64,000 nt of DNA. It comes from Hyalangium gracile. Lineage in GTDB: Bacteria > Myxococcota > Myxococcia > Myxococcales > Myxococcaceae. The position numbers and the translations under genes are program-made. The first letter of the stretch is position 1. Every line of letters begins with the position of its first letter. Location of the stretch: NCBI RefSeq assembly GCF_020103725.1, contig NZ_JAHXBG010000001.1, forward strand, positions 1 through 64,000, in the 5' to 3' direction. Below, in pieces: positions 1 through 64,000 of the stretch. Below the pieces are notes generated by a model, which saw nothing but the letters and a program-made list of their open reading frames with translations, ran no database searches and was not told the origin of the DNA.

Positions 1-300
1 CCCCGCCTGGACTGGCACCTGTGGCGCTCGCGCTGGGGCAAGGACATCACCCACGAGCAGCGAGAGACGCTCGTCCCCGCCCTGGGCGCCTGGCTCGGTC
101 GCTACCTGGTGGACCTGCTCGGTGGCCGTTGGGTGCCGCGCCGCAAGCTGGAGGAGGCCGCCGTCATCATCGGTGACAGGGCGTGGCTGCCCTTCCTCCG
201 CGCTCGCCACGCCCTCCATGGCCTGGATGCTCCGCTCGACCACTCCTGCACCCAGCTCTTCCGCGAAGCCCAGCGCCACGCCCGTCAGCAGGCCCACTGA
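1..300 (+). CDS. C-terminal end of an unidentified protein (5' truncated)
   Basis: The reading frame is open from base 1 and stops with TGA at 298-300, giving 99 residues of a gene that starts before the window. The visible part is rich in Arg, Leu and Trp and has no motif I recognise. It ends 33 bases from the stop of the convergent pilT-like gene. I assign no function. The frame looks real because it is open to the window edge and has a strong G/C bias at third codon positions. Confidence 0.6.
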   Translation, partial: PRLDWHLWRSRWGKDITHEQRETLVPALGAWLGRYLVDLLGGRWVPRRKLEEAAVIIGDRAWLPFLRARHALHGLDAPLDHSCTQLFREAQRHARQQAH

Positions 301-333
301 AGCGCCAGGGCCGCCTCTCCGCCCGCGCCCGCC

Positions 334-3036
334 TCACTTCGTGGGGGCAGGAGTCTCCGTCGAGCCCGCCGCCGTTCCCGCGCCCGTGACCGGCGGGTCC
401 GCCTTGAAGCCCGCGCGCTCCAGCATGGCGCGCAGCTCGGCGCGAGCCACCGACTTGCTCAGCGCCTCGTTCGGCTCGACCACCTTCTTCTTCACCAGGT
501 CGAGCAGCGAGTCGTTGAGCGTCACCATCCCCTGCCCGCGCGAGGTCTGCATCACCGAGGGAATCTGGAACGTCTTCCCCTCGCGGATCAGGTTGGACAC
601 CGAGCCCGTGCACAGGAGCACCTCCTGCGCCGCCACCCGCCCGCCGCCGATGCGCTTGCACAGCGTCTGCGCGATGACGCCCTTGAGCGACTCCGACAGC
701 ATCATCCGGATCTGCGGCTGACGGTCCGCCGGGAACTGGTCGATGATCCGGTCCACCGTGGACGCCGCAGTGTTCGTGTGCAGCGTCCCGAACACCAGGT
801 GCCCCGTCTCCGCCGTCTCGATGGCGGTGGCGATCGTCTCCAAGTCTCGCATCTCGCCTACCAGCACCACGTCCGGGTCCTCGCGCAGCGCCGCTCGCAG
901 CGCGTTCTTGAAGGACTGCGTGTGGACCCCCACCTCGCGCTGGTTCACCAGACAGCTCTTGTTCTTGTGAACGAACTCGATCGGGTCCTCGACCGTGATG
1001 ATGTGGTCCTCACGGTGGCGGTTGACGTAGTCGATCAACGCCGCCAGCGTCGTGGACTTGCCGCTGCCCGTGGGGCCCGTCACCAGCACCAGCCCCTTGG
1101 TGAGGAAGCACATGTCCAGCACGTGCCGGGACAGGCCGATCTCCTCCGCCGTGCGGATCTTGTTGGGGATCTGCCGCAGCACCGCGCCGATGCCCTTCCG
1201 GTCCTCGAAGACGTTGACGCGGAAGCGCGCCGCCGTCGTCTCATAGGCGAAGTCCGTGTCGTGGAGGTCCTCCCACTGCTTGCGGTTCTTCTCCGGGGCG
1301 ATGCTGAAGATCATCGCCTTGAGGCGCCCGGGAGTGATGAGGCCGTACTCCTCGATGGGCACCATGTCGCCGTCGATGCGCATGTGCGGCAGCGTCTCGC
1401 TCGACAGGTGCAGATCCGACGCGCCGCGGGCCAGCATCGCCTCCATCAAGGCGAGCATCTGCGCCTCGGCGTCCTTGCGGTGGTCCTCCACCTCCTCGGC
1501 GGTGAGAGGGGCCGCGGCAGGGCTCGGGGCATCGGGAGCAGACGCCGGAGCCAGGGCAATCGCCGGCATGGGCGCGGGCGTGAGCGCCCGAGCGGGCGCG
1601 GCGGCGGCGGCGGCGATGGACAGCGGAGGCTGCGTCGCGGGCACGGAGGCAGCGGCGGGCGCCACCGTGGCCACCGGCACGGAGGCGACTGGCACGGGAG
1701 GCTGCGTCACGGGCGCCGCGGCTACGGCGGGCGCCACGGAGACAGGCACCGGAGGCTGCGTGGCCGGCACCGCGGCGGCAACTGGCGCTGCTGCGACCGG
1801 CGCAGGCGCTGAGACAGGCACCGGGGGAAGCGTCGCTGGTCCGGCGGCAGCCACCGGCATGGCGGCAGCAGCCACGGCAGGCGAGGCCGCGACAGGCGCC
1901 GGAGCCACTGCCGCGGGAGCGGCATGCACGGGCGACGCGGCAGGCACCGGCGGCATCGTGGCGGGCCCGGCAGGGACGGCGTGCACGGGCGACGCGGCAG
2001 GCACCGGCGGCATCGTGGCGGGCCCGGCAGGGACGGCGTGCACGGGCGACGCGGCAGGCACTGGCGGCATCGTGGCAGGCCCGGCAGGAGCAACAGGCGC
2101 GGGCGAAGCGATCGGCATTGCCGCCACGGGTGAAGCCGCCGCGCTCGAAGCACTCGAGCCCGCAGCCGTCGCGGCCGTGCCGGGCAGCGGTGGATGCGTG
2201 GCAGGCCCGACGGAAGCCGCGGGGGCCACCGCCGCAGCCGGCACCGGAGCGCCAGGCAACGGAGGATGCGTGGCGGGCCCAGCAACCTGCGCCATCGGCC
2301 GAGCGGAAGCGGGCACGGCGGCAGGCGCGGGCACACCCGGCATGGGAGGAATCGTCGCGGGCCGAGCCGGCGCGGTGCGTACGGCCGAAGCCGCCGCCGC
2401 GGGAGACACTGGAGCCTGTGGAGCCCCCACCCCGGCAGCCTCCGCCAGCGCTCCCGCAGGAACCGGCGCGGGAGTCACCGCGACAGGCCGAGCCACCGCT
2501 GCCACGGGAGCCGCCGGCGCGGGTGGCACGATGACCGGAGCCGCCGGAGCCACCGGCGCGGGAGGCGTGGAGAGCACGGGCGCGGAGGACATCTCCAGCC
2601 AGTGCGTGTCCGAGACCAGCTCCAGCCCAGGCTCGGCCGTGTCCGGAAGGACGGGCGCCGGCTCGGAGGCCTGGGCCGCCATCTCGAGCATCTCGTACGG
2701 CGAGGCCAGCTCCAGCTTCTCCTCCACCGCGGGCGCGGGCGGCTGGATGATGGACACCTTCACTCGTCCCTGGGCGTTCTCCAGCGTCACCTGCACCTGC
2801 CCGGCGGGCGCGGCGTAGGGGAAGACGGTGGTGCCCTCGGGCGGGAAGCTGGCCCGCTGCTCGGCGGGCACCAGCTCGGAGATGGCCCCGAGGATCTGCT
2901 GGGTGGTGAGGTTCTGCTTCAACACCGGCAGGAGCCCGGCGGGGGTGCGCATGTTCACACCGCCACCGGTCTCGATGAGCAACTCCTGACCGGATTCCTT
3001 GAAGAGCTTCTCGATGATGGGATCGAGCCTGGCCAT
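334..3036 (-). CDS. PilT-like type IV pilus retraction ATPase with long Ala/Pro-rich linker
   Basis: 900 residues, roughly two and a half times a normal PilT (about 350). The C-terminal ~330 residues carry the PilT/GspE ATPase core: an ASDLHL entry motif, Walker A GPTGSGKST starting at residue 654, Walker B VVLVGEMRD, the His-box region GTLHTNTAASTVDRI, and NLIREGK near the end, which resembles the PilT C-terminal motif. This family powers pilus retraction in twitching (S) motility. Residues 1-105 form a small separate domain (starts MARLDPIIEKLF). About 450 residues of Ala/Pro/Val linker follow, including three tandem 19-residue repeats. The ATG at 3036 is chosen because the frame upstream turns into Arg/Ser-rich non-coding-like sequence and overlaps the neighbouring gene. 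That gene ends 4 bases upstream, so the two are probably co-transcribed. PilT paralogue versus PilU-like cannot be decided here. Confidence 0.88.
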   Translation of the reverse strand: MARLDPIIEKLFKESGQELLIETGGGVNMRTPAGLLPVLKQNLTTQQILGAISELVPAEQRASFPPEGTTVFPYAAPAGQVQVTLENAQGRVKVSIIQPPAPAVEEKLELASPYEMLEMAAQASEPAPVLPDTAEPGLELVSDTHWLEMSSAPVLSTPPAPVAPAAPVIVPPAPAAPVAAVARPVAVTPAPVPAGALAEAAGVGAPQAPVSPAAAASAVRTAPARPATIPPMPGVPAPAAVPASARPMAQVAGPATHPPLPGAPVPAAAVAPAASVGPATHPPLPGTAATAAGSSASSAAASPVAAMPIASPAPVAPAGPATMPPVPAASPVHAVPAGPATMPPVPAASPVHAVPAGPATMPPVPAASPVHAAPAAVAPAPVAASPAVAAAAMPVAAAGPATLPPVPVSAPAPVAAAPVAAAVPATQPPVPVSVAPAVAAAPVTQPPVPVASVPVATVAPAAASVPATQPPLSIAAAAAAPARALTPAPMPAIALAPASAPDAPSPAAAPLTAEEVEDHRKDAEAQMLALMEAMLARGASDLHLSSETLPHMRIDGDMVPIEEYGLITPGRLKAMIFSIAPEKNRKQWEDLHDTDFAYETTAARFRVNVFEDRKGIGAVLRQIPNKIRTAEEIGLSRHVLDMCFLTKGLVLVTGPTGSGKSTTLAALIDYVNRHREDHIITVEDPIEFVHKNKSCLVNQREVGVHTQSFKNALRAALREDPDVVLVGEMRDLETIATAIETAETGHLVFGTLHTNTAASTVDRIIDQFPADRQPQIRMMLSESLKGVIAQTLCKRIGGGRVAAQEVLLCTGSVSNLIREGKTFQIPSVMQTSRGQGMVTLNDSLLDLVKKKVVEPNEALSKSVARAELRAMLERAGFKADPPVTGAGTAAGSTETPAPTK
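1924..2094. repeat. Three tandem 57-bp repeats in the PilT-like linker
   Basis: Copies begin at 1924, 1981 and 2038, exactly 57 bases apart, with few differences. Each encodes 19 residues containing GPATMPPVPAASPVHA. The period is a multiple of three, so loss or gain of a copy keeps the frame and only changes linker length. Confidence 0.9.
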
Positions 3037-3040
3037 GGCG

Positions 3041-3475
3041 TCAGCGGGAGAGAGCTTCCACGTATGCGACGTGGCGTTTGTTGACCAGCGCCACCATGTC
3101 CCCCTGCAGCAGCCGGAGGAAGGGTGGCGCGTCGTTGAGATAGTCGGTGAGCCGCGAGCGTCCCTCGGGCTGCACGTAGGCGAAGAGCCCCTTGAGCCGC
3201 TGCCCGTCCACGAGGCGGATCTCCACCGCGTGCTCGGTGCGCATGGTGAGCCTGTCCACGTCGCGCAGCTCGTGCCGGGCATCCACCCGCGCCACCGCCA
3301 CGGCGACGCTGTTCACGAAGGCCATCGCCTCGGTCGCCACGTCCTGGACCGGGATGAACTTCGTCTCGGCGTTGAGCAGATCCGACAGCCGCTCACCCTC
3401 CGCGCCGGCCAGGGGCTCGGCCAGAAATACGGCCACATCTCGCGCCTCCCCACCGGGGAGGACGAGCTGAGCCAT
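3041..3475 (-). CDS. Conserved hypothetical protein encoded beside the PilT-like gene
   Basis: 144 residues from the ATG at 3475 (starts MAQLVLPGG). A GTG directly precedes it at 3478, and a TTG at 3508 would give 155 residues; none has a convincing Shine-Dalgarno. It contains LSDLLNAETKFIPV and, near the end, MVALVNKRHVAYVEAL, a pattern of a small beta-rich domain repeated twice. It looks soluble, with no signal peptide or membrane segment. The stop lies 4 bases before the PilT-like start, so the two form a likely operon and the protein may serve the same motor. Function unknown. Confidence 0.75.
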   Translation of the reverse strand: MAQLVLPGGEARDVAVFLAEPLAGAEGERLSDLLNAETKFIPVQDVATEAMAFVNSVAVAVARVDARHELRDVDRLTMRTEHAVEIRLVDGQRLKGLFAYVQPEGRSRLTDYLNDAPPFLRLLQGDMVALVNKRHVAYVEALSR

Positions 3476-3613
3476 CACGCGGCGTTTGGGGACTCGTAGC
3501 TCTTCCAAGGGGCTGAGCTTTTTGTAGCACGTTGAGACATCCCCCCCAACCCCGCCCTGCCCGGATCGTCGGACACCGCACCAGGATACGCCAAAATTAC
3601 AGGGCGGGTCGAC

Positions 3614-4699
3614 TCATGGCTGGGCGGCCAGCTGGCGCTCCACGAAGAGCCGGAGGATGTGCAGGAAGTCCTGGGCGTTGGTGACGACGCCGAAGGCCTG
3701 GTGCGTGCCCCGGTCCTTCAGCTTGCTCACCACGAACTCGGACGAGTCCACGCAGATGGTGGCCAGCTCGCGCAGCGAGCCATCCGGCTCGGTGACGAAC
3801 GCGGGCAGCATGTTGCCGGTGGCGATGGCGTGCAGCGCCGTGGCGATCATCACCGCCAGGGTGGCCTTCACCGTGTGGCGACGCATCGCGTCCTGCGCGG
3901 CCAGGTTGTCCGTCACCACGTCCGGCAGCGGCCCGTCGTCCCGGATGGAGCCCGTCAGCACGAAGGGCACCCGGTGCGCCACGCACGCGTGCATGATGCC
4001 GTCCTTGATGACGCCCTGCTCCACCGCCCTGGCGATGGAGCCCGCCGCGCGCACCTGATTGATGGCGCGCATGTGCAGGCCGTGGCCCCCGGACGTCGCC
4101 TCGCCCGAGCCGCTCATCCCCAGCGTGGTGCCGAAGATGGAGGCCTCGATGTCATGCACCGCCACCGCGTTGCCCGCCAGCAGCGCGCCCACGAAGCCGT
4201 TGGCGATGAACCACGTCATGTCCATGCGCGCCCGCGAGTGCACCAGCGCCGGCCCCGTCACCCACACCGGGTAGCCGCCCCGCCGGCGCTCCTCCACCAG
4301 CAGCCGGGCCAGGTGCGCGTAGTCGATGGGCTTCTCGCGCGACACCTCGCTCGTCATGAACTTGAACTCGCCCTGCGCGCCACCCGCCAGCCACGAGGCG
4401 TGCACGTACACCCCCTGGCTCCCGTCCTCCGCGTGGCCCATCGCCACCCGGTCTCCCTGGCGCACGCGCCGCCCCTCGCGCGTCCACAGCTCCCCATCCG
4501 CGCCCAGCACCAGCGCGCTGTCCATCCGCGGCTCGCGGGGCATGCGCCAGCGCCCGCCCACGCGCACGTAGGTGGGCAGGTTGGTGGTGGTGAAGAAGCC
4601 CTCGGGGAGGACACCGTCGGCCGGCGCGGGCTCGAAGCGGGCGTCCGGGGCCCGCGCGAAGCGCTCGGCGGTGAAGTCGGGATGGGGGATGGTGCTCAC
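3614..4699 (-). CDS. Ornithine cyclodeaminase-like protein of the LOR/SDH (TIGR00300) family
   Basis: 361 residues from GTG at 4699 (starts VSTIPHPDFTAERF). An upstream TTG at 4768 is less likely. The central and C-terminal parts match the conserved LOR/SDH region found in archaeal ornithine cyclodeaminase and in the C-terminal half of cyanobacterial ArgZ/AgrE. Visible motifs are VTGPALVHSRA, GALLAGNAVAVHDIE, HMRAINQVRAAGSIA, FVLTGSIRDDGPLPDV and VTNAQDFLHILR. Family knowledge suggests NAD(H)-dependent ornithine to proline conversion. The N-terminal arginine dihydrolase domain of ArgZ is absent, so this is a stand-alone version. It has no operon partner: the flanking genes are in separate units. 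Family assignment is firm; the reaction is inferred. Confidence 0.8.
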   Translation of the reverse strand: MSTIPHPDFTAERFARAPDARFEPAPADGVLPEGFFTTTNLPTYVRVGGRWRMPREPRMDSALVLGADGELWTREGRRVRQGDRVAMGHAEDGSQGVYVHASWLAGGAQGEFKFMTSEVSREKPIDYAHLARLLVEERRRGGYPVWVTGPALVHSRARMDMTWFIANGFVGALLAGNAVAVHDIEASIFGTTLGMSGSGEATSGGHGLHMRAINQVRAAGSIARAVEQGVIKDGIMHACVAHRVPFVLTGSIRDDGPLPDVVTDNLAAQDAMRRHTVKATLAVMIATALHAIATGNMLPAFVTEPDGSLRELATICVDSSEFVVSKLKDRGTHQAFGVVTNAQDFLHILRLFVERQLAAQP

Positions 4700-4838
4700 C
4701 CCGGGAAGATGGGACGGACGCCCACCCGGTTCAAGCACCGCGTGGCGTGGCGCCTCCCAGGCGGCCAACCCCTCGGACTTCCAGGGGAACTCCCTCCGGA
4801 AAGCCGCGCGAAATTCCCGCCCGCAACTTCCGCCGGGG

Positions 4839-4892
4839 CCTCGGGTTCATGCCGGCACAGACGATGCCGGCACGACCGGCGCGAACCCGAGG
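4839..4892 (+). promoter_or_regulatory. 10-bp inverted repeat reaching into the ribosome binding site
   Basis: Arms CCTCGGGTTC (4839-4848) and GAACCCGAGG (4883-4892) are perfect complements. The second arm covers the first bases of the Shine-Dalgarno GAGGAG (4889-4894) of the gene starting at 4902. As RNA, the hairpin would mask the ribosome binding site. Between the arms, GGCACAGACGATGC (4854-4867) has the GG-N10-GC spacing of a weak sigma-54 promoter. If that is the promoter, the left arm would not be transcribed. Confidence 0.45.
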
Positions 4893-4901
4893 AGAACGAT
4901 C

Positions 4902-5216
4902 ATGATGAAGAGCATCTCTCTGGCTGTGGCGGTGGTGGTGGGCCTGATGATGGCGGCTCCAGCCGAGGCGGCCGGGGCGGACCGGCGGCAGGTGAGGCAG
5001 CAGGCGCGCATCGTCCAGGGCGTGAAGAGCGGCGAGCTGACGAAGGCCGAGGCCGCGCGGCTCGAGGCGCAGCACGTGGCCATCAAGAAGGAGATCCGCC
5101 AGGAGCGCGCCGATGACGGCCGCCTCGACGCCTCCGAGCGCGCGAAGATCGCCCACGAGCAGAACCAGCTCCACCGCCGCATCTACGTCCAGAAGCACGA
5201 CGGCCAGTCGCGCTGA
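4902..5216 (+). CDS. Small secreted protein with charged repeat-like helices
   Basis: 104 residues. ATG at 4902 (a second ATG follows at 4905) is preceded by GAGGAG at good spacing. An N-terminal signal peptide is clear: MMKSISLAV, a hydrophobic run, then AAPAEAAGA. The mature part is about 80 residues of charged helix-forming sequence with GELTKAEAARLEAQ, ADDGRLDASERAKI and a C-terminal RRIYVQKHDGQSR. The layout resembles small periplasmic proteins with degenerate EF-hand-like loops (LTKAEAARL, DGRLDASER). Function unknown. It stands alone between a minus-strand gene and the next plus-strand gene 74 bases on. Confidence 0.75.
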   Translation: MMKSISLAVAVVVGLMMAAPAEAAGADRRQVRQQARIVQGVKSGELTKAEAARLEAQHVAIKKEIRQERADDGRLDASERAKIAHEQNQLHRRIYVQKHDGQSR

Positions 5217-5290
5217 TCCCCGCGCGCGGCGGTCCCTCCCGCGGCAGGGGTGGAGCAAACCCCCGCCGGAGCATGTAGAATCATGCCGCC

Positions 5291-6031
5291 GTGGAACGCT
5301 CCCGCCCCGCTCCTCCTCACGCGTCCGCCAAGTCCGGCGTGGACTCCGTGCCGCAGCCGCTCCCCTCCTTGAACGAGCTGCTGGATGAGGTGCGCGCGCC
5401 CGGCGCCAGCCGAGCGGACGTGGATGCGCTGATCGCGGGCCTCTCCCGGCCGCTGCCCGAAGGCCAGTCTCCTCGCGAGCGCGCGGATCTGCTGCTGGCC
5501 CTCATCGAGGATGAGCGCCTCGCGGACTTCACCGGCCGGGACGGCCGCACGGTGCGTGGCGCCGCGGTCCAGGCCCTGCTGGAGCTCGGCTACCCCTACG
5601 CCCTCGAGGTGCCCCCCGAGGCACTCGCCGCCAAGGACTCCGTCTCCGAGGAAGAGGGGCAGCCCGTCGTCCCGCTGCTCTCCACCAGCAATGGGAAGTG
5701 GGGCTTCGGGCTCCTCATGGGCCTCGGGGCGCTGATGCTGCTCCCAGCGCTCTACATGTCCGTCCAGGCGGACTCGATCGCGGCCCTGCTGGTCTTCCTG
5801 ACCCTCGTCTCCTGCCTCACCTTCCTGCCCGCGGGCATGACGCTGCTCGGCCACAACATGGGCAATCGCGTCATCAAGGGCATCGGGTCCTTCTGGCTGA
5901 TTCTCTGCAGCCTGCTCTGGCTGGGGCCCTCCATCGCCATGCTCGGCAGCGGCAGCCTGGTCGGGCTGCTCCCCCTCGTCACTGGCAGCGTGTCCCTCAT
6001 CGGCACCTGGCTCATGAACTCGAAGTCCTGA
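5291..6031 (+). CDS. Hypothetical membrane protein
   Basis: 246 residues starting at GTG 5291. Residues 1-130 are soluble and acidic, with DVDALIAGLSRPLPEGQ and DFTGRDGRTVRGAAVQALLELGY (start shown in part), a small helical domain. Residues ~137-245 hold about four hydrophobic segments: LLMGLGALMLLPALYMSV, AALLVFLTLVSCLTFLPAG, IKGIGSFWLILCSLLWLGP and LLPLVTGSVSLIGTWL. It is therefore an inner-membrane protein with a cytosolic N-terminal domain. It is convergent with the phosphatase gene, 12 bases between stops. No family recognised. Confidence 0.7.
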   Translation: MERSRPAPPHASAKSGVDSVPQPLPSLNELLDEVRAPGASRADVDALIAGLSRPLPEGQSPRERADLLLALIEDERLADFTGRDGRTVRGAAVQALLELGYPYALEVPPEALAAKDSVSEEEGQPVVPLLSTSNGKWGFGLLMGLGALMLLPALYMSVQADSIAALLVFLTLVSCLTFLPAGMTLLGHNMGNRVIKGIGSFWLILCSLLWLGPSIAMLGSGSLVGLLPLVTGSVSLIGTWLMNSKS

Positions 6032-6043
6032 GCAGGCATCACC

Positions 6044-6595
6044 TCACTCCTTGCTGGTGAGCGCTCGGCGCAGGTGGCTGTAGGCGATGTCCGCCAGGGC
6101 ATCGAACGTCGGCAGCTCCCACGAGAGCCGGTGCTGCGCCCGCCAGTCCTCCGCCCAGAACAGGAACACCTCGAGCTGCTCGGGGCTGGGAGACACCTGC
6201 CGCCGCGCCCGCTTCGCCCGGCGGAGCGCCTCCAGCGGACTGTCTCCCTGCGCCACCAGCACGCACAGCGCCAGCATCGCGCTCCGGCCAACGCCGTGCT
6301 CGCAGTGGATGTACACCTTGTGGCCTCGCTCCAGGTGCTGCGTCACCCACCGCACCCCGTCGCGCAGCATGGGCAGGCTGATCGCGCGCAGATCCAGGGT
6401 GGGCAGGTGCAGCAGGGTGATGCCGTGCTCGCGCAGCACGTGCTCGTCGTCACACGCCTCCACCCGCACATCCACCACGTGGCGGATGCCCAGCCGCAAC
6501 GCCAGGTGCTCCGCGGCCTCGATGGGGAAGCGCCCCCCCACCGCCACCTGCGGCGTCACCCAGTCGAGGTTCAGCTCCCACTGAGATTCACCCAT
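6044..6595 (-). CDS. Dual-specificity phosphatase-like protein
   Basis: 183 residues, ATG at 6595. The Cys-phosphatase signature HCEHGVGRS places the catalytic Cys at residue 98 and the phosphate-binding Arg at 104. D68 in LPTLDLR is in the position of the general acid. Length and fold order fit cytosolic DSP/tyrosine phosphatases. No signal peptide. The substrate may be phosphoprotein or a small phospho-compound and cannot be read from sequence. A second DSP domain occurs in this window at 57.9-58.3 kb, fused to an ATPase. Confidence 0.85.
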   Translation of the reverse strand: MGESQWELNLDWVTPQVAVGGRFPIEAAEHLALRLGIRHVVDVRVEACDDEHVLREHGITLLHLPTLDLRAISLPMLRDGVRWVTQHLERGHKVYIHCEHGVGRSAMLALCVLVAQGDSPLEALRRAKRARRQVSPSPEQLEVFLFWAEDWRAQHRLSWELPTFDALADIAYSHLRRALTSKE

Positions 6596-6769
6596 CCAAA
6601 GGGCCCCCTCACCCCCGTGTGCCTGCTCCAGCGTAGGCCGCCTGCCCGGCTCCGGCAGACCCGCCCCGGCATTCCCGAATCATTTCAGACACTTAGACGG
6701 CACAGGACCGACTTGGGCTGAAATGTGGGGAAGAAACATCTGAATACGCAACTTGTGGGACTCAGGTTT

Positions 6770-6795
6770 CGAGAATCTTTTCGAAAATCTTCTCG
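6770..6795. promoter_or_regulatory. 26-bp imperfect palindrome upstream of the LysM hydrolase gene
   Basis: CGAGAA-TC-TTTTCGAAAA-TC-TTCTCG: outer arms CGAGAA/TTCTCG and the 10-bp centre TTTTCGAAAA are perfectly symmetric, with two mismatched TC steps. It ends 21 bases before the ATG at 6817, so it lies in the promoter or leader and could be an operator or an RNA stem. Confidence 0.45.
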
Positions 6796-6816
6796 CGGCC
6801 TGGAGTGACCACCTCA

Positions 6817-7506
6817 ATGAGCTACCGGATTCAGTCTGGCGACACCCTGTCGAAGCTGGCCCAGCGCTACAACACCTCCGTCAGCGCGCTCATGAAGGCC
6901 AACCCCCAGGTGAAGGACGCCAACAAGATCTTCACGGGGAAGATGCTGAACATCCCCGGCTCGCGAGATGAGTTCGTCGGCAGCACCGGTGGCGGCAGCC
7001 GTCCTGGGAGCACCCCTGGCGCGGCGGGCCCGCAGGGCCCCGTGAACGCGGGCCCGGGCACGCGCGGCCCCGGTGGCAGCCCGTTCGACATCGCCCAGTC
7101 GCACCTGGGCAAGAACGCCGGCTCGCTGAAGCTGGAGCAGAGCGGCGTCGGCGCGGACATGGAGGACTGGGTCCCCAACAACGTCAACTGCGCCAACTTC
7201 GTCTCCGCGTGCCTCGAGCAGGCCGGGCAGATCTCCAACGCCCAGCACAACAACTCGGTGATGGGCCTGCAGGCCAACCTGGACAAGGACCCGAACTTCA
7301 AGCGCGTCTCGCTGGCCGATGCCAGGCCGGGCGACGTGGTGAGCATGAAGACGCCGGGTGGGCAGCACGTGGTGATGTTCGCGGGCATGAAGGACGGCAA
7401 GCCCCAGTTCATCGGCTCCAACAACGTGAACCCGGATGGTTCTCAGCGGATCAGCCTCTCCTCGATGAACTACCCCATCATGTCCATCCACCAGTATCGC
7501 GGCTGA
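6817..7506 (+). CDS. LysM domain plus NlpC/P60- or CHAP-like cell wall hydrolase
   Basis: 229 residues from ATG 6817; an in-frame GTG at 6805 is an alternative. Residues 1-48 are a LysM peptidoglycan-binding domain (SYRIQSGDTLSKLAQRYNT, ending MLNIPGS). A Gly/Pro linker runs to ~90. The C-terminal domain has NCANFVSACLEQAGQ with candidate catalytic Cys125 and GQHVVMFAG with His184, the Cys-His arrangement of NlpC/P60 and CHAP amidases. These cut peptide links in peptidoglycan. No signal peptide is visible, so export would need another route, or the protein acts after lysis. A palindrome sits just upstream. Confidence 0.82.
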   Translation: MSYRIQSGDTLSKLAQRYNTSVSALMKANPQVKDANKIFTGKMLNIPGSRDEFVGSTGGGSRPGSTPGAAGPQGPVNAGPGTRGPGGSPFDIAQSHLGKNAGSLKLEQSGVGADMEDWVPNNVNCANFVSACLEQAGQISNAQHNNSVMGLQANLDKDPNFKRVSLADARPGDVVSMKTPGGQHVVMFAGMKDGKPQFIGSNNVNPDGSQRISLSSMNYPIMSIHQYRG

Positions 7507-7540
7507 AGCCATCATCCCCCACTTCAACCGCCCATCATGG

Positions 7541-7567
7541 GGCTCCCGTCTCATCCCAGCGGGAGCC
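7541..7567. terminator. Hairpin between convergent genes
   Basis: GGCTCCCG (7541-7548) and CGGGAGCC (7560-7567) form a perfect 8-bp stem with an 11-base loop, between the stops of the LysM gene and the phosphoesterase gene. There is no strong T-tract, so it may be a bidirectional terminator or an mRNA end stabiliser. Confidence 0.5.
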
Positions 7568-7628
7568 TCGTGTCATTTCTGGAGTCCGGCAGGCCGAGCG
7601 CGCTCGCCCCGCGGGGCTGGAGCGGCGC

Positions 7629-8846
7629 TCACTCCGCCACCAGGGTCAGCTCGGTAATCTCGGGCGCGGGCCCCAGGCGCAGCGGAGGTCCCCAGTAGCC
7701 GGTGCCACGGCTGGTGTACACGCGGATGCCCGCGATGTGCGCCAGCCCGCGGATGACGGGCTGCTGGAGCTTCACGAAGAACATGAAGGGGAAGAGCTGG
7801 CCGCCGTGCGTGTGCCCGGACAGCTGCAGGTCCACGCGCAGCCCCTGGGCCAGGAACGCCGTGCGCGGCTGGTGCGCCAGGAGCACGCGCGGCACATCCT
7901 CCGGAGCCCCCTCGAGCGCCAGGTCCGGCCGGCACGCGTGGGCTGGATCCATGCGCCCGCCCTCGTGGTCAGTCACCCCGGCCACCACGAGCCGCGCCTC
8001 GGAGCGCTCGATGACGCGGTGCTCGTTGTGCAGCACGGTGAGCCCCAGCCGCGCCACCTCGGCGGCCCACGCGGCGCCTCCGTGGTAGTACTCGTGGTTG
8101 CCGGTGACGTAGTAGACGCCGAGCGGCGCGCGCAGCCCGGACAGCGGGGCCACCTCGTCGCGCAGCGTGCGCACGCTGCCGTCCACCAGGTCTCCCGTCA
8201 CCGCGATGATGTCCGGCTCCAGCGCGTTCACCTGCTCCACCACGCGGCGCAGGAAGTGCCTGTCCAGCGTGGGGCCGATGTGGACGTCGGAGATCTGCAC
8301 CACGCGCACGCCGTGCAGGCCCTGGCCCAGCTTCTGGACGGGAATCCGCAGCCGCTCCACCCGCGCGCGGCCGCGGGCGGTGAGGAAGGCGACGGCGAGC
8401 GCCGGCAGCACCACCGCCACCACGCCCGCCGCCTTGCCCCGCGCGAGCGCCTGGGCGTCGGGCGCCGAGCCCAGCAGGCCCCACACCGCGCCGAGCAGGT
8501 CCGCCACGAGCGTGGCCGTGAGCAGCAGCCCGAAGGTGCCCAGCCACAGCATGGACGTCCAGTACAGCGCCTGGTTCAGCGCGGTGGGCCGGCGGCGCGA
8601 GGCCACGAAGCCCATGGGGATGGAGAAGAAGAGCAGCGCCAGCGCTGCGTAGCCGAGCGCCTCCCACGGCTGCCCCAGGTTCGGCTCCGACACCAGCCGC
8701 AGCCCGAGGTAGCCATGCAGGCCGCCCACCAGGCCCACCACGAACACGATGGCGACCATGCCTCGGATGATGAGGCCGATGGGAACCTGGCTCAGCGGGA
8801 CACCGTCGTGCTGCTCGCGCTCCAAGCCCTGAGAGGACTCCGCCAT
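7629..8846 (-). CDS. Membrane-anchored calcineurin-like metallophosphoesterase
   Basis: 405 residues from ATG 8846, chosen for GGAG six bases upstream; in-frame ATGs at 8858 and 8900 lack such a site. Residues ~20-150 contain four hydrophobic segments (for example MVAIVFVVGLVGGLHGYLG). The C-terminal domain has the metallophosphoesterase blocks in order: DVHIG, GDLVDG, GNHEYY and GHTHGG, which bind two metal ions. The arrangement is that of the YaeI-like branch, whose members act on phosphoester or lipid-linked phosphate substrates. It probably sits in the inner membrane. The substrate is unknown. Convergent with the LysM gene. Confidence 0.85.
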   Translation of the reverse strand: MAESSQGLEREQHDGVPLSQVPIGLIIRGMVAIVFVVGLVGGLHGYLGLRLVSEPNLGQPWEALGYAALALLFFSIPMGFVASRRRPTALNQALYWTSMLWLGTFGLLLTATLVADLLGAVWGLLGSAPDAQALARGKAAGVVAVVLPALAVAFLTARGRARVERLRIPVQKLGQGLHGVRVVQISDVHIGPTLDRHFLRRVVEQVNALEPDIIAVTGDLVDGSVRTLRDEVAPLSGLRAPLGVYYVTGNHEYYHGGAAWAAEVARLGLTVLHNEHRVIERSEARLVVAGVTDHEGGRMDPAHACRPDLALEGAPEDVPRVLLAHQPRTAFLAQGLRVDLQLSGHTHGGQLFPFMFFVKLQQPVIRGLAHIAGIRVYTSRGTGYWGPPLRLGPAPEITELTLVAE

Positions 8847-9162
8847 CCGTCGCTCCATCCGCGGCGCAGGCCCTGCCGCCAGACTCGAGTACTCCAGCAT
8901 AACGAGGAGCCCGGAGCGGCGCCCGAGATCCAACCCGGCAGCTCACGGCGCCGGGAATAAGGGACGCGGCTCGGCCCCGGTGCTGAAGCGGGACCAGGTG
9001 ACGGGCATCGTCGGTGGCGAGCAGCCGGTACGAGGGCTGGCGCTCGTGCGCAGGACGCATCGAGAGTCCGGTGTACCTCGAGCTGCCTCCCACGCTCGCC
9101 GAGGGAGGGGACGCGCGGACAGTGGCGGCCCTCGGCCTCATCCTCGGCACGCCCTGAGCGGC
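8847..9162. other. 316-base intergenic region with a possible gene remnant
   Basis: It separates the phosphoesterase start (8846, minus) from the stop of the MYXO-CTERM gene (9163, minus). The only coding-like signal is the short plus-strand frame listed at 9014-9157. I see no clear promoter motif or hairpin. Confidence 0.5.
9014..9157 (+). pseudogene. Short coding-like frame, possible gene remnant
   Basis: A plus-strand frame from GTG 9014 to TGA 9155-9157 encodes 47 residues containing RYEGWRSCAGRIESPVYLEL and ARTVAALGLILGTP. Composition and G/C-ending codons look like real coding sequence, but two in-frame stops lie just upstream (8984, 8999), there is no ribosome binding site and the peptide is very short. 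It may be the decayed 3' end of a lost gene. It may also be a chance frame. Confidence 0.3.
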
Positions 9163-11238
9163 CTACTCCCGCCGCCGCAGCCGCGCCGCGCCCAGCCCGA
9201 CGAGCAGCGCCAGGGCGCCCATCCCCGCGCCCGGAGAGGCGCCACAGCCACAGCCCGCCTCGAGCACCTGGGGGGACTTCACCTCGAAGCGAGTCTCGCC
9301 GGAGGAAGCGCCCGCGAAGCCATTCTGGTCCCAGGCACGGACGATGGCGCCGTGAGCGCCCGGCGCGAGCTTCTGCGCATCGGTGAGCGTGTAGCGGAAG
9401 CGCCGCTGATCATCCAAGGGCACGCGGGCCACCTCGGCGCCGTCCACCTCGATGCTCACGGAGGCTCCGCTGGGGCTCATGCCCGCGAACGAGGTCAGCG
9501 CCTCCACCGCCTCGTCCTGCATGGGGACGACCAGGATGGGCGCGTCTCCGAACAGGCCTCCATCCCCGGTGGAGCCTCCATCCGGGGTGAAGCCTCCATC
9601 CGGGGTGGAGCCTCCATCCGGGATGCCGCCATCGCCTGGGTCTGCTCCCACGTCGAACTGGTTGACCGTGGAGCGCGGGCTGTAGGCGCCGAACACCTCC
9701 GCCGAGGCCTGCAGCGTGTGCGCGCCCGGAGCCATGTCCAGCGGCGGCTCGTACGTGAACACGCCCGAGCCGCCCGCCACCACCCGCGTGTAGGCCTCGC
9801 CATCCAGGAACAGGTGGACGACGACACCAGGATCCGCCGCGCCCTCGATGTGAGGCCGCCGGGGCAGCCCCGTGGCCCCGTTCGCGGGCTGGGTCAGCGT
9901 GGGCGTGGCAGGCACCTGGTACGGCAGCGGGTACTGCTGCTCGTCGCCCTGGGAGTCGCCGCTGTTGACGGAGTCCGGTCCCGCCCCATTGGTGTCGCCC
10001 GTCACCGTCGACTGTCCGCCGAGCCCGGCGACGACCGAGGTCTGACAGCTGATGGGATTGCCTTGCAGGAAGATGATGCCGCCGCCGCCCCCTCCGCCGG
10101 GGCCGGACGCATTGTCGGGACTCAGGGCGTCTCCTCCCGCCCCTCCCGACGCCCGCGCCAGGTTGCAGCTCAGCCCCTGCGCGGTACGCAGGGAGATGAA
10201 GCCTCCCGCGCCACCGCCTCCAGCTCCGTCATCGAGCGAGGACGCGGTGTACGTCCCCGTGGCGCCCATCGCGCTGAACAGACCCGCGCCGGAGATCTCC
10301 GACGCGCGGATGAGGATTGCTCCTCCTCCGGCGCCGCCCGCCGTCTTGGCATCCACATGCCCACCTCCGCCGCCGCCTCCACCTCCGAAGAGGAGCTGCT
10401 CGTAGGGCAGGTAGGCCACGCGCGCTCCGCCCAGACCGCCCCGCTCACTGTTGCTCTCGACGGTGAACCCGCCCTTGCCGCCGATGCCGGCGTGGCCTCC
10501 TCCGGCGCCCCCGGAGTTGTGGCACACACCGCTCCCGCCGCCGTTGGCCAGGTTGCCCCGCCCGGACGCGGCGCCGAAGCGCCCGGCCACCACGCTCTCT
10601 CCTTTATAGGAACCGCCGTTGCCGGCAGCCTCATCGAGCGAGATGCATTGCTCGAGGTTGGGGTGGTTCACGAAGGCGCCGCCGCGAAAGCCCGCGCCAT
10701 CCGCGACGATGGCCCCCTCCACGGTCACCCGCCCCGTGGCCAGCAGGGCCACGATGCCGCCCACGCTCCCATTCCAGGGCAGGGCCCTCACGGACGCTCC
10801 CGCGCTCACCCGGAAGGTCGTGTACTCGGGCACGCTCACCACCTGCGACACGTTCGCCGCGTAGCTGTGCTGCAGCGGAGCGGTCAGCACCAGCCCGGTG
10901 TCGCGCACGCTCTCCACCCGTGCGTACTCGAAGCGCCCCACGGGGCCGCTGCTGAGGTTGATGGGGCGCTGGTCTCCCGAGACGGGCGCGGGCTGCAGGC
11001 CCGCGGCCTGATGGATGAGCACCAGCCCTCCCACCGTGAAGAGTCCTGAGTTGGTGAGGGTCAGCTCCTTCGTCCCCGCCGGCGCGCTGAGGGTGAGCTG
11101 CCCGTAGCGGTTGATGACCGTGTTGGGAGCATCCACCCGCAGGGAGCCATTCCGGCCTGTCCCCAGCCCGAAGGTGTCCGGCTCAGCCAGCGCCGCTCCC
11201 GAGACGAGCAGGCCCAGCAGGAAGAGTTGGATCCGCAT
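9163..11238 (-). CDS. Secreted surface protein with Gly-rich region, Ig-like domains and MYXO-CTERM tail (AgmC-like)
   Basis: 691 residues, ATG 11238. Signal peptide MRIQLFLLGLLVSGAALA. Residues ~130-430 are extremely Gly-rich ([25 protein letters not shown]), as in AgmC-like gliding-motility surface proteins. One Ig-like domain follows (~460-540), then an Asp/Gly repeat linker (PDGGSTPDGGFTPDGG), another Ig-like domain, and a C-terminal MYXO-CTERM sorting signal: GCGCG, a hydrophobic stretch GALALLVGLGAARL, then RRRE. In myxobacteria this tail directs proteins to cleavage and surface anchoring. Naming it AgmC would need a database match. A small hypothetical gene starts 45 bases beyond its start, same strand. 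Confidence 0.8.
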   Translation of the reverse strand: MRIQLFLLGLLVSGAALAEPDTFGLGTGRNGSLRVDAPNTVINRYGQLTLSAPAGTKELTLTNSGLFTVGGLVLIHQAAGLQPAPVSGDQRPINLSSGPVGRFEYARVESVRDTGLVLTAPLQHSYAANVSQVVSVPEYTTFRVSAGASVRALPWNGSVGGIVALLATGRVTVEGAIVADGAGFRGGAFVNHPNLEQCISLDEAAGNGGSYKGESVVAGRFGAASGRGNLANGGGSGVCHNSGGAGGGHAGIGGKGGFTVESNSERGGLGGARVAYLPYEQLLFGGGGGGGGGHVDAKTAGGAGGGAILIRASEISGAGLFSAMGATGTYTASSLDDGAGGGGAGGFISLRTAQGLSCNLARASGGAGGDALSPDNASGPGGGGGGGIIFLQGNPISCQTSVVAGLGGQSTVTGDTNGAGPDSVNSGDSQGDEQQYPLPYQVPATPTLTQPANGATGLPRRPHIEGAADPGVVVHLFLDGEAYTRVVAGGSGVFTYEPPLDMAPGAHTLQASAEVFGAYSPRSTVNQFDVGADPGDGGIPDGGSTPDGGFTPDGGSTGDGGLFGDAPILVVPMQDEAVEALTSFAGMSPSGASVSIEVDGAEVARVPLDDQRRFRYTLTDAQKLAPGAHGAIVRAWDQNGFAGASSGETRFEVKSPQVLEAGCGCGASPGAGMGALALLVGLGAARLRRRE
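9557..9628. repeat. Four 18-bp tandem repeats
   Basis: Four near-identical 18-base units (CCTCCATCCGGGGTGGAG type) start at 9557, 9575, 9593 and 9611. They encode the DGG-S/F-TP linker of the surface protein. The unit is a multiple of three, so copy changes keep the frame. Confidence 0.85.
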
Positions 11239-11283
11239 GGGGCCATGCTGCCCCAGCTTGCCAAGGGAGGTCGAGCCTGGGGG

Positions 11284-11793
11284 TCAGCTCCTCGACGATC
11301 CCTCGGCGATCGGAGCCAGGTCGCGCGCGTTCACGGGAGCGAAGAAGGACTGGCGCAGCAGGCGCGGCAGGGCTCGCTTGTCCACGCACAGCAGCTGGAG
11401 CGCATCCATCCACTCGCCGAGCACGGCGATGGCGCGGACGTCCGGGGCTTCCCGGTAGAGATCATTCATGTTGTGGACGAGCGCGCTCAGGTCCTCCACC
11501 TCCCAGCGCTCGGTGTTCTCGCCGACGAGCACGTGCAGCTCCAGCGTACGGCGCTCACGCACATCCACGAGCTTGAAGCCCCGAGCCGCGCCACCCATGG
11601 CCTGGGTGAGCGGGCCGACGAGCTCGTCCGGCCGCACACCCAGCGCGACGGAGAGGCCCCCGTGGAGCAGGCCGGCGTCGCACAGGCGCAGCAGGGACAC
11701 CTCTGGCGGCTCGCCGGGAACGAGCACCTCGGTGACGGCCGCGCGGTCCTTCAGGAGCCGCTCTCGGGCCAGCAGATCGGGCAGGGAAGCCAT
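11284..11793 (-). CDS. Conserved hypothetical protein
   Basis: 169 residues from ATG 11793 (starts MASLPDLLARERLL); a GTG three codons upstream is possible. No signal peptide, no membrane segment. Visible stretches are EVSLLRLCDAGLLHGGLSVA, GFKLVDVRERRTLELHVLVG and LSALVHNMNDLYREAPDVRA. The overall alpha/beta layout recalls small domains without catalytic motifs. It lies between the methyltransferase and the MYXO-CTERM gene on the same strand (108- and 45-base gaps), so co-transcription is possible. Function unknown. Confidence 0.7.
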   Translation of the reverse strand: MASLPDLLARERLLKDRAAVTEVLVPGEPPEVSLLRLCDAGLLHGGLSVALGVRPDELVGPLTQAMGGAARGFKLVDVRERRTLELHVLVGENTERWEVEDLSALVHNMNDLYREAPDVRAIAVLGEWMDALQLLCVDKRALPRLLRQSFFAPVNARDLAPIAEGSSRS

Positions 11794-11901
11794 GGCGCGC
11801 ACCCTACCCCCGCCGCGACGGAAGCGGGATGGCGCAGAGCGCTCCAGGCACCGGCAGGCGACACACCCCGACGTGGGGATGGGCCAAGGGAAGGCCCTGG
11901 C

Positions 11902-12681
11902 TCAAGGGCGTGTGGCCAGGAGGGCGAACACGCGGTGGGGAATGGAGAGCGGATCCCGCGGAAAGCGCGCGGAGAGGAGCGCGGCGTGAGCCTCGTCGAA
12001 GCGGGCGACCTGGTCGTTCGGGAGCGAGCCTCCCACCTTCGCGCTCGCGCGGACGCGGCCTCGCCAGCCCTCGTGGGTGTAGGGCACGTCCACGTCGAAG
12101 GAGAAGGACTGCAGGCGGACGAACCCGGCGGCGCCCGCGTCCTGGAACCACTGAGGGTAGAGGCCCATGCCGTGCCCGTACCGGACGTAGGGCTGGAGGG
12201 GGCCGGGGTTGAAGGTGTCGATGAGCGCCTCGGTGGCCTCCACGACGTTCCCCGGCAGGGAGAGCCAGTCGAAGTGGGCGATGACGAGCCGGCCTCCAGG
12301 CACGAGCAGCCGCAGGGCCTCCCGGGCCGCGGCGGGCCGGTCGAACCAGTGCCAGCACTGGCCGGCGGTGACGAGCTCGAACGCGCCGGAGGTCTGCTCG
12401 GTGCGCTCGGCCGGGGCCCGCCGGTAGTCGATGGAGAGCCCCTCCTCGGAGGCGAGCCGCCGGGCCGTCTCCAGCATGGGCTCCGAGATGTCGAGCCCCG
12501 TGACGGAGCACCCGTGTCGCGCGAGCCCTCGGGCCAGCGTGCCCGTGCCCGTCCCGAGGTCCACGGCGCGCAGCCCGGGCCGCAGGACGCCCTCCTTCAC
12601 GAGCCGCTCGAAGAAGGACTCTGGGAAGCCCGCGCGGTGCTTCGCGTAGTCGTCCGCCGTCCGCCCGAAGTCCGCCTGCAT
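11902..12681 (-). CDS. SAM-dependent methyltransferase (class I)
   Basis: 259 residues from ATG 12681, preceded by AGGGAGGA at good spacing. The N-terminal DFGRTADDYAKHRAGFPESF is typical of UbiE/COQ5-type and Methyltransf_11 proteins. Motif I is AVDLGTGTGTLARGLA (SAM binding) and the acidic loop is VTGLDISEPMLETARR. Later blocks are FELVTAGQCWHWFD and LRLLVPGGRLVIAHFDW. The WHWFD block is common in small-molecule methyltransferases of this group. Substrate unknown. Transcribed divergently from the citrate synthase-like gene with 142 bases between the starts. Confidence 0.85.
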   Translation of the reverse strand: MQADFGRTADDYAKHRAGFPESFFERLVKEGVLRPGLRAVDLGTGTGTLARGLARHGCSVTGLDISEPMLETARRLASEEGLSIDYRRAPAERTEQTSGAFELVTAGQCWHWFDRPAAAREALRLLVPGGRLVIAHFDWLSLPGNVVEATEALIDTFNPGPLQPYVRYGHGMGLYPQWFQDAGAAGFVRLQSFSFDVDVPYTHEGWRGRVRASAKVGGSLPNDQVARFDEAHAALLSARFPRDPLSIPHRVFALLATRP

Positions 12682-12823
12682 GACCGTCCTCCCTGCCGCT
12701 CCGAGGTTCATCTCGACAGCAAGTCGAGTCGAGTCGACAATTCTCCCGGAGGCTTCGACAGGCATGGTGAAGCGGAGCGATGGCCGGGCTCAAGCTCGAT
12801 TCGATGATCGACATGAGGAGCTG

Positions 12824-14059
12824 ATGACGGCGGCCCAGGCGTCGGCGCTGCTGGGCGTGAAGCGGGCGACGCTCTACACGTACGTGAGCCGAGGGCTCGT
12901 GCGGTGTGTGCCCGAGCCGGGCACCAAGGAGAACCGGTACGTCCGCGCGGACCTGGAGCGGCTGAAGGCGCGGCACGACGCCCGGGCGGGGCACGCGGCG
13001 GTGGCCTCGGGAGCGCTGCGCTGGGGCGAGCCCGTCATCGACTCGTCCATCTCCCGCGTGGGGGCGGAGGGGCTGGCCTATCGCAAGCACCTGGCGGTGG
13101 AGCTGGCGGTGCAAGGGCGCTCCTTCGAGCAGGTGGCGGAGCTGCTGTGGACGGGCGAGCTGCCGGACACCGCCATGCAGTGGCCAGCGCCCGAGCTTCC
13201 GTTTCCCCCCTCGTCGCTGGTGGGCCTGCTGCCCCGGGATGCGCCTCCGCTCACCGTGCTGTCGGCGGTGATGCCGCTGCTGGCGGCGGCGGACCCCGTT
13301 CGCTTCGCCGCGCCTCCGGAGCAGGAGCGGCTCCGGGCCCGACGCGTGCTGCGTCAGCTCGGAGCGTGGGTGGGCGGAGCTCAAGGGGCGTCGCGGGTGG
13401 CGCAGGCGCTGAAGGAAGAGACGGTGGCGGCCTCGCTGGCTCGGGCGCTGGGGGTGGAGGTGAGGCGAGCGGTGGAGCCCCTCAACCGGGCGCTGGTGCT
13501 GTGCGCGGACCACGAGCTGAACGTCTCCACCTTCACGGCGCGCGTGACGGCCTCCTCCGGAGCGGACCTCTATGCGTGCGTGAGCGCGGCGCTGGCGGCG
13601 CTCTCGGGCCCGCGGCATGGCGGCGCCTGCGACCGCATCGAAGCGCTGATGCAGGAGGTGGGGCGCCCGGAGCGCGCGGCCACGGTGGTGCGCGAGCGGC
13701 TGCGGCGGGGCGAGTCCGTCCCGGGTTTCGGACATCCGCTCTACCCGGAGGGAGATCCCCGCACGCCTCCGCTGCTGGAGGTGGCGTGGGGCGTGCGGCC
13801 GGAGCCCACCGCGGTGCGCATGGTGCGCGCGGTGGTGGAGGCCATGGCCGAGGCGGGGCACCCGCCACCCACGGTGGACCTTGGACTCGTGGCACTGTCG
13901 GCGGCGCTGGGGCTGCCTCCGGGCGCGGCGGCGGCGGTGTTCGCGGTGGGGCGCGCGGCGGGCTGGGTGGCCCACGTGCTGGAGCAGCGTGAGCAGGGCC
14001 ACCTGCTGCGCCCACGTGCGAGGTACGTGGAGCCGCCTCCCCACCAGTCCACCCCCTGA
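12824..14059 (+). CDS. Citrate synthase-family protein with N-terminal helix-turn-helix
   Basis: 411 residues from ATG 12824 (GAGGAG just upstream); ATG 12764 would add 20 residues. Residues 1-50 form a MerR/excisionase-type HTH (AAQASALLGVKRATLYTYV). The rest is a citrate synthase fold with recognisable active-site blocks: ADHELNVST (His230), GPRHGG (His265), GFGHPLYP (His304) and VDLGL (Asp352). Known proteins of this HTH-citrate synthase type are annotated as citrate or methylcitrate synthases; whether they bind DNA is unclear. It stands alone, divergent from a methyltransferase, so it is probably not the main TCA enzyme. Confidence 0.82.
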   Translation: MTAAQASALLGVKRATLYTYVSRGLVRCVPEPGTKENRYVRADLERLKARHDARAGHAAVASGALRWGEPVIDSSISRVGAEGLAYRKHLAVELAVQGRSFEQVAELLWTGELPDTAMQWPAPELPFPPSSLVGLLPRDAPPLTVLSAVMPLLAAADPVRFAAPPEQERLRARRVLRQLGAWVGGAQGASRVAQALKEETVAASLARALGVEVRRAVEPLNRALVLCADHELNVSTFTARVTASSGADLYACVSAALAALSGPRHGGACDRIEALMQEVGRPERAATVVRERLRRGESVPGFGHPLYPEGDPRTPPLLEVAWGVRPEPTAVRMVRAVVEAMAEAGHPPPTVDLGLVALSAALGLPPGAAAAVFAVGRAAGWVAHVLEQREQGHLLRPRARYVEPPPHQSTP

Positions 14060-14077
14060 CCGGTCGCTGCCTGTCCG

Positions 14078-14102
14078 AACTGGTCTGCTTGTCATACCAG
14101 TT
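14078..14102. promoter_or_regulatory. Inverted repeat AACTGGT-N11-ACCAGTT, copy 1
   Basis: Perfect 7-bp arms at 14078-14084 and 14096-14102 with 11 bases between. It lies 18 bases after the citrate synthase stop and about 250 bases before the lipoprotein gene. An element with the same arms, spacing and CAT before the right arm occurs at 29682-29706. It could be a repressor operator or a dispersed extragenic element. The rest of the 291-base gap (14060-14350) shows nothing else I can name. Confidence 0.5.
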
Positions 14103-14350
14103 GGGTACCGGCCCGCGCACAGGGGGCCTCCCTGGCCGGGCAGTCCTTGGCGGAGGCGCCTCCCGAGCACCGGAGTACATCTGCTGGGGCCGATCGTTCA
14201 CCGGTTGTCATGGTTCCCCACACACAGCGCGAGGTGGCGGACGCTCCCGCGGCAGGCTCCAGCAGCCCGCACTCCCCTCCCGGAGCAGCGACACCAACAT
14301 GAGGACCGACGCACGGGCGGTCGGGGCCCGCGCCGCACCAGGAAGACACC

Positions 14351-15085
14351 ATGCCTCGTTCCTATCGCTGGCCACATCCCCTGCTGCTGAGCCTGCTGCT
14401 GGGCCTGTCATCGGCCTGCTCGGAGTCCATCGACGGGCCCGACGGGCGGCGCGATCTGCTCTTCACCTTCGACGGGAGCACGCAGGGCTGGAGCTCCGGC
14501 TTCACGGACCTGGCGCCGATCCAGGAACCGAGCGTCGACTTCCTCTTCGAGCGCCGCGAGCTCCCCACCGAGACGCAGCTCATGGGAGGCGCGCTCTTCC
14601 TCTCGGGAAGGAACGTGAGCGACGACCTCTTCATGTTCGTCGCGCACCCGGTGGAGGACCTGAGGCCCGACACGCCCTACTCGCTCGTCTTCGAGCTGGA
14701 GCTGGCGAGCAACGCGGCCACGGGCTGCACGGGCATCGGCGGCGCTCCGGGCGAGAGCGTGTTCCTCAAGGTGGGAGCCGCGAGCGTCCAGCCCGCGCGC
14801 GTGACGAACGAGACGGGCCACTACCGGCTCAACGTGGACAAGGGGAACCAGTCGGAGGGCGGCGCCAACGCGCAGGTAGTGGGAGACATCGCCAATGGCT
14901 CGACGGACTGCACCAGCCCCACCTACCGGCGCATCACCCGGGACAACCGGGACGACCCGCTCCGCATCACCTCGAACAGCGAGGGTCGGCTCTGGCTGCT
15001 GGTCGGCACGGACTCGGGTTTCGAAGGCAACACCGCGCTCTACTTCGACACGATTCGTGTCGTCCTCGAGCCGGCCGAGCAATAG
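14351..15085 (+). CDS. Secreted lipoprotein, unknown function
   Basis: 244 residues, ATG 14351 with GGAAG upstream. Signal peptide with lipobox LSSAC: hydrophobic LLLSLLLGLSSA then Cys23, followed by Ser (outer-membrane type retention signal by the +2 rule). The mature part is a beta-rich domain with FTFDGSTQGWSSGF, typical of a carbohydrate-binding-like jelly roll, and two Cys-containing loops (ATGCTGIGG, GSTDCTSP). GNTALYFDTIRVVLEP at the end matches that fold. No catalytic motif. It precedes a small membrane protein gene by 9 bases. Confidence 0.75.
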   Translation: MPRSYRWPHPLLLSLLLGLSSACSESIDGPDGRRDLLFTFDGSTQGWSSGFTDLAPIQEPSVDFLFERRELPTETQLMGGALFLSGRNVSDDLFMFVAHPVEDLRPDTPYSLVFELELASNAATGCTGIGGAPGESVFLKVGAASVQPARVTNETGHYRLNVDKGNQSEGGANAQVVGDIANGSTDCTSPTYRRITRDNRDDPLRITSNSEGRLWLLVGTDSGFEGNTALYFDTIRVVLEPAEQ

Positions 15086-15094
15086 GGTGGACCC

Positions 15095-15394
15095 GTGACG
15101 ACCACCCGCTCCTATCCCCCCTGGCTCATCGTCTCGCGGATGCTGGGCACCGCGGCGCTCATCGGCGCGCTGGCGGTGACGCTCAAGCCCGGCGTGGCGC
15201 CGCCCCTGCTCGGGCCCATCTTCATCTTCGCGTTCCTGGTGCTGCGCCTGGGCAGCGAGTGGACGCTCGCCATCCGCTACCCGGACGAAGAAGGCCGCCA
15301 CCGACGCTCGGCGATCCTCAATACGGTGATCGCGCTCGTCGTGACGGCCTTCTGGTTCTACGCCCGCAGCCGCGGGCTGGGGCGCTGGGGCTGA
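15095..15394 (+). CDS. Small membrane protein
   Basis: 99 residues from GTG 15095 with AGGGTGG upstream. Three hydrophobic segments: MLGTAALIGALAVTL, PPLLGPIFIFAFLVLRLG and ILNTVIALVVTAFWFYA. It begins 9 bases after the lipoprotein gene, so the two are likely co-transcribed. Its stop abuts that of convergent ychF with no gap. No known family. Confidence 0.7.
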   Translation: MTTTRSYPPWLIVSRMLGTAALIGALAVTLKPGVAPPLLGPIFIFAFLVLRLGSEWTLAIRYPDEEGRHRRSAILNTVIALVVTAFWFYARSRGLGRWG

Positions 15395-16504
15395 CTACAC
15401 GTTGAAGCGGAAGTGCATGCAGTCGCCGTCCTGGACGACGTACTCCTTGCCTTCCACGCGCAGCAGGCCCTTCTCCTTCACGGCGGACTCGCTGCCGAGC
15501 TTGATCAGGTCCTCCCAGCGCATCACCTCGGCCTTGATGAAGCCGCGCTCGAAGTCCGAGTGGATGACGCCGGCCGCCTGGGGGGCCTTGTAGCCCTTGT
15601 GAATGGTCCAGGCGCGGCACTCCTGCTCGCCCACCGTGAAGTACGTGAACAGGCCCAGCAGCTTGTAGCCGGCGCGCACCACCTTGTGCAGGCCCGGCTC
15701 GCTCAGCCCGGCGCTCTCCAGGAAGCCCGGCCGCTCCTCCTCGGGCAACTGCTGGATCTCCGCCTCCATGGCCGCGGCGAGCACCACCACCTCGGCGCCC
15801 TCCTTCTGGGCCATCTCCTTCACGGCGCGCACGTGCGGAGACTCATCCTCCTTGCCGATCTGCCCCTCGGAGATGTTCGCCACGTACAGCACCGGCTTGT
15901 CCGTGAGCAGGAACAGCTCGCGGATGGCGGCGCGCTCGTCGTCCGTCAGCTTCTGTCCGCGCACGGTGATGCCCGCGTCCAGGCCAGCCTTGACCTTGTC
16001 CAGCAGCGTCAGCTCCGCCTTGGCCTCGTCGCCCGCCTTGCCGCCCATCTTGGCGTTGCGCTGGGCGCGCTCGCGGCGCTTCTCCACCGTCTCCAGGTCC
16101 TTGAGGCACAGCTCCGTGTCCACCACGTCCCGGTCCCGCACCGGATCCACGCCGCCCTCGACGTGGGTGACGTTGTCATCCACGAAGCAGCGCAGCACGT
16201 GCAGCACCGCGTCCACCTGGCGGATGTTGGCCAGGAACTGGTTGCCCAGGCCCTCGCCCTTGGAGGCGCCTCGCACCAGGCCGGCGATGTCCACGAACTC
16301 CAGCGAGGTGGGGATCTTCTTCAGGGGCTTGATGAGCACCGACAGCTTGTCCAGCCGCTCGTCCGGCACCGGCACCACGCCCACGTTCGGCTCGATGGTG
16401 CAGAACGGGTAGTTGGCCGCCTGAGCACCGGCGGCGGACAGCGCATTGAAGAGGGTGGACTTGCCCACGTTGGGCAGCCCGACGATTCCGATGGAGAGAC
16501 CCAT
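15395..16504 (-). CDS. ychF: Redox-regulated ATPase YchF (Obg family)
   Basis: 369 residues, ATG 16504, near full length for the family (~363). It has an Obg-type G domain with P-loop GLPNVGKST (residues 9-17), DIAGLV, and the altered G4 motif NISE in place of NKxD, which in YchF gives ATP rather than GTP preference. A coiled-coil insert follows (DTELCLKDLETVEKRRERA). The C-terminal TGS domain includes FTYFTVGEQECRAWTIHKG and ends DCMHFRFNV. YchF acts in the cytosol, binds ribosomes and affects oxidative stress and translation fidelity. It is 51 bases downstream of atpF on the same strand and may be read with the ATP synthase genes. Confidence 0.97.
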   Translation of the reverse strand: MGLSIGIVGLPNVGKSTLFNALSAAGAQAANYPFCTIEPNVGVVPVPDERLDKLSVLIKPLKKIPTSLEFVDIAGLVRGASKGEGLGNQFLANIRQVDAVLHVLRCFVDDNVTHVEGGVDPVRDRDVVDTELCLKDLETVEKRRERAQRNAKMGGKAGDEAKAELTLLDKVKAGLDAGITVRGQKLTDDERAAIRELFLLTDKPVLYVANISEGQIGKEDESPHVRAVKEMAQKEGAEVVVLAAAMEAEIQQLPEEERPGFLESAGLSEPGLHKVVRAGYKLLGLFTYFTVGEQECRAWTIHKGYKAPQAAGVIHSDFERGFIKAEVMRWEDLIKLGSESAVKEKGLLRVEGKEYVVQDGDCMHFRFNV

Positions 16505-16555
16505 GACGGTTCCTTGGAACAGCTCCGGCGGCGGGCTGCTTCCCGGCGAGCCGGG

Positions 16556-17086
16556 CTAGGCGCGCGGGGTACCGCCCGGCGTGGGCAGGCCCTTGACGAA
16601 CTGCTCGGCCAGCGCGCGGTGCTTGGCGTCATCCATCCGCTCGGCGATGAGCTTGCCCGCCACCTCGACGGCCAGGTCCACCGCCATGGCGCGGATGTCC
16701 GCGACGGCCTTGGCGCGCTGGTCCTCGATCTCGCGCCGGGCCTGGGCCTTGAACTCCTCGGCCTCCTTGCGGCTCTTGGCCATCAGCTCCTCGCGGTACT
16801 TCTCCACGTCCTGCTGGTTGCGGCGCATCATCTCCGCGGCCTCCTGGCGGGCCTGGGCGATGGCCGTCTTCTGCTCGGCCAGCAGCTTCTCGGCCTCGGC
16901 GCGCTCGCGCTTGGCGCTCTCGATGGCGCTGGCGATCTGCTTCTCGCGCTCCTCGACGAGCGAGAGGATGGGGCCCCACGCCTTCCAGCGCAGCACCACG
17001 AGGACGAGGATGAAGGTGATGAGGGTCCAGAAGATGAGGCCCGGGCGGACCTCCAGGAAGCTGGCGGCGAGGAGGAGGGTGTTCAT
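16556..17086 (-). CDS. atpF: F-type ATP synthase subunit b
   Basis: 176 residues from ATG 17086 (AAGGA upstream). One N-terminal membrane helix (GLIFWTLITFILVLVVLRW) is followed by a long charged amphipathic helix (EEREKQIASAIESAKRERAE and on) that forms the peripheral stalk. Length is normal (~160-180). It holds F1 to the membrane ring. It is the last Fo gene here: atpH (delta) and the F1 genes, which usually follow, are absent and ychF comes next. The 149-base gap to atpE shows no strong element. Confidence 0.95.
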   Translation of the reverse strand: MNTLLLAASFLEVRPGLIFWTLITFILVLVVLRWKAWGPILSLVEEREKQIASAIESAKRERAEAEKLLAEQKTAIAQARQEAAEMMRRNQQDVEKYREELMAKSRKEAEEFKAQARREIEDQRAKAVADIRAMAVDLAVEVAGKLIAERMDDAKHRALAEQFVKGLPTPGGTPRA

Positions 17087-17235
17087 CGAAGTCATCCTTC
17101 GCGGAAGGGCGGGAGGGTACGGCGAGAGTTCACGACGTCGGAGGCCTGGGGCCTCGTGCTCCACGGGGGGAGCGGGCCGCGGCGCGGCGCCCGCGGAGAA
17201 GCGCGAGCGCCGGACCGGGGTTGCTGCCTGCTCGA

Positions 17236-17466
17236 CTAGGTCTTGGTGGCGAGCAGGATGCAGATCACCAGCGCGAACAGCGTGGCGCCTTCGATGAGCG
17301 CCGCGGCGATGATCATGGAGGTGCGGATGTCGCCGCCGGCGGCCGGCTGACGGCCCGTGGCCTCCATGGCGGAGGCGGCCAGCTTACCGATGCCGAGGCC
17401 GGCACCGATGATGGCGAGGCCGGCGCCAATGCCGGCGGAGAGGAACGCGAGAGCGAGGTTGGTCAT
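17236..17466 (-). CDS. atpE: F-type ATP synthase subunit c
   Basis: 76 residues, two membrane helices forming a hairpin. The polar loop has the conserved RQP (in GRQPAAGG). The ion-binding carboxylate is Glu59 in AALIEGATLFALV. The residues after it (GAT) do not match the Na+-ring pattern (ES-T-x-x-Y), so proton coupling is more likely. The Gly-rich first helix (GAGLAIIGAGLGIG) is typical. It lies between atpB and atpF. Confidence 0.96.
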   Translation of the reverse strand: MTNLALAFLSAGIGAGLAIIGAGLGIGKLAASAMEATGRQPAAGGDIRTSMIIAAALIEGATLFALVICILLATKT

Positions 17467-17536
17467 GGGAGCACTTCTTCTTTCTTCGTAGGTAGGACCC
17501 GCTTGTGGGGGGGTCGTCGTCCCTTTTGGACTACCT

Positions 17537-17559
17537 CCGGCGACCTTTCGAATCGCCGG
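17537..17559 (-). promoter_or_regulatory. Stem-loop in the atpB-atpE intergenic region
   Basis: CCGGCGA (17537-17543) and TCGCCGG (17553-17559) form a perfect 7-bp stem with a 9-base loop, in the 149-base spacer between atpB and atpE. There is no T-tract, so transcription should continue. A processing site or translational element that raises subunit c output is plausible, since c is needed in several copies per enzyme. Confidence 0.4.
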
Positions 17560-17615
17560 GTTCTTTCCGGGGCGCCCGCTGCTACCGGAGGCCCCGCCAA
17601 CTCAGAGGAGCCTGC

Positions 17616-18680
17616 TCAGACGTGGTGGCCGCGGCCGTGGTCGTGGCTCACCGCGCCCTCGTGGTGGCCCTCGCCGTGCTCGTGGGCGTGGTCACCGTGG
17701 TGGCCCATGGCCACGCCCATGCCGATGAAGAGCGCCGAGAGCATGGTGAAGACGTAGGCCTGCACGAAGGCCACGAACAGCTCCAGGAAGTAGATGCCCA
17801 TCGCGAAGGGCACGGCCACCAGGCCCACCGCCGCGCTGTTCATCATGAAGATGAGGCCGAGCAGGAAGAAGATGACGATGTGGCCCGCCAGCATGTTGGC
17901 GAACAGACGCATCGTGAGGGCGAAGGGCTTGGTGAACAGGCCCAGGATCTCCACCGGAATCATGATGGGCCACAGCGCGAAGTGCACGCCGCCGGTGAGG
18001 TGCGCCAGGTAGCCGCCGAAGCCCGCCGCGCGGATGCCCGCCACCTGGGTGAGGACGAAGGTGCACAGCGCCAGGGCGCAGGTGACGGCGATGTTGCCCG
18101 TGGCCGTGGCCATCCAGGGGAACAGGCCCAGCATGTTCATGAAGAGGATGAAGAAGAACGCGGTGAGCAGGAAGGGCACGTAGCGCGGGCCCTCCTCCTT
18201 GCCGATGTTCTTGATGGCCAGCTCGTCCCGGACGAAGAGCACCAGCATCTCGAAGATGTTGGCGCCCGCCCCGCGCGGCACCAGCTTCGACTTGTCGCGG
18301 TTGCTCCAGATGAGGATGGAGCCGATGAGCAGCAGCGCCGCCAGCCACATCATCACCGTGTGCTTGGTGATGGACAGGTCCAGGCAGCCGGCCAGCAGCC
18401 CCGGGTGCGCCGCGCCGTGTCCGCCCTCGGCCGCGCCGTGCTCGCCCGCGGGCGCCGCGCAGGCCCCCTCCTTCAGGGGGATGAGGATCTGCGGCAGGTG
18501 GATGGTCACGTGGTCGTGGCTGAGGGGAATCTCGAACTCGTACTCCGGCGAGTCCGCCACGTGGTGCATGATGAAGCCGGCCACGTCCTCCTTGGGTTGA
18601 TCGCCCGCCGCGGCCGACGGCTCCGCGGCCAGCGCGATACCGGCGAACAGACTGGCGAACAGGACCATTGCCTTGCGCAT
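17616..18680 (-). CDS. atpB: F-type ATP synthase subunit a with His-rich tail
   Basis: 354 residues from ATG 18680, longer than E. coli subunit a (271). It begins with a signal-peptide-like segment ([17 protein letters not shown]) and a periplasmic region. The membrane core includes the conserved Arg helix in [13 protein letters not shown], essential for proton movement through Fo. The last 30 residues hold 11 His (for example [15 protein letters not shown], then HDHGRGHHV). The ATG overlaps the stop of the upstream gene by one base (TGATG), so translation is coupled. Confidence 0.94.
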
Positions 18681-19084
18681 CACTCGTCTCCGCTCGCCGC
18701 GCTCTTGGAGGCGGCGTTCACGTAGCTGATCTCCACCCACTGCAGCACAAAGTAGACGCCGAAGAAGCCGACGACGAATCCCCACGGCCCCATTCCCCGC
18801 GACACCATCGCGTACAGCCCGGCCCCCACCGTCACCGCCCGGAGCGCGAACACCAGGCCCACCACCTTCAGCGCCGCCGGGAGGCTGCGCCGCACCGCCC
18901 TTCGCTTCAGCGCCAGCGACACCACCCCGGTGAGCGCAGCCAACCCCGTGCCCCACAACGCCGGCCACCGGTGCTCGGGCGCCTGCGGCAGTCCCGCCGC
19001 CAGCGCCATGCCCACCACCGCCACCCCCGCCGCCACCATCGCGTGGTTCTGGAAGGTCTCCCCTGCCCCGGCCGTGTCCTTCAC
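18680..19084 (-). CDS. atpI: ATP synthase subunit I-like membrane protein
   Basis: 134 residues from GTG 19084, which overlaps the upstream stop as GTGA. Four hydrophobic segments, for example [16 protein letters not shown] and [19 protein letters not shown]. Size, topology and place directly before atpB are those of AtpI, which helps assemble the c-ring. Sequence conservation in this family is low, so the call rests mainly on context. Confidence 0.72.
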
Positions 19085-19350
19085 TTCTTCTTCCCCAGCC
19101 GGGTCATCTCATGCAGGAACCCGTAGAAGCCCACCACGGTGCCCACCACGCTCAACCCCACCAGCATCCAGGGCTTGGTCCCCAGCCACCGGTCCAGCAG
19201 CAGCCCGCCGATCACCCCCACCGCCGTCCCGCCCACCATCTTCCAGACCGCGGAGATGTAGGGCATGGCCGCCCTCATCTGCCGGGCGCTCGGGCCCAGC
19301 TCGCTGCCTTCCTGCCCCTCTCCACCCTGTTCCCGGGGCTCCTCTGCCAT
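19081..19350 (-). CDS. atpZ: AtpZ/AtpI-family protein
   Basis: 89 residues from ATG 19350 (GTGAGGCG upstream). The N-terminus is charged ([15 protein letters not shown]), then two membrane helices: [20 protein letters not shown] and [18 protein letters not shown]. The [18 protein letters not shown] hairpin is the AtpZ signature. AtpZ and AtpI form a small complex linked to c-ring assembly or Mg2+/Ca2+ handling. It is the first gene of the Fo operon. An upstream frame of poly-Gly from a CCG repeat is not counted. Confidence 0.82.
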
Positions 19351-19387
19351 CGGACGCCTCACCAACTCCCGGGAAAGCCTGAGGTTT

Positions 19388-19407
19388 CCGCCGCCGCCGC
19401 CGCCGCC
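19388..19407. repeat. CCG trinucleotide run upstream of the Fo operon
   Basis: Six CCG units plus CC, followed within ten bases by a short CG run (about 19416-19426). It lies 38-57 bases upstream of the atpZ start, in the likely promoter or leader of the ATP synthase operon. Such runs can change length by slippage. Confidence 0.7.
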
Positions 19408-19564
19408 AGAATCCACGCGCGCGCGCCGCTTAGCACTGAAGATGCGGCATGCGCAACCGCTACCGTCGGCGGGGGGGGCCCAGGTACCAGTCCGGGTTAG
19501 GGCTGCGGGAAGCGCAGGTTGGGGAACGGGAGGGCCCGTCGGGCTCGCGGGGCCGCTCGCGCGG

Positions 19565-19906
19565 CTAGCGCGGCCAGCCCACCCTCACCAGCGTACCGCT
19601 CGGATCCGAGACCGCGAACTCCCGGATGCCCCAGGGCTTGTCCTCCGCCTGGCGGCCGAAGCGGGCGGCGAGCGCGTCCACATTCTGGGCGTAGAAGTAG
19701 ACGCCGTAGGGGTTGCGTTCGGGGACCACCCAACCCGGGACCGTGCCGGTCAGATGGACGCGCGCCCCACTCGGGTCCCGCAGGATGCGGTAGCGCTCCG
19801 CGGGGTAGATCGACTCCGCCTTGAAGCCCAGGCGCTCATAGAAGGCCTGGCTCTCATCGAGGTCATCGCAGGGAATGATGGGGACGAGGCCATGCTCCAG
19901 GTCCAT
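19565..19906 (-). CDS. VOC-fold (glyoxalase/bleomycin resistance-like) protein
   Basis: 113 residues, ATG 19906. Opens with LVPIIPCDDLDESQAFYERL, the typical VOC start, and ends REFAVSDPSGTLVRVGWP. These are the two beta-alpha-beta halves of a bleomycin-resistance-like monomer. Such proteins bind a ligand or metal in a dimer cleft. No full set of metal ligands is evident, so binding rather than catalysis is possible. Single gene between the atp promoter region and a divergent PEBP gene. Confidence 0.82.
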   Translation of the reverse strand: MDLEHGLVPIIPCDDLDESQAFYERLGFKAESIYPAERYRILRDPSGARVHLTGTVPGWVVPERNPYGVYFYAQNVDALAARFGRQAEDKPWGIREFAVSDPSGTLVRVGWPR

Positions 19907-20048
19907 CGGCGAGGCTCCTTGGTGGCTTCACTGCGCCTGACTCTAGACCAGGGGCGCGAGCCCACGTCCCGCTACTTCCACAGTCGCCATCACCGCCCCA
20001 CCAGCGCCAGCTTGAGAAGGGACTCCCTGCTCATGGGAGGAGGACACC

Positions 20049-20546
20049 ATGCCGAAGCCACTCCACCTCACCTCGCCCCGCTTCCAGGACGGCGAGACCA
20101 TCCCCATCGCCTTCACCTGCGAGGGAGAGGACAGGTCCCCGCCCCTCCACTGGGAAGAAGTCCCCCCCGGGACGCGCAGCCTGGCCCTCGTCGTCGAGGA
20201 CCCCGACGCGCCGGATCCTCGCCACCCCCAGCGCACCTGGTGCCACTGGCTCCTCTACAACCTGCCTCCCGGCACCCGGGACATCCCCGAGGGCGCACGC
20301 CCCGACATGCTGCCCAGAGGAGCCCTCGAGGGACTGAATGACTGGCAGCGCCCCGGCTACGGAGGCCCGTGCCCGCCCATCGGCCGCCACCGCTACTTCT
20401 ACCGCCTGTACGCCCTGGACACCGTGCTGCCAGACCTGGGCTCGCCCACTCGCGACCAGCTGCTCGCGGCCATCCGAGGCCACGTGCTCGCGGAGGCGGA
20501 GCTGATCGGCACCTACGAGAAGACCCACCCCCACGTCAGCGCCTGA
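20049..20546 (+). CDS. YbhB/YbcL-type PEBP (Raf kinase inhibitor-like) protein
   Basis: 165 residues, ATG 20049 with AGGAGGACACC just upstream. Motifs of the bacterial PEBP family: SPRFQDGETIPIAFTCEGED, SPPLHWEEVPPGTRSLALVV, EDPDAP, TWCHWLLYNLP and YGGPCPPIGRHRYFYRLYAL. The DPDAP and GPCPP/H loops build the anion-binding pocket. No signal peptide, so cytosolic. Role in bacteria uncertain. Confidence 0.93.
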   Translation: MPKPLHLTSPRFQDGETIPIAFTCEGEDRSPPLHWEEVPPGTRSLALVVEDPDAPDPRHPQRTWCHWLLYNLPPGTRDIPEGARPDMLPRGALEGLNDWQRPGYGGPCPPIGRHRYFYRLYALDTVLPDLGSPTRDQLLAAIRGHVLAEAELIGTYEKTHPHVSA

Positions 20547-20616
20547 GTCTCCGCCACCCGGCCAACAGTGGGGCCCCCCCGAGTCGGGACGGTCGCTTCC
20601 CCTCGGAGGGTCCCGG

Positions 20617-23259
<2,643 letters not shown>

Positions 23260-23323
23260 CGCACCCGGACGAGAACCGCGTCGACTCGCCGCGTCGTGAA
23301 ATCCCTCGTGGTGAAGTTGACGT

Positions 23324-23339
23324 CTGATTCAGGAATCAG
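23324..23339. promoter_or_regulatory. Inverted repeat CTGATTC-AG-GAATCAG in the depolymerase promoter region
   Basis: Perfect 7-bp arms with a 2-base centre. TTGACG (23317-23322) lies directly before it and could be a -35 box, with GATCAT about 19 bases later as a weak -10. If so, the palindrome is in the promoter spacer, a classic repressor position. The gene starts at 23395. Confidence 0.4.
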
Positions 23340-23394
23340 GAGATCATTTCACGCGAAGTGCTACCGTCCGCGCCGCATTCACAAGGGAGGGCTC

Positions 23395-26307
23395 ATGCGG
23401 AAGACGCGTCCTGGAAGTCTCGTCTGTGGACTCCTCGCCCTGGCTGTTCTCGGGTGCGAGGGCCTGGCTCCCATCGAGCCGCCGCCGGAGGAAGGGCTCG
23501 AGCCGGTGCAGCTCCAGAGCGCGCTCACGGCGGTGACGGGCTTTGGAACCAACCCCGGCAACCTGAAGATGTGGAAGTACGTGCCGGCCGGCGCCCCCGC
23601 GAACGCGCCGCTGGTGGTGGCCATGCACGGCTGCACCCAGACGGCGAGCGGCTACACGTCCACCGGGTGGAACGCGCTGGCGGATCTGCTCAAGTTCCAC
23701 GTCGTCTACCCGGAGCAGGTGAGCGGCAACAACCAGAACGCCTGCTTCAACTGGTTCGAGCCCGGAGACATCTCCCGGGGCCAGGGCGAGGCGCTCTCCA
23801 TCAAGCAGATGGTGGACAAGATGAAGGCGGACCACTCCATCGACTCCAGCCGCGTGTTCGTCACCGGCCTGTCGGCGGGCGCCGCGATGACGTACGTGAT
23901 GGCCGCCACCTACCCGGACGTCTTCTCCGGCGCGGCGGTGATGGCGGGCATCCCCTACAAGTGCGCCACCTCGATGACGGACGCCTTCTCGTGCATGAGC
24001 CCGGGCTCGGACAAGACGGCCACGCAGTGGAGGGACCTGGTGCGCAACGCCTACTCCGGCTACACCGGCCCCTACCCGCGCATCTCCATCTGGCACGGCA
24101 CCTCCGACTACACCGTGAAGAACACCAACATGGCGGAGGCGGTGGAGCAGTGGACCGCCGTGCACGGCATCGACGCGACGGAGGACGTCAGCGAGACCGT
24201 GGCCGGCTACCCGCACAAGGTCTACAGGGACACGGCGGGCAGGGCCCTGGTGGAGACGTACGCGCTGACGGGCATGGGGCACGGCACGGCCGTGGACCCC
24301 GCCTTCCGGTTCCCCGGCTCCAGCGTGGCGTGCGGCACGGCGGGCGCGTACGTGCTCGACACGGACATCTGCTCCACCTGGTACGCGGCGAAGTGGTTCG
24401 GGCTCGACAACTCCGACTCGGCCGCGCCCTCCGTGAGCCTCTCGGCGCCCGCCAACGGCGCCTCCGTGAGCGGCACCGTGCAGGTGACGGCCAACGCCTC
24501 GGACAACGTGGGCGTCTCCAAGGTGGAGTTCTTCATCGACAACACCCTGGTGGGCACCGACACGGCCTCGCCCTATGCGTACACGTGGAACAGCGCCGCG
24601 GCGACCAACGGCACCCACGTGCTGCTGGCCAAGGCCCATGACGCCGCGGGCAACACGGCCTCGTCCGCCTCCGTCTCCGTCACCGTCACCGGCGGCATCT
24701 CCGACACCACGCCCCCCACCGTGAGCCTCACCTTCCCCACCGCCGGCTCCACCGTGGCCGGCGCCGTGGACATCACCGCCACCGCGTCGGATGACACCGG
24801 CGTGACGAAGGTGGAGTTCCTCGTCGACGGCGCCGTGGTGGGCCAGGGCGTGTCCGCGCGGCAGGCCGGCCCCTACGCCTTCACCTGGAACACCACCGCG
24901 TACGCCACGGGCAGCCACTCGCTGCAGGCCCGCGCCTCGGACGCCGCGGGCAACACCGCCCTGTCCGCTACCGTCTCCGTGACGGTGGATCAGGGCTCGG
25001 TGCGCTTCACCGAGCGCTTCTCCAACAACGGCCCGGACAACGCGGGCTGGAGCCTCACCGAGTGGGCGCTGGACGCCAGCGACCAGACGGGCACCACCGG
25101 CAGCAGGTCCATCCTCGGCTCGGCCACTCCCTCCTTCGGCACCGCCACCCGGACGGCGAGCGTCAGCCTGACGCTGCCCTCCAACGCGCGGCTGGGCTTC
25201 TGGCGCAAGGTGGAGCTGTATGGCGCCAACACCATGGCCACCGCCTCCTTCCGCGTCATCGTCAATGACGGGACCGACCATGTGGTGGACTCGGTGACGA
25301 AGAGCGGCCTGGGCTCGCTCACGGAGTCCACGTGGACGCAGCGCGCGGACATCGACCTGTCCCCGTACGCCAACCGCACGGTGACGCTGAAGTTCGTCGT
25401 CACCGCGACGGACACCGGCTCCAACACCAGCCGCGCCAAGGCGTGGGTGGACAGCATCACCGTGGGCCCGCCGAGCGCCTCCGCGGACACCACGCCTCCC
25501 ACGGTGAACGTGACGGCCCCCGCCTCGGGCGCCACCGTGAGCGGCACCGTCGACGTGCAGGCGAGCGCCTCGGACGCCGCGGGCGTGAGCCGCGTCGAGT
25601 TCTACGTGGACGGCGCGCTGGCCGACACGGACACCGCCGCCCCCTTCGTCTTCACCTGGAACACGGCGGGCGTGGCCAACGGCAGCCACTCGCTCATGGC
25701 CAAGGCCTACGACGCGGCGAACAACATCGGCACCGACAACGACACCTCGGTGACGGTGAGCAACACCAGCGGCGGGACGACGACGACCGTCTCCTTCACC
25801 AGCATCGCGGCGGAGGACGGCTACGTGAAGGCCAACGCGGACGGCTCGTCCCCGGCGGTGGGCACCTTCAGCACGCCGGCCGTCGGCAAGGGCTCGGACG
25901 CCAGGCACAACCGGGCGTTCTTCTCCTTCGACACCTCCTCGCTGCCCGACACCGCCACGCTCGTGCGCGCCTCGCTCAAGGTGACGTTCTCCTCCGGCAT
26001 GGGGGACCCGTGGGCGGACCCCTCGGGCAACACCCTCAACATCGACTTGAAGAGCGGGACGTTCGGCGCCGCCACCACCGAGACGACGGACTTCACCGCC
26101 GCCGCCACCTCCTCCGGAGTGGCCAACCTCATCAAGTTCACCACCGGCGCCCAGAGCTCCACCGACTTCAACGCCGCCGGCCTGGCCGCCATCAACAAGA
26201 CGGGCAGGACGCAGGCGCGCCTGCTCTTCGCGCAGAACCCCGGCGGCACCTCGTACCTCTTCCTCACCGAGGGCAGCGGCGCCGTGCTGACGGTGGAGTA
26301 CCGCTAG
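23395..26307 (+). CDS. Lipoprotein PHB depolymerase/feruloyl-esterase-like hydrolase with Ig-like domains
   Basis: 970 residues from ATG 23395 (AAGGGAGG upstream). Lipobox in LALAVLGC. Residues ~45-340 are an alpha/beta hydrolase of the PHB depolymerase (esterase D-like) family: MHGCTQTASGY, nucleophile Ser160 in TGLSAGAAMT, Asp238 in HGTSDYTV, His296 in GMGHGT. Two Ig-like domains follow (start PSVSLSAPANGASVSG, PTVSLTFPTAGSTVAG), a beta-sandwich insert, a third Ig-like domain and a C-terminal DNRLRE-like domain (RAFFSFDTSSLPDTATLVRA). It would cleave extracellular polyesters or ester-linked polymers. Monocistronic. GTGACGCGG/CCGCGCTCAC (26314-26336) after the stop is a possible end hairpin. 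Confidence 0.85.
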   Translation: MRKTRPGSLVCGLLALAVLGCEGLAPIEPPPEEGLEPVQLQSALTAVTGFGTNPGNLKMWKYVPAGAPANAPLVVAMHGCTQTASGYTSTGWNALADLLKFHVVYPEQVSGNNQNACFNWFEPGDISRGQGEALSIKQMVDKMKADHSIDSSRVFVTGLSAGAAMTYVMAATYPDVFSGAAVMAGIPYKCATSMTDAFSCMSPGSDKTATQWRDLVRNAYSGYTGPYPRISIWHGTSDYTVKNTNMAEAVEQWTAVHGIDATEDVSETVAGYPHKVYRDTAGRALVETYALTGMGHGTAVDPAFRFPGSSVACGTAGAYVLDTDICSTWYAAKWFGLDNSDSAAPSVSLSAPANGASVSGTVQVTANASDNVGVSKVEFFIDNTLVGTDTASPYAYTWNSAAATNGTHVLLAKAHDAAGNTASSASVSVTVTGGISDTTPPTVSLTFPTAGSTVAGAVDITATASDDTGVTKVEFLVDGAVVGQGVSARQAGPYAFTWNTTAYATGSHSLQARASDAAGNTALSATVSVTVDQGSVRFTERFSNNGPDNAGWSLTEWALDASDQTGTTGSRSILGSATPSFGTATRTASVSLTLPSNARLGFWRKVELYGANTMATASFRVIVNDGTDHVVDSVTKSGLGSLTESTWTQRADIDLSPYANRTVTLKFVVTATDTGSNTSRAKAWVDSITVGPPSASADTTPPTVNVTAPASGATVSGTVDVQASASDAAGVSRVEFYVDGALADTDTAAPFVFTWNTAGVANGSHSLMAKAYDAANNIGTDNDTSVTVSNTSGGTTTTVSFTSIAAEDGYVKANADGSSPAVGTFSTPAVGKGSDARHNRAFFSFDTSSLPDTATLVRASLKVTFSSGMGDPWADPSGNTLNIDLKSGTFGAATTETTDFTAAATSSGVANLIKFTTGAQSSTDFNAAGLAAINKTGRTQARLLFAQNPGGTSYLFLTEGSGAVLTVEYR

Positions 26308-26737
26308 CCAGGCGTGACGCGGTGGGCCGCGCTCACGGGCCCGGATGGCGCGCTGCGCCGACGAGCACTCCGCTGAAACATCCTCGTCGAGATGCGCTGC
26401 TGATCCGGGCCCTCGCCCCACTGTCCTGTTTTCGGACAGCCATGGTACACGAGTTATCCACTGTTCCCGGAATTCTGGACTGAGCCTTAACTGGCTGTTT
26501 TCTCACGCACTTTTTGAGAAAGGAGTGGTTTGCTCCTAAAAACCTACAATACAGCCAAATCGAGATGGTGCAGCCTTGTCGTAGTCATTCATCCACCTAC
26601 CTTGGCACCATCGAATCGAGAAGGTGAATTGTTTCAGGGGTTTGCGCGGAAACCCTGGAAGGGCTCGGGTTGGCACGTTGCCTGCTTTACGGAGGCGCGA
26701 CCCCAATTCCCCGCTGGGGAGGAAAGCCCCCTCCATC
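26308..26737 (+). other. 430-base intergenic region, partly AT-rich, with a sigma-54 promoter
   Basis: Between the depolymerase and the heme peroxidase-like gene. Bases ~26420-26640 are clearly less GC-rich than everything around them and carry no gene. They include GATGGTGC (26564-26571) and GCACCATC (26605-26612), an 8-bp inverted repeat with a 33-base loop, and AGGAG/CTCCT (26521-26537). Near its 3' end is the sigma-54 motif listed separately. The AT-rich stretch upstream of it is where an enhancer-binding protein would be expected to bind. Confidence 0.55.
26669..26687 (+). promoter_or_regulatory. Strong sigma-54 promoter (-24/-12)
   Basis: GTTGGCACGTTGCCTGCTT matches TTGGCAC-N5-TTGC: TTGGCACG is a perfect -24 box, GG (26672-26673) and GC (26684-26685) are exactly 10 bases apart, and the -12 box is CTGCT. 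Predicted start about 26697, 41 bases before the ATG at 26738. Expression would need an activator ATPase of the NtrC type; none is in the window. Confidence 0.7.
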
Positions 26738-27871
26738 ATGAATCCGTTCTCGCTGAAGCGGTTCACCCTGACCTCTCTGATGATGCTGGCCGCCGCAGGC
26801 TGCGGTGGCCCGACGACGCCGGACGAGCAGCCGCAGGTGGAGGAGACCGAGGTCGAGGAGACCTGGGATGCGGAGCAGGAGGCGACGCTGGCCAGCACGG
26901 TGCACGGCGCCTACCTGTTCACCAAGGAGACCTTCAAGGGCAACGGGCGCACCTGCGCGACGTGCCACACGCTGAGCACCGGTGGCCTGACGCCGGCGCA
27001 GGCGCAGGCGGCCTGGCAGCGCAACCGCAATGATCCGCTCTTCCGCGCCATCGACAGTGATGCGGGTGACGGCAAGAGCTACTCGCGGCTGCTGAACGAC
27101 GCGACGGTGACGGTGGACGTCCCGATGGCGCCGAACATCCGGCTGGCGGCCAACCCCACGGCGCGCACGGTGAAGCTGCGCCGCGGCATCCCCAGCACGC
27201 TGGACAGCCCGCGGTTCGACCCGGTGGTGATGTGGGACGGCCGCGAGCCGACGCTGCAGTCCCAGGCGATGCACGCCATCGCCGGCCACGCGCAGGGCGG
27301 CCGCGTCCCGACGCAGCAGGAGCTCAACGCGCTGGTGGACTTCGAGAAGGTGCTCTTCTCCTCGGCGAAGATGGCGGCCTATGCGCTGACGGGGACGCCG
27401 CCGCCGCTGCCCGCGGGCAAGACGGCGTCCGAGAAGCGTGGCGCGGCCTTCTTCGCGCCCAACGCCGTGTGCGGCCACTGCCACTTCGGCCCGCTGCTCA
27501 ACCAGATGACGGAGTTCAACCCGCAGGGCCTGCCGGCGGGCACGCGCTTCTCCTCCGCGGGCGTGTCCGAGGGCAACCTGGGCGCCAACCCTCCGCAGGA
27601 GTTCATCGTCACCCTGCCGAACGGCGCCGAGGTCCCCGTGCTGTCGCCTGACCCCGGCCTCATGCTGCTGACGGGCGATCCGGCGCACTACGGTGTCTTC
27701 AAGATGGTGTCGCTGCGCAACCTGAAGAACACGGCGCCGTACTTCCACGACAACTCCGCGAAGAACCTCGACCAGGTGATGGTGCAGTACAAGCTCCTGT
27801 TCGACTTCCTCGGCGTGCCGCTGTCCCAGCAGGACATCGCCGACATCACCGCGTACATGAAGCTGCTGTAA
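26738..27871 (+). CDS. Di-heme cytochrome c peroxidase/MauG-like lipoprotein
   Basis: 377 residues from ATG 26738. Lipobox LAAAGC (Cys22). Two c-type heme sites: CATCH (residues 73-77) and CGHCH (245-249), the spacing of bacterial di-heme peroxidases. Other blocks: TVKLRRGIPSTLDS, FDPVVMWDGREPTLQSQAMH, FKMVSLRNLKNTAPYFHDN (close to the family's LRNV-T-PYFHDG) and DIADITAYMKLL at the end. It would reduce peroxide or oxidise a partner at the cell surface or in the periplasm. It is preceded by a sigma-54 promoter and stands alone. Confidence 0.88.
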   Translation: MNPFSLKRFTLTSLMMLAAAGCGGPTTPDEQPQVEETEVEETWDAEQEATLASTVHGAYLFTKETFKGNGRTCATCHTLSTGGLTPAQAQAAWQRNRNDPLFRAIDSDAGDGKSYSRLLNDATVTVDVPMAPNIRLAANPTARTVKLRRGIPSTLDSPRFDPVVMWDGREPTLQSQAMHAIAGHAQGGRVPTQQELNALVDFEKVLFSSAKMAAYALTGTPPPLPAGKTASEKRGAAFFAPNAVCGHCHFGPLLNQMTEFNPQGLPAGTRFSSAGVSEGNLGANPPQEFIVTLPNGAEVPVLSPDPGLMLLTGDPAHYGVFKMVSLRNLKNTAPYFHDNSAKNLDQVMVQYKLLFDFLGVPLSQQDIADITAYMKLL

Positions 27872-27890
27872 TCACCTCGAGGCGAGGGCC

Positions 27891-28841
27891 TCAGCGCGGT
27901 AGCAGCAGCGCGCAGGCCCTCGACATCGCCCTCGCGACCCGGCGCATGAGCTCCATGCGTCGGGTCTTTGTTTTTGCGGGCTCCGGCGGCGCGCTCCAGT
28001 CGAAGGTCCGGAGCCGAGGCAGGAAGCCCTGGCGGACACAGCCCTCCAGGCTGAAGACGTGGAGGTCCGCGCACCGTCGCCGGGCCAGGAGCAGGTCCCG
28101 CGAGAGCTCCTCCCAGGACAGGGGTGGCGCCGCGCCCGCGCCGGGGAGCTCCACGCCCCCGCCCGTGCTGCCCACGCCGACGGAGCCCGCCTGGGCGGCG
28201 TAGCTCTCCAGCAGGCTCGCCCCATGGGGGCGCACGAAGCTGGAGTAGAGCATCAGCACCTCGCGATCGGCCGGCAGGTCCACCACGCCCAGCAGCCGCT
28301 GCAGCAGGGTGGAGCCCGCCTGGCGCTCGTCGACGATGAGGGGGAGCTGGTAGGTGTCCACCCGATAGCCGTCCTCGCGGATGCGCGCCATCAGCGCGAG
28401 GTACGCGTCCCGGGCCTGACGCAGCCGCTCGCCCCGCCGCAGTCGCCGCAGGAGCACGAGCAGCTGGCGCCAGCGCCGGGACAGCAGCTGGCGCAGCTCG
28501 TGGAGATCCGGCTCGATGTCCAGGCCCACGCCGTCCCAGCGAAGCTGGTGCGCGGCGGTCCACTCGCGAAAGGCCGCGTAGCGGGCGGCGGCCTGGGGAG
28601 CGTTGTCCAGGTTGAACCAGTAGCCCTGCTCGGTGGGCAGCAGCTGCCAGGCGATGACGGGGATGCCGGCCGCGTGGAGGCGTCGCACCACTCCGGCTCG
28701 CTCGGGGGCGAGGTCCACCAGGCCCAGGCTCACGGACGCCTTCAGCGCCACCAGGTGCTCGAGCACCGCCGGCTCCTCGAAGAGGGCCTGCAGGGGCTCG
28801 GCTGCCAGCTCGCAGAAGAAGGTGAGGCGCGGGGGCGTCAT
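27891..28841 (-). CDS. TIM-barrel glycosidase-like hypothetical protein
   Basis: 316 residues from ATG 28841; ATGs at 28853 and 28856 are equally possible. Sequence order (LTFFCELAAEP, VSLGLVDL, IPVIAWQLLPTEQGYWFNLD, WDGVGLDIEPDLHELRQLL, VDTYQLPLIVDERQ, VLMLYSSFV) looks like successive strands of a TIM barrel. DIEPD (Asp108, Glu110) at the end of strand 4 resembles the D-x-E acid pair of family-18-type glycosidases. No signal peptide. Catalysis is inferred from this pattern only. Divergent from the HAD gene, convergent with the peroxidase-like gene. Confidence 0.65.
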   Translation of the reverse strand: MTPPRLTFFCELAAEPLQALFEEPAVLEHLVALKASVSLGLVDLAPERAGVVRRLHAAGIPVIAWQLLPTEQGYWFNLDNAPQAAARYAAFREWTAAHQLRWDGVGLDIEPDLHELRQLLSRRWRQLLVLLRRLRRGERLRQARDAYLALMARIREDGYRVDTYQLPLIVDERQAGSTLLQRLLGVVDLPADREVLMLYSSFVRPHGASLLESYAAQAGSVGVGSTGGGVELPGAGAAPPLSWEELSRDLLLARRRCADLHVFSLEGCVRQGFLPRLRTFDWSAPPEPAKTKTRRMELMRRVARAMSRACALLLPR

Positions 28842-28914
28842 CGCGGCTCGCATCATCGGCCCATCGCCTCGAGGTCTGCTATCTGTTCGCCGACGCGTGG
28901 GACACGGAGGCGCG

Positions 28915-29607
28915 ATGACCGGGGCTGCGGGACGACAGGCGATCTTCTTCGATCTGGACGGGACGCTCACGGACCCCTTCGAGGGCATCACCTCCTGCTT
29001 CCAGCATGCGCTGGCGGAGCTGGGGCGTCCCGTGCCAGCCGCGGCCGAGCTGGCGGTGTTCATCGGTCCCCCGCTCCGCCAGGGCATGGCCACCTTGCTC
29101 GGGACGAGTGAGCCGCCGTTGATCGAGCAGGCGGTGGCGCTCTACCGGGCGCGCTACTCCGCACAGGGGGCGCTGGAGAATCGGCTCTACGACGAGGTGC
29201 CGGGGATGCTGCGCGCGCTGGCGGAGAGCCAGTGGCGGCTCTTCGTGGCGACCTCGAAGCCTCGCGTGTTCGCCGAGCGCATCATCGACCACTTCGGCCT
29301 GCGTGCCTTCTTCGCCCATGTGTACGGGGCCGAGCTGGACGGCCGCTTCGACAACAAGGGCGAGCTGCTGGCGCACGCGCTGGAGCGAGAGGGCCTCGAG
29401 GCTTCAGCGTGCATCATGGTGGGCGACCGGGCGCAGGATGTCCGGGCGGCCCGACAGAACGGGCTCGTGCCGGTGGGCGTTGCCTACGGGTACGGCTCTC
29501 GCGAGGAGCTGGAAGAGGCGGGAGCGGTCGCCATCTGCACCAGCCCCACCGAGCTGGTGAGCTGGATCCAGGCGCGGACTCCGCAGGAAGCAATCAACGA
29601 CTCTTGA
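28915..29607 (+). CDS. HAD-superfamily phosphatase (phosphoglycolate phosphatase-like)
   Basis: 230 residues, ATG 28915 with CGGAGG upstream. HAD motif I FFDLDGTLTD (nucleophile Asp13, Asp15), motif II VATSKP, motif III Lys in FDNKGELL, motif IV MVGDRAQDVRAA. The helical cap (residues ~20-85) is of the Gph/PpaX type. It hydrolyses a small phosphate monoester in the cytosol; phosphoglycolate or pyrophosphate are candidates. Monocistronic. Confidence 0.9.
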   Translation: MTGAAGRQAIFFDLDGTLTDPFEGITSCFQHALAELGRPVPAAAELAVFIGPPLRQGMATLLGTSEPPLIEQAVALYRARYSAQGALENRLYDEVPGMLRALAESQWRLFVATSKPRVFAERIIDHFGLRAFFAHVYGAELDGRFDNKGELLAHALEREGLEASACIMVGDRAQDVRAARQNGLVPVGVAYGYGSREELEEAGAVAICTSPTELVSWIQARTPQEAINDS

Positions 29608-29681
29608 TGGAGTGTCTTACAAATCTGTGGAATAGCCGTACCCGTTCGTCCCGAGTGCGCCGAGGGGCAAGACCTCGAGCC

Positions 29682-29706
29682 AACTGGTCCTACAACCATA
29701 CCAGTT
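29682..29706. promoter_or_regulatory. Inverted repeat AACTGGT-N11-ACCAGTT, copy 2
   Basis: Arms at 29682-29688 and 29700-29706, extended here to 9 bp by flanking CC/GG. Same arms and spacing as the element at 14078-14102. It sits between the stops of two convergent genes (29607 and 29775), an odd place for an operator. The inner TACAACCATA equals one half of the ArsR operator at 36528-36545. Confidence 0.5.
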
Positions 29707-29774
29707 GGCCCAGAGCGCGCCCGCCAGGGGACCCCTCGAATGGGTTGAGTGAAGGGAGCCGTGTGCCGAGGGCG

Positions 29775-30701
29775 TTACTTCACGTCCAGCAGGTCCGACT
29801 GGAAGGAGAAGGCCAGGAGCAGGTAGGGCATGGCCCGGCTCACCTCCTGGCCGGTGCGGAAGCGGTGCTGGAGGTACCACGCGACGTTGAGGAGCACGGC
29901 CGGCTTGTTGAAGGCCGTGTAGCCCTCGTCATAGAAGATGTAGGCCGCCAGCAGGCCGACGCGGTGGTGGCCGTTCTCCTCGGACAGCGCTTCGTTGGCG
30001 ACGAGCTGGCGTGAGGAGTAGCGGGGCTCCACCATCGAATAGCGCGCGCCCACCACCAGCGGCGGCATGCCCATGAAGAGGACATCCAGGTCGTTGGTGA
30101 GCACCACACCCCTGCCGGGCACCAGCGTGTCGAGCGTCTGCTCGTACCAGACGCGGTCCCCGTCGCGCAGGTTCATGCGCCAGAACTCGAACCCGAAGCG
30201 GTTGCGCACCGCGACGGGGCCCACCCGGAGCTGCACGAGCGGCTCGACCGCCAGCCGCATGCCCGAGGTGCCGTAGTTCATCCCCGCGGCCTCGCCCGCA
30301 TCCAGCGTCTCCTGGGAGTAGTCGGCGTTGGCCGAGGGGAGCGACTGGAGCAGGCCGAACGTGGAGAAGAAGCGGATGTACTCGGCCGACAGCCGCAGGT
30401 TGAAGATGGAGAGGGGCTGGATCTCCGCCACGGGCCCCACCTTGATGCCCGCGGGGTTGAGCCGGGGATAGGTGCCCAGGAAGAAGAAGTTGTCCCGGAA
30501 GAGTGCCCCGTCGTTTCGGTAGAGCACCGACTGGTAGCCCACGCGCGCCTGGGCCTCGAGCCCCAGCGGGTTGAGGCGCGCCGCGAGCAGCCCGTTGACG
30601 ACGACCCGGCGAGAGGGCACCTCCGGCACGGGCGCGGAAGCCTGGGCGAGGGCCTGGGCAGGCAACGAGAGACAAAACACGAGCAGGACAGCGCGGGTCA
30701 T
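29775..30701 (-). CDS. Probable outer-membrane beta-barrel protein
   Basis: 308 residues, ATG 30701. Signal peptide MTRAVLLVFCLSLPAQALAQA. The mature part alternates polar and hydrophobic residues with many aromatic ends: LEAQARVGYQSVLY, NLRLSAEYIRFFSTFG, AVRNRFGFEFWRM, VGLLAAYIFYDEGY, VLLNVAWYLQHRF and final PYLLLAFSFQSDLLDVK. This suits an outer-membrane barrel. No family recognised. It starts 38 bases after the BASS transporter stop, so the two may be one unit. Confidence 0.7.
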   Translation of the reverse strand: MTRAVLLVFCLSLPAQALAQASAPVPEVPSRRVVVNGLLAARLNPLGLEAQARVGYQSVLYRNDGALFRDNFFFLGTYPRLNPAGIKVGPVAEIQPLSIFNLRLSAEYIRFFSTFGLLQSLPSANADYSQETLDAGEAAGMNYGTSGMRLAVEPLVQLRVGPVAVRNRFGFEFWRMNLRDGDRVWYEQTLDTLVPGRGVVLTNDLDVLFMGMPPLVVGARYSMVEPRYSSRQLVANEALSEENGHHRVGLLAAYIFYDEGYTAFNKPAVLLNVAWYLQHRFRTGQEVSRAMPYLLLAFSFQSDLLDVK

Positions 30702-30739
30702 GGGGGCTTCTCCGAGGGAGACGGCGGCGCGGGCAGCGC

Positions 30740-31642
30740 TCAGCTGCGCGAGGCGGTGGTGGAGGGCGCGACCGCCGAGGAGCGCTGGAGCGCGTTCACC
30801 ACGTAGCCGAACAGGGCCGCGGTGAAGAACATGAGGATGCTGTAGACAGCCGGCGGGATGGCCATGGTGCTGTTGTTGAGCATGAGCGGGCTGTAGGCGA
30901 TGGCGATGGCCAGCGTGCCATTGTGGATGCCGATCTCCATGCCGATGGCGATGGCCTGCTGCTGGCTCAGCCGGAGCAACTGCGGCACGAAGTAGCCCAC
31001 CAGCATGCTGGCGACGTTGAAGGCGAGCACCGCCACCCCCACCTGCCGGAAGTAGGTGCCCATCACGGCGCGCTCGTTGAACACGGTGGACGCCACCACC
31101 AGCACCAGGAAGAGGGCCGACAGCACCTTCACCGGCTTCGTCAGCCGCTCGGACACCCGGGGCCACTTCTTGTTCAGCACCATGCCCAGCGCCACCGGCC
31201 CCAGCACCACCACGAACACCTGCGCCACCTTGCTGAACTGGAGCGGGATGGCGCGGCTCTCACCAAGGAAGTGCTCGAGCGAGAGGTTCACGATGAGGGG
31301 CAGCGTCACCACGGTGAGCACGCTGTTGATGGCGGTGAGGGTGATGTTGAGCGCCACATCCCCCTTGGCCAGATGGCTATAGAGGTTGGAGGTGACGCCG
31401 CCAGGCGAGGCCGCCAGCAGCATCAGTCCCACCGCCAGCTCCGGCGACAGCCCGCTCAGCTTCGCGATGGCGAAGCACACCCCGGGCAGCAGCACCATCT
31501 GGCAGACCAGGCCCACGAGCACCGCTCGCGGAAACGTCAGCACTCGGGTGAAGTCGGCCACCGTGAGGGACAGCCCCAGTCCCAGCATGATGATGCCCAG
31601 GGCCACGGGGAGGAAGACGGTCGTGAGGATGCTCGTTTCCAC
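30740..31642 (-). CDS. Bile acid:sodium symporter family (BASS) transporter
   Basis: 300 residues from GTG 31642. About nine membrane helices. Family marks: LGLGLSLTVADFTRV, LLAASPGGVTSNLYSHLAKG with the GG-T-SN sodium-site motif, ALNITLTAINSVLTVVTLP, and GMEIGIHNGTLAIAIA in the second crossover. BASS proteins couple Na+ entry to uptake of organic anions; the substrate here cannot be told. The Shine-Dalgarno AGGAGGTC lies in a hairpin (31651-31674). Confidence 0.9.
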   Translation of the reverse strand: METSILTTVFLPVALGIIMLGLGLSLTVADFTRVLTFPRAVLVGLVCQMVLLPGVCFAIAKLSGLSPELAVGLMLLAASPGGVTSNLYSHLAKGDVALNITLTAINSVLTVVTLPLIVNLSLEHFLGESRAIPLQFSKVAQVFVVVLGPVALGMVLNKKWPRVSERLTKPVKVLSALFLVLVVASTVFNERAVMGTYFRQVGVAVLAFNVASMLVGYFVPQLLRLSQQQAIAIGMEIGIHNGTLAIAIAYSPLMLNNSTMAIPPAVYSILMFFTAALFGYVVNALQRSSAVAPSTTASRS

Positions 31643-31650
31643 GTGTGCGT

Positions 31651-31674
31651 GACCTCCTGCCTACCCAGGAGGTC
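31651..31674 (-). promoter_or_regulatory. Hairpin masking the BASS gene ribosome binding site
   Basis: On the minus strand GACCTCCTG, a 6-base loop GGTAGG, then CAGGAGGTC: a perfect 9-bp stem. The 3' arm contains AGGAGG, the Shine-Dalgarno for GTG 31642, 9-11 bases downstream. Folded RNA would block ribosome entry. The remainder of 31675-31880, the likely leader and promoter, shows no riboswitch I recognise. Confidence 0.6.
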
Positions 31675-31880
31675 TCATCCTCGCACAATCCATGTTCTCG
31701 AAGCGATCCTGCCAACTTGTCCTTCTTTCTTCGAAGACTGGCTCCAGTCTGGCAGTCCCCTCGGCCCTCTTCGGGTCTCGTCCCCTCTGAGAATCGCCCT
31801 GGCGAGCAAGTTGCACGGCTGACGCGCAGCGGCATTTCCCAGAGCGGTGAACGTGAAGCTGAGCAGCGAGGGGTTCTCGG

Positions 31881-32993
31881 TCAGGTGCCAGTGCCTCTCA
31901 TCTGCTCGGGCAGCGCCGCCGAGGGGAGGCTCACGGTGAAGCAGGAGCCTCTCCCCAGGCCTTCACTCCGGGCCTCGATGTGCCCGCCATGGAGCTCGAC
32001 AATCTTCCGGGCGATGGAGAGCCCCAGCCCACTTCCACCCGAGGCGTCCACGCGGCTGCGGGACTTGTCCGCCTTGTAGAAGCGATCGAAGACGAAGGGC
32101 AGATCCTCGGGCGCGATGCCGATGCCCGAGTCCGAGAGCCGCACGACGGAGTGTCCGTCCTCGAGCCGGAGCGCGATGCCAATCTTCCCTCCGGGCGGAG
32201 TGAACTTGATGGCGTTGTGGACGAGGTTGGTCCACACTTGGTTCAGCATGTCCTCATCCGCGGACTGGAGCACCGCTTCGAGGTCCGCCTCGACGTCGAT
32301 GCCCTTGCCCGTCCACTGAGGCTCGGCCGCCAGGACGACGTCTCGGAGCTGGGTGTCCAGCCGGTAGCGCTTCGGGGCCGGGGCGTGCGCCTTCGAGTCC
32401 AAGGAGCTGAGCCGCAAGAGGTTCTCACTCAGTCGCGAGAGACGCCGGCTCTCGGCCTCGATGGTGGCGAGGTAGTGCTGGCGGGTCTCCTCGGGCAGCC
32501 CACCCTCCCGCAGGGCCTGGGCAAAGCCCCGGATCGACGTCAGGGGAGACTGGATCTCGTGGGAGACGTTGGAGATGAACTCCTGGCGCATGGTCTCCAT
32601 CCGCTGGAGCGCCTCGGCCATCTGGTTGAGATCGACGGCGACCTTGCGGAACAGGTTCGCCGGAGCGTTCTCGCCCACCCGGTCGAGGGGGACGTTCACG
32701 GAGAAGTCGCCCCGGGCGATGCGGCTGAGCGCGTCGCTCATGAGGTGGAAGAAGTCCAGCCGCCGCCCGACCAGATACCGGGCGACGAAGTACATCATGA
32801 GGCCGAAGAGGACCAGCGTGAGCACCAGATCGAGCAGCCCCCGGACATAGGGGGTCAGCCGGACTCCGAGCGCCGTCAGGGCGAGCCCCTCGAGCCACGA
32901 CACGACGGTCCACTCGAGCGCCAGCCCCACGATGACCGCCAGCGCCGTCAGCAGCGTCCGGCGGCGACGCGAGTCGATGAGCGGCGCCTTCAC
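31881..32993 (-). CDS. Membrane sensor histidine kinase
   Basis: 370 residues from GTG 32993, overlapping the regulator's stop (GTGA). Two membrane helices near the N-terminus (LLTALAVIVGLALEWTVVSW; LLDLVLTLVLFGLMMYFVA) with a short outer loop, HAMP-like linker, then HisKA with His145 in FISNVSHEIQSPLTS. ATPase blocks NLVHNAIKFTPPGG, DSGIGI, FDRFYKADKSRS, GSGLGLSIARKIV. The small sensor loop suggests it detects a signal in the membrane or through the linked ABC exporter. Paired with the OmpR-type regulator encoded just upstream. Confidence 0.93.
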   Translation of the reverse strand: MKAPLIDSRRRRTLLTALAVIVGLALEWTVVSWLEGLALTALGVRLTPYVRGLLDLVLTLVLFGLMMYFVARYLVGRRLDFFHLMSDALSRIARGDFSVNVPLDRVGENAPANLFRKVAVDLNQMAEALQRMETMRQEFISNVSHEIQSPLTSIRGFAQALREGGLPEETRQHYLATIEAESRRLSRLSENLLRLSSLDSKAHAPAPKRYRLDTQLRDVVLAAEPQWTGKGIDVEADLEAVLQSADEDMLNQVWTNLVHNAIKFTPPGGKIGIALRLEDGHSVVRLSDSGIGIAPEDLPFVFDRFYKADKSRSRVDASGGSGLGLSIARKIVELHGGHIEARSEGLGRGSCFTVSLPSAALPEQMRGTGT

Positions 32994-33664
32994 GGCGTGA
33001 GCTCCAGCCGATAGCCCAGTCCCCGGATCGCGGTGATGCGGTAGCCGAAGCGCGCCTCGGGGAAGCGTTCGCGCAGACGGTTGACGTGGACGTCGACCGT
33101 GCGGTCCGTCCCCTCGAAGTCGGAGCCCCAGACGGCCTGGATGAGCTGCTCCCGGGTGAAGGTCTTCCCCGGCGAGCTGCCCAGCTTGAAGAGGAGCTCG
33201 AACTCCTTGAGGGGAATGGTCAGGCTCTGCTCTCCGGCCTGGATCAGGTACGTCTTCCGGCTGAGCACGAGGCCGCCAATCTGCACGGTCTGCGAGGCCT
33301 CGATGTGGTAGCGCTTGAGCAGGGCCTTGACCCGGGCGACGAGCTCGGCCGGCTCGAAGGGCTTGACCAGATAGTCGTCGGTGCCGAGCTCGAAGCCCTT
33401 GAGCTTCTGCGACGTCTCCCCCTTCGCCGTCAGCATGAGGATGGGCAGCTCCCGGCGGCGCTTGAGCTCCTGGCAGAGCTGCCAGCCATCCATGTTCGGC
33501 ATCATCACATCCAGCACGACCAGGTCCGCCCGCGTCCGCTCCAGGAGGCGCAGGGCCTCCCGGCCGTCCGGGGCCTCGACCACGTCGAAGCCCGAGGCCC
33601 CGAGGAAGTGTCGGACCACCTCGCGGATGTGCGGGTCGTCATCGACGACCATGATCCTCGCCAT
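32990..33664 (-). CDS. OmpR-family response regulator
   Basis: 224 residues, ATG 33664. Receiver: VVDDDPHIR, phospho-acceptor Asp52 in VVLDVMMPNMDG, Thr/Ala switch LTAKG, Lys101 in LVKPFEP. C-terminal winged helix with LKEFELLFKLGSSPGKTFTR, TVDVHVNRLRERF and IRGLGYRLE. It is a DNA-binding regulator controlled by the overlapping kinase gene. The ABC exporter gene ends 60 bases upstream on the same strand, so all three probably form one operon and the exporter is a likely target. Confidence 0.95.
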   Translation of the reverse strand: MARIMVVDDDPHIREVVRHFLGASGFDVVEAPDGREALRLLERTRADLVVLDVMMPNMDGWQLCQELKRRRELPILMLTAKGETSQKLKGFELGTDDYLVKPFEPAELVARVKALLKRYHIEASQTVQIGGLVLSRKTYLIQAGEQSLTIPLKEFELLFKLGSSPGKTFTREQLIQAVWGSDFEGTDRTVDVHVNRLRERFPEARFGYRITAIRGLGYRLELTP

Positions 33665-33724
33665 GCCTTCTCCTGGGTTCGCATTCTACAAGGAGCCCTC
33701 CGCCCGTCGCGGGGGCGCCACCGG

Positions 33725-35515
33725 TCAGGCGCGGGCCTCGACGCCCTCATGTGGACGCAGCTGCTGCTCGGCGAAGGTCCGGTAGAGCTCGTGGCTCCCC
33801 ACGAGCTCGGAGTGGGTGCCACGCCCCGTCAGCTGGCCCTTCTCGACGAACAGGATGAGGTCGGCGTCCATCACCGTCGACAGCCGGTGCGCGATGATGA
33901 GCGTGGTGCGGCCGCGCATCAGGTTCTCCAGGGCCAGCTTGACGAAGTGCTCCGAGGTGCTGTCCAGGCTGGAGGTGGCCTCGTCCAGCATCAGGATGTC
34001 GGGATCGCGCAGGAGCGCTCGGGCGATGGCGATACGCTGCCGCTGCCCGCCGGAGAGCTTGACGCCCCGCTCGCCCACCTCCGTGTCATAGCCGTGGGGG
34101 AGGCCGCGGATGAACTCGTCGGCGTAGGCCAGCCGCGCCGCCTCGGCCACCTCCTCATCGCTCGGCGTCCGCTCCAGGCCATAGGCGATGTTCTCGCGGA
34201 TGGTCCCCGCCATGAGGGGACAGTCCTGAGGCACGTAGCCAATGCGGCGCCGCCACGAGGCCATGGAGAACTCCTGGATCGGCTTCGAGCCGATCAGGAT
34301 GGCGCCGGACTCAGGCTCGTAGAAGCGCTCGAGGAGCGAGAAGAGGGTCGTCTTCCCCGCGCCGCTCGGCCCGACGATGGCCGTCACGGTGCCTGGCTCC
34401 AGGCTGAAGCTCAGCTCCCGGCTCACGGGCTCGCCCGGCAGGTAGCTGAAGCTCACCCGCTCGAAGCGGATGGGCAGGCGGGCCGCCTCGAGGTGGACGC
34501 CCTCCTCCGGCTTCTCCTCGGGCGTCTCCAGCAGGGTGATGATGCTCTGCGTGGCGCCGCGCGCCTTCTGGAGCTGGACGAAGAAGTGGGTGATCTGCCC
34601 GACGGGGAAGATGGCCTGGATCAGATACAGGATGAACGCGACCAGCGCTCCCGCCGAGAGCTGACCCGACGAGACCAGGAGCCCGCCGTAGCCGATGACG
34701 AGGACGAGCAGGCCCATCATCACCAGGGCCATCACCGGCCCGATGATGGCCTGGACACGCCCCTCCTTGAGGCCGAGCTGGAAGAGCCGCTCGATGTTCT
34801 CCCGGCCCTTGCGGTACTCGCGCGCCTCCGCGTTGGAGGCCTTCACCAGGCGGATCTCCGAGAGCACCTGGGCCAGCAGCGAGGTGAACCGGGCGTTCTC
34901 GTCCATCGTGCCCATGGCCACCTTGCGCATGGTGCGCGCCAGGGGCACGAACACTCCGAGGCAGACGGGCAGGGCCACGAGCATCACCAGGGCCATCTTC
35001 CCGTTCAAGGCGATGAGGAGGCTGACCGCTCCGACCAGGGAGATGATTCCCGAGACGAAGCCCGAGAGGTTGTCGGTGATGAGCGCCTTGACGACCGCGG
35101 TGTCGTTGGCCATGCGGGAGATGAGGTCTCCAGCGTGGTGCGCATCGAAGTACCGGACCGGCAGGGCGAGCTGCTTCCTCCACAGCCGATCGCGGATGCC
35201 GACGACGATTCGCTGGCCGACGAGCGTGAGCAGGTAGATCGAGGTGGCGCTCGTCACGGCCTGGAGCGTGAAGGCGACGCCGATCAGCGCCATCTGGCGG
35301 TAGTCGAGGGCCGCCAGCGAGAAGGCGTCCACGAGGTTCTTGGTGAACAGCGGAACGACCAGGCTCACCACGGTCGAGCTCACGCTCAGTGCCAGGGCGG
35401 TGCTGAGCAGGGGCAGCGAAGGCTTCGTGGTGGCGATCAGGCTCAGGAAGCTCTTGAAGCTCGCGGCGCCCTGGGTGGGTTCTTCGTCCATCATCCGGGG
35501 GTTCTTGGGGTCCAT
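33725..35515 (-). CDS. ABC exporter, fused membrane and ATPase domains (MsbA/multidrug type)
   Basis: 596 residues from ATG 35515 (AGGG upstream); ATGs at 35494/35491 would shorten it by 7-8. Six-helix membrane domain (residues ~35-320), then the ATPase: Walker A VGPSGAGKTT (Lys388), Q-loop VPQDCPL, signature LSGGQRQR (487), Walker B ILMLDEATSSLD, His switch IIAHRLSTV. As a half transporter it works as a homodimer, exporting lipids, peptides or drugs. Context with a two-component system suggests induced export or self-resistance. Confidence 0.94.
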   Translation of the reverse strand: MDPKNPRMMDEEPTQGAASFKSFLSLIATTKPSLPLLSTALALSVSSTVVSLVVPLFTKNLVDAFSLAALDYRQMALIGVAFTLQAVTSATSIYLLTLVGQRIVVGIRDRLWRKQLALPVRYFDAHHAGDLISRMANDTAVVKALITDNLSGFVSGIISLVGAVSLLIALNGKMALVMLVALPVCLGVFVPLARTMRKVAMGTMDENARFTSLLAQVLSEIRLVKASNAEAREYRKGRENIERLFQLGLKEGRVQAIIGPVMALVMMGLLVLVIGYGGLLVSSGQLSAGALVAFILYLIQAIFPVGQITHFFVQLQKARGATQSIITLLETPEEKPEEGVHLEAARLPIRFERVSFSYLPGEPVSRELSFSLEPGTVTAIVGPSGAGKTTLFSLLERFYEPESGAILIGSKPIQEFSMASWRRRIGYVPQDCPLMAGTIRENIAYGLERTPSDEEVAEAARLAYADEFIRGLPHGYDTEVGERGVKLSGGQRQRIAIARALLRDPDILMLDEATSSLDSTSEHFVKLALENLMRGRTTLIIAHRLSTVMDADLILFVEKGQLTGRGTHSELVGSHELYRTFAEQQLRPHEGVEARA

Positions 35516-35532
35516 GCGCGGGACCCTACGCC

Positions 35533-35546
35533 CCGTTTTTAAACGG
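35533..35546. promoter_or_regulatory. Inverted repeat CCGTTT-TT-AAACGG upstream of the ABC exporter
   Basis: Perfect 6-bp arms with a 2-base centre, 18-31 bases upstream of the ATG at 35515, in a short AT-rich island of otherwise GC-rich DNA. Likely promoter/operator for the exporter-regulator-kinase operon. Confidence 0.45.
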
Positions 35547-35582
35547 ATGATAAACCGCGCACGGAGCCCGAGCCGCCTGTCC

Positions 35583-35705
35583 TCAACCCTCGCCGAGCAG
35601 CCCGCTCTCGCGCAGGACTCCACAGATGAGACCGTAGTGGAGCCCACGGCCCGTGAAGCGCATCTCGAACACGAGCCCCCGCAGGTCCGCCACCTCCCTA
35701 GGCAT
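35583..35705 (-). pseudogene. Short coding-like frame after the AHSA1 gene
   Basis: Minus-strand frame from ATG 35705 to the stop at 35583 gives 40 residues (MPREVADLRGLVFEMRF, then GLHYGLICGVLRESGLLGEG). The ATG lies inside the last codons of the AHSA1 gene, so it could be translated by coupling. The peptide looks like natural protein sequence, but it is too short for a known domain. Either a small ORF or the remains of a truncated third gene of the operon. Confidence 0.35.
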
Positions 35706-36198
35706 GCGCGGCGGATGCGCTCGGCCCAGCAAGCACTGTGTCGAGCTGGGGCATGGCCGCGCGCAGCCCTTCTTCCATGCCCTTTGCCACCGTCTCCATG
35801 GCTTCAACGCTCGAGAACCGCGTGACGCAGGTCATGCGAGAGCCCGTCGGCGTGGTCTCGAAGGTGAACTTCATCGCCGCCGGCATGTTCTCGTCCTCGG
35901 CGTTGTCTTCGCCGTCCTTCGCCTCGAACGAGCTGATGGGATTCACCGCGGTGAACTTCCAGGAGCCGCTCCACTTCTCTCCATTCGGCCCGGAGAGGAA
36001 GTACTCGGCGCGACCGCCCACCTTGAAGTCATGACGCGTGAAGGTGGCGGGCCAGGTGGGTGGTCCCCAGAAGCGCTCGAGCTGGCGCGGGTCGGCAAAG
36101 GCCTCCCAGAGGCGCTTCTGCGAAACGGGATAGTCGCCCACGACGGTGAGGGTGAGCTTTGCGACGTCCTTGGTGACAGAGGTCAGCGGCATGATCAT
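35698..36198 (-). CDS. AHSA1/SRPBCC-domain protein
   Basis: 166 residues from ATG 36198, overlapping the ArsR stop (ATGA); ATG 36192 is an alternative. The START-like fold is evident: VVGDYPVSQKRLWEAFADP, QLERFWGPPTWPATFTRHDF, GGRAEYFLSGPNGEKW, KFTFETTPTGSRMTCVTRF. Such proteins bind a hydrophobic ligand in a deep pocket. The pairing ArsR-AHSA1 is very common, with the ArsR-type repressor controlling the pair. Ligand unknown. Confidence 0.92.
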   Translation of the reverse strand: MIMPLTSVTKDVAKLTLTVVGDYPVSQKRLWEAFADPRQLERFWGPPTWPATFTRHDFKVGGRAEYFLSGPNGEKWSGSWKFTAVNPISSFEAKDGEDNAEDENMPAAMKFTFETTPTGSRMTCVTRFSSVEAMETVAKGMEEGLRAAMPQLDTVLAGPSASAAHA

Positions 36199-36536
36199 CT
36201 TCCCTTCGGTAGAAGAACATCGTCGAGCTGCGCCATGCGCTGGCGCCAGATGGATTCGAAGTAGTCGAGGAGCTCGCTGGCGCGCTGGAGCCGCGCGTGG
36301 TTGGTGGAGACCAGCTGCTCGCGGCCGTTTGCACGCTTCTGGATGAGCCCCGCGCGCTCGAGCACGGCGACGTGCTTTTGCACGGCGGCGAAGCTCATCT
36401 CGTACCGCGCGGCAAGCTCGGACACCGACAGCGATTCCGTGAGCGACCGCGCCAGGATGTCGCGCCGCGTGCCATCGGCCAAGGCACGGAAGATCTGGTT
36501 GAGCGTCTCTTCGCTCTCTTGTCGATGTACAACCAT
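36195..36536 (-). CDS. ArsR-family winged-helix repressor
   Basis: 113 residues from ATG 36536, inside the palindromic operator. Winged helix: IFRALADGTRRDILARSL, LSVSELAARYEMSFAAVQKHVAVLERAGLI, RANGREQLVSTNHARLQ. No Cys metal-binding motif (ELCVCD type), so it is not a metal sensor; this SdpR-like group controls AHSA1 partners. No clear Shine-Dalgarno precedes the ATG. The operator covers the start codon, so it probably represses itself and the downstream gene. Confidence 0.93.
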   Translation of the reverse strand: MVVHRQESEETLNQIFRALADGTRRDILARSLTESLSVSELAARYEMSFAAVQKHVAVLERAGLIQKRANGREQLVSTNHARLQRASELLDYFESIWRQRMAQLDDVLLPKGR

Positions 36537-36545
36537 ATGGTTGTA
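36528..36545. promoter_or_regulatory. 18-bp perfect palindromic operator at the arsR start
   Basis: TACAACCATATGGTTGTA reads the same on both strands and includes the ATG of the ArsR-type gene (complement of 36534-36536). A second short palindrome GGTTAACC (36546-36553) is directly adjacent. This is the expected place for an autoregulatory site. Confidence 0.75.
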
Positions 36546-36600
36546 GGTTAACCATCGCCCGTTCGTTTTGGCAAGGTCTCTTCGCTGGACCGCGGTTTGA

Positions 36601-37599
36601 TCAGGGCAAGTCGCGGCGTCCCATGGACTGGGCCCGCCGGTACGCTCCGGGCCCGACGCCATGCCACCGCTTGAACGCCTTGTTGAAGGCCACGGCGCTG
36701 ACGTAGCCCACGCGATCGGCAATCTGGGGAAGGCTGTCGCTCGTCTCGCGCAGCCACTGCGCCGCCTTGGTCATCCTCCACCGGGCGAGGTACTGCAGCG
36801 GTGGCTCCCCCACGAGCGCATGGAACCGCGCCGCGAACCCCGAGCGTGACATCCCCACCGCCGCCGCCAGGCTCTCCACGGTCCAGGGCTCGCGCAGCCT
36901 GGCATGCATCAGCCCGAGCGAGGCGCCGATGCTGGGGTCCGCCAGCGCCTGCAGTCCCGCTCCCGCGCCCTTGGAGGCCGCCGCCTGTCTGCGGAACGCC
37001 TGGACGAGCAGGACATCCGCGAGCCGCCCGAGAATGATGGCGCTGCCCTGCTCGAAGGCCGAGCTCTCGGCGGTGATGAGCTGCACCGTCGAGGCCAGCC
37101 AGGGAGCAGCCCGCGCATCGTTCGTGGAGAGATGGATGGCGGAAGGGAACGTGGAGAGCAGGGGGCTGTGAGCGCCCGCGCTGAACTGGAAGCAGCCGGT
37201 GATGAGCAGGCTGCTCGCACCGTCGCCGCCCAGCCGGAGCGGCGCCGACAGCGAGCCACGCAGCTCCTCCGGGGGGATGAAGTCCCGAGGCAAGAGGGCT
37301 TTTCGGGCTCCATCGTCGAGCACGTGGGCCGAGCCATGGGGCACCAGCACCACATCTCCCGCGGACACCAGGAGGGGCTCCTCCTGCCCGTCGATCCGGA
37401 GCCGCATGCTGCCCCGCGCCAGTACGTAGAAGGCCGAGCTCGGCTTCTTCGGCATGCGTATCGCCCAGGGCGCTGCCAGCTCGAAGCGGCCAAAGAGGAG
37501 GGTGGTGAACCGCATCGTCTCCAGCACGTCCGAGACGACGTCGGTGTGGCCGTCCAGATAGCCTGGACGCTCAGGCAATAGATTTGGACCCGCAGGCAT
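36601..37599 (-). CDS. AraC-family regulator with cupin-type sensor domain
   Basis: 332 residues from ATG 37599. N-terminal AraC-binding cupin (Cupin_6 type): LLFGRFELAAPWAIRMP, SMRLRIDGQEEPLLVSAGDV, VLVPHGSAHVLDD. C-terminal double HTH: EPWTVESLAAAVGMSRSGFA, RFHALVGEPPLQYLARWRM, QIADRVGYVSAVAFNKAFKR. Such proteins typically sit divergent from short-chain or NAD(P)-binding redox genes and activate them; here the SnoaL-NmrA pair starts 55 bases away. Start region lacks a strong Shine-Dalgarno. Confidence 0.92.
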   Translation of the reverse strand: MPAGPNLLPERPGYLDGHTDVVSDVLETMRFTTLLFGRFELAAPWAIRMPKKPSSAFYVLARGSMRLRIDGQEEPLLVSAGDVVLVPHGSAHVLDDGARKALLPRDFIPPEELRGSLSAPLRLGGDGASSLLITGCFQFSAGAHSPLLSTFPSAIHLSTNDARAAPWLASTVQLITAESSAFEQGSAIILGRLADVLLVQAFRRQAAASKGAGAGLQALADPSIGASLGLMHARLREPWTVESLAAAVGMSRSGFAARFHALVGEPPLQYLARWRMTKAAQWLRETSDSLPQIADRVGYVSAVAFNKAFKRWHGVGPGAYRRAQSMGRRDLP

Positions 37600-37654
37600 T
37601 GAGAGTCCATAACTTCTGGAGCATCTCTTGGCCATCACAAACCAGGAGCTCTCC

Positions 37655-38104
37655 ATGACTCTCGCCTCATCCTCTCGCAACGCTGGCGTCCTGCTGGACG
37701 CGCATCTGGCACTCATCGGCACCGACATCGAGCGCTGGCTCGAGCTCTTCGCCGAGGACGCCATCGTCGAGTTCCCCTATGCCCCGTCCCTCGGCGTGCC
37801 CGCGCGCCTGGAGGGCAAGGAGGCCATCCGCCGGTACTTCATCGAGACGCCGAAGCACTTCCTGGGGTTCGTCTTCACGAACCTCCGGCGCTACCTCACG
37901 ACCGATCCGGAGGTGGCGCTCGCGGAGGTCCACGGCGCGGCAACCATCGCCATGACAGGGCGTCCGTACGAGCAGGACTACGTCATGCTGGTGAAGGCGC
38001 GGGACGGGAAGATTGCCCTCTACCGCGAGTACTGGGACCCCATCCCGGGGCTCAAGGCCTTCGGCGGCGAGGCGAACCTGCAGCGCATGGTGAGTGCGTC
38101 ATGA
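37655..38104 (+). CDS. SnoaL-like (NTF2-fold) protein
   Basis: 149 residues from ATG 37655, AGGAG at 7 bases. NTF2-fold blocks: LLDAHLALIGTDIERWLELF, EDAIVEFPYAPSLGVPARLE, GKEAIRRYF, and final IALYREYWDPIPGLKAF. Close to ketosteroid isomerase-related SnoaL proteins that isomerise, hydrolyse or bind small molecules. Overlaps the following NmrA-like gene (ATGA), so the two act together, probably under the divergent AraC regulator. Confidence 0.9.
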   Translation: MTLASSSRNAGVLLDAHLALIGTDIERWLELFAEDAIVEFPYAPSLGVPARLEGKEAIRRYFIETPKHFLGFVFTNLRRYLTTDPEVALAEVHGAATIAMTGRPYEQDYVMLVKARDGKIALYREYWDPIPGLKAFGGEANLQRMVSAS

Positions 38105-38991
38105 GGCCCTCTCGAAGCAGGAACCCGGCGCGTGTCCTCGTCACCGGGCCCACGGGCAACACCGGACGTCACGTCGTCTCTCGCCTCAAGGAGCTTGGCC
38201 TCACCGTCCGGGCCGCGAGCCGGAGCGCCCCTCCGCCGGACAGCACCCTCGAGCACGTGCGCTTCGACTGGGCCGACACGTCCAGCCACGAGGAGGCCTT
38301 GTCCGGTGTGGACCGGATGTACCTGATCGCCCCCGTCCTGGTGGAGGACCCTTCCCCCATCATGCTGCCCTTCATCGAGCGCGCGCTGGAGCGCGGAGTC
38401 CGACGGGTCGTCGTGCTGAGCGCCTCCGTGGTGCCGGAGGGAGCGCCGGGCCTGGGGACCGTGCACCGGATGCTCCGTGAACGCGCGCCCGAGTGGACCG
38501 TGCTCCAGCCGTCGTGGTTCATGCAGAACTTCGTGAGCCCTGGGCACCACCACGGGGCCAGCCTCCAGCGAGACGGGCTGCTGATGACGTCCACGGGCGA
38601 GGGCCGCGTCGGGTTCGTCGACGCCCAGGACATCGCGGAGGTGGCCGTCCGGGCGCTCGCGGATGAGTCCTCCCATGACACCGCGCACGTCATCACCGGC
38701 CCACAGGCGCTGCGATACGACGACATCGCGGCGGTGCTCTCCAAGGTGGCCGGGCGCCCGATACGACACAAGCATGTGGACCCCGACGAGGCCCGGCGTC
38801 ACATGATGAGCGCGGGGATGCCAGAGCGGTATGCACGGTTCCTCGTCCAGCTCGACGAGTCCATCCGGGAAGGCGCCGAGGCCCGGGTGACCGACACCGT
38901 CTCGCGCGTCACCGGCCGTGAGCCCCGGTCCTTCGAGGCGTTCGCCAGGGCTCACGCCGCGTTCTTCGCGACTCCTCCCAGCGGTGGGTGA
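38101..38991 (+). CDS. NmrA-like NAD(P)-binding protein
   Basis: 296 residues, ATG 38101 overlapping the SnoaL stop. Rossmann start VLVTGPTGNTGRHVVSRL (GxxGNxG), then TVRAASRS and FDWADTSS, the pattern of atypical short-chain reductases in the NmrA/YtfG group. Later FMQNFVSPGHHHGA and FVDAQDIAEVAVRALAD are family blocks. The Tyr-x3-Lys of classical SDRs is absent, so it may sense or reduce quinone-like ligands with NAD(P)H. Works with the SnoaL protein. Confidence 0.9.
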   Translation: MRPSRSRNPARVLVTGPTGNTGRHVVSRLKELGLTVRAASRSAPPPDSTLEHVRFDWADTSSHEEALSGVDRMYLIAPVLVEDPSPIMLPFIERALERGVRRVVVLSASVVPEGAPGLGTVHRMLRERAPEWTVLQPSWFMQNFVSPGHHHGASLQRDGLLMTSTGEGRVGFVDAQDIAEVAVRALADESSHDTAHVITGPQALRYDDIAAVLSKVAGRPIRHKHVDPDEARRHMMSAGMPERYARFLVQLDESIREGAEARVTDTVSRVTGREPRSFEAFARAHAAFFATPPSGG

Positions 38992-39059
38992 CGAAGCGCT
39001 CCCAGCGCTCGAGGGAGCGCGCCCAGTCCTCCGCCATGTGCCTGGACATCGAGCGTTCC

Positions 39060-39452
39060 TCACTTCGTCTTCTTCTTGGACCTGGCTGCTGCTCGCTCCA
39101 GGTTCTCCTTCACCCTGAACTTCACGATCTTGCTCAACAGCCCGAACGGGATGGGCTCACCGTAGGGGAACTTCAACGAGCCCTTGGGCCCCGCATACGG
39201 CGCCATCTCGTCCGAGAGGGCTCCGTCTCCCGTCGTCGTGTCGAAGAATCCGATGTGCTTCTTGTACGCGGCGAAGAACACCAGGTTGCCCTCCAGCAGG
39301 AAGGCCGGCATCTCGTACTTGATGGCCTCCTCCGCCTTGGGCGCCGCCTTTCGGACCGTCTTCCGGATCTTCTCCAGCTGCTCCTGGACGTCGGGTGGAA
39401 AGGCCGCGATGTACTCGTCGATCGTCTTGGGTGCTGCACGAGCCGTCTTCAT
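39060..39452 (-). CDS. DUF1801 (YdhG-like) protein
   Basis: 130 residues, ATG 39452. Family marks: TIDEYIAAFPPDVQEQLEKI at the start, APKAEEAIKYEMPAF, GNLVFFAAYKKHIGFF, and LKFPYGEPIPFGLLSKIV near the end. DUF1801 has a frataxin-like fold; some members are described as iron chaperones. The C-terminal KKKTK tail is basic. Stop of the next upstream gene is 12 bases away, same strand. Confidence 0.92.
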   Translation of the reverse strand: MKTARAAPKTIDEYIAAFPPDVQEQLEKIRKTVRKAAPKAEEAIKYEMPAFLLEGNLVFFAAYKKHIGFFDTTTGDGALSDEMAPYAGPKGSLKFPYGEPIPFGLLSKIVKFRVKENLERAAARSKKKTK

Positions 39453-39464
39453 TTCATTCCCCGC

Positions 39465-40181
39465 TCATCCTCGGAGCCGCCAGTCCGGAAAGTGCAGCTC
39501 GAGCCAGGCCTCGTAGGGTCGGATCTCTCCCTGCGACAGGTAGGCGGCGTAGCACCGCACCTGGCGTCTCCAATACTCGAGCATCCGAGCATACCGGTCC
39601 TCCCACCCCAGGCGGCGAATCAATCCCTCCAGGCGCTCCAGCTCTTCGAGCATCTCGCCGCACTGCTCGACACTCGCCCCGTTCATTCCGTACAGGACGC
39701 CCATGGGTAGCTCGTGCATGGCGTGGTGGAACCACGCCGTGAGGTGCTCCACGAGGGGCACGGTGACCCGGACGTCGTCTGGACTCCACTCCGCCGCCCT
39801 CCTCAACATGGCGAAGGAGGTCTGCGCGTCCGGAGGTAGCTGTTCCCAGAGCCGGCCCGCGTTGCTGTAGCGCCTCATCAGCCATGCGAACCACCGGGCG
39901 GCGTCCGCATCGCGGCGGGCGTACCTCCGCAGCAGGACCGGATAGATGAGGTCGCGCAGCAGCGGGTAGCGCATCTGCGGAATGCCGAGCTCGCGTGGCA
40001 CGGGGTTCCTGTCGATGAGCTCCTCGCAGACCGACACGACCCACTGCTCCTTCCACTCCTCCGGGTACTGGCGAAGGGATGCGGCGAGCTCCTCGGCAAC
40101 CTGGAGGGCCTCCTTCCGGCGACCGCGCGCGTCCAGGGACAGCATGCGCTCCCATCGCTCCTGGTCCTCTGGCGCCATCAT
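39465..40181 (-). CDS. Hypothetical all-helical protein
   Basis: 238 residues, ATG 40181 (or the adjacent ATG 40178), overlapping the stop of the secreted protein gene upstream (ATGA). Rich in Arg, Leu, Trp and Glu; helical stretches such as EEWKEQWVVSVCEELIDRN, LLRDLIYPVLLRRYARRDAD and EQCGEMLEELERLEGLIRRL. Resembles repeats of the TPR/ankyrin-like helical kind but without a clear consensus. No known family. Likely in one operon with the genes on either side. Confidence 0.7.
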   Translation of the reverse strand: MMAPEDQERWERMLSLDARGRRKEALQVAEELAASLRQYPEEWKEQWVVSVCEELIDRNPVPRELGIPQMRYPLLRDLIYPVLLRRYARRDADAARWFAWLMRRYSNAGRLWEQLPPDAQTSFAMLRRAAEWSPDDVRVTVPLVEHLTAWFHHAMHELPMGVLYGMNGASVEQCGEMLEELERLEGLIRRLGWEDRYARMLEYWRRQVRCYAAYLSQGEIRPYEAWLELHFPDWRLRG

Positions 40182-41569
40182 GGCTTCGAGGTGCAGCCGT
40201 CAACCTTGGGAACGAACAAGGGCGGGTACTCGGTGGACGCCCGGAAGGTCTGCGTGGCCGCTACCAGTGACTGTTGCCGGCCGTCCTCGGCGTCGGAGTA
40301 GCGGAGGGTCAACTTCCGGGTGGAGTCCGTGCCCCACAGCGCCTGCCGAGGTAGCTCGCACTGGACCCGGAGCTCGTTGGCCGCACGGGGGGCCTGCCTC
40401 GCCGTGGGGCGTGTCCACGAGCACCGAGCCGCTTCCAGGGGCTCCTGGACATCCTTGCCGCCCGGCTCACGCCAGCGCTCCACGCGCGCGGCCCCCTTGG
40501 GCAACAGGAGCACCGAGAGCATCGTCCCCCGGGCCGGTCCATCCTCGGCAAGGAGCTCGAGGTGATCGCAGCTCACGGCGGCCCGCTTGCCATCCGCGCA
40601 GGCCTGGAGCTCCAGCGTGTCGTCGACCACGGTGGTGATCACCTGAAGGTGCTCGGCCGTCAGCGCCAGCTGCCAGCGCGCCGCCGCGTCCAGGGGGCCA
40701 TCCCAGGAGAAGATGCCATAGGTCACCTGCCGGAGCCGTGATGCATCCACGGGGGTGATCTGACGCGTGTCCTTCCAGGAGGCGGCGCTCTCGGGAATCT
40801 CGCCAGGCTCCGAGGTCCGTCGGAGCCGATCGAGCAGCAGCGCGTGAGCCCCCAATCCGATATCCCCGGAGCACCCGTTCTTGCATTCCGACCCTCCGAC
40901 GTCGACGGACTTCTCCGAGAGATAGGCTGTCGGTCCGTAGTAGCCGAAGGGCTGCGGATACAGCGCGAGCAGCTCCATCTTCTCGGAGCCCCGGGCCTGC
41001 CACATGAAACAGGAGGCCTCCTCATCCTGGCTCTGGACGCTCACCAGGCAGCCGCGCCGGTTGCAGGTGCCCTTCGCGGTGACGAACTGGCTGGCGCAGG
41101 CTGGGCCGGCTTTCTTGCACGCCGCGATCGCCGCCCTCAGCGTCCGCTGGGGCGCATCCGAGGTGCGAGGTTCGGGCTCCTCCTGCTCCGATGGGGACTC
41201 CCAGACCATGACACCCATCTCCTGCTTGAATCGCCCGCGCTCATCCAGCACGAAGTAGGGCGGTGAGCCGATGGTCCCTTCGCCTGGCCCGGTGATCTTC
41301 CCCTGGGGATCACGCAGGATGACCCAATAGCTGGCGTGGCCGCTCATGCAGCAGGAGCTGACGACGCGCGCGCACCACCCTCCCTTGCAGACAGGCGGGC
41401 CCGCCGCGTCCTCGCGGTGGAAGAAATCGTCCGGGCCCGCATCCGGAGCGGGTGCCTGAGCGCTGGCGGTCCAGGACACGCCGAGCAGCACCAGCACCGC
41501 TGCCACCATCCACAGCGACTGTCGTGGGCTGGAGCGAGGGAAGCTCTGGAAGTCGTGGTGGCGGGGCAT
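40178..41569 (-). CDS. Secreted Cys-rich hypothetical protein
   Basis: 463 residues, ATG 41569. Signal peptide: LWMVAAVLVLLGVSWTASAQA after a basic start. Cys pairs in VCKGGWCARVVSSCCMSGH, ACKKAGPACASQF, TCNRRGCLV and ECKNGCSGD suggest disulfides outside the cytosol. The C-terminal half (ARWQLALTAEHLQVITTVVD and on) looks beta-rich. No enzyme motif recognised. First gene of a probable three-gene minus-strand unit. Confidence 0.72.
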   Translation of the reverse strand: MPRHHDFQSFPRSSPRQSLWMVAAVLVLLGVSWTASAQAPAPDAGPDDFFHREDAAGPPVCKGGWCARVVSSCCMSGHASYWVILRDPQGKITGPGEGTIGSPPYFVLDERGRFKQEMGVMVWESPSEQEEPEPRTSDAPQRTLRAAIAACKKAGPACASQFVTAKGTCNRRGCLVSVQSQDEEASCFMWQARGSEKMELLALYPQPFGYYGPTAYLSEKSVDVGGSECKNGCSGDIGLGAHALLLDRLRRTSEPGEIPESAASWKDTRQITPVDASRLRQVTYGIFSWDGPLDAAARWQLALTAEHLQVITTVVDDTLELQACADGKRAAVSCDHLELLAEDGPARGTMLSVLLLPKGAARVERWREPGGKDVQEPLEAARCSWTRPTARQAPRAANELRVQCELPRQALWGTDSTRKLTLRYSDAEDGRQQSLVAATQTFRASTEYPPLFVPKVDGCTSKP

Positions 41570-41658
41570 GGTCGAGGTACTCCTCTTCTACTACGGCCGG
41601 CCCTCCTCGCGGATGAAGCGGCAGGTCGCGGGCCGGCCGTGTGCTAGGACGCACGGCC

Positions 41659-42198
41659 ATGACCCGGTACATCGCCCTGCTGCGCGGCATCAACGTAGGT
41701 GGCAACAAGAAGGTCTCGATGGCGCAGCTCCGCAAGGTGCTGGAGGGGCTCGGCTACACCGACGTGGCCACCCTCCTTCAGAGCGGCAATGCCGTCTTCA
41801 CGAGCAAGGAGAAGAGCCCGGCGAAGCTCATCAAGCAGATCGAGGCCGGCATCGTCGAGGGGTTCGGCTTCGAGGTCTCCATCATCCTCCGGACGCGGGA
41901 TGAGCTGGCCGCGGTGATCGACGCCAACCCGCTCCCGGGCGCGGACGACGCGCCCACTCAGTTCACCGTGACGTTCCTGTCCGACGTCCCGGATGCGAAG
42001 CGGATCCAGCAGATCGACGCGGCGGCGTACCTGCCGGACGAGTTCCGCTGGACCGGGCGGGAGATCTACGCCCGATTCCCAAACGGCATGGCGAGGTCCA
42101 AGCTGGCCACCCTGCTCAGCGGGCTCCGCCTGGGAGTCACCCCGACGGCCCGCAACTGGAACACCGTCAAGAAGCTCCTGGAGCTCGCCGACCGTTGA
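41659..42198 (+). CDS. DUF1697 protein
   Basis: 179 residues from ATG 41659. Starts YIALLRGINVGGNKKVSMAQ, the DUF1697 signature, then LRKVLEGLGYTDVATLLQSG and NAVFTSKEK. Ends PTARNWNTVKKLLEL, also conserved (ARNWNT). Small cytosolic ferredoxin-like fold protein of unknown role, widespread in bacteria. The next gene starts 15 bases on. Confidence 0.95.
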   Translation: MTRYIALLRGINVGGNKKVSMAQLRKVLEGLGYTDVATLLQSGNAVFTSKEKSPAKLIKQIEAGIVEGFGFEVSIILRTRDELAAVIDANPLPGADDAPTQFTVTFLSDVPDAKRIQQIDAAAYLPDEFRWTGREIYARFPNGMARSKLATLLSGLRLGVTPTARNWNTVKKLLELADR

Positions 42199-42213
42199 AC
42201 CCCTCCCAAGCCC

Positions 42214-43527
42214 ATGAGCGTCTCCCTTCCCGCTGACTCCGTGCCGGCCGCCCCCGCTCAACCGCTGGACAGCGGCGAGCGTCTGGTCCTCCTCGACGCG
42301 CTGCGAGGGTTCGCGCTCAGCGGCGTCTTCATCTCCAACGTCTACATGTGGTTCAGCGGGCTCGCGTTCATGTCGCGCCCCCAGATCGAGGCGCTCAACC
42401 GCGAGGCGTCCGTCCTGGACGGCGTGGCGCGCTTCGCGACGATGTTCCTGGTGTTCGGGAAGTTCATCACCCTCTTCTCGTTCCTCTTCGGCCTGGGCTT
42501 CGCCGTGCAGATGGGTCGAGCCGAGCAGCGCGGCACGTCCATCGTCCCGCTCTATGCCCGCCGCCTGGGCATCCTCGTGGCCATTGGCCTCGGCCACATG
42601 TTCCTCATCTGGTTCGGTGACATCCTCACCTCCTACGCCCTCATGGGCTTCGGGCTCCTCCTGTTCCGGAGCCGCTCCGACAAGACGCTGCTCCTGTGGG
42701 CCTGCGTCTTCATCTTCCTGGCGCCTGTCGTCACCGGACTCGTCCCGCAGCTGCTGGAGCCGCGCGGCTCGGCGGAGGCCCTGGCCGCCGCCGCCAAGGA
42801 GGCCTCGGAGCGCTCCGCCGCCACCAAGGCCCAGGTGCTGGAGGCGTTCACCCATGGCAGCTACCTCGATGCGGTGCGAGTCGGCGCCGTCGGCTACGTG
42901 CGGGAGTTCCTCAAGCTGCACCTGCTCTTCCTGCTGCCCATCCTCGGCAGGTTCCTCCTGGGCCTGCTGGCGGGCCGCCACAGGGTCTTCCACGACGTGG
43001 TCCAGCACCGGCCCTTCTTCCGCAAGCTGCTCCTCTGGGGATTCGTGGCGGGGGCGATTGGCAACGGCGCCAGCATCCTGGTGACCCAGCTCGTGAGCCG
43101 CAAGGTGTTGTCCCCCGCCTCCCTGCCCTGGCTGCCCCACGTCATGAGTCCGGTGCGGACGCTGGGCGAGCTGGGCCTGGCGGCTGTCTACGCGGCGGCC
43201 TTCGCCCTGCTCTTCCAGCGCGCCTTCTGGCGGCGCGTGCTCTCGGTGCTCGCGCCGGCTGGCCGCATGGCGATGACGAACTACCTGTCCCAGAGCGTGA
43301 TCAGCGTCCTCATCTTCTATGGCTACGGGCTGGGGCTCATCGGCAAGGCCCGGCCCGCGCTGTGCGTGGGGCTCTGCCTGGGGATCTTCACCGTCCAGGT
43401 GCTGGTGAGCCACCTGTGGCTGTCACGCTTCCGCCTCGGCCCCGCCGAGTGGCTGTGGCGCTCGCTCACCTACGGCAAGGCCCAGCCCATGCGCCGCGAT
43501 CCCGGTACGGCCGAGATCGCGGTGTAG
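42214..43527 (+). CDS. DUF418 membrane protein
   Basis: 437 residues, ATG 42214. The opening LVLLDALRGFALSGVFISNV is the DUF418/acyltransferase-3-like LDxLRGxAxxGI motif. Around nine membrane helices; KFITLFSFLFGLGFAVQMGR is characteristic. The C-terminal block APAGRMAMTNYLSQSVISVL (GRMALTNYLxQS) is the DUF418 hallmark. Inner-membrane protein of unknown substrate; some relatives affect transport or envelope modification. Convergent with the S8 protease gene, 9 bases between stops. Confidence 0.94.
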   Translation: MSVSLPADSVPAAPAQPLDSGERLVLLDALRGFALSGVFISNVYMWFSGLAFMSRPQIEALNREASVLDGVARFATMFLVFGKFITLFSFLFGLGFAVQMGRAEQRGTSIVPLYARRLGILVAIGLGHMFLIWFGDILTSYALMGFGLLLFRSRSDKTLLLWACVFIFLAPVVTGLVPQLLEPRGSAEALAAAAKEASERSAATKAQVLEAFTHGSYLDAVRVGAVGYVREFLKLHLLFLLPILGRFLLGLLAGRHRVFHDVVQHRPFFRKLLLWGFVAGAIGNGASILVTQLVSRKVLSPASLPWLPHVMSPVRTLGELGLAAVYAAAFALLFQRAFWRRVLSVLAPAGRMAMTNYLSQSVISVLIFYGYGLGLIGKARPALCVGLCLGIFTVQVLVSHLWLSRFRLGPAEWLWRSLTYGKAQPMRRDPGTAEIAV

Positions 43528-43536
43528 CCCGGCGGC

Positions 43537-46500
43537 TCAGTTCACCTTCAGGGAGATGGCCGCCGACGTCGTGACGTTGCCCGCCGCGTCATAGGCCTTG
43601 GCCGTCAGCGTGTGCCATCCCTTCGGCACGGTCAGCAGGCCCCAGCTCACGCTGTAGGGCGCCGTGGTGTCCGTGCCGATGACCGCGCCCCCGTCGTAGA
43701 ACACCACCTGGGTGACACCGACGTTGTCACTGGCGCTCGCCTGGATGGTGGTGCTCAGGAACGCCGATGAGCCGTTCGCCGGAGAGGTGATCGCCACGGT
43801 GGGCGCGGTGTTGTCCACCGTCACCGTGCGGCCAAGGGACCAGATGGAGTTCCCTGCCAGATCATAGGCCCGAGAGGTGAGCGTCACGCTGCCATCGGCC
43901 TGAGCCGTCGTGTCCCAGCTCACCGCATACGGCGCCGTGGTGGCCGTGCCGATCAGCGCCGAGCCCGCGTAGAACTCGACCTTTTCCACTCCGAGGTTGT
44001 CGCTGGCGGTGGCGCTGACCGGGACAGTCCCTCGCACGCGAGCGTTCTGCGCGGGAGTGCCGAGGGTCGTCGTCGGCAGGGTGTTGTCCACCGTCACCTC
44101 CACCGCGGCGGAGGTGACGACGTTGCCCGCGCTGTCGTAGGCCTTCACCGTGAGCGTGTGGGCGCCGTCCGTTACGCCCGCCTGATTCCAGAGCAAGCTG
44201 TAGGGCGCGGAGGAGGACGTGCCGATCCGCGTGGCCCCATCGTAGAACTCGACCTTCGTCACCCCTGAGGAATCGCTGGCCGTGGCCGCGAGCGTGGCGC
44301 CGCTTCGGAGGAATGCTCCCTGCGAGGGTGAAGTGAGTGCCGCATCGGGCAGGGTGTTGTCGACGGTCACCCCCACCGCCGCGGACGTGCGCACGTTGCC
44401 GGCGCCGTCGTAGGCCTTCGCGGTGAGCGAGTGGGCACCGTCCGCCACCCCGGCGCTGTTCCAGCCCACGGCGTAGGGCGCGCTGGTGTCGGTGCCGACC
44501 AGCGCCCCGTCCGCGTAGAACTCGACCCTCACCACCCCAGCGGTATCGCTGGCCGTGGCGCTGACCTGGACCGTCCCGCCCACCCGGGCGTTCTGCGAGG
44601 GAGCGCTGATGGCCGTCGTCGGCAGGGTGTTGTCGATGGTCACCCCCACCGCCGCGGAGGTGCCGACATTGCCGACGATGTCATAGGCCTTCACCGTGAG
44701 CATGTGGGCTCCGTCCGTCACGCCCCACGTGCTCCAGTTCATCGAATATGGAGGCGTGGTGGACGTGCCGATCAACGTCACGCCGTCGTAGAACTCGACC
44801 TTCGTCACGCCCAGGCCGTCGCTGGCGGAGGCCTGGAGCGTGGCACTGCCTCGGATGGCCATTCCCTGCGCGGGTGAGCTGAGCGCCACGCCCGGCTGGG
44901 TGTTGTCGATGGTCACCCCCACCGCGGCCGAGGTTCCAGCGCGGCCGCTCGCGTCGTAGGCCTTCGCGGTGAGCGTGTGGATGCCGTCCGCCACCGAGGC
45001 GCTGTCCCAGCTCACGGCATAGGGCGCGCTGGTGTCGGTGCCGATCAGCAGTCCATCCGCGAAGAACTCGACGTGCGACACCGCCACGTCATCCGAGGCC
45101 GTCGCCGTCAACGAGAGCACGCCCCTCGCCTTCGTATTGCTGGAAGGCGCGGTGAGCGCCACCACCGGGTCCGAGTCCACCGCGAAGATGAGATCGTCCC
45201 GCTCGTCATAGGAGCCGGAGCTGCAGGCCGTACCGTTGCCGGCGCCCCTGCGGATCTGAGCCCGAACCGCCTGCAGGAAGCCCATGGGCAGCACGTACTC
45301 CGTCGAGAAGACCTGGCCCCCGCTCGCGCTCGGCGTGAACGTGGTCAGGTACGTCCATGAGGGCTGGGTGGCAGTCCCCGTGTAGAACAGGTCGACCGCA
45401 TCCGCGGCGGTGTCGTGGATGTAGGCGTAGACGTCGACCCGGACGCGCTGCCCCTGGGCGAGGAGCCCTCCACTGACGGACGACAGCTTGATGCGGTGGA
45501 TCGCCTCCATGCCGGAGACGGGACCGTCCGAGCAGCTCCAATGGATCGTATTGGTCCCGTGGGGCTCCGAGGTGTGCCGGCCCGCCACCAGCGTCACGGT
45601 GTCGCAGACGGCGTTCACGGTGGCGCACTTCGGCGCGAAGAGCACCGAGTCGTATACGGCGCTCCCGGGCTGGCTCGTGGTCACGGTGAGCGAAGCGCTC
45701 GTGCCCATGTTGTTGGCTCCGTCATAGGCCTTCGCGGACAGGGTGTGGCTCCCGTTCGCCCACGAGCCGCTGTCCCAGACCGCGCTGAACGGCGCCGTCG
45801 TGTCGCTGGCGAGCACCACTCCGTCCACGAGGAACTCGACCCGGGCCACGCCCGTCGCGTCCGTGACGTCCACCTCGAGGGAGACCTGGCCATTCAGCGT
45901 CGCCCCGCTGGCCGGAGAGGTGAGCGCCACGGTCGGGGCCGCGTTGTCGACCGTCACGTTCACCCCCGCGGAGGTGGCGATGTTGCCGTAGGTGTCCGTG
46001 GCCCGCGCGGTCAGCGTGTGGCCGCCGCTCGTCGCCGTCCTCGTGTCCCATTGGAAGCTGTAGGGAGCGGAGGTGTCCGCGGCAACCCGCGTCCCATCCA
46101 CGAGCAGCTCGACCTGGCTCACCCCGTAGGCATCGCTGGCGCTCGCCGAGATGGTCGCAGTCCCTCCCAGCACGGCCCCGCTGCCCGGCGCGGTGATCGA
46201 GACGGACGGAGGCGTGGCGTCCACCGAGACGGTCACCCCTACCTGCGCCGAGGTTCCCACGTTGCCGGTGGCGTCGTAGGCCCTGGCGCTCAGGAGGTGC
46301 TGGCCCTTCGGCTCGCTCGTCGTGCTCCACGCGTAGCTGAAGGGCGCGGTGGTATCGGAGCCGAGCAGCCGGGTGCCGCTGTAGAACTCGACGCGGGTGA
46401 CCCCCAGATTGTCCGTGGCCTCCGCGGAGAGCGTCACCGTCCCGCTCACCCTCACACCTGCGGCGGGAGCCGTGAGCGTCACCACCGGCGCCATCAGATC

Positions 46501-49500
46501 GTTGTCCGCCGTCACCGTCACCGGCTCGGAGAGCACCTCGTGCCCGGCCGCGTCGCGGACTCGCGCTGTCAGCGTCCGGGGACCGTTCGGGCCGCTCCGG
46601 GTGGCCCAGCTCACGCTGTACGGAGCCGAGGTCGCCGTACCGATCAGCGTCGCTCCTTCATGGAAGTCCACGGACACCACGCCGAAGTTGTCGCTCGCCG
46701 CAGCCGTCAGCGTGACGGTCCCCGTCACGGTGGCCCCACTGCTGGGAGCCGTGATCGACACCTGCGGTGGAACGGAGTCCGTCTCCTGGCCGACCGCGAA
46801 GACCACGTCGTCACGGTCGGTGTACTCGGGGTACGGGTTGTTCGCCGCCTCGTTGCAGGCTCCCTCCCCTCCAATGAGCTTGAAGACCGCGCGCACGGCC
46901 TGCAGGCCGCCCTCTGGCAGGACGTACTCCGCCGACAGCGTCGTGAGCTTCTGGTCGCTCCCGCTCGGAGGCTTGACGCTGGTGATGAACGTCCACGAGG
47001 GCTGGGTCGCGTTCGTCGCGCCATAGAGGTAGAGGGTGTTGTAGGCGGCGTTGAAGACCCACGCATCGACCTCGATCCGGACCCGCTTCCCGGCCGCCAG
47101 GGCCGTGCCATCCTCTCGGATGATCCGGATCCGCTCGATGGACTCGTCGTAGCGATAGGACCCGGCGGGGCCGTCGGCGCATCCATCCAGCGTGTTGGGG
47201 CTGTTCCTCTCGGGGCCGAGCAGCGCCCTGCCCTTGACGAGGGTCCGGGTGTCACAGTGAGCCAGCACCGTGTCGCACCGTGGCACCTTCAACACCGGAT
47301 CGAACCGCGCGTTGCCCGGGTGGCTCGTCTCCACGGTCACGGGCGCGCTCGTCGTCCGGTTGCCTCCCACGTCCTGGGCGATGACGGTCAGCGTGTGGCT
47401 GCCGTTGAACACACTCTCCGAATCCCAGGAGATGGCATACGGCGCCGTCGAGTCGGCCTCGATGAGATCGCCGTCCACGTAGAACTCCACCTGCTGGATG
47501 CCCCGGTCGTCGCTCGCGGTCGCCTCGAGGGAGACCGTGCCGTTCAAGGCCGCTCCTTCCGAGGGCGTGGTGATCGCGGTCTGGGGAGGGAAGTAATCGT
47601 TGTCCACCAGCACGCTCACCGTGCGGATCGTGACGTTGTTGGACGCGTCGGTGGCCCTCACGGTGAAGGTGTGCACTCCGTTGGGCACCGTGCGGCTGTT
47701 CCATCTGTAGCTGAACGGCGAGGTGGACTGGGGCGAGAAGAGCGGGGTGTTGTCCACGATGATGTCGACGCGCACCCTGCCCCTGTCGTCGCTGGCAGTG
47801 CCCGTGACCCAGACGAACTGGTTCACGATCGCTCCATCCAGCGGCTGGTCGAGCGACACTTGCGGCGGCTCGTGATCATTGTCGACGACGACCTGGACAG
47901 GCGCCGAGACCGTGACGTGCCCCACCGCGTCATACGCACGAGCCGTCAGCGTGTGGGTGCCGTTGGGAGCCGTCCAGCTGTTCCAGATTCCCGAGTAGGA
48001 CGGGTGGTAGTCGGTGATGATCAGCGTGTCTCCGTCGTACACCTCCACGCGCTGCACGCCGAAGTCGTCGCTGGCCGCCACCTCGATGAGGTAGTTGCTC
48101 GACGGCGGATATCCCTGGGACGCCGATGAGATCGACACGGTCGGCGGGGTGAGGTCCGCCACCTCCGGACCCACCGAGATGAGCAGGTCGTCATGATCGT
48201 TGAGGGAGCCCGGAACACAGGCCGAGCCGTTCCCCGCCCCCGAGCGGTACACCCCGCGGAGGACATGCCTCCCACCCGCCGGCAGCAGGTACGTGGTCGA
48301 CAGCACCTGGGTCCCGAACTCCCTCGGCGTCAGGGTGTCGACATGGGTCCAGGTGGGGTTGCCGGGGTCGGCCGCGAGGTAGAGCTCCAGCGTCTCCTGC
48401 TGGTGGTTCATGCTCGCGAAGACCGTGGCCTGGACCTGCACCTCCTTGCCGGGAATGAACGCGGTGCCGTCGGCCCGCGAGACGACGAGCCGATCCAAGG
48501 AGGGGGTGAAGCGCGAGCTGCCCGCCGTCCCGTCCTCGCAGGCGCCGCCCAGGGTGTTGGGCTGATGGGGCTCGGGCCCCACGCTCCCCCGTCCCTCCAG
48601 CAGCTGCATCGAGTCACACCGGTTGCCCACGGCCGCGCACGCAGGCACGCCCCACACCGGATCGAACGTCGCGTTCTCCGTGTTCGCGACCGTCACCGTC
48701 ACCGGCGCGCTCTCCTCCGAGTTGCAGTTCGTATCGAAGGCCCGGGCGGTGAGCACCCCCGAGCCGTTGGGCTCGGTCGCGCTGTCCCAGGCCAGCTCAT
48801 AGGGCGCCGTGGCATCCGAGCCGAGCGAGCGGCCGTCGAGGAAGAACTCCACCGTCAGTCCCGGCGCGTTGTCCGTCGCGGTGGCGGCCAGCGTCACCGT
48901 GCCGCTCAGGTTCGCACCGGAGGTGGGGGCGGTGACGGTGACTTGCGGCGGCGTCTGGTCCGCCCCGGAGCAACCTTCCGTGTACAGGAGCCGGCGCGTC
49001 GTGTTCCCGGGCGCGGCGACCTTGTCCTGCGTGGCGCGCCGGAGGAGCTCCGCCTTGACCTCCGCGGGCGAGGCGTCCGGATGCTCCTCCAGGATGAGCG
49101 CCGCCACACCCGCCACGTGCGCGCTCGCCATCGAGGTGCCGCTGAGGGTGGTCCACTGGTTGTCGCTGCCCCCGAAGGCCGAGACGATGTCCTGGCCCGG
49201 CGCATAGAGGTCCACGCAGGGCCCGTAGTTGGAGAAGTCGGCCGGCCAGTCGAGGTGGCTCTGGGTCGCCCCGACCATCACCGCGAAGGGCTTCCCCGTC
49301 GGCAGGCGGTAGCACACGTCCATGTGATCGTTGCCCGCGCCCATCGAGTAGAAGACGCCGGCGTTGATGGAGCGGGCAAGCGCGTCACCCACCGCTCCCT
49401 CCCAGCTGCCGCCCAGGCTCAGGTTGGCCACCGCCGGCTTCTGGTGGTGCGCGGTGACCCAGTCGATGCCAGCCACCACCCAGGAGGTGAGCCCCACGCC

Positions 49501-50181
49501 CAGGCAGTTGAGCACCTGCAGGGAGTGCAGCGTCACCCCCTTGGCCACGCCGTACTCGGCGCCGCCGATCGTCCCCGCCACGTGCGTGCCATGGCTGTTG
49601 CAGCTGCCCGTATTGTTGGCGTCCCCGAAGATGGACCACTCGGCGTGCGCCCGCCCCCCGAAGTCCTGGTGGGTGGTGCGGATGCCATCATCCAGGACGT
49701 AGACGTGAACCCCACTGCCAGTGAGGCTGTAGTGGTACTGGCGGTCCAGGGGCTGAGCCCGCTGGTCGATGCGGTCGAGCCCCCAGGACACGAACTCCTG
49801 TGTGGCCAAAGCGGAGACTTCGGAGTCCTCCTCCACGTAGCGCACACGCGGGTCCTTGCTCAGCGCCAGCGCGGCGGCCTCCGGCATCGTCGCGGCAAAG
49901 CCCTGGAGGGCATGGGAGTACACTCGGTCCACCGTGGCCCCATGAGGCGCCGCGAGCTGCCTGGCGAATGCCGCCACCTGCGCCCCGGCCACGACCTTCT
50001 CCTCCAGGACGACGATGTATCGCCCTCGCACCGCCTTCTCGGCCTTCCGCAGCCGGCTCCCCACCGCGAGGGACTGGGCCTGCGTCTTCACGGCCTCCGG
50101 CTCGGTCAGCCCGGTCCCCAACGGGAACTCGCACGATGCGAGTACGAGTGCTGCCACCAGCAGTGTCATCAGGTTCCGCAC
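43537..50181 (-). CDS. Giant subtilisin-family (S8) lipoprotein protease with 14 Ig-like and 3 Cys-modules
   Basis: 2214 residues from GTG 50181 (GAGGGGGG upstream); ATG 50169 also keeps the lipobox. Signal with LASC (Cys17). I9-type propeptide (~50-120), then S8 catalytic domain: Asp164 in VLDDGI, His197 in SHGTHVAG, Asn284 in GAGND, Ser350 in SGTSMASAHVAG. From residue ~405 on: Ig-like unit, Cys-module 1, three Ig units, Cys-module 2, four Ig units, Cys-module 3, then six Ig units. Each Ig unit follows PP-V-P-G--SG-V---A-A-D--GV--VEF--DG. Cys-modules start DPVxxVPxC and end near DDLIxxVG. A lipid-anchored predatory or matrix protease is likely. Divergent from a kinase gene. Confidence 0.92.
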   Translation of the reverse strand: MRNLMTLLVAALVLASCEFPLGTGLTEPEAVKTQAQSLAVGSRLRKAEKAVRGRYIVVLEEKVVAGAQVAAFARQLAAPHGATVDRVYSHALQGFAATMPEAAALALSKDPRVRYVEEDSEVSALATQEFVSWGLDRIDQRAQPLDRQYHYSLTGSGVHVYVLDDGIRTTHQDFGGRAHAEWSIFGDANNTGSCNSHGTHVAGTIGGAEYGVAKGVTLHSLQVLNCLGVGLTSWVVAGIDWVTAHHQKPAVANLSLGGSWEGAVGDALARSINAGVFYSMGAGNDHMDVCYRLPTGKPFAVMVGATQSHLDWPADFSNYGPCVDLYAPGQDIVSAFGGSDNQWTTLSGTSMASAHVAGVAALILEEHPDASPAEVKAELLRRATQDKVAAPGNTTRRLLYTEGCSGADQTPPQVTVTAPTSGANLSGTVTLAATATDNAPGLTVEFFLDGRSLGSDATAPYELAWDSATEPNGSGVLTARAFDTNCNSEESAPVTVTVANTENATFDPVWGVPACAAVGNRCDSMQLLEGRGSVGPEPHQPNTLGGACEDGTAGSSRFTPSLDRLVVSRADGTAFIPGKEVQVQATVFASMNHQQETLELYLAADPGNPTWTHVDTLTPREFGTQVLSTTYLLPAGGRHVLRGVYRSGAGNGSACVPGSLNDHDDLLISVGPEVADLTPPTVSISSASQGYPPSSNYLIEVAASDDFGVQRVEVYDGDTLIITDYHPSYSGIWNSWTAPNGTHTLTARAYDAVGHVTVSAPVQVVVDNDHEPPQVSLDQPLDGAIVNQFVWVTGTASDDRGRVRVDIIVDNTPLFSPQSTSPFSYRWNSRTVPNGVHTFTVRATDASNNVTIRTVSVLVDNDYFPPQTAITTPSEGAALNGTVSLEATASDDRGIQQVEFYVDGDLIEADSTAPYAISWDSESVFNGSHTLTVIAQDVGGNRTTSAPVTVETSHPGNARFDPVLKVPRCDTVLAHCDTRTLVKGRALLGPERNSPNTLDGCADGPAGSYRYDESIERIRIIREDGTALAAGKRVRIEVDAWVFNAAYNTLYLYGATNATQPSWTFITSVKPPSGSDQKLTTLSAEYVLPEGGLQAVRAVFKLIGGEGACNEAANNPYPEYTDRDDVVFAVGQETDSVPPQVSITAPSSGATVTGTVTLTAAASDNFGVVSVDFHEGATLIGTATSAPYSVSWATRSGPNGPRTLTARVRDAAGHEVLSEPVTVTADNDLMAPVVTLTAPAAGVRVSGTVTLSAEATDNLGVTRVEFYSGTRLLGSDTTAPFSYAWSTTSEPKGQHLLSARAYDATGNVGTSAQVGVTVSVDATPPSVSITAPGSGAVLGGTATISASASDAYGVSQVELLVDGTRVAADTSAPYSFQWDTRTATSGGHTLTARATDTYGNIATSAGVNVTVDNAAPTVALTSPASGATLNGQVSLEVDVTDATGVARVEFLVDGVVLASDTTAPFSAVWDSGSWANGSHTLSAKAYDGANNMGTSASLTVTTSQPGSAVYDSVLFAPKCATVNAVCDTVTLVAGRHTSEPHGTNTIHWSCSDGPVSGMEAIHRIKLSSVSGGLLAQGQRVRVDVYAYIHDTAADAVDLFYTGTATQPSWTYLTTFTPSASGGQVFSTEYVLPMGFLQAVRAQIRRGAGNGTACSSGSYDERDDLIFAVDSDPVVALTAPSSNTKARGVLSLTATASDDVAVSHVEFFADGLLIGTDTSAPYAVSWDSASVADGIHTLTAKAYDASGRAGTSAAVGVTIDNTQPGVALSSPAQGMAIRGSATLQASASDGLGVTKVEFYDGVTLIGTSTTPPYSMNWSTWGVTDGAHMLTVKAYDIVGNVGTSAAVGVTIDNTLPTTAISAPSQNARVGGTVQVSATASDTAGVVRVEFYADGALVGTDTSAPYAVGWNSAGVADGAHSLTAKAYDGAGNVRTSAAVGVTVDNTLPDAALTSPSQGAFLRSGATLAATASDSSGVTKVEFYDGATRIGTSSSAPYSLLWNQAGVTDGAHTLTVKAYDSAGNVVTSAAVEVTVDNTLPTTTLGTPAQNARVRGTVPVSATASDNLGVEKVEFYAGSALIGTATTAPYAVSWDTTAQADGSVTLTSRAYDLAGNSIWSLGRTVTVDNTAPTVAITSPANGSSAFLSTTIQASASDNVGVTQVVFYDGGAVIGTDTTAPYSVSWGLLTVPKGWHTLTAKAYDAAGNVTTSAAISLKVN

Positions 50182-50282
50182 GGGCCCCCCTCGAGGGTCG
50201 AGAGCTGCGTCCTGATGTATTGAAGAAATCCCGGGAAATTGGATCGCCCGGCGTGCAGAAAATGACGAACGGCGCGTCATCA

Positions 50283-50298
50283 TGAAACACGTGTTTCA
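50283..50298. promoter_or_regulatory. 16-bp perfect palindrome TGAAACACGTGTTTCA
   Basis: Lies between the divergent starts of the S8 protease (50181) and the histidine kinase (50337). The symmetric GAAACA/TGTTTC layout is typical of TetR-type operators. No TetR gene is nearby. It could control either or both genes. Confidence 0.65.
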
Positions 50299-50336
50299 CC
50301 GCGTCACGGCTTCCAGGCTTCGAGAGCACCTCCCTC

Positions 50337-52256
50337 ATGGCTCCCCCCTCCTCGCCCGACATGCCCCCGTCCGCCTCGCCGTCCCCTGGTCCCGGGGAGC
50401 GGTCCCCCTCGCGTCCCGAGCCTCGCTCCTGGTTCCTGCGGCTGCTGGACTCCATGCTCTCGCAGCCGCTGCGCGAGGGCTCGCCCGCGGAGCTCGTGCG
50501 CCACCGCATCATGGTGGGCGCCGCCTTCTTCCTGCTGGTGTTCGATGTGCCGTACCTGGCGTGGGCCCTGTGGCTGAACGCCGCTCCGTTCGTGGGGTTC
50601 TTCGTCGGCGTCGGCTACCTGAGCACGCTGCTCCTCGCGCGCCGCAGCCGCCAGCCCACCGCTCCCGCGATGGTGCTGCTGCTCACGCTGGGCTGCGGGC
50701 TCGTCACGGGCCTGTTCCACTCCAAGAACCCCTACGGGGGCACGCATGCGGCGGCCATGTTGCTGCCCGCCCTCGCCGTGTACCTGCTGAAGCCACGGCA
50801 GACCTTGCTCATCACCCTGCTACTGAGTGCGACCCTGGGCGTCGGCTACCCGCTCTATGTCACGCACAAGGCGGCCGCGGCGGGCACCAGCCCTCCGGCC
50901 GATCTCTGGTTCGCGCACACCTTCGCCAGCCTCGCGTTCGTGGGGGCCTGGGGGCTGGGCCTGCTGCACAGCGCGGCCAGGGACGCGGCGCAGTCCACCC
51001 TGGAGCGGGCGCTGAAGGAACTGCGCGAGAGCCAGAGCAAGCTCAGCGCCCTCATCGAGAACACCGATGACGTGGTGCTCTCCGTGGACACCCAGGGCCG
51101 CGTCATCACCGCCAACGCGTCCGCGAGGAATGCCTACCAGTACACCTTCGGCGCCACGCTCGAGGTGGGACGACCGCTCTTCTCGCCGGGCTCGATGGGG
51201 GAGCTGGGCGGGGTGTGGGGGCCCCGCCTGGCCCAGGTCTTCCAGGGCCAGCGCCTGCGCGTGGAGGAGGAGCTCACCGTGGGGGACAGGCGCATGGTGG
51301 TGGACGTCAGCGTCAGCCCCATCCCGGGCGAGGACGGGCGCGCCGTGGGCCTCACCCTGTTCAGCCGGGACGTCACCTCGCGCAAGGAGGCCGAGGCGCG
51401 CCTGGGCGAGATGCACCGCACGCTCGTGGACGTCTCCCGCCAGGCGGGCATGGCGGAGATCGCCACGGGCGTGCTCCACAACGTGGGCAACACGCTCAAC
51501 AGCGTCAACATCTCCACCGCGCTGCTAACGGATCGCGTCCGCCAGTCCCGCGTCTCGGGACTGGCCAAGGCCATGCAGCTCTTGCGCGAGCACGACCCGG
51601 ACTTCGGCGCCTTCCTCAGCCAGGATCCGCAGGGCCGGAAGCTGCCGCGCTACCTCCTGGCGCTGTCCGACCAGCTCCTGGAGGAGCGCGAGTCCATCCT
51701 GAAGGAGCTCAACGCGCTGAGCGAGAGCGTGGACCACATCAAGTCCATCGTCAGCATGCAGCAGAAGTACGCGCGGTCGGCCGGGGCGGTGGAGGATGTG
51801 GCCGTGCCCCAGCTCATCGACGAGGCGCTGCGCCTGCACGCCGTCTCCTTCGAGCGGCTGGGCATCCGCATCGAGCGCGACTACTCGCAGGTGCCGATGG
51901 TGTCCCTGGATCGTCACAAGCTGCTGCAGATCCTCGTCAACCTGCTGAGCAACGCGCGGGATGCCCTGGTGGCCAGCCCGCGCGAGGACCGCGTCCTCAC
52001 CATCCGCGTGAAGCGGCCGGCGGAGGACAGCCCGCTGCGCATCGAGGTGGCCGACAACGGGGTGGGCATCTCCCCGGAGCATCTGGAGCGCCTGTTCACC
52101 CAGGGCTTCACCACCAAGAAGGAAGGCCACGGCTTCGGCCTGCACATCAGCGCGCTGGCCGCCGAGGAGATGAAGGGACGGCTGTCCTGCAGCAGCCCCG
52201 GTCCCGGCCAGGGCGCCACCTTCACGCTCGAGCTGCCGCAGGAGCCCTCGGCGTAA
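50337..52256 (+). CDS. Membrane histidine kinase with PAS domain
   Basis: 639 residues, ATG 50337 (weak Shine-Dalgarno; ATG 50361 possible). Pro-rich N-terminal tail, then about six membrane helices (residues ~55-210; for example AAFFLLVFDVPYLAWALWL, LLITLLLSATLGVGYPLYV). Coiled coil, PAS domain (LIENTDDVVLSVDTQGRVIT), and a kinase core whose His381 lies in the non-standard EIATGVLHNVGNTLNSV in place of the HExxxP box. ATPase blocks LVNLLSNARDAL, DNGVGI, GFTTKKEGHGFGLHIS. This HNVGN class is widespread in proteobacteria. No regulator gene adjacent. Confidence 0.9.
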   Translation: MAPPSSPDMPPSASPSPGPGERSPSRPEPRSWFLRLLDSMLSQPLREGSPAELVRHRIMVGAAFFLLVFDVPYLAWALWLNAAPFVGFFVGVGYLSTLLLARRSRQPTAPAMVLLLTLGCGLVTGLFHSKNPYGGTHAAAMLLPALAVYLLKPRQTLLITLLLSATLGVGYPLYVTHKAAAAGTSPPADLWFAHTFASLAFVGAWGLGLLHSAARDAAQSTLERALKELRESQSKLSALIENTDDVVLSVDTQGRVITANASARNAYQYTFGATLEVGRPLFSPGSMGELGGVWGPRLAQVFQGQRLRVEEELTVGDRRMVVDVSVSPIPGEDGRAVGLTLFSRDVTSRKEAEARLGEMHRTLVDVSRQAGMAEIATGVLHNVGNTLNSVNISTALLTDRVRQSRVSGLAKAMQLLREHDPDFGAFLSQDPQGRKLPRYLLALSDQLLEERESILKELNALSESVDHIKSIVSMQQKYARSAGAVEDVAVPQLIDEALRLHAVSFERLGIRIERDYSQVPMVSLDRHKLLQILVNLLSNARDALVASPREDRVLTIRVKRPAEDSPLRIEVADNGVGISPEHLERLFTQGFTTKKEGHGFGLHISALAAEEMKGRLSCSSPGPGQGATFTLELPQEPSA

Positions 52257-52289
52257 CCGCTCGCCACCGACAGCCCGCTCCTGGAGGAC

Positions 52290-53000
52290 TCAGCCGCGCG
52301 CGGTGACGGTGAGCACCACCATGCCGTAGACCTCGGGCACGCTCACCGTCAACCGCTTGTCGCCGATGTCCCACGAGCGCTCGCGCATCGGCGGCCCGGC
52401 GTTGCCGCTCTTCTCCAGCACGAAGCGCAGCACCTCCGCCACCGGCGTCTCCTCCGCGAACGCTCCCGTGAGGAAGCGCCGCACCATCTGCTCCTGCGTC
52501 TCCAGCTTGCGCGTGGGCGCCTCGAGCCGGTCGAACAGCATGAGCCGCGCCATCTCCAGGTTGTCGCGGCTGCCGCCCAGGTGGAGCTGCGCCATCATCT
52601 CGTCCGCGTACTGGTGGTACTCCAGCGCGTGGGCGGGGCTCGGCGGCGCGTCGTGCATGTACGGGAAGAACGTGTCGAACTGCTCCGCGAACCGCGCGTA
52701 GGGAACGCGCATGGGCCGCAGCTCCTGCTCCTGCCGGGGGCTCTCGGTGGGCATGGCTCCCGCGCCGGCCCACTCGGGAGCAATCGGCGCGGGCTCGGCC
52801 GCGGTGGGAGGCGCCGCGGCAAGCCGAGGACGCTCCGGCATGGCGCAGGAGGACTTCGCGGGAGGCGCGACGGGAGGCGCGGCCCGGGCCGCCTCCTCCA
52901 CGGGCGCGGCGGACTCGGCGGGGGCCGAGAGCAGAATCCCCAGGCCGATCAGCAGGACCACGGCGGTCCCCAACAACCCCAGCTTCGACGTGCGTGACAT
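52290..53000 (-). CDS. Membrane-anchored hypothetical protein
   Basis: 236 residues, ATG 53000 with GGGAGAACG upstream. N-terminal anchor LGLLGTAVVLLIGLGILLS (possibly an uncleaved signal), an Ala/Pro linker to ~95, then a domain with FAEQFDTFFPYMHDAPPSPA, YHQYADEMMAQLHLGGSRDN and LTVSVPEVYGMVVLTVTARG. No recognised family. It follows the EF-hand-like secreted protein gene by 25 bases, same strand, so they are probably co-transcribed. Confidence 0.72.
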   Translation of the reverse strand: MSRTSKLGLLGTAVVLLIGLGILLSAPAESAAPVEEAARAAPPVAPPAKSSCAMPERPRLAAAPPTAAEPAPIAPEWAGAGAMPTESPRQEQELRPMRVPYARFAEQFDTFFPYMHDAPPSPAHALEYHQYADEMMAQLHLGGSRDNLEMARLMLFDRLEAPTRKLETQEQMVRRFLTGAFAEETPVAEVLRFVLEKSGNAGPPMRERSWDIGDKRLTVSVPEVYGMVVLTVTARG

Positions 53001-53025
53001 GTTCGTTCTCCCCGTGTGCGGGTGA

Positions 53026-53988
53026 TCAGTCGAAGAGCCCGTAGACCGGGGTGGTGCAGGTGCTGCCGGCGCCGGTCTGATACGCGCCCGTGTTGTTGGG
53101 GCCGGGGTTCATGCCGCCGGTGAAGATGTGGCCACAGTCCGAGCGCTGCCACGCCGCCCACCACGTGTATTCATTCGGGTAGCCGATGTGCCAGAGATCA
53201 TTGGTGAACGGCTGGTTGATGTAGCCCGACCAGAGCGGGTGGCTCGTCGGCTCGCCCACGTTGGTGAAGTAGCCCCAGGGCGTGAGGTTGGCGATGCGCT
53301 GCGCGCCGCCGCCACAGTCGTCGTCACAGGTGCCGCCCGCGTTCTCGCAGGCGCTCCCGCTGTAGTACTGGTGATGCTTGCCGGCGGACATCCACACCAT
53401 GGGCAGCGGGCGCGCGTAGCCGGCCCCACCGATGTTGTTGTAGCTCGCCGAGTACGAGAGCCCTGGCGCGTTCGCCCACGCCCACCCGAAGCCCCACATG
53501 TCGATCCGGTCCAGCGCCCAGTTGACGCCCCCGTCGAACGAGACCAGCTCGTACACGCCTCGCTGCGAGTCCCCCGAGTGGTGATTGGTGCACCAGGTCG
53601 AGGCGCGGTAGCCTCCGTCCATCCGGAACAGGAACGCCCAGTTGACGCGCAGCCGCCGCGCGCCGGAGCACGTGGTGCAGCCCTCCGGCCGCACCTGGAA
53701 GAGCACTCGCGGCTCCCAGCTCTGGAGGCTCAGCTGCGAGGTGTTCGAGCCGTTGTTCTCCGCCTCGTCGAAGACGAAGTACGGGCGCCACGTGTCCGCC
53801 AGCCGGTGCTCGAGATCATCCTTGAGCCCGTCGCCGTCCTGATCTCGCGACGAGGCGGTGTAGACGTAGATGCTCTCCGGCAGGGAGATCCACCGGTTGG
53901 CGTCCGAGATCGACGCCTCGGCGGACTGTCCGAGGAAAAAGCAAGCGGCGGCCACCGCGAGCAGCGGCGCGCGAGACGACACCTTCAT
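53026..53988 (-). CDS. Secreted protein with calcium-loop motif
   Basis: 320 residues, ATG 53988. Signal peptide MKVSSRAPLLAVAAACFFLG then QSAEA. Soon after, DQDGDGLKDDLEHRLADTW is an EF-hand/thrombospondin-3-like calcium loop. The rest is aromatic- and Gly-rich with paired Cys (CTTCSG, CENAGGTCDDDCGGG, CTTPVYGLFD at the end), fitting a disulfide-bonded extracellular fold. Similar myxobacterial secreted proteins exist; function unknown to me. Confidence 0.76.
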   Translation of the reverse strand: MKVSSRAPLLAVAAACFFLGQSAEASISDANRWISLPESIYVYTASSRDQDGDGLKDDLEHRLADTWRPYFVFDEAENNGSNTSQLSLQSWEPRVLFQVRPEGCTTCSGARRLRVNWAFLFRMDGGYRASTWCTNHHSGDSQRGVYELVSFDGGVNWALDRIDMWGFGWAWANAPGLSYSASYNNIGGAGYARPLPMVWMSAGKHHQYYSGSACENAGGTCDDDCGGGAQRIANLTPWGYFTNVGEPTSHPLWSGYINQPFTNDLWHIGYPNEYTWWAAWQRSDCGHIFTGGMNPGPNNTGAYQTGAGSTCTTPVYGLFD

Positions 53989-54202
53989 GTCTGGCTCCAG
54001 CGTGAGGACCAGCGGTCCAGCCCGCCGTGTCCGCCCCTGTTACGCCGGCCGCGCCAGATATTCCGGGGACTTTTCGCGGGCCTTTTCCGCTCTCGGATCC
54101 TGAGACATGACCCTCCCCACCCGACACACCGCGCGCATACCCAGACACGCTCCTGAAACCGTGGCGAGACGTGTTCACGAGGTTTATCGATGAGACAATA
54201 AG

Positions 54203-55345
54203 TTGATACGGCTGAACGAGTTCGTCCTGGCCCCACTCCTCCCCAGAAAGGAGTCCCCAATCGCCGCTACGACTCCTGCCCCACACGCCCCCTCATGGGA
54301 AACCCTCATCCTGAGGGCCATCCCGAGCTGTCTGCTCGCGGCCGACGCGGAAGAGCGGGTCGTCTACGCCAACGCGGCGGCCATGAAGCTCCTGGGCCGG
54401 GATGAGCGCTCGCTGATCGGCACTCCGCTGCGAGAGCTGCTGCCCTTTCCCTGGGGAGTGCCTGGCCAGTCCGCGCTGGAGCTCGGCAGCAGCGAGATGC
54501 GCTTCGACGTGAAGCTGACGCCCCAGGGTGGCACCGAGCCCCAGTCCATCGGGGTCTCCTTGCTCTCGCTCCCCGCCCACCTCTACCCGCCGGGCGGGTA
54601 CGTCTGCATGTTCCGCAGCCTCACGGACTACCGACGCGTGGAGGCCGAGGCGCGCCAGGCCGAGCGCCTCATGATGATGGGCCAGTTGATGGCGGGGCTC
54701 GCCCATGAGGTGCGCAACCCGCTGGCCGCGCTCAAGAGCCTGTTGGAGGACGTGCTCCACGGCAGCAGCCCCGAGGCTCCCTTCCACGAGCACATGGTCC
54801 GCATGGAGCGCCTCGTCCGCCGGATGGAGAACCTGGTCAACACCTCGCTCCAGTTCTCCCGTCGCGGACAGGCCCGCAGGGCAAGGCACGCGCCGGCCGC
54901 GCTCGTCCACGCCGCTCGGGACGCGCTGGATCCCCGCCTGCTGCGCGCCCGGAGCCACCCGCTGGTGCTCGAGGTGCGCGACGACCTGCCAGCGGTGCTC
55001 TGCGAGGAGGGGCCCATCGTCCAGGTGCTCGGCATCCTGCTGACCAATGCGCTGGAGGCCGCGGGGAGCTCCGGGTGGGTGGGCCTGCGGGTGAGCACCA
55101 CGGGCGAGCCGCCCGCTCGCGTCCTGTTCGAGGTCGAGGACGATGGGCCGGGCATCCCCGCCTCCCTGCGGACGCAGCTCTTCTCTCCCTTCTTCACCAC
55201 CAAGCCGCAGGGCACCGGGCTGGGGCTGTCCATCGCCCTCAAGCTCGTCGAGCAGAACCAGGGACACCTGAGGTTCCAGTCGGTGCCTGGGCAGCGCACG
55301 GTGTTCACGGTCGACCTGCCTGTCGCCACGGAGGGCCCGCCATGA
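54203..55345 (+). CDS. Soluble PAS histidine kinase; start codon uncertain (TTG or ATC)
   Basis: 380 residues if TTG 54203 is used. A much better Shine-Dalgarno, AAAGGAG (54247-54253), is followed after 6 bases by in-frame ATC (54260), which would give 361 residues. Neither ATG nor GTG exists in the region. PAS domain (SCLLAADAEERVVYANAAAM), then His168 in GLAHEVRNPLAALKSL, N box LLTNALEAAG, DDGPGI, FSPFFTTKPQGTGLGLSIAL. The stop overlaps the next gene's ATG (ATGA), so its receiver partner is made with it. First gene of the PATAN/Roadblock cluster. Confidence 0.88.
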   Translation: MIRLNEFVLAPLLPRKESPIAATTPAPHAPSWETLILRAIPSCLLAADAEERVVYANAAAMKLLGRDERSLIGTPLRELLPFPWGVPGQSALELGSSEMRFDVKLTPQGGTEPQSIGVSLLSLPAHLYPPGGYVCMFRSLTDYRRVEAEARQAERLMMMGQLMAGLAHEVRNPLAALKSLLEDVLHGSSPEAPFHEHMVRMERLVRRMENLVNTSLQFSRRGQARRARHAPAALVHAARDALDPRLLRARSHPLVLEVRDDLPAVLCEEGPIVQVLGILLTNALEAAGSSGWVGLRVSTTGEPPARVLFEVEDDGPGIPASLRTQLFSPFFTTKPQGTGLGLSIALKLVEQNQGHLRFQSVPGQRTVFTVDLPVATEGPP

Positions 55346-56541
55346 AGTCCCGAATCCTCATCGTCGACGATGAAGAGGACATCCTCTGGAGCCTCCAGAA
55401 CCGTCTGGTGCGCACCATGCCCGGCGTGGAGATCCAGGGCTGCACCCACGGCCGGAAGGCGATGGAGCTGATCTCCCAGGAGGACTTCAACCTGGTCATC
55501 AGCGACGTGCGGCTGCCGGAGGTCTCCGGCATCGAGCTGCTCATCCACGCGCGCAAGCGGAACGCGCGGCTGCCCTTCATCATCACCACCGCCTACCCCA
55601 CCGAGCAGATGCGGATGGACGTGCAGCGGATGGGCTCGGTGACCTACGTGGAGAAGCCGTTCGAGCTGGCGCGGCTGGCGTCGCTCGTCAACGAGCTGCT
55701 GGAGCACCAGCGCAAGGAGGGGTTCTCGGGAGCCGTGTCGCTCGACACGCTGCCGGACCTCGTCCAGCTCTTCTGCTTCTCCAGCACCACCGGAGGCCTG
55801 CGCATCTGGCACGGCGACCAGCGCGGCGCCATCTGGTTCGACCGGGGCACCGTCGTCCACGCCGAGGCCGGCACCCTCGAGGGCGAGGCCGCCTTCTATG
55901 AAATCCTCTCGTGGGAGGGCGGCGAGTTCGCGATGGAGCGCAACGCCGCGCCTCCGAAGCGCACGCTGGCCGAGAGCGCCACCGGGCTCCTGATGGAGGC
56001 CCAGCGCCGCATCGACGAGGCCCGGCGCGCTCCCTCGCTCACGGCCGGCGGCGCTCCCCCGGACGAGTGGGCCGACTTCACCGAGGCCCCCGTGGCGGCG
56101 CCCCCCGTGGAGCAGGTGGCGAGCTCGGAGCCACCACCGGCCAGGCCGGAGAGCGTGGAGCCGCGCGTGGCAGAGGCGCTGCTGGCGGAGGCGCTCCCTC
56201 GCGTGAGCGGCATGGCGGGCTTCGTGAGCCTGTCGATGCTGCACGTGCGCGGCGCGCGAGAGGGTGAGCCCAGCGGGCCGCAGCGGGATGCCGCCGTCCG
56301 GGCGTTCAGCGAGGCCCTCGCCGCCGCGGAGCAGCTGGCGACGCAGGAGGAGCGGCTCGAGGAGATGCTCATCACCGCCGAGCACCACCACCTCTTCCTC
56401 GCGGCGCGAGGGACTCACGGTGGCTTCTTCCACCTGGTGATGGAGCGCTCCGCCGGCAACGTCTGGCTGGCGCGACTCACGTTGAAGGAAGCAGGGCCTC
56501 ACGCCCAGGCCTCGCAGGATCCCGCGGGAGGAAGTCGATGA
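55342..56541 (+). CDS. Response regulator with PATAN (DUF4388) and Roadblock-like output
   Basis: 399 residues, ATG 55342. Receiver: LIVDDEEDI, Asp55 in VISDVRLPEVSG, switch TTAYP, Lys105 in VEKPFE. Residues ~123-225 form a DUF4388/PATAN domain (GFSGAVSLDTLPDLVQLFCF, GAIWFDRGTVVHAEAG, EILSWEGGEFAM). After a Pro/Ala linker comes a Roadblock/LC7-like segment (RVSGMAGFVSLSML, EMLITAEHHHLFLAA), resembling the next gene product. No DNA-binding domain, so output is by protein contact. Overlaps both neighbours by ATGA. Confidence 0.87.
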   Translation: MKSRILIVDDEEDILWSLQNRLVRTMPGVEIQGCTHGRKAMELISQEDFNLVISDVRLPEVSGIELLIHARKRNARLPFIITTAYPTEQMRMDVQRMGSVTYVEKPFELARLASLVNELLEHQRKEGFSGAVSLDTLPDLVQLFCFSSTTGGLRIWHGDQRGAIWFDRGTVVHAEAGTLEGEAAFYEILSWEGGEFAMERNAAPPKRTLAESATGLLMEAQRRIDEARRAPSLTAGGAPPDEWADFTEAPVAAPPVEQVASSEPPPARPESVEPRVAEALLAEALPRVSGMAGFVSLSMLHVRGAREGEPSGPQRDAAVRAFSEALAAAEQLATQEERLEEMLITAEHHHLFLAARGTHGGFFHLVMERSAGNVWLARLTLKEAGPHAQASQDPAGGSR

Positions 56542-56921
56542 AGAGCACGCTCAAGGCTTCTCTCGAGCGGCTGTCGGGCCTGGACGGCTACATCCGCTCG
56601 TGTGTCGTGGACGGAGAGAGCGCCACGCTGCTCGCCAGGCACGGCGCGTCCCCGCCGGGAGATCCCCAAGCCGCGACGGCCGCGCAGATTACCCTGCTCC
56701 AGGCCCAGCGCCGGGCGCTCCAGGCGTTCCAGCAGGACTCCTCCAAGCTCGCGGGCGAGCTGGACGAGACCCTCATCACCGTGGGCCGGTACTACTACCT
56801 CATCCGTCCCTCACGGGCGCGGGCCTCGGTGTTCGTCTCCGTGGTGCTGGACCGGGAGCGCGCCAACCTCGGTCGAGCCCGCCTCGCGCTCTCCACCGTG
56901 GAGCAGGGCCTGAGCCTCTGA
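56538..56921 (+). CDS. Roadblock/LC7-like small protein
   Basis: 127 residues, ATG 56538 overlapping the regulator stop. LKASLERLSGLDGYIRSCVV then DETLITVGRYYYLIRPSRAR and FVSVVLDRERANLGRARLAL: the alpha-beta layout of Roadblock/LC7 proteins, which bind small GTPases (MglB type) or each other. Sequence is divergent, so the call is by pattern and by likeness to the C-terminal part of the preceding regulator. No GTPase gene is in the window. Confidence 0.7.
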   Translation: MKSTLKASLERLSGLDGYIRSCVVDGESATLLARHGASPPGDPQAATAAQITLLQAQRRALQAFQQDSSKLAGELDETLITVGRYYYLIRPSRARASVFVSVVLDRERANLGRARLALSTVEQGLSL

Positions 56922-57015
56922 GCGGCCCGGGGGCTCCCTCGGGCTCCCTGCGCCGCACCTGGCGATGGTGGACAGGCCCGAGCAGGCTTGAGACGCTGGT
57001 GACGAACGGAGCTCA

Positions 57016-58338
57016 ATGGCGGAATCGCGCGACGAGCAGGCGAGCAGCGGAGCCGACACGGTGCTGTCTCTGCGCCGCTTCGGCGTGTCCTTCGGCTTGA
57101 AGGTGGTGCTGGCGGAGGTCGACCTGGAGGTGCCGGCGCGAGGCGTCGGGGTGCTCCTGGGGCCTGGCGGGGCGGGCAAGTCCACGCTGCTGCGCACCGT
57201 GGCGGGCCTCAATGACATGCAGCCAGAGCTGGCGGTGTGGGGCAGCATCTCCTATCAGGGCGCGCCGCTGTCCCCGAGCCACCGTCCCTTCCTCATCCTC
57301 CAGAAGGCCCGCCTGCTCGGCTCCACCGTGCGCGAGAACGTCATCTCGGCGCTCCCCCACCGGGATCGGCTCACGCCCGGGCAGCAGCGGGAGTTCATCG
57401 TCGAGCTGCTCACCCGCCACGGTCTGCCGGAGCTCGCCCAGGCCCAGGAGCGCGGCGTGCTGGAGCTGCCCCTGGGCGTCCAGCGCCGGCTGCTGATCAT
57501 CCGCGCGCTGTGCGCCTCACCAGCGCTGCTCATGGCGGACGAGCCCACCACCGGCCTGTCCGAGCAGGATGCGCAGGCGGTGCTGGAGCTGCTGCGGCTC
57601 CAGGGCCAGGAGCGCGCCGTGCTGGTGGCGCTGCACCACCAGGGCCACGCCCGGGCCGTGGGACAGTGGTGTGCCCTGCTGGCCGGCGGGCGCATCCAGG
57701 AAGTGGCGCCCACGCACGACTTCTTCTCGGCGCCTCGGAGCAGGGCCGCGCGCAGCTTCGTGGACACCGGCAGCTGCTCGGTCCCCAGCCCGGATGCGCA
57801 GCCCGCGGACCTCTCTCCCGATGAGGCTCCGCCGCCCCCTCTGCCCCCGCAGGCCCGCGACGCGACGGTGGCGGCCTCGCGCGGTCCCCGAGGCTTCTGC
57901 TGGCTGCTGCCCGGCCTGCTGGGAGGCACACCCCGTCCCGGCATCGTGTCCTCGCTGGAGGAGGACCTCCAGGCGCTCACCCGGGTGGGCATCCAGGTGC
58001 TCATGGGGCTCGAGGAGGAGCAGCACTTCCAGGTCCTCCCCGAGCTGGGCATCGACTACCTGCGCTTCCCCATCCCAGACATGCGCGCGCCCTCCTTGGA
58101 GGAGGCCCGACGGTTCTGCCAGGAGGTCGATCGACGGCTGGCCGCACGCCAGCCCGTGGCGGTGCACTGCCGCGCGGGGCTCGGCCGCACGGGCACCATG
58201 CTGGTGGCCTACCTGGTCTGGAAGGGGCACGCGGCCCGCGAAGCGCTCGAGCAGGCTCGCGGCATCAACCCGCGCTGGGTGCAGTCCGAGGATCAGCTCC
58301 GGTTCATCACCGAGTTCGAGTCGTGGCTGAAGGCCTGA
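57016..58338 (+). CDS. Fusion of ABC-type ATPase and dual-specificity phosphatase
   Basis: 440 residues, ATG 57016 (GGAG at 5 bases). Residues 15-240: ABC ATPase most like PstB, with Walker A LLGPGGAGKST (Lys55), Q-loop LILQKARLLGSTVREN, a degenerate signature ELPLGVQRRLL in place of LSGGQ, Walker B LLMADEPTTGLS and His switch LVALHHQGH. After a Pro-rich linker, residues ~305-440 are a DSP: acid Asp355 in FPIPDMRAPS, and HCRAGLGRTG with catalytic Cys385 and Arg391. No membrane or permease gene is near. A soluble ATP-dependent phosphatase or signalling switch is possible. I do not know of this domain pair. Confidence 0.88.
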   Translation: MAESRDEQASSGADTVLSLRRFGVSFGLKVVLAEVDLEVPARGVGVLLGPGGAGKSTLLRTVAGLNDMQPELAVWGSISYQGAPLSPSHRPFLILQKARLLGSTVRENVISALPHRDRLTPGQQREFIVELLTRHGLPELAQAQERGVLELPLGVQRRLLIIRALCASPALLMADEPTTGLSEQDAQAVLELLRLQGQERAVLVALHHQGHARAVGQWCALLAGGRIQEVAPTHDFFSAPRSRAARSFVDTGSCSVPSPDAQPADLSPDEAPPPPLPPQARDATVAASRGPRGFCWLLPGLLGGTPRPGIVSSLEEDLQALTRVGIQVLMGLEEEQHFQVLPELGIDYLRFPIPDMRAPSLEEARRFCQEVDRRLAARQPVAVHCRAGLGRTGTMLVAYLVWKGHAAREALEQARGINPRWVQSEDQLRFITEFESWLKA

Positions 58339-58680
58339 GCCATACCTGGACCCATACACTCCAGGACAGCCCCGTCCGGAGCTGATCGCCTGTCATTGGC
58401 GCCAGCGTGGGCGAAGCCTGCTGAGGCAGAACGCTACACATTGCCCCGCACGCATCGCGCTCGCGAGCCCATCTCGCGGAAATCCTTGGTGGAATCCGGG
58501 CGGACCGGCTCAGTGAGGCAAAAAGTCTCGCTGCACACCACGGGCGCGCACTGCGGACGTTCGGGAAGCTCCCAGACACAGACATTCCGCAGGTTTGAAA
58601 GACAAGCAAGGTCCGGCATCCCGGTTGCTAAGGCTCTGGATCGTGCACTGGCGTGAGAGTGCGAACGATTGGAGGTCCAT
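58339..58680 (+). other. 342-base intergenic region with a sigma-54-like promoter
   Basis: Splits the cluster into two transcription units. CCTGGA (58345-58350)/TCCAGG (58360-58365) right after the fusion gene is a weak hairpin. A sigma-54-like box lies near the 3' end (listed separately). Short frames here do not look coding. The middle could hold activator sites; I see no clear inverted repeat there. Confidence 0.5.
58613..58629 (+). promoter_or_regulatory. Sigma-54-like promoter for the second half of the cluster
   Basis: CCGGCATCCCGGTTGCT: GG (58615-58616) and GC (58627-58628) are exactly 10 bases apart, with GGCAT at -24 and TTGCT at -12 against TTGGCAC-N5-TTGCT. Predicted start about 58640, 40 bases before the GTG at 58681. 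Confidence 0.6.
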
Positions 58681-59736
58681 GTGTCGCTTCAGGCTGTGAC
58701 GGGACTCGAGCCTCGAGAGGACTCCTCGCCTCGCACCAGACTCCATCTGACGGTGGTGCCTCGCGACGGAGCGAGCGTGCAGCCGACGCACAAGGGCTTG
58801 CTGGCACCCCGCGTGATGCAGGCCCTGAGCGAGGGGCTCGCGCACGCGGACGGGGGAGAGGTCGTCGTCCGCGCGGGAGAGGAGATCGGACACATCTATC
58901 TCCACAAGGGGAGCATCGCCTGGGTGAACTGCTCACGGGCCCGGTCGCGCGCACGGGACACGCTGCTGGCGAACTCGGCCATCACCGCCGAGGACCTGGA
59001 CGCCGCGCTGCAGGAGTCCCAGCGCACGCGGCAGCACCTCGCCGAGACGCTGCTGACCTGGGGGCTCATCGAGCAGAAGCAGCTGTGGCAGTGCCTGCGC
59101 CTGCACAACGCCCATCACCTGAGCGCCCTCACGGAGCTGCAGCACGAGCTCCAGGCCATCTTCGTACCGCTGGCGCGCACCTACTCCGCGGGCGTGGGCT
59201 TCACGCTGGCGGAGCTGCTGGAGCCCCACGAGGTGCCGGCGGAGCTCGCAAGCGTCCTCCTGGAGGAGCCCGCCCCGGTGGTGCCGCTGGCCTCGCCCAG
59301 GTGCTGTGCCTTGGAGCACGCGGAGGCGGACCACGCCAGCGTGGGCAAGCGGCTGGCGGCGCTGCTGCCCCCGGGCGCGCTCGCGGGCGCGCTGCTGGAC
59401 ATGGATGCCCGGCATGTCTGCGGACAGCGCTCCCTCATGCCAGCGCTGGAGCCCGAGCTGGGCAGCATCACCGGCTGGCTCATGGAGGTGCTGAGCGCTC
59501 GGGCCGAGCCGTCCGGCGCGCTGCCTCGCGAGGTGCTGCTGGTGGCCGAGGACACCGTCCACGTGCTGAGCCGCTGCGAGGCGCACCCCTCGGTCTACCT
59601 GTGGATGATGTTCGACGGCGCCACCAACGTGGGAAGCGTCCTGGCCCGCTGCCACCTGACGCTCAGGAGCCTGGTCGAGGAGCTCTTCGTGGCGCCGGCC
59701 AAGCGCTCGGAGCGCGGGGAAGGAGGCCAGCCATGA
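58681..59736 (+). CDS. PATAN (DUF4388)-like and Roadblock-like protein
   Basis: 351 residues from GTG 58681 (GGAGG at 5-6 bases); a TTG at 58669 overlaps that Shine-Dalgarno and is unlikely. Residues ~20-150: DUF4388-like (GEEIGHIYLHKGSIAWVNCS, DLDAALQESQRTRQHLAETL). C-terminal ~120 residues are Roadblock-like (GALLDMDARHVCG, EVLLVAEDTVHVLSRCEAHP, YLWMMFDGATNVG). No signal peptide. Overlaps the VOC gene by ATGA. Same domain types as the regulator at 55.3 kb, so it is likely a partner. Confidence 0.75.
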   Translation: MSLQAVTGLEPREDSSPRTRLHLTVVPRDGASVQPTHKGLLAPRVMQALSEGLAHADGGEVVVRAGEEIGHIYLHKGSIAWVNCSRARSRARDTLLANSAITAEDLDAALQESQRTRQHLAETLLTWGLIEQKQLWQCLRLHNAHHLSALTELQHELQAIFVPLARTYSAGVGFTLAELLEPHEVPAELASVLLEEPAPVVPLASPRCCALEHAEADHASVGKRLAALLPPGALAGALLDMDARHVCGQRSLMPALEPELGSITGWLMEVLSARAEPSGALPREVLLVAEDTVHVLSRCEAHPSVYLWMMFDGATNVGSVLARCHLTLRSLVEELFVAPAKRSERGEGGQP

Positions 59737-60377
59737 TCTTCGGCCTCAGCCACGTGGACGTGCCGGTGACGAACCTGGAGGCGGCGCTGCGGCTGTACGG
59801 CGGAGGGCTCGGCTTCTCCGAGCGCCGGCGCGGGCCGGGCTTCGTGGACCTGGATGGAAGCTCCTGCCTGCTGCGCCTGGTGGAGACGCGCCAGGTGGAG
59901 CACCCCGTCACGCTGCGGCTGTCGGTGGGGGACGTGGAGGTGGTAGCCCGAGCCCTGACGGACGCGGGGGCCCGGGAGCTGTACGCGCCCATGCGGATGG
60001 AGGGTGAGTTCCTGGCGCAGGTAGCGGACGCGGACGGCAACGCCCTCATCGTCTGGCGCGAGCTGAGCGAGGACGAGCGCGGGGTGGTCCCCGCCCTCCC
60101 GACGGAGCTCACGTGGGAGCCGGAGGCCGAGGAGCTGCTCAAGTCCCTGCTGCAGCGGGTGCCCGTCTTCTTCCGCGCGATGGCCCGGCGCCGGGTGACG
60201 GCCAACGCCGAGCACCTCGCCAGCGCCACCCGCCGCGTCGAGCGGCTGCACGTCATCCGCTCCTACGTGCTCTCCAGCGCCCGCGTCACGCGCTACCGGC
60301 TGCGCAAGCCGCTGCAGGAGCACGGCATCTCTCCCGATGACTTTCGCGAGGAGTTCGAGTGCGAGGAGCGGCTGTGA
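59733..60377 (+). CDS. VOC-fold protein with PCP_red-like C-terminal domain
   Basis: 214 residues, ATG 59733 overlapping the previous stop, with AGGAGG upstream. Residues 1-115: VOC half-module pair (SHVDVPVTNLEAALRLYGGG, FVDLDGSSCLLRLVE, LAQVADADGNALIVWR). Residues ~125-165 match the helical PCP_red domain seen in light-independent protochlorophyllide reductase B subunits and other proteins: LTWEPEAEELLKSLLQRVP, VFFRAMARRRVTANAEHLA. The rest is helical and basic. A ligand sensor whose tail gives protein contacts is one reading. The pairing looks unusual. Confidence 0.75.
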   Translation: MIFGLSHVDVPVTNLEAALRLYGGGLGFSERRRGPGFVDLDGSSCLLRLVETRQVEHPVTLRLSVGDVEVVARALTDAGARELYAPMRMEGEFLAQVADADGNALIVWRELSEDERGVVPALPTELTWEPEAEELLKSLLQRVPVFFRAMARRRVTANAEHLASATRRVERLHVIRSYVLSSARVTRYRLRKPLQEHGISPDDFREEFECEERL

Positions 60378-60515
60378 CCCCGACCACAGCGTAGCCGCAC
60401 TCGAACGCCTCTACCTCTTGAAGCAGGGCCACGGACGCATGGCGAGGGTCTCCGCGGCCACAGCTCCCTCCTCACCACCCCACCTCACGCCACACATAGA
60501 AAGCGCAGGCACACG

Positions 60516-60920
60516 ATGTCTCTCGAGAAAGCGTTGGTTACGGCCCAGACCCAGGTCCCGGAGTGTGTCGCGGTCGGCTACGTCGACATGAGCACCGGGA
60601 TGCTGCTGGGCTCCAAGACCGTGGACTCCCACCCCGCCGAGGTGCTGGACCTGGTGGCCGCCGCGACGGCCGACCTGTTCCAGGGCCCGAGCGTCTCGAC
60701 CATCGAGAAGCTGTTCCGGCGCTCGCGCGGGCAGCAGGAGGATGGCCGGCACTACTTCCAGGAGATCTTCGTGATGAGCGAGAACCTCCTGCACATCTTC
60801 ATGCGCGGGAAGAAGAACCCGTCGCAGGCCGTCTGCTTCGTCTGCCGTGCGTCGGTAAACATCGGCATGGCGCTCTCCAAGAGCCGCCAGGCGCTGCCCG
60901 CGCTCGAAGCCTCCGTCTGA
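60516..60920 (+). CDS. Roadblock/LC7-like small protein
   Basis: 134 residues, ATG 60516. Pattern CVAVGYVDMSTGMLLGSKTV, ATADLFQGPSVSTIEKLFRR, EIFVMSENLLHIFMRGKKNP, AVCFVCRASVNIGMALSKSR fits the beta-alpha-beta-beta-alpha Roadblock fold. It lies 138 bases after the VOC gene and is probably read with it, or from its own promoter. It could form homodimers or pair with the other Roadblock-like domains of this cluster. Sequence is divergent, so the family call is moderate. Confidence 0.65.
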   Translation: MSLEKALVTAQTQVPECVAVGYVDMSTGMLLGSKTVDSHPAEVLDLVAAATADLFQGPSVSTIEKLFRRSRGQQEDGRHYFQEIFVMSENLLHIFMRGKKNPSQAVCFVCRASVNIGMALSKSRQALPALEASV

Positions 60921-61035
60921 CAGCGGCTGGAGGCACCGCTGCACGCCTGCCTACCTGGGTCACACGCACGAGCCCACGTCTCGCCGATCCGATGGGTTCT
61001 TTGCTTCTGTTGATCACTGAACATACTGCCCGTGC

Positions 61036-64000
61036 ATGAAACTCCACGGACAGTTGCGCGGCCCCCACGGCACGGATTTCTCCTCCCTCGAGCTCTTGCT
61101 GGGACAGAAGCTCGAAGCCCCCCTCTTCACCGGCGAGGTGACGAGCCCCCAGGGGGACTTCCTGTTCAAGGGGCTCACCTCCTCGAAGCTCCCCTATCCC
61201 CTCACCCTGTTCGCCCGGCTGGAGGGAGCCGTCGTCGCGCAGCGGAGCTTCCCCGACAAGCCCTCGCTGGACGCGGTGTTGATCGCGGAGAGCAAGCCCC
61301 TCGAGGAGGCCCGGAGCGTCGTCCTCGAGCTGCCGCCACCCGCCGCCGTCGAGAAGATGGAAGTGCTCGCGCCCACCCACGCGAGCAGGGCGGGAGTGGT
61401 GTTGGCGGAGGCGCCCGTCTTCACAGTGACGGACGCGGTGAAGGGCCCGTCCTCGAGCGGGACGATCCAACCCGTGAGCAGCGCCACGGCGGCCACGGCG
61501 GCCACGGCGGCCACGGCGGCCATCGCGGACGAGCTGCAGCTGTGCACGCTCCGAGGCACGGTCCTCAGCACCCGGGCCGGCGAGTCCATCGCCGGCTACA
61601 TCCTGGAGCTCTCCTGTCCGGACACCATCGCGCTGGATGACAAGGCCACCCCCATCCACCGGCAGCTGGTGCTGGGCCACAACGGCGGCTTCCAGGTGGA
61701 CTTCGTCGCCGCGGGCCGCTTCTCCGAGAGCCCCCTCACCCTGGTGGTGCGCACCCCGAACGGCCTGCCCGCGCGCATCGTCTCGCCGCAGCAGCTCACG
61801 CTGAAGCAGGCGCTCAAGCTCCCCTCGCTCGAGGTGACGGTGGAGCCCTTCACGCCCCGCGTCGTCGCCGCGAGCCCCAGCGCCCCGGCGAGCACCCGCG
61901 TCCTGAAGGGCCGGCTGGTGGACCGCGCCGGCAAGGCCATGAAGAGCCAGCAGATCATCTTCTACGGCCAGCACCTGGGAGCCAACGGCGAGCCCGTGGA
62001 CGTGCCCCTGACGACGGTGAGCACGCAGGCGGGCGGCAGCTTCTCGGCGGTGGTGCCCAACGCGCCGTTCACCGGCGCCTACGCGGTGGCGGCCACGCGC
62101 CCGGACCAGCCGTGCCCCCTGCTCCTCCAGGCCGATGGCCACTTCCCCGCCTTCACCCAGCTGGTCATCGAGGCCCGGCCCACCGCCGAGGGAGGTGACG
62201 AGGACTGCGCCTGCCATGAGCCGACGCCGCGCCTGCCGGGCACCGAGGAGCTCGTCTCCGGCGAGTCCAGCTACTCGCAGGACATCGGCGGGGCGTGCGT
62301 CAACTTCACCGTGCCCAACCGGACGCTGGAGGAGTTCAGCCACTACGCCATCGTCCGGACCACGGATCCGCGCGGCCAGCTCGTCCCCATCGGCGAGAGC
62401 CCGCCGTGGGAGTGGAACGGCAACCCGGCGGACACGGCCGGCTACGCGAAGCACCTGCACCGCACCCTGCGGCAGACGCTCGGGCCGAAGAACCCCCTGC
62501 GCTGGGACGACGACGCCACCGGCTTCGAGCTCTACCAGGCCGTCACCCTGGCCCACGGCCACGTGCTCCACTTCAAGCAGACGTTCAAGGCGGACGGCTA
62601 CTCGATGGGAGACCTGCTCTACTCGCTGCCCCTGGCGCCCGGGCAGAAGAAGCAGCTCGTCATCTACGACTGGAACCGCACCGAGGAGGCCTCGCGCGAG
62701 GAGAGCTCCTCCGTCCAGGAGCAGCTCAGCCACAGCCTCTCCCGGGACCGCGACATCGACGAGATCCTCAGCGGCACGATGAGCGAGTCCATGAAGGGCG
62801 GCAGCAAGGCGCGCACCCGGGGCTCCTCCTTCGGGCTGGGGCTGGCCGGCAGCGGGAGCAAGGACGGGGTGTCCCTGGGCCTGTCCACCGGCTTCAACAT
62901 CTCCGGCGGCTCGGGCACCTCGTCGGCGTGGCAGGACAGCACCCGCGACATGACGTCCACCCTGCACAACCGCCTGCGGGACGCCACCATGCAGGCCACC
63001 TCCGCGGTGCGCAGCCAGCGGGCCACCGTCGTCACCAGCGCCCGCCAGGGCGAGACGTTCTCCGTGCAGACGGAGGTGGTGGCCAACCACAACCACTGCC
63101 ACGCGCTGACCATCCAGTACTTCGAGATCCTCCGGCACTTCGTCGTCCAGCAGGAGCTGGTGGATGTGCAGGAGTGCCTGTTCGTCCCGCTGATGATGAG
63201 CCGCTTCACGGACGCGAAGGCCCTCCGCTGGCGCGAGTGCCTGGCCGAGCACCTGCTCTACGCCCCGGAGACGCCCAAGGGCCAGGAGCTGCTCAAGGGC
63301 TTCGAGGCCCTCGAGCGCATCTCCCGCGGCTACCAGGGGGTGGACTTCCCGCAGCGCCGCGAGGCCAACGGGAGCGTGACGTTCCTGCCCTTCTGCGAGG
63401 AGGCCGTGGAGGATGTCTTCGGCGAGTTCCAGCTCCAGTTGCACCTGCACCGCCCGGCCGACCAGCAGGACGGCTCGCTCGACATCGCCACCTGGGCCCC
63501 CCTGTCCACCGTCTTCCGCGGCCTGGACATCAACGGCATCCGCAACCGGCTGCACGGGCTGACGGCGCAGGAGAAGGATCGCGTCTTCCAGGAGAAGCAC
63601 GCGCCCGCCATGGCCCGCAACTTCGTGGAGCAGCTGCGCATCGAGGCCATCCTCGCGGACGGGACGGCGGTGAGGGACCTCAAGCTGGACTGCACGCTGC
63701 TGACGGACTACGCGCCGGGGCGGCTGCTCACGGTGTCGGTGCGCTCCACGCGCCTGCAGGACACCAAGGCGCTGGCGGCGGGGGTGAGCCGCCAGGGCTT
63801 CTCGGGGACGCCCACGGACCTGCGGCGCAGCCAGATCGTCGGCCTGCGGCTGCTGTCCCCCAGCCTGAGCCTGTCGGGCAGCTTCGCGGTGGTGGAGCGC
63901 GGCACGCTGCGCTACCGGACGCGCCACCACACCGGCGTGCTGCTCAACAACCGCACCATCCGCAACGACATCGCCTTCGCCGATCAGATCTTCCTGCCCA
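61036..64000 (+). CDS. Very large hypothetical protein (3' end beyond the window)
   Basis: Open from ATG 61036 to the window end, 988 codons without a stop. An in-frame stop at 61018 means no earlier start. No Shine-Dalgarno is visible. No signal peptide. Parts: N-terminal beta domains (GQLRGPHGTDFSSLELLLG; VLKGRLVDRAGKAMKSQQII, carboxypeptidase-regulatory-like), Cys-containing DEDCACHEP, then a conserved-looking core SLPLAPGQKKQLVIYDWNR, SVQEQLSHSLSRDRDIDEIL and a Gly/Ser-rich stretch, ATMQATSAVRSQRATVVTSA, NHCHALTIQYFEILRHF. I recognise the general style from large myxobacterial proteins of unknown role. I assign no function. Confidence 0.85.
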   Translation, partial: MKLHGQLRGPHGTDFSSLELLLGQKLEAPLFTGEVTSPQGDFLFKGLTSSKLPYPLTLFARLEGAVVAQRSFPDKPSLDAVLIAESKPLEEARSVVLELPPPAAVEKMEVLAPTHASRAGVVLAEAPVFTVTDAVKGPSSSGTIQPVSSATAATAATAATAAIADELQLCTLRGTVLSTRAGESIAGYILELSCPDTIALDDKATPIHRQLVLGHNGGFQVDFVAAGRFSESPLTLVVRTPNGLPARIVSPQQLTLKQALKLPSLEVTVEPFTPRVVAASPSAPASTRVLKGRLVDRAGKAMKSQQIIFYGQHLGANGEPVDVPLTTVSTQAGGSFSAVVPNAPFTGAYAVAATRPDQPCPLLLQADGHFPAFTQLVIEARPTAEGGDEDCACHEPTPRLPGTEELVSGESSYSQDIGGACVNFTVPNRTLEEFSHYAIVRTTDPRGQLVPIGESPPWEWNGNPADTAGYAKHLHRTLRQTLGPKNPLRWDDDATGFELYQAVTLAHGHVLHFKQTFKADGYSMGDLLYSLPLAPGQKKQLVIYDWNRTEEASREESSSVQEQLSHSLSRDRDIDEILSGTMSESMKGGSKARTRGSSFGLGLAGSGSKDGVSLGLSTGFNISGGSGTSSAWQDSTRDMTSTLHNRLRDATMQATSAVRSQRATVVTSARQGETFSVQTEVVANHNHCHALTIQYFEILRHFVVQQELVDVQECLFVPLMMSRFTDAKALRWRECLAEHLLYAPETPKGQELLKGFEALERISRGYQGVDFPQRREANGSVTFLPFCEEAVEDVFGEFQLQLHLHRPADQQDGSLDIATWAPLSTVFRGLDINGIRNRLHGLTAQEKDRVFQEKHAPAMARNFVEQLRIEAILADGTAVRDLKLDCTLLTDYAPGRLLTVSVRSTRLQDTKALAAGVSRQGFSGTPTDLRRSQIVGLRLLSPSLSLSGSFAVVERGTLRYRTRHHTGVLLNNRTIRNDIAFADQIFLP
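61483..61518 (+). repeat. Four 9-bp tandem repeats (GCCACGGCG)
   Basis: Four identical GCCACGGCG units at 61483, 61492, 61501 and 61510 inside the giant ORF encode an Ala-Thr-Ala linker. The unit is a multiple of three, so copy number can change without frameshift. Confidence 0.9.

Follow-up and report, generated by a model that had tools for sequence, protein, structure and literature searches.

Seven plus-strand genes, designated A to G, form a cassette in the window, that is, the whole 64-kb stretch of Hyalangium gracile DNA analyzed here. The sequence and its open reading frames confirm the coordinates of all seven genes as given in an earlier note made from the sequence, as well as three ATGA overlaps, at 55342 (between the kinase and receiver genes), 56538 (between the receiver gene and P0003) and 59733 (between P0005 and the VOC gene). 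The genes and the segment that holds them are as follows.

54203..55345 (+): A, soluble histidine kinase, PAS-HisKA-HATPase_c, with an uncertain TTG start (Pfam, motifs, homology to the L129 cluster)
55342..56541 (+): B (P0002), receiver with DUF4388/PATAN and a C-terminal Roadblock-like region (Pfam, homology to L129, alignment with the P0003 family)
56538..56921 (+): C (P0003), stand-alone Roadblock-like protein of 127 aa (family and profile comparison)
57016..58338 (+): D, fusion of an ABC ATPase and a dual-specificity phosphatase, ABC-DSP (Pfam, motif alignment)
58669..59736 (+): E (P0005), PATAN-like region with a helical insertion and a C-terminal Roadblock domain
59733..60377 (+): F, VOC domain with a DUF2621/PCP_red C-terminus (Pfam)
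60516..60920 (+): G (P0007), core Roadblock protein of 134 aa (fold prediction, cross-phylum homologues)
54071..64000 (no strand): in-window part of an accessory segment that extends to approximately contig position 66693

The location of the cassette in an accessory segment had been overlooked in the earlier note. The segment, 12.6 kb long and holding all of A to G, is missing from another genome of the genus (G006), where homology ends at window position 54070 and restarts at contig position 66694; in G006 the two flanks lie about 30 bp apart. As genes G and F were found in none of the six same-genus genomes searched, the comparison appears to favour a gain here rather than a loss in G006. 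The segment also holds the start of a giant protein (from 61036). It was considered as a further part of the system and rejected, since its relatives in Myxococcota are mostly found in genomes lacking the cassette, and since the two are located on different contigs in G149, a genome carrying both.

The domain assignments made from the sequence alone (histidine kinase, receiver-PATAN, ABC-DSP fusion, VOC/PCP_red) are borne out by Pfam. The kinase A contains PAS, HisKA (7.9e-10) and HATPase_c (3.6e-23) domains, and retains the H-box GLAHEVRNP, the N box and the G2 motif GTGLGLSIA. Its partner B combines Response_reg (2e-20), with receiver motifs SDVRLP and EKPF, and DUF4388 (1.6e-19), the domain previously called PATAN. 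Hence both elements of a two-component system, a HisKA/HATPase kinase and a receiver with phospho-acceptor sites, are present. In F, the VOC (1.3e-6) and DUF2621 (8e-9) matches are accompanied by a PCP_red match (2.1e-5) that is below the curated cut-off of that family.

The fusion protein D matches ABC_tran (1.8e-14) and DSP/PTP (Tc-R-P, 5.9e-24), its halves belonging to the domain families of PstB-type ABC ATPases and DSP/PTP-SAK phosphatases, respectively. In seven aligned orthologues, Walker A, Walker B with the catalytic Glu (DE) and the H-loop are invariant, and so are the catalytic residues of the phosphatase, which has the HCX5R site HCRAGLGRTG and the general acid D355; the pattern HCxAGxGR[TS]G is seen in 51 of 62 clustered proteins. 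The motifs of an ABC ATPase are thus in place, but the canonical signature LSGGQ is absent, being LPLGVQ in D and likewise degenerate across the fusions. D differs from the known representatives of both families in this signature, in the fusion of the two halves, and in that no permease family is found by Pfam among genes A to G. It fits better as a signaling ATPase than as a transporter subunit. It may act as an ATP-dependent phosphatase: both halves keep catalytic motifs, but the ABC signature is non-canonical. Two relatives vary this architecture. In locus L115, a single chain has the order ABC-ABC-DSP, which would agree with a pairing of two ABC halves. In locus L134 an intact separate phosphatase neighbors an ABC protein for which Pfam finds no phosphatase in the C-terminal part.

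Pfam, NCBIfam and PADLOC all lack a family for G or C; G itself has no Pfam match, and comparing both families with solved structures by sequence yielded nothing meaningful. A fold search, on the other hand, did match. The structure of G predicted from 13 homologues (mean pLDDT 90) has as its best PDB matches Ragulator subunits, a Streptomyces Roadblock protein and MglB (E approximately 1e-7 to 1e-6, TM approximately 0.7). The model of E has a mean pLDDT of 71; its C-terminal domain, of the order a-b-b-a-b-b-b-a, matches Ragulator and MglB structures. The N-terminal part of E is PATAN-like with a helical insertion, and includes a helical stretch with weak similarity to MshE (NF053729, 1.1e-8, below the cut-off); we do not claim c-di-GMP binding for it, given the sub-threshold match and the RLG motif not being seen. 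The start of E is probably GTG at 58681, which follows GGAGG, instead of TTG at 58669.

The family profile of C can be aligned to the G profile (E 2e-6, probability 89%), and weak matches to LAMTOR5 occur in the C family. C-type proteins are common in myxobacteria, where they are often fused behind a PATAN region; in the Myxococcus relatives, a single open frame encodes an E-like PATAN region followed by the C-type domain. B can also be aligned to this family, through its C-terminus (27.8% identity over 410 aa in L084). Roadblock-like regions had been proposed for four of the products, and the results agree with Roadblock folds where these regions were tested: the fold is predicted with high confidence for G and with moderate confidence for the E C-terminus, so that both are predicted to contain a Roadblock/LC7-fold regulator of the MglAB type. 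For C the prediction comes from its profile relation to G, and for the B C-terminus only from homology to the C family.

Some 85,000 species genomes were scanned with G as the seed, which yielded 69 loci. They are mostly from Myxococcota (G is present in 12 of the 195 genomes searched in this phylum), with other representatives in alpha-, beta- and gammaproteobacteria, Planctomycetota, one vicinamibacterium and one actinobacterial MAG. Several cultured relatives carry the system (Pseudomonas, Variovorax, Polaromonas, Myxococcus). G is 57–76% identical in most relatives across phyla. Neighboring ORFs were clustered and then searched with profiles built from these clusters, and partners were counted within 7 kb of G in the 51 well-flanked loci, where G has 4 kb or more of sequence on each side.

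A protein of the ABC(-DSP) family is encoded near G in 48 of these 51 loci, 37 being scored as the full fusion; these counts rest on our own ORF picking and on a one-sided seed (ABC-DSP was counted only where G is present), and some of the ABC matches may be unrelated transporters. Moreover, G and an ABC-DSP of 420–530 aa are on the same strand in 39 loci out of 39 (window included), usually 0–300 bp apart. The window is an exception, D and G being separated by 2.2 kb that hold E and F. No ABC-DSP accompanies the G homologues of L160, L161 and L165, and on a Ruegeria plasmid a G homologue (44%) is surrounded by four genes of the dynamin family and a kinase gene, no ABC-DSP being listed there. 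G and the fusion D constitute a conserved core pair, which the earlier note did not recognize, and the genes stay associated well outside the circle of close relatives, in several phyla. The cassette of the window is an atypical representative of a wider system.

Other frequent partners in the well-flanked loci are GTPases, dynamin-type ones included (25 of 51), a second Roadblock protein (22), PATAN proteins (17), ferredoxin/globin proteins (14) and VOC proteins (10). Three types of GTPase occur. Short CvnD-like proteins, carrying the motifs TTVAMDYG and G(T/A/L)PGQ, are encoded in 18 loci; MglA-like proteins extended at the C-terminus, for which MglA is the top PDB match (E 1e-24), in 12; and dynamin-like pairs in three loci from alphaproteobacteria. 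Proteins of cluster 2, found in 19 loci, combine Bac_globin, 2Fe-2S ferredoxin (Fer2), FAD and NAD domains in various ways, and Ser/Thr kinase-cNMP proteins are present in nine loci. Of the 69 loci of relatives, 12 include a member of the F family, and strong matches to F among Myxococcota genomes are restricted to those also carrying G. VOC proteins and GTPases were considered as mutually exclusive alternatives, and the test was not significant (Fisher p 0.29).

The earlier statement that no GTPase is encoded here holds for the entire 64-kb window, which was searched with profiles built from the relatives' GTPases; accordingly, no Ras-like GTPase is found within a few genes of a Roadblock gene. 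The idea of a GTPase-free network is not supported in that form, in view of the GTPase genes near G in about half of the relatives and of three MglA-like GTPases encoded elsewhere in the same genome. One candidate among these, the GTPase at C48, is not supported as a dedicated partner, being common to all seven genomes of the genus, with or without the cassette.

Pairwise distances correlate well between ABC-DSP and the CvnD-like GTPase (r 0.89), between Roadblock and ferredoxin-globin proteins (r 0.81) and between Roadblock and GTPase (r 0.78), and weakly for Roadblock and VOC (r 0.38) and for Roadblock and ABC-DSP (r 0.28, Mantel p 0.029, 39 loci); correlations of this kind can arise from shared species history alone.

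The kinase part is linked to the core pair by the acidobacterial locus L129, from a vicinamibacterial MAG, where genes for a histidine kinase, a receiver-PATAN protein, a Roadblock protein, a G homologue (62%), an MglA-like GTPase and an ABC-DSP are contiguous on one strand. The kinase is 36% identical to A over 351 aa, and the receiver-PATAN protein, 45% identical to B over 226 aa. This gene row therefore places A and B with D and G, and backs the previous grouping of the kinase and receiver-PATAN genes with the Roadblock/ABC-DSP part.

That the cassette is a signaling one is supported. The reading we put foremost, plausible though somewhat short of probable, is a switch in which Roadblock proteins control an ATPase-phosphatase, with G and D as the core, A and B as the input, C and E as adaptors, and F as a possible input for a cue. 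The cytosolic PAS kinase A would phosphorylate the receiver of B, which would then re-sort its PATAN/Roadblock partners; a G dimer, formed either by G alone or as a heterodimer with the Roadblock domains of B, C and E, would dock on D at its ABC half; two such halves, paired with the help of ATP, would open or close the phosphatase half, and the latter would strip phosphate from Ser, Thr or Tyr of a target. F may replace, or add to, the globin or ferredoxin-reductase-globin protein of other clusters, and its possibly standing in for the relatives' globin proteins suggests a small-molecule or redox cue. Should a GTPase be needed here, an MglA-like one encoded elsewhere could act in trans. To our knowledge, Roadblock proteins with known targets regulate GTPases and not ABC ATPases, which counts against a switch formed by G and D. 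Also set against it are the weak correlation of Roadblock and ABC-DSP distances, the loci where G lacks an ABC-DSP, and the D–G spacing in the window. Still more tentative is the stronger statement that the ABC ATPase-phosphatase is itself the NTPase under the control of this family, its ATP switch replacing or standing above a Ras-like GTPase in a pathway that responds to redox state or gases and has a patchy distribution over several bacterial phyla.

The main alternative, possible if doubtful, is a reading centered on a small GTPase. Here the Roadblock proteins would be GAP- or GEF-type regulators of a Ras-like GTPase, as they are in MglAB and the conservons, and the ABC-DSP an accessory regulator, with the GTPase in trans in this genome; the established role of MglB and CvnB (PMC4316618, PMC9481161), the three kinds of GTPase genes near G and the MglA-like GTPases of this genome all speak for it. 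However, about half of the well-flanked loci have no GTPase nearby, including seven of the ten that encode a VOC protein, and the presence of the C48 GTPase throughout the genus shows that it is not tied to the cassette. It is unlikely that two modules, one a PATAN/Roadblock two-component module (A to C) and the other an ABC-DSP/Roadblock module (D to G), were joined by chance in the accessory segment. While kinase and receiver-PATAN genes are not adjacent in most G relatives and many genomes that lack G have relatives of P0003, the ATGA-coupled genes A, B and C directly precede D, PATAN proteins recur near G, and the same parts are contiguous in another phylum (L129), with 36–62% identity for the kinase, the receiver-PATAN protein and G. 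Least of all do we expect an anti-phage or other conflict system, for which the probability is very small: the patchy distribution, the accessory location and the best Pfam family of the phosphatase, named after polymorphic toxin systems, would agree with it, but PADLOC gives no meaningful match, reporting generic ATPases or receivers only, and genes A to G include no toxin, nuclease or membrane effector.

Several known systems resemble the switch of G and D and its surroundings. The MglA/MglB polarity module of Myxococcus, with RomR, RomX and RomY, likewise has Roadblock-fold regulators and a receiver protein upstream in the signal path, and PATAN proteins near MglB-type genes have been noted previously (PMC4316618); the window cassette differs in having no GTPase in cis and in the G family, which has no Pfam match and is paired with an ABC-DSP not described for MglAB. 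Actinobacterial conservons (CvnA-D) are also operons with a histidine kinase and a Roadblock protein, and the GTPase in many cassette relatives is of the CvnD-like GxPGQ type; among A to G, neither DUF742 (CvnC) nor a CvnD GTPase was found, while the ABC-DSP, PATAN and VOC proteins are additions. Group 3 MglA systems (Wuichet and Sogaard-Andersen, PMC4316618) similarly comprise a GTPase, one or two Roadblock proteins and a receiver-like protein, the latter of the receiver/winged-helix type, with no mention of ABC-DSP and globin parts. In HGbRL of Methylacidiphilum a globin is joined to a Roadblock domain, a link also made by the globin genes in the cassette relatives, but HGbRL is a single fusion protein of one genus, with no ABC-DSP described (PMC4476040). 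A GAP complex containing Roadblock proteins is also known (PMC9481161). A literature search for DUF4388 with Myxococcus gave no description of the combination. No description of the ABC-DSP/Roadblock pair was found in the searchable literature, whose scope leaves aside subscription papers and most preprints, and the gene combination as a whole, which the earlier note called undescribed, was likewise not found in the searchable papers.

The cassette is a variant of the Roadblock/GTPase kind represented by MglAB and conservons, the ABC-DSP/Roadblock pair being what sets it apart, and it looks like a widespread signaling switch of several phyla, often encoded near a small GTPase or a haem protein. 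If this is right, the G family, ABC-DSP, PATAN adaptors and the globin and ferredoxin-globin proteins of unknown role would become parts of one testable signaling system, which the cultured relatives make accessible to genetics. Two-component input, nucleotide switching and dephosphorylation would be joined in it, and Roadblock proteins, known for controlling GTPases, would also be seen to control an ATPase that is fused to a protein phosphatase.

Six contiguous genes in L129, a locus of a vicinamibacterial MAG, show the system in its best minimal form. In the list of features that follows, ABC-DSP stands for the fusion of ABC ATPase and dual-specificity phosphatase.

6622–13052 of L129: histidine kinase, RR-PATAN, Roadblock, Roadblock, MglA-like GTPase and ABC-DSP, in this order
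737–4077 of L134, an alphaproteobacterial variant: intact phosphatase as a separate protein, and an ABC protein
6325–9903 of L115: single ABC-ABC-DSP chain
13211–14374 of contig C48, H. gracile: third MglA-like GTPase of this genome, 389 aa, with a C-terminal extension
61036–64000 in the window, with its end outside, near contig position 66057: large protein of about 1,670 aa, in the same accessory segment as the cassette

The C-terminal part of the L134 ABC protein has no phosphatase match, and the L115 chain stands behind a large histidine kinase. The C48 GTPase is conserved in the genus; the other MglA-like GTPases of H. gracile are that of the MglBA pair on contig C39 and a SofG-like one on C17, near PilT-like genes.

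Pfam gave no match for the large protein (988 aa scanned). As relatives with 67–68% identity are present in five Myxococcota genomes lacking the cassette, it is probably a separate passenger rather than a cassette part.

On the Ruegeria plasmid pTHAF33_a (L197), a homologue of the cassette's Roadblock protein P0007 has four dynamin-family genes around it, together with genes for a Ser/Thr kinase and for an FHA protein. Ferredoxin(-FAD-NAD)-globin proteins of one neighbour cluster (cluster 2) adjoin the Roadblock/ABC-DSP pair in L145, L138, L139, L101 and other loci, and are possible redox or gas sensors.
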